Positions 1 through 10,157 of a stretch of DNA of 10,157 nucleotides are shown here, one piece after another (position 1 is the stretch's first letter; each line of letters begins with the position of its first letter). This DNA is from Actinomycetota bacterium. Its GTDB lineage: Bacteria; Acidobacteriota; Blastocatellia; Chloracidobacteriales; Chloracidobacteriaceae. The stretch lies in NCBI GenBank assembly GCA_013298335.1, contig JAAFHI010000057.1, positions 1 through 10,157 on the forward strand. The letters run 5' to 3'. The notes beneath the pieces were generated by a model. It saw only the letters and a list, made by a program, of their open reading frames with translations, did not search any database and was not told the DNA's origin. Made by a program: the position numbers and the translations under genes.

Positions 1-1058
<1,058 letters not shown>

Positions 1059-1072
1059 TCGTTTCTCAATTC

Positions 1073-1138
1073 GGAGGAGGAATGGGAATGTGCGAATGTG
1101 GAACGGTGATAGATGGTAACACCACCCGAAACCGGTGA
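1073..1138 (+). other. Possible short upstream ORF (16 codons) with strong SD
   Basis: GGAGGAGG at 1073-1080 is followed 7 nt later by ATG at 1088, opening a 16-codon frame ([16 protein letters not shown]) that stops at 1136-1138, out of frame with the gene downstream. One base after the stop a 6-bp hairpin forms (CCCGGC-CATT-GCCGGG, about 1140-1155), lying before the Shine-Dalgarno of the VOC-cupin gene. It could be a regulatory leader ORF or chance. I do not recognise the peptide. Confidence 0.35.
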
Positions 1139-1187
1139 CCCCGGCCATTGCCGGGTCCCAATCGGGCGTTCACAACCGGAGGAAAAG

Positions 1188-2255
1188 GTGTTGGCGATTC
1201 CCGACATCCGTTCGGCGCAGGTGGTCATCCCCTGCCGTGACCTGCATGAAACCGTGGCATTTTTTACCGTGAAACTCGGTTTTCGGGTCGATCTCGTGTC
1301 GCCCGCCGACGGACCCACTACAACGGTTGTGTCAGGATACGGTGTTTCGCTGCGACTGGAGGCCGCCGGGGCGGTGTCGCCGATGGTTTTACGGCTGGAG
1401 TGTGGACGTTCCGGCCATCCCGCCGAAATCGTCGGGCCGGACGGCATTCGCGTTCTTCTGGTGGACGAACCAGACGGCTTGAACCTGCCCGACGGCACGC
1501 AGGAATTCATCGTCAGCCGGATGAACGCCGGGAACGGGTGGGGTGTTGGCCGTGCCGGAATGCTCTATCGCGACCTGATTCCGGGACGACTGGGCGGGCG
1601 GTTCGTCGCCTCGCACATCCGCATTCCCGACGGCGGCGACGTGCCGGACTACGTTCACTTCCACAAGGTCCGGTTTCAGATGATCTTCTGCGCGTCGGGA
1701 TGGGTCCGTGTGGTGTACGAAGATCAGGGGCCGCCGTTCGTGCTCAACGCGGGGGATTGCGTCCTGCAACCACCGGAGATCCGGCACCGCGTTCTGGAAG
1801 CCTCGCCCGGTCTCGAAGTCGTCGAAATCGGGTGTCCGGCCATTCATGACACGCTGGCGGATCACGATCTGGCCTTGCCGACCGGACTGGTCCGCCCGGA
1901 GCGCGACTTCGGCGGGCAGCGGTTCGTCCGGCATGTGGCGGCGCTTGCGAAATGTCATCCGACTGATAACGGGCTATTTGAGGTTCAGGATACCGGGATC
2001 GGGCGGGCGACTGGTGGATTGGCGGGTGTCCGGGTGATGCGGACGACGGGGCAATCAGGCGTACGCGCCGCGCGTCGGCATTCGGGGGAGTTCTTCTTTC
2101 TTTTCGTCCTGAAGGGAAGGCTCGATTTCGAATCCGTCCGCCACGGCAGCCACCGGTTTGAACAGGGGGACGCCTGCGTGATTCCCTCCGGGGCGGATTT
2201 TGAACTTGGCGCGACGGAACCCGTCGAAGTGCTGGAAGTGACCTTGCCTGCCTAA
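1188..2255 (+). CDS. VOC (glyoxalase-like) domain fused to two cupin domains
   Basis: Predicted 355-residue cytoplasmic protein of unknown substrate. The start is taken at GTG 1188 (or TTG 1191) because GGAGG sits at 1178-1182, 5 or 8 nt before, and the first VOC strand begins straight after (IPDIRSAQVVIPC); the in-frame ATG at 1113 would add a low-complexity extension without a ribosome site. From the GTG, residues ~5-110 look like a VOC module (DLHETVAFFTVKLGF). Residues ~145-220 form a first cupin with likely metal ligands in VHFHK (two His) and IRHR (one His); the usual Glu of motif 1 appears to be Gln. Residues ~275-355 form a second, degenerate cupin (HSGEFFFLFVLKG then QGDACVIPSG) lacking the last His. 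Both fold families bind metals and catalyse isomerase, dioxygenase or dehalogenase-type reactions, so an enzyme acting on a small organic acid is plausible but not shown. Divergent from ackA. Confidence 0.8.
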   Translation: MLAIPDIRSAQVVIPCRDLHETVAFFTVKLGFRVDLVSPADGPTTTVVSGYGVSLRLEAAGAVSPMVLRLECGRSGHPAEIVGPDGIRVLLVDEPDGLNLPDGTQEFIVSRMNAGNGWGVGRAGMLYRDLIPGRLGGRFVASHIRIPDGGDVPDYVHFHKVRFQMIFCASGWVRVVYEDQGPPFVLNAGDCVLQPPEIRHRVLEASPGLEVVEIGCPAIHDTLADHDLALPTGLVRPERDFGGQRFVRHVAALAKCHPTDNGLFEVQDTGIGRATGGLAGVRVMRTTGQSGVRAARRHSGEFFFLFVLKGRLDFESVRHGSHRFEQGDACVIPSGADFELGATEPVEVLEVTLPA

Positions 2256-2421
2256 GCGGTTGCAGAGGGAACACATCAGCCGCTGGTCGCTCCGCACGAA
2301 CAGACAGGGCGATATCTCTTCAAGCCCTGTGAACGAGGCTAAAAAATTGAAAAAGAAGTATTTAGCCTTGTTATGGAGTCTGAAAATCTGTTTCGGCAAT
2401 AACGACCGAATCGGGTTTGAA
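2256..2421. other. Gene-free stretch with two small dyads
   Basis: Spacer after the VOC-cupin stop. It holds ACAGGGC (2304-2310) with GCCCTGT (2324-2330), a 7-bp stem that could help end transcription although no T-run follows, and AGGCTAAA (2336-2343) with TTTAGCCT (2361-2368) around an A-rich centre. Base composition from 2340 to 2400 is clearly more AT-rich than the flanking genes. No coding frame is convincing. Confidence 0.5.
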
Positions 2422-2612
2422 GAGGCGCGGATGCGCCGCCAGATAATAGCCCCGCCCGTCAGGGCGGGGTGGATTCGCGAAAAACATTGGTGAGCCGCGT
2501 CAGCGGCGACACTTCGGGGTTTTGTACCGCGCCGTTGGCGCTCCGGGTACGGTTGCCGGACGAACCACGCCCTGACGGGCGCGGCTATTATCTGGCGGCG
2601 CATTCGCGCCTC
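2422..2612. repeat. ~191 bp inverted-repeat element (MITE/REP-like) packed with hairpins
   Basis: The two ends are long imperfect inverted copies: 2422-2469 against 2565-2612, including a perfect 18-bp match (2434-2451 with 2583-2600) and a perfect 14-bp match (2453-2466 with 2568-2581). Inside each arm is its own hairpin capped by a GTCA/TGAC tetraloop (2450-2469; 2568-2581). The centre carries another GTCA hairpin (2494-2507) and a stem GTACC...GGTAC enclosing GCGCC-GTT-GGCGC (2524-2550). It encodes no convincing protein. Length, terminal inversion and internal structure fit a non-autonomous miniature transposable element or a REP/BIME-type repeat. No clear target-site duplication was seen. 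Confidence 0.75.
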
Positions 2613-2674
2613 GTTTACGGGGATTGAAGGGGATTACCCAGTCCATCCGGGCAAGGCCTATCGCTGAACGATTC

Positions 2675-3298
2675 CTACGGATGGAGCATCCCGCTCACGA
2701 TCGGGCGGAGGCCGTCGATGATGAACTGCACTCCCAGCGTACACAGAATCAACCCGATGATTTTCGTGATGACTTCGACGCCGCTCTGGCCGATAAAGCG
2801 CAGAATTTTCGGCGCGAGAATCAGTGTCAGCGCAGTCAGCGTCAAAACCGCCAGCAGGGCAATCAAAAAAGACCCGAGGTAGAGCGGAGTCCGGTGCTGG
2901 CCGACGAGGACCATCACCGTGCTGATCGCGCCCGGTCCGCAAATCAGGGGAATGCCGAGCGGGACGATGGCGATGTCGGCGTCGGTTGTCTTTTCATCCG
3001 ATTCCGAATGGGCGTGACCGGTCAGCATCTGCATGGCGCTGACGAAAAAGAGGATGCCGCCCGCGATACGCAGCGCGTCCACGGTAATCCCGAACATCTT
3101 GAAGATGAATCCGCCGCACACGGCAAACACGATCAAAACCGAAAACGCGACGAGGCAGGCTTTCATCGCCATCGCCCGTTTGCGTTCCGCCGACTGTTTT
3201 TCGGTCAGCGCGACAAACACCGGCGCGGCGGCGATGGGGTCGATGATGGTGAAAAGGGACGTAAAGCTCAGTACGCCGAAGGAAAGTGCGTCAGTCAT
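2675..3298 (-). CDS. MarC/NAAT-family inner-membrane protein
   Basis: A 207-residue polytopic membrane protein of the MarC (UPF0056) family, TC 2.A.95, whose archaeal member SnatA moves small neutral amino acids; many bacterial members remain uncharacterised and MarC itself is no longer thought to act in antibiotic resistance. Hydrophobic segments lie near residues 5-30, 45-65, 72-92, 112-132, 138-160 and 178-198, fitting six helices. Family signatures are TIIDPIAAAPVFVAL (~17-31) and PLGIPLICGPGAIST (~113-127), plus the C-terminal GLILCTLGVQFIIDGL (~182-197). A hydrophilic His/Ser/Asp-rich loop (~94-108) separates the two halves. Its ATG overlaps the stop of the upstream Lrp-like gene (ATGA at 3298-3295), so the two are translationally coupled. 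Amino-acid export under Lrp control is inferred from this pairing. Confidence 0.93.
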   Translation of the reverse strand: MTDALSFGVLSFTSLFTIIDPIAAAPVFVALTEKQSAERKRAMAMKACLVAFSVLIVFAVCGGFIFKMFGITVDALRIAGGILFFVSAMQMLTGHAHSESDEKTTDADIAIVPLGIPLICGPGAISTVMVLVGQHRTPLYLGSFLIALLAVLTLTALTLILAPKILRFIGQSGVEVITKIIGLILCTLGVQFIIDGLRPIVSGMLHP

Positions 3299-3825
3299 TG
3301 TCCGGTACCTCCCTGGGAAACGATGTCCTCGACCGGAATGGCGGTCGCCATCTTGGGTGACGAAAGGACGAACGTCGTTTTAACCCGTGCAATATCGGAA
3401 ATCTGGTTGATGCGATGGAGCAGAAAGTTCTCGTACTCGCGCATGTCACGGACGAGAACCTTCAACAGATAATCTTCCTCGCCGGAAATGTGGTGGCATT
3501 CAAGGACTTCCTCGAAATCGGAAATCATCCCGACGAACCGTTCGTGGATGCCGGGATTGTGGTTCGCCATCCGGACCCACACGAAGGCGAGCAGGGTGCG
3601 TCCGAGCGCCATCGGATCGACGATGGCGGTGTACCCGCGAATGATTCCGCGCTGTTCGAGCTTGCGCATCCGGAGGAGCATCGGCGTTGCCGTCAGTCCG
3701 ACCGCTTCGGCCAGGGCTGCATTGGTCATCCGTCCATCCTGCTGGAGCAAATCGAGAATCCGGCGGTCAATGGCGTCGAGTTCCTCGGAAGGCGCAACCA
3801 CGTTCTTTTTGAGTACTTCATTCAT
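3295..3825 (-). CDS. Lrp/AsnC-family transcriptional regulator
   Basis: A 176-residue DNA-binding regulator that should assemble as dimers or octamers and respond to an amino acid. An N-terminal helix-turn-helix (~16-60: LDAIDRRILDLLQQDGRMTNAALAEAVGLT...LRMRKLEQRG) leads into a RAM ligand-binding/oligomerisation domain (~72-150), with the typical HHISGEEDYLLKVLVRD stretch. The start is ATG 3825. A TTG at 3861 would give 12 more residues, but that TTG is the first half of a perfect TTGACA -35 box, so the longer version would run through its own promoter. No Shine-Dalgarno precedes 3825 and the predicted transcript begins at the ATG itself, implying leaderless translation. Overlaps marC downstream, and probably represses itself through two sites at 3843-3888. 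Confidence 0.93.
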   Translation of the reverse strand: MNEVLKKNVVAPSEELDAIDRRILDLLQQDGRMTNAALAEAVGLTATPMLLRMRKLEQRGIIRGYTAIVDPMALGRTLLAFVWVRMANHNPGIHERFVGMISDFEEVLECHHISGEEDYLLKVLVRDMREYENFLLHRINQISDIARVKTTFVLSSPKMATAIPVEDIVSQGGTGQ

Positions 3826-3861
3826 AGGGGAAATACTATTTGTAGAATTTTCTGCTGTCAA
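3826..3861 (-). promoter_or_regulatory. Sigma70 promoter for lrp-marC, predicted leaderless
   Basis: On the minus strand TTGACA (3861-3856, perfect -35) is followed by a 17-bp spacer and TAGTAT (3838-3833, four of six -10 matches). The seven bases 3832-3826 then lead directly to the ATG at 3825, so the expected +1 falls on or one base before the start codon. Confidence 0.75.
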
Positions 3862-3888
3862 ATGGCTTTTACGAAGAATTTTCTGCTT
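3843..3888. promoter_or_regulatory. Two Lrp-box-like operator sites, 31 bp apart
   Basis: An exact 13-bp repeat, AGAATTTTCTGCT, occurs at 3844-3856 and 3875-3887, 31 bp apart (about three helical turns). The first copy extended to 3843-3857 matches 13 of 15 positions of the E. coli Lrp consensus YAGHAWATTWTDCTR, as I recall that consensus. Copy one lies between the -35 and -10 of the lrp-like gene and copy two just upstream of the -35, so binding should block RNA polymerase. Autorepression is inferred. Confidence 0.65.
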
Positions 3889-4020
3889 TGTTTGTGTGGT
3901 TTCTCACGTTTTCGAGGCACAGCCCCGCCACCTGCGCGAACGATTTCCGGATTCACCGCGAGTGGGCGATCCGAAGCGGTTTTTCGGCGGGAACGGCGGA
4001 AGGTTTCAGGAGGAATCCGG
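3889..4020. other. Gene-free spacer
   Basis: Upstream of the lrp-marC promoter. Frames through it in both directions lack a ribosome site or recognisable domain. I see nothing further. Confidence 0.4.
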
Positions 4021-4122
4021 ATGGAGAAAAAAGAGTCACGAAACCCCGTGGCGGAGGAGGAGACCAAGGGCCACCGGCGGTTTCGTGACGGAAATAACGC
4101 TAACGCTCTGCTCGAAACCTGA
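4021..4122 (+). CDS. Possible small protein, 33 residues
   Basis: ATG at 4021 is preceded by AGGAGG with exactly 7 nt between (AATCCGG), an excellent initiation context. The frame runs 33 codons to TGA and is highly charged (MEKKESRNPVAEEETKGHRRF...). Most of it overlaps an 11-bp perfect inverted repeat (4035-4045 with 4079-4089), so the stretch may instead be a structured RNA. No promoter is evident and I do not recognise the peptide. Confidence 0.35.
   Translation: MEKKESRNPVAEEETKGHRRFRDGNNANALLET
4035..4089. repeat. Inverted repeat with nested stem
   Basis: GTCACGAAACC (4035-4045) is perfectly complementary to GGTTTCGTGAC (4079-4089). Inside, GTGGC (4048-4052) pairs with GCCAC (4070-4074). 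The inner loop is a purine tract containing GGAGGAGGAG, which resembles a ribosome-binding sequence held in a loop. Confidence 0.6.
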
Positions 4123-4164
4123 ATACCTCGGCGCATTCAAGTCTGAGACGCCGCAACCATACGC

Positions 4165-4232
4165 CTGACCACCTTTCGCGAACCTTTCCGCCGCATTACT
4201 GATTTGTAATGAAGGCGGGGGAGAGTGGTCAG
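4165..4232. other. Three-tier nested dyad, possible structured RNA
   Basis: CTGACCAC (4165-4172) pairs with GTGGTCAG (4225-4232); inside, CCGCC (4188-4192) pairs with GGCGG (4214-4218); innermost, CATTAC (4194-4199) pairs with GTAATG (4206-4211) around TGATTT. Three stacked stems in 68 bases suggest an RNA element or the remnant of a mobile element. No T-run follows, so a simple terminator is unlikely. Confidence 0.5.
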
Positions 4233-4314
4233 TCGCCAGCCGCCATCAGTCAGTGAAGATTTTGGGGGTTGGCTGGCTTTTCCGCCTTGAATCCTGAAAG
4301 CCGGCCAGTATTTT

Positions 4315-4390
4315 CTGGCTACTGGCTACTGGCTACTGGCTACTGGCTACTGGCTACTGGCTACTGGCTACTGGCTACTGGCTACTGGCT
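4315..4390. repeat. Heptanucleotide tandem repeat, ~11 copies
   Basis: About 76 bases of uninterrupted CTGGCTA units (10.9 copies) with no visible mismatch, ending about 80 bp before the tRNA-operon promoter. Seven-base perfect arrays are typical of slipped-strand variable loci and of heptamer STRR repeats known from cyanobacteria. The reading frame through it (LLATGYW repeats) is not a real protein. Confidence 0.95.
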
Positions 4391-4419
4391 TCGGTTGCGA
4401 ATCAACGTCTTTTCTTTCT

Positions 4420-4500
4420 TGAGATGTTTTTATTTAATTTTCTATTTTTTCTATTTTTCTTCAAGAAAAGTGTTGACGGATTCTATTTTCTGTCCATAAT
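4420..4500 (+). promoter_or_regulatory. Stable-RNA-type promoter with UP-like element
   Basis: TTGACG (4473-4478), a 16-bp spacer and CATAAT (4495-4500, five of six). Upstream, 4420-4460 is almost pure A/T with T-tracts, like an UP element. The bases between the -10 and the predicted +1 (~4507) are GGACGC, a GC-rich discriminator. UP element, 16-bp spacing and GC-rich discriminator together are features of rRNA/tRNA promoters under stringent control in well-studied bacteria. It faces the leader ORF and tRNA array. Confidence 0.75.
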
Positions 4501-4548
4501 GGACGCATTCGGTCATCCGACCGGCATCTTGAGAAGGAGTTCACAGCC

Positions 4549-4722
4549 ATGACGATGTTCATTCAACTGCCATTCGTCGTCTCCCCCGTACCGGGGTCGA
4601 GATCGGCTGTCCAGAGTGCGAGCTTCCTCAGGAGTCGTTCCGAACAATCGGAACGGGTGCAGCGGCGCGTTCTGAATTCGGAACGCCAGTATTCAAGCAA
4701 ATATTCCAATAATTCGACTTAG
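4549..4722 (+). CDS. 57-residue leader ORF of the tRNA operon
   Basis: ATG at 4549 has AAGGAG at 4534-4539, 9 nt upstream, and a strong promoter ~70 bp before it. The N-terminal 27 residues are hydrophobic and ordinary (MTMFIQLPFVVSPVPG...). The last 30 residues (28-57) are unusual: 26 are Ser(8), Arg(6), Glu(3), Gln(3), Asn(3), Tyr(2) or Lys(1), the seven amino acids carried by the ten tRNAs downstream. By codon count alone (22 of 61 sense codons) about 11 would be expected. Codons 45-55 read GAA CGC CAG TAT TCA AGC AAA TAT TCC AAT AAT, giving a codon readable by eight of the ten array tRNAs. The TAG stop is 6 nt before the first attenuator hairpin. A regulatory leader peptide is inferred; no homology is recognised. 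Confidence 0.7.
   Translation: MTMFIQLPFVVSPVPGSRSAVQSASFLRSRSEQSERVQRRVLNSERQYSSKYSNNST
4637..4684 (+). promoter_or_regulatory. Alternative-pairing ladder inside the leader ORF
   Basis: Four related 7-mers: GTTCCGA (4637-4643), TCGGAAC (4648-4654), GTTCTGA (4669-4675) and TCGGAAC (4678-4684). First with second and third with fourth give two hairpins; second with third, or first with fourth, give competing ones. The last segment overlaps codons 44-46, just where the array-cognate codon cluster starts, so ribosome position would decide which stems form. Confidence 0.45.
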
Positions 4723-4728
4723 CATCGC

Positions 4729-4748
4729 GGGAGCGGCTTCCCGCTCCC
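4729..4748 (+). promoter_or_regulatory. Attenuator segments 1 and 2 (protector hairpin)
   Basis: GGGAGCGG (4729-4736) and CCGCTCCC (4741-4748) make a perfect 8-bp stem with a CTTC loop, starting 6 nt after the leader stop codon. There is no T-run, so it is not itself a terminator. Segment 2, CCCGCTCC (4740-4747), is also perfectly complementary over 8 bp to GGAGCGGG (4782-4789) in the terminator, giving a competing antiterminator. Confidence 0.7.
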
Positions 4749-4781
4749 TGAATCAAGCGTATCCACACGCGAAGACTCCAC

Positions 4782-4822
4782 GGAGCGGGCGACCTCGGGC
4801 GAGGTGCCCGCTCCTTCGTTTT
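4782..4822 (+). terminator. Rho-independent terminator/attenuator upstream of the tRNA array
   Basis: GGAGCGGGC (4782-4790) pairs with GCCCGCTCC (4806-4814); ACCTC (4792-4796) with GAGGT (4801-4805) extends the stem under a GGGC loop. TTCGTTTT follows, with a further six T at 4828-4833. It stands between the operon promoter and the first tRNA, as an attenuator would. Its 5' half is the target of the competing pairing from 4740-4747. Confidence 0.8.
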
Positions 4823-4851
4823 GGAGGTTTTTTCGGTGGTGTGACGTTTTC

Positions 4852-4933
4852 GCGGAAGTGGTCGAGCGGCAATGACGGCGGTCCGTAAAACCGCCCCCTT
4901 CGGGGTACGGGGGTTCGAGTCCCTCCTTCCGCA
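4852..4933 (+). tRNA. tRNA-Tyr(GTA)
   Basis: Acceptor GCGGAAG/CTTCCGC, anticodon stem GCGGT/ACCGC with loop CCGTAAA, a long variable arm (CCCC-TTC-GGGG) as expected for bacterial class II Tyr, T-loop TTCGAGT, A73. Position 33 is C where U is near universal. CCA is not encoded (ATCA follows the acceptor). Confidence 0.87.
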
Positions 4934-4991
4934 TCAATTGTTTCTTTTGAATTTAATTTGAATTTAGTTGGAATAAGTGTGTTCAATTTTC
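4934..4991 (+). other. AT-rich spacer in the tRNA array
   Basis: The longest gap in the array (58 bp). It contains a 10-bp direct repeat, TTTGAATTTA, at 4946-4955 and 4957-4966. It might hold a secondary promoter or a processing site; no confident -35/-10 pair is visible. Confidence 0.4.
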
Positions 4992-5087
4992 GGAAGCGTC
5001 GCCTATGCGGCAAGGGCAGCCGGGTGCTAACCGGTCGAGCCGGAGAAATTCCGAGTTCTGGGGGTTCGACTCCCTCCGCTTCCGCCA
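4992..5087 (+). tRNA. tRNA-Ser(GCT)
   Basis: Acceptor GGAAGCG/CGCTTCC, anticodon loop GTGCTAA with U33 and anticodon GCT (reads AGC/AGU), long variable arm typical of Ser, T-loop TTCGACT, discriminator G73 and encoded CCA. Confidence 0.95.
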
Positions 5088-5094
5088 GTCGTCC

Positions 5095-5181
5095 GGAAGG
5101 TACGCCGAATCGGTCCGGCACCGGTCTTGAAAACCGGCTCCCCACGAGGGAATGAGGGTTCGAATCCCTTGCCTTCCGCCA
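5095..5181 (+). tRNA. tRNA-Ser(TGA)
   Basis: Acceptor GGAAGGT/GCCTTCC (one T-G pair), D stem GCCG/CGGC, anticodon stem CCGGT/ACCGG with loop CTTGAAA (anticodon TGA), long variable arm with CCC/GGG stem, T-loop TTCGAAT, G73 and encoded CCA. Only 7 bp separate it from the preceding Ser gene. Confidence 0.95.
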
Positions 5182-5191
5182 GTTGATTTGC

Positions 5192-5265
5192 GGGTTCGTA
5201 GCTCAGGGGAAAAGAGCGCCGGTTTGCGAAGCCGGAGGCCGGAGGTTCGAATCCTCCCGAACCCA
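5192..5265 (+). tRNA. tRNA-Arg(GCG)
   Basis: Acceptor GGGTTCG/CGAACCC, D stem GCTC/GAGC, anticodon stem CCGGT/GCCGG with loop TTGCGAA giving anticodon GCG, T stem GGAGG/CCTCC, A73, CCA not encoded. Most bacteria read CGC/CGU with ACG (edited to inosine); a G34 Arg tRNA is uncommon. Confidence 0.9.
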
Positions 5266-5280
5266 TCAGGAAGTTGAAAT

Positions 5281-5357
5281 GGCGCGTTGGTGCGAATGGT
5301 CAAGCCGCCGGTCCTTCAAATCGGAGATTACGGGTTCGAGTCCCGCACGCGCCGCCA
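5281..5357 (+). tRNA. tRNA-Glu(TTC), atypical
   Basis: Acceptor GGCGCGT/ACGCGCC, G73 and encoded CCA are sound. The only good anticodon stem, CCGGT/ATCGG, leaves loop CCTTCAA with anticodon TTC and C at position 33 instead of U. The D arm pairs poorly (best GGT/GCC with a one-base linker) and the T stem has an A-C mismatch at its base. It could be a functional divergent gene or a decaying one. Confidence 0.75.
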
Positions 5358-5362
5358 CTTCT

Positions 5363-5439
5363 GGAACGGTAGCTCAATTGGTCAGAGCTTCGGATTCTTA
5401 ATCCGGAGGTTGTGGGTTCGAGTCCCACCCGTTTCACCA
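5363..5439 (+). tRNA. tRNA-Lys(CTT)
   Basis: Acceptor GGAACGG/CCGTTTC, D stem GCTC/GAGC, anticodon stem TCGGA/TCCGG with loop TTCTTAA (anticodon CTT), T stem GTGGG/CCCAC, A73 and encoded CCA. Shares its T arm and flanks with the next Lys gene. Confidence 0.95.
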
Positions 5440-5446
5440 TTTTTTC

Positions 5447-5522
5447 GGGATGGTAACTCAATGGTCAGAGTACCGGCCTTTTAAGCCGGGAGTTGTGGGT
5501 TCGAGTCCCACCCGTCCCACCA
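5447..5522 (+). tRNA. tRNA-Lys(TTT)
   Basis: Acceptor GGGATGG/CCGTCCC, D stem ACTC/GAGT, anticodon stem CCGGC/GCCGG with loop CTTTTAA (anticodon TTT), T arm identical to that of tRNA-Lys(CTT), A73, CCA encoded. Likely a tandem duplicate whose anticodon has diverged. Confidence 0.95.
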
Positions 5523-5526
5523 TTTT

Positions 5527-5601
5527 TGCGATGTAGCTCAGTGGTAGAGCAACCGCCTGTTAAGCGGATGGTCGCAGGTTCGAATCCTGCCATCGCAGCC
5601 A
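5527..5601 (+). tRNA. tRNA-Asn(GTT)
   Basis: Acceptor TGCGATG/CATCGCA with U1-A72 and G73, as in other bacterial Asn tRNAs; D stem GCTC/GAGC; anticodon loop CTGTTAA (anticodon GTT) on stem CCGC/GCGG with an A-A at the stem base; T-loop TTCGAAT; CCA encoded. Confidence 0.94.
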
Positions 5602-5605
5602 TTTT

Positions 5606-5680
5606 TGCGGGATCGTCCAATTGGCAGGACACCGGCCTTTGAACCCGGTCGTGGAGGTTCGAATCCTTCTCCCGCAGCCA
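5606..5680 (+). tRNA. tRNA-Gln(TTG)
   Basis: Acceptor TGCGGGA/TCCCGCA with U1-A72 and G73, both usual for Gln; D stem GTCC/GGAC; anticodon loop CTTTGAA (anticodon TTG) on CCGG/CCGG with a C-C mismatch next to the loop; T stem GGAGG/CCTTC; CCA encoded. Confidence 0.93.
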
Positions 5681-5693
5681 GCTTCACTCCTCC

Positions 5694-5768
5694 GGCCCGG
5701 TAGCTCAGCGGAAACAGAGCACCTGAATTCTACTCAGGTCGTCGCGGGTTCGAATCCCGCCCGGGTCT
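5694..5768 (+). tRNA. tRNA-Arg(TCT)
   Basis: Acceptor GGCCCGG/CCGGGTC, D stem GCTC/GAGC, anticodon stem CCTGA/TCAGG with loop ATTCTAC (anticodon TCT), T stem GCGGG/CCCGC. The discriminator base reads T, unusual for Arg, and CCA is not encoded. Last gene of the array, followed by CTCTTTT. Confidence 0.9.
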
Positions 5769-5886
5769 CTTTTCCCGAAGCCGTTCGACACATGTATTAA
5801 GGATCGCGCGCGTACGATGAACTGGTCTTCAAAGTTCCGGGCAGGGAAACGGCTGGCGCGCGCCGCCGAACCGGTGCCCAAATAGA

Positions 5887-5914
5887 AAACGCGGAGCTCG
5901 TGGGCTCCGCGTTT
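5887..5914. terminator. Bidirectional rho-independent terminator
   Basis: AAACGCGGAGC (5887-5897) and GCTCCGCGTTT (5904-5914) form a perfect 11-bp stem with a 6-nt loop, with A-rich sequence to the left and T to the right. It lies between the convergent tRNA array (plus) and the REC-PATAN-roadblock gene (minus) and can end both. The 118 bases before it (5769-5886) show no gene. Confidence 0.88.
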
Positions 5915-5937
5915 CGTCTGTTCGAAAGGGTTTCGGG

Positions 5938-7092
5938 TCAAACCGTCAGGCCGCCTTCAATCTGGGACAGCTTGTGCCGGGCGAGCGCGAGGTTGCCGGA
6001 GTCTTTCTTGATCGCAACGTAGAAAAAGAGGTTCGGCGAGTTCTTGATCAGACGGATCAGATGGAACTGGGTATCGAGGGTGATGAGGATATCCTCAATG
6101 GTTTCCTTGATCCCCAGATTCGCCATGGCCTTCATTTTGGCCCGGACGACTTCGGTGTTTCCGGCGGCGGCGATTTCAAGGTTGTACGTCGGTGTGCCAC
6201 CAATGGTTCCGAGGCACATCCCGCTTTTCCAGTCGGCCAGCGCCGCGCCCACGGTACCTTCGATTTCCATAACCGCAGTCAGTGAATCTTTGACGTTTGC
6301 CATATCGGTAGTCTCCTTGTTTTTGGTGTCCCGGGGTGTTTCCGCGGGGAATGGGGTTTGAATGTTCTCGGAGGGAAGCCCGTCCGAGGTGTTTTTGAAA
6401 TCCGGTGACAGCGATTCGTCCCGCACGCGCTCGTCCAGAATCTGATGGGCATCGAGCAGCAGTTGGTCCAGCGGGGTTTGAATGGTTCGGGCCTGTTTTT
6501 TGGCGATGTTGCCGATTTCAATCTCGGGATTCGACCAACTGATGATTTCGTAGGCTGCCTCTTCGCCCTCGGTGCTTCCCGTGCGGGCGTTCACCAGTTC
6601 GCCCTCGTGGAAAACCAGGATGCCGGCCAGCGTGTCCTGCCGGACGTTGAGCGTGCAGGTCTTGCGCTCGATGCCGAGCAACTGGAGGAAACTGGAGAGA
6701 TTGATGCCCCGCAGAAATCCGCCGGTCCGCTTGAACAGCACTTCCTGAATGGCGTCCGCCAGCACCTGAAGGTCGATGGGCTTCTCGATGTATCCGATGG
6801 CCCCGATTTTCCGGACCTGCTTTTCGATTTCGGCGGTCCCGAAGGCGGTCATCACGATGGCCGAGGTACTTGGCTTTTCCGACATCACGTGGGCCAGCAG
6901 GTGAAATCCGTCCATGACTGGCATCTTCAGATCCGTGACCATCAAATCCACACTGGTTCCATTGAGGACCTGGATGGCTTCCTCCCCGTTTCCCGCCGTC
7001 AGGACGCGGACTCCATCCAGCGTGTCGGAAATACCCTCCGAAACACTGCTCAGGAAAAGTTTTTCGTCATCGACAATCAGGATGGTAGGCAT
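5938..7092 (-). CDS. Response regulator: REC - PATAN (DUF4388) - roadblock/LC7
   Basis: A 384-residue cytoplasmic signalling protein without a DNA-binding domain. Residues 1-120 form a receiver: acidic Asp8/Asp9, phospho-acceptor Asp54 (MVTDLKMPVMDG), Thr82 and Lys104 (EKP). Residues ~123-220 match the PATAN/DUF4388 fold (GGFLRGINLSSFLQLLG ... GILVFHEGELVNA). A polar linker (~225-262) leads to a roadblock/LC7-like domain (~264-384), a family that usually works beside small GTPases or in polarity and motility control; no GTPase is visible here. The start ATG 7092 has only a weak GAAG upstream. Met264 has AAGGAG exactly 9 nt before it, so the roadblock part may also be made alone. Lies downstream of the NtrC-like gene behind a sigma54-type promoter. 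Confidence 0.9.
   Translation of the reverse strand: MPTILIVDDEKLFLSSVSEGISDTLDGVRVLTAGNGEEAIQVLNGTSVDLMVTDLKMPVMDGFHLLAHVMSEKPSTSAIVMTAFGTAEIEKQVRKIGAIGYIEKPIDLQVLADAIQEVLFKRTGGFLRGINLSSFLQLLGIERKTCTLNVRQDTLAGILVFHEGELVNARTGSTEGEEAAYEIISWSNPEIEIGNIAKKQARTIQTPLDQLLLDAHQILDERVRDESLSPDFKNTSDGLPSENIQTPFPAETPRDTKNKETTDMANVKDSLTAVMEIEGTVGAALADWKSGMCLGTIGGTPTYNLEIAAAGNTEVVRAKMKAMANLGIKETIEDILITLDTQFHLIRLIKNSPNLFFYVAIKKDSGNLALARHKLSQIEGGLTV
6301..6318 (-). promoter_or_regulatory. Internal ribosome-binding site and start for a free roadblock protein
   Basis: On the minus strand AAGGAG (6318-6313) lies 9 nt before an in-frame ATG (6303) that is codon 264 of the REC-PATAN-roadblock gene. Initiation here would give a 121-residue roadblock/LC7 protein ending at 5938, beginning MANVKDSL at the domain boundary. 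This is a better initiation site than that of the full-length protein. Confidence 0.6.
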
Positions 7093-7128
7093 TGGTTCAT
7101 CTTCGTCCGTTGGATTCGAACTAGATAA

Positions 7129-7144
7129 AGCACATGCCGTGCCA
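7129..7144 (-). promoter_or_regulatory. Sigma54 (-24/-12) promoter
   Basis: The minus strand reads TGGCACG, GCAT, then GTGCT from 7144 to 7129. Against the consensus TGGCACG-N4-TTGCW only one specified position differs, and the GG (-24) and GC (-12) have the strict 10-bp spacing. Predicted +1 is near 7118, about 26 nt before the ATG at 7092. Confidence 0.8.
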
Positions 7145-7202
7145 AACCTCCTGAAAGTTATAAGTTCACTGTTTTCAAGTATTTAATTTTGGGGGCCGGT
7201 CG

Positions 7203-7259
7203 GGTTTTGAGGAGGCTGTGTCAAACCGGCACGTCGTTTTGAAAGGGTGGTTTTCAAAA
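7203..7259. promoter_or_regulatory. Candidate enhancer sites for the NtrC-type activator
   Basis: Two dyads of the same half-site: GGTTTTGA (7203-7210) with TCAAACC (7221-7227), and TTTTGAAA (7237-7244) with TTTCAAAA (7252-7259). Their centres are 33 bp apart (about three turns) and lie roughly 97 and 130 bp upstream of the predicted sigma54 start, the usual geometry for NtrC-like enhancers. The second dyad has no T-run and so is a poor terminator. Confidence 0.55.
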
Positions 7260-7281
7260 TGACAGGGTTGCGGGGGAATGT

Positions 7282-8664
7282 TCAGGCGTCCGGTCCGTTT
7301 GGAAGGGGCGTTCTGACGCCGTATTCGGTGAGTTTCCGGCGGAGGGTCGAGAGGGAGATGTCGAGCGTCTGGGCGGTGGCGGTGAGGTTTCGGCCACCCT
7401 TTTCGAAAATCCGAAGGATGTGGGTGCGCTCGATGTCGGCCAGCCGGACGGATTCATTCTCATTCGGGGCCCGGTTTGAAGTCGGGGTATTGGCGGGTTG
7501 ATTGAACACCAGCCGAGAGGGAAACAGTTCCGGGCCGTCCTGGAGAAAGAGGCAGCGCTCGATGATATTGCGGAGTTCGCGAACATTGCCGGGAAAAGTG
7601 TACTGCGCGAGGCGTTCCACCTCTCCTCGTCCGAGTTCGAAGTGATGGCCGGGGGCGAGGGTGGAGATGAAGTGGCGGCAGAGTTCCGCCAGATCGTCGA
7701 GTCGTTCACGCAGCGGCGGGAGGTGAATCAGGATGACGTTCAGGCGATAGAACAGGTCGCGCCGGAACGTGCCCGCGTCGATGGCCTGCGCCGGGTCGAG
7801 GTTGGTGGCGGCCATTACCCGGACGGAAACGGACCGGATGACGTCCCCGCCGATCCGGCGGATGGACCGGTCCTCCAGGACGCCGAGGAGTTTCGACTGG
7901 AGTTGCAGCGGCATTTCCGCCACTTCATCGAGAAACAGCGTGCCGCCCTCGGCGAGTTCGAACAGCCCCTTGCGGGTGGCGTGGGCACCGGTGTAGGCCC
8001 CTTTTTCGGCCCCGAAGAGTTCGGCTTCGATGAGCGATTCAGGCAGGGCGGCGCAATTGACGCCGATAAAGGGTTTCTCGGCGATCCGGGAAGCATAGTG
8101 GATGGCCTTCGCCACGTAGCTTTTGCCGGTTCCGGTCTCGCCGGTGATGAAGACCCGCGCGTCCACCGAGGCGGCCCGGTCGATGAGCCGCCGGATTTCC
8201 GAAAACCGTTCGCCGGACCCGACGATCAGCGCCGTCTCGCTCTCCCGGTGGGCATGGAATTTCTGGACCTCCTCGACTTTTTCAAGTTCGGTCGTGTGGA
8301 GGAGCCGCTCGACGGCATGGCGGACCTCCTCGACCTCCACCGGCTTGGACAGATAGTCGTGAATTCCCGATTTCAGTGCCTGAACCGCGTTTTCATAGCT
8401 CGGAAACGCGGTCAGGAGCAGGATTTTTACCGATTCGCTGGAGCCAAGCAGGTCCGGCACCAGCGACAGGCCGTCTCCGTCGGGAAGGTGATTGTCGAGC
8501 AGGGCAATGTCGAACGGCGTCCGGCGAATCAGGACGCGCGCCGCCTCAATGCCGGAAGCGATGGAGACGGTAAACCCCTGGGCGCTGAAGACATCGGCGA
8601 GAACCTCGCGAAAAAAAGGTTCGTCGTCGAGGATGAGCATGCGTTTTGGAGCCGAGTTGAGCAT
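7282..8664 (-). CDS. NtrC-family sigma54-dependent response regulator
   Basis: A 460-residue DNA-binding activator. The receiver (~8-122) has Asp13/Asp14, phospho-acceptor Asp57 (ALLDNHLPDGDG), Thr85 and Lys107. The AAA+ domain (~143-370) has Walker A GETGTGKS (175-182), the sigma54-contacting loop as GAYTGA (222-227; the common form is GAFTGA), Walker B TLFLDE (242-247), the sensor-I stretch VMAATN and arginine-finger region RRDLFYRLNV (301-310). The Fis-type helix-turn-helix is at ~412-451 (HILRIFEKGGRNLTATAQTLDISLSTLRRKL). ATG 8664 lies 7 bp after the kinase stop, so the two form one operon and a cognate pair. Its likely target is the -24/-12 promoter directly downstream. The physiological signal is unknown. 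Confidence 0.97.
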   Translation of the reverse strand: MLNSAPKRMLILDDEPFFREVLADVFSAQGFTVSIASGIEAARVLIRRTPFDIALLDNHLPDGDGLSLVPDLLGSSESVKILLLTAFPSYENAVQALKSGIHDYLSKPVEVEEVRHAVERLLHTTELEKVEEVQKFHAHRESETALIVGSGERFSEIRRLIDRAASVDARVFITGETGTGKSYVAKAIHYASRIAEKPFIGVNCAALPESLIEAELFGAEKGAYTGAHATRKGLFELAEGGTLFLDEVAEMPLQLQSKLLGVLEDRSIRRIGGDVIRSVSVRVMAATNLDPAQAIDAGTFRRDLFYRLNVILIHLPPLRERLDDLAELCRHFISTLAPGHHFELGRGEVERLAQYTFPGNVRELRNIIERCLFLQDGPELFPSRLVFNQPANTPTSNRAPNENESVRLADIERTHILRIFEKGGRNLTATAQTLDISLSTLRRKLTEYGVRTPLPNGPDA

Positions 8665-8671
8665 TTCGATT

Positions 8672-10157
8672 TCAGACCGGATGGAATTCTTCGTTTTGGA
8701 CGGCTTCGAGGGTGACGTTCGCCTGGCATCCCGAAAGTGGTCCGGGAAGAATGTCGATGGTGCCGTTCATCTTGGTAATGAGTTTTTTGGTAATGACGAG
8801 TCCGAGGCCGGTCCCGTGCGGTTTCGAGGTAAAAAAGGGTTTGAAAAGCTGGCTGGCCTGTTGCGGCGTCAATCCGACGCCCCGGTCGATGATGCTGAGG
8901 GTGATCAGCCGCGGCCCGCTGGTCACTTTCAGGGTGATGGTCGGGTTGTCCTGGTCCTGCATGGCGTCGGCGGCATTCGCGAACAGATTCAACAGGGCCT
9001 GATGGAGGCCGCGCTGGTCGAACCAGACAAGACCGGCGTTCCGGTCGAACTCCCGCTTGATCCGGATGCCCCGTTTGGCGAAGTCCTCCTCGACAAGGGT
9101 GCAGAACCGTTCGAGAAACGGAAGGATCGGAAGCGCTTCGAGGGCCGGTGTTTCAAACATGCTGAATGAGCGCAGGGTTCGCAACAGGTATTCCACCCGC
9201 CCGATTTCGATCAGCGAGCGGTCGAGGTACTTCGAAACCGTTTCCCGCGACGGATTGTCGGCCCGGCTCAGGACGGTGAGCGCCGTCTTGATGGAGTTGA
9301 TGGGATTCCCCATCTCGTGACGGATGCCGGAGAAAATGTAGCCGGCGTTGTCCATCACGTTGACGGCTTCGGCGATGGATTCATAGCGAAGCTGATCGGT
9401 CACGTCGCGGCAGACGGCCACCATGTTTTGCAGTCGCCCCGTCTCGTCCCGGACGGGCGAGATGGAGGCTTCTTCCTGATACGTGCTGCCGTCCTTGCGG
9501 CGGGCGGTGTAGATGCCGTGCCAGTCCTTGCCGTTCAGCAGGGCGCGGGCGATTTCACGGCGGGTCTTGCGCTCGACCGGGCCGAGGGCGAGCGAGAATA
9601 CCCGCCGTTCATAGGTTTCCCACCGGTGAAATCCGGTCGTCTGTTCAAAGGCCGGATTGACGAACTGGATTCTTCCGTTGCCGTTGAGCATGACGACCGA
9701 TTCGGCGATCTGTTCAATGGCCGTGTTGAGCCGGCGCATGGCGTGGTCGGCCAGCCGGCGGGTGGTGATGTCCTGGATGATGTGCACCCAGCCGGTTCCG
9801 ATGCCGCGTTCCTGCGGAATCCAGTAGCTGTTGATTTCGAACCAGCTCTCGGTGCCCGGAAACCGGAACTCCGGGTTCTTTCCGATGGCCTCGCGAAAGG
9901 GCAGGTGGGCTTTGCTGGTGCCTTCGAAGAAGAGGTCCGTGGTTCGCCGTCCGATGATGTCACGGTAGGAGCGCTTCAAAAACTCGGTGACGGCCTTGTT
10001 GCAGCGTTTGACGGTGCCATCCTGATCTTCGAGCAGAATGAAATCCGGGATGGCGTCGACGGTGGCGACCCACTCCTCGTCGCGTCGGCGCAGGACTTCC
10101 GCCAGGGCCTTGCGTTCACTGAGGTCCTCGACGATGGCCACGATCGTCTTGTCCTGC
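8672..10157 (-). CDS. PAS-domain sensor histidine kinase, N-terminus off the right edge
   Basis: Cytoplasmic part of a sensor kinase, open to the window edge; residues are numbered from the GTG at 10141, though the frame continues upstream (…DKTIVAIVEDLSERK looks like the end of an earlier PAS domain, so that GTG is probably not the start). PAS 1 is at ~22-130, PAS 2 with PAC at ~135-250, a HisKA dimerisation domain at ~255-325 with the phospho-acceptor His275 (SGIRHEMGNPINSIK), and an HATPase_c domain at ~340-482 with N box Asn385/Asn389 (LLNLFANAADAM), G1 DRGVGL (419-424), F box (KPFFTSK) and G2 GTGLGL (443-448). No membrane segment is visible. It should phosphorylate Asp57 of the NtrC-type protein encoded 7 bp downstream, and perhaps the REC-PATAN-roadblock protein. 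The PAS ligand is unknown. Confidence 0.95.
   Translation of the reverse strand, partial: QDKTIVAIVEDLSERKALAEVLRRRDEEWVATVDAIPDFILLEDQDGTVKRCNKAVTEFLKRSYRDIIGRRTTDLFFEGTSKAHLPFREAIGKNPEFRFPGTESWFEINSYWIPQERGIGTGWVHIIQDITTRRLADHAMRRLNTAIEQIAESVVMLNGNGRIQFVNPAFEQTTGFHRWETYERRVFSLALGPVERKTRREIARALLNGKDWHGIYTARRKDGSTYQEEASISPVRDETGRLQNMVAVCRDVTDQLRYESIAEAVNVMDNAGYIFSGIRHEMGNPINSIKTALTVLSRADNPSRETVSKYLDRSLIEIGRVEYLLRTLRSFSMFETPALEALPILPFLERFCTLVEEDFAKRGIRIKREFDRNAGLVWFDQRGLHQALLNLFANAADAMQDQDNPTITLKVTSGPRLITLSIIDRGVGLTPQQASQLFKPFFTSKPHGTGLGLVITKKLITKMNGTIDILPGPLSGCQANVTLEAVQNEEFHPV

Follow-up and report, generated by a model that had tools for sequence, protein, structure and literature searches.

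The amino-acid operons trp, his and thr are governed by leader-peptide transcription attenuators. At the attenuators of E. coli ampC and pyrBI, read-through increases when a ribosome occupies the leader; to our knowledge, neither has a codon-sampling leader or a tRNA array. In Pseudomonas aeruginosa, the armZ leader PA5471.1 responds to translation trouble, according to the available part of PMC13041342. The trn array of Anabaena was tied to translational stress, and the TrcR lineage was described as exclusive to cyanobacteria and two cyanobacterial phages (PMC10272220, available part). A tRNA array unit was defined as at least 20 tRNA genes with a density of 2 or more per kb (PMC5966550, available part). 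The main texts of PMC10272220, PMC5966550 and PMC12803027 do not contain "attenuat-"; "leader" is absent from the main texts of the first two, "terminator" from that of PMC10272220, and "leader peptide" from that of PMC12803027. Our literature search found no leader-peptide attenuator control of a tRNA array, in agreement with the preliminary description of this DNA, which knew of none, and no account of supernumerary tRNA array switching outside Anabaena.

The findings in this study suggested, with good confidence, that a bacterial tRNA array is under a ribosome-dependent transcription attenuator with a codon-sampling leader; from the sequences compared, we infer that the leader controls the array. 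The array was found in the window, which is the whole 10,157-nucleotide stretch of DNA that was analyzed. Its ten tRNA genes occupy 4852-5769 on the + strand, fewer than the 20 that define a tRNA array unit, and serve Tyr, Ser, Arg, Glu, Lys, Asn and Gln and no other amino acids. They are tRNA-Tyr(gta) at 4852..4933, tRNA-Ser(gct) at 4992..5087 (with the Rfam search among its evidence), tRNA-Ser(tga) at 5095..5181, tRNA-Arg(gcg) at 5192..5265, tRNA-Glu(ttc) at 5281..5357, tRNA-Lys(ctt) at 5363..5439, tRNA-Lys(ttt) at 5447..5522, tRNA-Asn(gtt) at 5527..5601, tRNA-Gln(ttg) at 5606..5680 and tRNA-Arg(tct) at 5694..5769. Rfam recovered nine of the ten in one search and all ten in another.

The region 5' of the array, 4473-4822 and likewise on the + strand, contains a promoter-like site and a ribosome site, followed by a 57-codon ORF and two hairpins with re-pairable arms. 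The promoter-like site TTGACG-16-CATAAT (4473..4500) agrees with the consensus at 10/12 positions, and the Shine-Dalgarno sequence AAGGAG (4534..4539) is 9 nt 5' of the ATG of the leader ORF (4549..4722), which ends in TAG. Its biased stretch is the last 41 codons (4597..4719), 32 of which encode Ser, Arg, Glu, Gln, Tyr, Lys or Asn, and 26 of the last 30 residues fall within this set (YSREKNQ). Among 87,587 background 30-mers, taken from 248 mechanical, uncurated ORFs of at least 200 aa in the fetched loci, none reached 26, and 200,000 random draws peaked at 25. The preliminary description had reported both the ORF with its biased tail and ten tRNAs for exactly seven amino acids, and both observations stood. 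Of 77,520 possible sets of seven amino acids, 7 cover at least 26 of those 30 residues. The entire 57-mer was less extreme (34/57, P 0.0039), frame +1 of the same DNA had a share of 0.46 in the set, and the last 30 residues of the 35 other leaders had a mean share of 0.40 and a maximum of 0.53. Anticodons of the array itself could strictly read 28/41 of the last 41 codons and 29/57 of all codons. No Rfam model, that of the T-box included, had a match in 4420-4850 at the gathering score.

The ORF is followed by a ladder of four arms. Arm 1 (GGGAGCGG, 4729..4736) lies 6 nt past the stop codon, and arm 2 (CCGCTCCC, 4741..4748) has two alternative partners, arm 1 and arm 3. Arm 3 (GGAGCGGGC, 4782..4790) can pair with arm 2, as an antiterminator, or with arm 4 (GCCCGCTCC, 4806..4814), as a terminator. 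A middle hairpin, M, spans the interval between arms 2 and 3 (4749..4781) and was assessed by shuffle z and a chimera test, and the T-rich tract of the terminator (TTCGTTTT, 4815..4822), identified by sequence, is modest, with 6 T in 12. Scans of the window yielded 4 promoter-like sites against 2.7 expected and 11 terminator-like sites against 12.7 expected, both at chance level by number. The promoter and terminator proposed in the preliminary description gained weight only through recurrence in relatives, where a promoter-like site of at least 9/12 was present within 160 nt 5' of the leader start in 32/36 loci, a count made without a shuffle control.

Those scan counts would be expected if a tRNA cluster had by chance acquired a dispersed palindrome and an ORF of low complexity as neighbors. 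We give this reading next to no probability, as it is already refuted by sequence comparison: the hairpin pattern was single-copy in 24 of 98 genomes, including that of the window, with 1 match in 98 for a reversed control, and the leader and ladder recur in 36 loci and withstand the frame and shuffle controls given below. The 34 genomes that carry these loci belong to a single class, probably Blastocatellia. When arrays of at least 6 tRNA genes were recovered by tRNA similarity alone, 14/15 had the leader and ladder; loci past these first 15 were mostly found via the ladder itself, so that ladder-less arrays are under-sampled. The 36 loci derive from 37 ladder matches of at least 30 bits, with L181, which had no tRNA in the stretch examined, left out as its arm 1 was unplaceable by the script. 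One array (L046) and a four-tRNA group (L044) were without a ladder, and five loci (L177, L180, L175, L178, L130) kept the leader and ladder with no tRNAs or 1-3. By count, without density, 14/36 loci had 20-38 tRNA genes. A boxA-like site was present in 26/36 loci and absent from the window. The contigs that carry the arrays reach 790 kb, the neighbors are partly conserved, and in one relative (G001) the array is additional to 43 tRNAs elsewhere in the genome.

Two wider occurrences were considered and rejected. Outside the class, in a phylum search that sampled 396 genomes under stricter filters, weak ladder matches appeared in 7 genomes, and the 6 checked (all but G145) had no tRNA in the stretch. 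As for a viral origin, 19 IMG/VR stretches matched the hairpin pattern, none with a tRNA in the stretch examined, and the best ladder scored 20 bits; phage matches covered at most 18% of the query, inside the tRNA part, among the matches listed (20 of 1432). Matches to the tRNAs also occurred on plasmids (Priestia and others).

The leader contained every amino acid of its array in 29/30 arrays, against 4.6 expected from background ORFs; counted by 18 genera, P was about 7e-15, assuming independent genera. The sole uncovered amino acid was Tyr, in locus L035. Leader starts were picked by script, and seven (L041, L047, L132, L133, L140, L141, L178) were reset by hand because the script had chosen a start that seemed internal or poor; under the script's own choices, L041, L047, L133 and L140 fail as well and coverage is 25/30. 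Read in its five other frames, the leader DNA gave full coverage in 7 to 11 of 30, and after base shuffling in a mean of 8.8 and at most 15 of 30 (500 shuffles). These controls span the same DNA extents as the leaders and therefore have the same lengths. The coverage was specific to the leader's own frame. Nulls for coverage and composition were drawn from mechanical ORFs of the fetched loci.

The preliminary description had proposed that leader content should track array content in relatives, and it did. Among amino acids carried by the array, 428 were present in the leader and 1 was missing (1/429), compared with 218 present and 18 missing (18/236) among those not carried, and shuffling arrays among 35 loci gave one or none missing in 0/5000 trials. 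Tracking persisted when the window was excluded (P = 0.0002), when only arrays of at least 6 amino acids were kept (P = 0.002) and when both restrictions were combined (P = 0.034). For this test, L131 was left out (its contig ends 1.3 kb past the ladder), the start Met was ignored and the second G011 locus formed its own group. The related claim that the leader is biased toward the amino acids of its array held for the window (26/30), whereas leaders of relatives with large arrays contained nearly all amino acids instead. All 20 were found in 23/36 leaders, against 2.2 expected. In genus g13, eight arrays with 6-13 amino acids had leaders with 19-20, so coverage is no tight fit there, and ten other small arrays showed no leader enrichment past plain coverage. 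Sampling at the codon level was rejected: array anticodons read 546/595 codons, compared with 537 by synonymous chance (30 loci). Leaders held 1192 distinct codons, compared with 1090 predicted from locus codon usage (sd 12), a surplus that weak codon selection could also give. The comparison of sequences supported content as the conserved property of the putative leader, with at least one codon per amino acid of the operon's tRNAs.

The position of the leader was also conserved. By model alignment, the stop codon was 6 nt from arm 1 in 29 loci, 5 nt in 5 and 7 nt in 2; the gap of L038 was 4 by motif search and within 5-7 by the alignment. The criterion of a strict search was an ORF of at least 37 codons, led by a Shine-Dalgarno sequence, with its end 4-7 nt 5' of arm 1. 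Such an ORF was present at 26/36 loci, compared with 36/14,400 random anchors and 5/2448 anchors 20-120 nt away, and 26/36 leaders had GGAG, GAGG or AGGA 5' of the start under the strict rule. A dN/dS ratio was computed for 15 leader pairs; it was 0.30-0.85 in 14 of them and 1.15 in the other, and a sixteenth pair had a pN/pS of 0.67. These comparisons supported selection on the putative leader as a reading frame. Such selection, with dN/dS mostly below 1, and the similar N-termini of many g13 leaders would also be expected if the ORF encoded a working small protein and the ladder and tRNAs formed a stable-RNA operon of the usual kind whose terminator leaks. We consider this highly improbable, as amino-acid identity was 0.23-0.44 in five cross-genus pairs while amino-acid coverage persisted, a Pfam scan of the window ORF (the one leader scanned) returned no match, and the fixed distance from stop codon to hairpin would be left unexplained.

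Folding and covariation supported two alternative states for the four arms, namely 1:2 with the terminator 3:4, or the antiterminator 2-M-3. In helices 1:2 and 3:4, 98.0% of cells were paired and 6/17 pairs had changed on both sides, with 0/500 shuffles as high on any measure. Complementarity of arms 2 and 3 was 98.8% and invariant, and the 2:3 pairing therefore has no covariation signal of its own. Hairpin M was more structured than base shuffles (mean z -1.69 over 36 loci; window z -1.1), with z < -1 in 26/36 loci (p 2.9e-11). In the chimera test, native flanks paired better in 30, 31 and 30 of 36 loci at three lengths (p 2e-6 to 2e-5); values for the window were length-dependent (+0.49, -1.90, -3.27), and at some lengths native flanks were not favored in groups f4b, f4c and f4d, with values that were positive or close to zero. 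A hairpin within the ORF end (H0), suspected by eye, was discarded (mean z -0.12; < -1 in 5/36). Predicted mean energies of the excised helices were -15.5 (1:2), -21.6 (2-M-3) and -27.1 (3:4) kcal/mol. Of these helices, 3:4 was predicted to be the most stable, and with arm 1 free, 1:2 and 2:3 were predicted to be almost in balance at equilibrium; the switch therefore has to operate kinetically.

When the stop codon occupied the A site, the predicted fold had P(2:3) > 0.5 and P(1:2) of 0.00 in 36/36 loci, and with the last sense codon there, P(2:3) > 0.5 in 36/36 and P(1:2) of at most 0.18. P(2:3) exceeded 0.5 in 24/36 loci with the ribosome two codons back and in 9/36 at 40; this folding preceded the seven start resets, and the earlier start served as the edge for any position 5' of it. 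The models thus predict, for 36/36 loci, that arm 1 is occluded by a stop-bound ribosome and that the antiterminator remains. Under the mechanism that we propose, a ribosome would translate the leader while RNA polymerase synthesizes the ladder. If all sampled charged tRNAs were available, the ribosome would be at the stop codon in time and cover arm 1, arm 2 would pair with arm 3, and transcription would continue into the array. A shortage of any one charged tRNA would make the ribosome lag, allowing 1:2 to form, arm 3 to pair with arm 4 and transcription to end. The leader would thereby be an AND gate with its amino acids as inputs, and extra tRNAs would be made only if those amino acids were translatable. 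We infer this sign, and hold the attenuator together with a finished leader giving read-through tentatively, at slightly less than even confidence.

The preliminary description had read the locus as an attenuator like those of amino-acid biosynthesis operons. The attenuator itself was supported by the 36 loci and the tracking, but the trp-like geometry was not, as the ORF ends 5' of arm 1. Of the features that mark an attenuator, the locus has, by sequence, a Shine-Dalgarno-led ORF between promoter and terminator, mutually exclusive antiterminator and terminator helices (by covariation, complementarity and predicted energies) and leader codons for what the operon serves (26/30 in the window; coverage 29/30). 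It does not have control codons over arm 1 and a stop codon that masks arm 2. In a classical trp/his-type switch, stalling would free arm 2 and a stop-bound ribosome would cover it, giving the terminator. The match of window leader codons to operon products (26/30) and the similar four-arm logic speak for such a switch, which we nevertheless regard as highly improbable: arm 1 starts 5-7 nt past the stop codon in 36/36 loci, with the leader codons outside it. A ribosome at a stop codon covers about 10 nt past it, and arm 2 of the window begins 18 nt past its stop codon (4722 to 4741); arm 2 would therefore not be covered, and masking is predicted to leave 2:3.

The same attenuator could also work with the opposite sign, shortage turning the array ON, which we consider possible but doubtful. 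In well-supplied cells, a fast ribosome would leave before arm 3 is made, giving 1:2 and then the terminator, while under shortage a moderately slowed ribosome would be at the stop codon as arm 3 emerges, giving the antiterminator and supplying the missing tRNAs. Negative feedback of this kind would suit leaders that each cover what their own array supplies. It requires a narrow timing window, however, and a ribosome stalled far upstream would leave arm 1 free. A leader segment that could sequester arm 1 (an arm 0 in the ORF, making stalling ON) was not found, as native and codon-shuffled ORFs were alike (p 0.077, 0.92, 0.43). In the available parts of the sources, two systems resemble the opposite sign: the Anabaena trn array is silent normally and induced by translation-blocking antibiotics, but its control is via the repressor TrcR (PMC10272220), and armZ is turned on by ribosome stalling in PA5471.1 (PMC13041342).

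We judge it likely that the locus represents a new sensor, with a leader selected for content and not sequence, in which one ribosome passage would test charged-tRNA supply and gate the array class-wide. Our study offers a concrete, testable switch for tRNA arrays in 34 genomes, and the coverage-tracking signal could be used to seek similar sensors elsewhere. The range of leader-peptide attenuation, one or a few amino acids, would widen to as many as all twenty, and tRNA supply would come under this kind of control.

As dense tRNA gene clusters, these loci resemble the Anabaena trn operon and the Mycobacterium tRNA array units (PMC10272220, PMC5966550, PMC12803027, available parts). According to the available part of PMC13041342, they share with PA5471.1 a four-segment attenuator set by translation state, but armZ is an anti-repressor with an efflux pump as its target, no tRNA array is involved, complete translation of PA5471.1 leads to termination, the reverse of the sign favored here, and no amino-acid coverage rule was found there. 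The ampC and pyrBI attenuators share the favored sign. Like trp, his and thr, the locus combines a leader ORF rich in operon-related codons with exclusive antiterminator and terminator; unlike them, its output is tRNA rather than enzymes, its ORF ends 5' of arm 1 so that a stop-bound ribosome is predicted to favor the antiterminator, and its leader samples seven up to twenty amino acids where theirs sample one to three.

All the features that the preliminary description had listed in the window, in proposing that a leader-peptide attenuator made of cognate codons controls the tRNA array, were present. The ten tRNA genes were those for Tyr, Ser, Arg, Glu, Lys, Asn and Gln, as claimed, and the leader ORF (4549-4722, forward strand) had a Shine-Dalgarno (SD) sequence and, in its final 30 residues, 26 that belong to this seven-amino-acid set. 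None of 87,587 30-residue stretches from background ORFs equalled that share, and among the 77,520 possible sets of seven amino acids just 7 scored as well on these residues; Cys, Asp, His and Trp were absent from leader and array alike. Directly upstream of the promoter region, at 4315-4390, about ten tandem copies of the 7-bp unit TACTGGC were seen by eye. The array's neighbours were cupin, MarC, Lrp/AsnC, response-regulator, NtrC-like and histidine-kinase genes, with an acetate kinase-like gene, recognized by eye, also near it. No mobile-element family was matched by the seven window ORFs scanned, one protein of the window had its best named relative in a Holophagales bacterium (52% identity), and 2423-2469 (reverse strand) matched the Rfam family Acido-Lenti-1 RNA.

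Searching with the window array recovered further accessory clusters of tRNA genes within its class, probably Blastocatellia. Fifteen clusters of six or more tRNA genes were found among the regions examined, many opening with the gene order Tyr-(Trp)-Ser-Ser-Arg, and 14 shared the same upstream plan. The plan was absent from the remaining one, L046 (genome G093), in which tRNA-Tyr is preceded by a long stretch (2620-2740) that by eye resembles a hairpin and ends in TTTTTT; at some other loci comparable stretches separate the terminator from the first tRNA. A covariance model of the ladder matched 30 of 396 genomes in a phylum sample, strongly in 23, all inside the class, and weakly in 7 outside it, while 24 of 98 genomes each had exactly one occurrence of the hairpin pattern, the reversed-pattern control giving a single match. 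The working set for comparison comprised 36 loci from 34 genomes, with at least one tRNA gene 3' of the ladder in 33 and, in 30, tRNAs covering at least six amino acids. Leader and ladder were kept with no tRNA or only one to three downstream at L177, L180, L175, L178 and L130, and upstream neighbours of the first two recurred at loci that retained arrays. At L042 (about 7760-8110, oriented), the leader start region occurs twice, flanking a run of N, perhaps through an assembly fault.

In all 36 loci the leader stop codon lay 5-7 nt upstream of arm 1 of the ladder (6 nt in 29). Under strict criteria, with an SD sequence required, an ORF so placed was found in 26 of 36, compared with 0.25% of random and 0.2% of shifted anchors. 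Leaders ranged from 43 to 93 codons, and amino-acid identity between genera was 0.23-0.44 (five pairs); dN/dS was 0.30-0.85 in leader pairs, with one at 1.15, and pN/pS was 0.67 in one pair. Sequence comparison supports the view that the leader is selected as a reading frame and is kept at a fixed distance to the ladder.

The conserved property of the leaders, as judged across loci, is their amino-acid content. All 20 amino acids occurred in 23 of 36 leaders (2.2 expected), and among the 30 arrays for at least six amino acids the leader held every array amino acid in 29 (25 with unrevised start codons), against 4.6 expected, 7-11 in the five remaining frames of this DNA and at most 15 over 500 runs of base-shuffled DNA. 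The sole exception was L035, whose leader lacks Tyr although its array carries it. Trp was missing from three leaders (L033, L040, L038) and Val from three (L034, L032, L137), in each case also from the array; likewise, at four loci with no or one tRNA, the one to three amino acids lacking from the leader were not in the array. The expectation that leader content tracks the array held in relatives: 1 of 429 carried amino acids was missing, versus 18 of 236 others (35 loci). Shuffling arrays among loci gave 10.0 missing on average, and one or fewer in 0 of 5000 runs. P was 0.0002 with the window left out, 0.002 when only arrays for at least six amino acids were counted and 0.034 under both restrictions, and the result was stable when one locus was drawn per group (21 groups). 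Leaders at loci with 0-3 tRNA amino acids missed 1, 3, 2, 2 and 0 amino acids, and the mean was 0.24 in 29 other leaders (excluding the window, whose leader misses 4). A tight fit of leader to array is argued against by genus g13, where eight arrays of 6-13 amino acids were paired with leaders holding 19-20, and where residues from the array's own set did not make up a raised share of the leader (z -0.2 to 1.2). Among eleven small arrays, only the window had a strongly biased leader (z 3.6).

Compensatory changes backed ladder helices 1:2 and 3:4. Arms 2 and 3, which would form the antiterminator, were pairable in 98.8% of cells, without covariation. In 3:4, the two positions that fall beyond the stretch scored for 2:3 had changed on both sides in 16/36 and 15/36 loci, and the arm-3 side of that stretch was almost frozen, as would be expected if arm 3 has to fit two partners; another constraint could do likewise. 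The middle hairpin M, which would draw arms 2 and 3 together, kept structure more than sequence, a pattern not clear in every group. When the stop codon or the final sense codon occupied the A site, folding of the ribosome-free RNA predicted a dominant antiterminator in 36/36 loci, and a mix of the two states with the ribosome further back. A segment competing for arm 1 was sought in the leaders and none was found. In L034 (8254-8387, reverse strand) and its g13 relatives, AACATCGAAAGTAA directly after arm 2 is by eye complementary to TTACTTTTGATGTT directly after arm 4, so that after read-through the RNA could fold into a long helix enclosing the terminator, which might be a site of processing.

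Frame selection, content rule, fixed distance and alternative helices are supported by the comparison across loci. As a working preference held with some reserve, a finished leader would give read-through: a ribosome at the stop codon would let transcription continue, and shortage of any sampled charged tRNA would delay the ribosome and stop it, so that extra tRNAs would be made only when their amino acids are usable. If true, this would parallel growth-rate or stringent control at a local level. The opposite sign, in which shortage turns the array on and tRNA is supplied on demand, seems somewhat less likely; by analogy it would fit the Anabaena tRNA array, which translation inhibitors induce via the repressor TrcR according to one report (PMC10272220), but it requires a narrow timing window.

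A relative, G001, had 43 tRNAs outside the array, covering all array amino acids; one was called Pyl(cta), an amber-reading anticodon, by ARAGORN, which also called SeC(tca) at the end of the L032 array. The window's genome (G000; 5.1 Mb, 90.5% complete, the window being its entire contig C440) had 32 others. Six of the ten array anticodons (Tyr gta, Lys ctt, Lys ttt, Asn gtt, Arg gcg, Arg tct) had no second copy among them, and a search for further tRNAs for Tyr, Lys or Asn found none; tRNAs for Phe, His and Ile were also not found in this genome. Incomplete assembly is the likelier cause, but were the array the sole source of some tRNAs, it could not be fully off. The site TTTGA(A/C/G)AA, which we take to be boxA-like, occurred within 120 nt after the terminator in 26/36 loci (a raw count without shuffle control) and was absent in the window; a similar site precedes 16S rRNA in G025, the single genome out of four whose 16S could be located.

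The open-licence literature searched held nothing on point for a tRNA array or operon with a leader peptide or attenuation; the main text of PMC12803027 mentions neither attenuation nor a leader peptide, and that of PMC5966550 neither attenuation nor a leader. The window system departs from the geometry of the trp-type attenuator. It shows the sequence features of a leader-peptide attenuator, and its mode of action would be alike.
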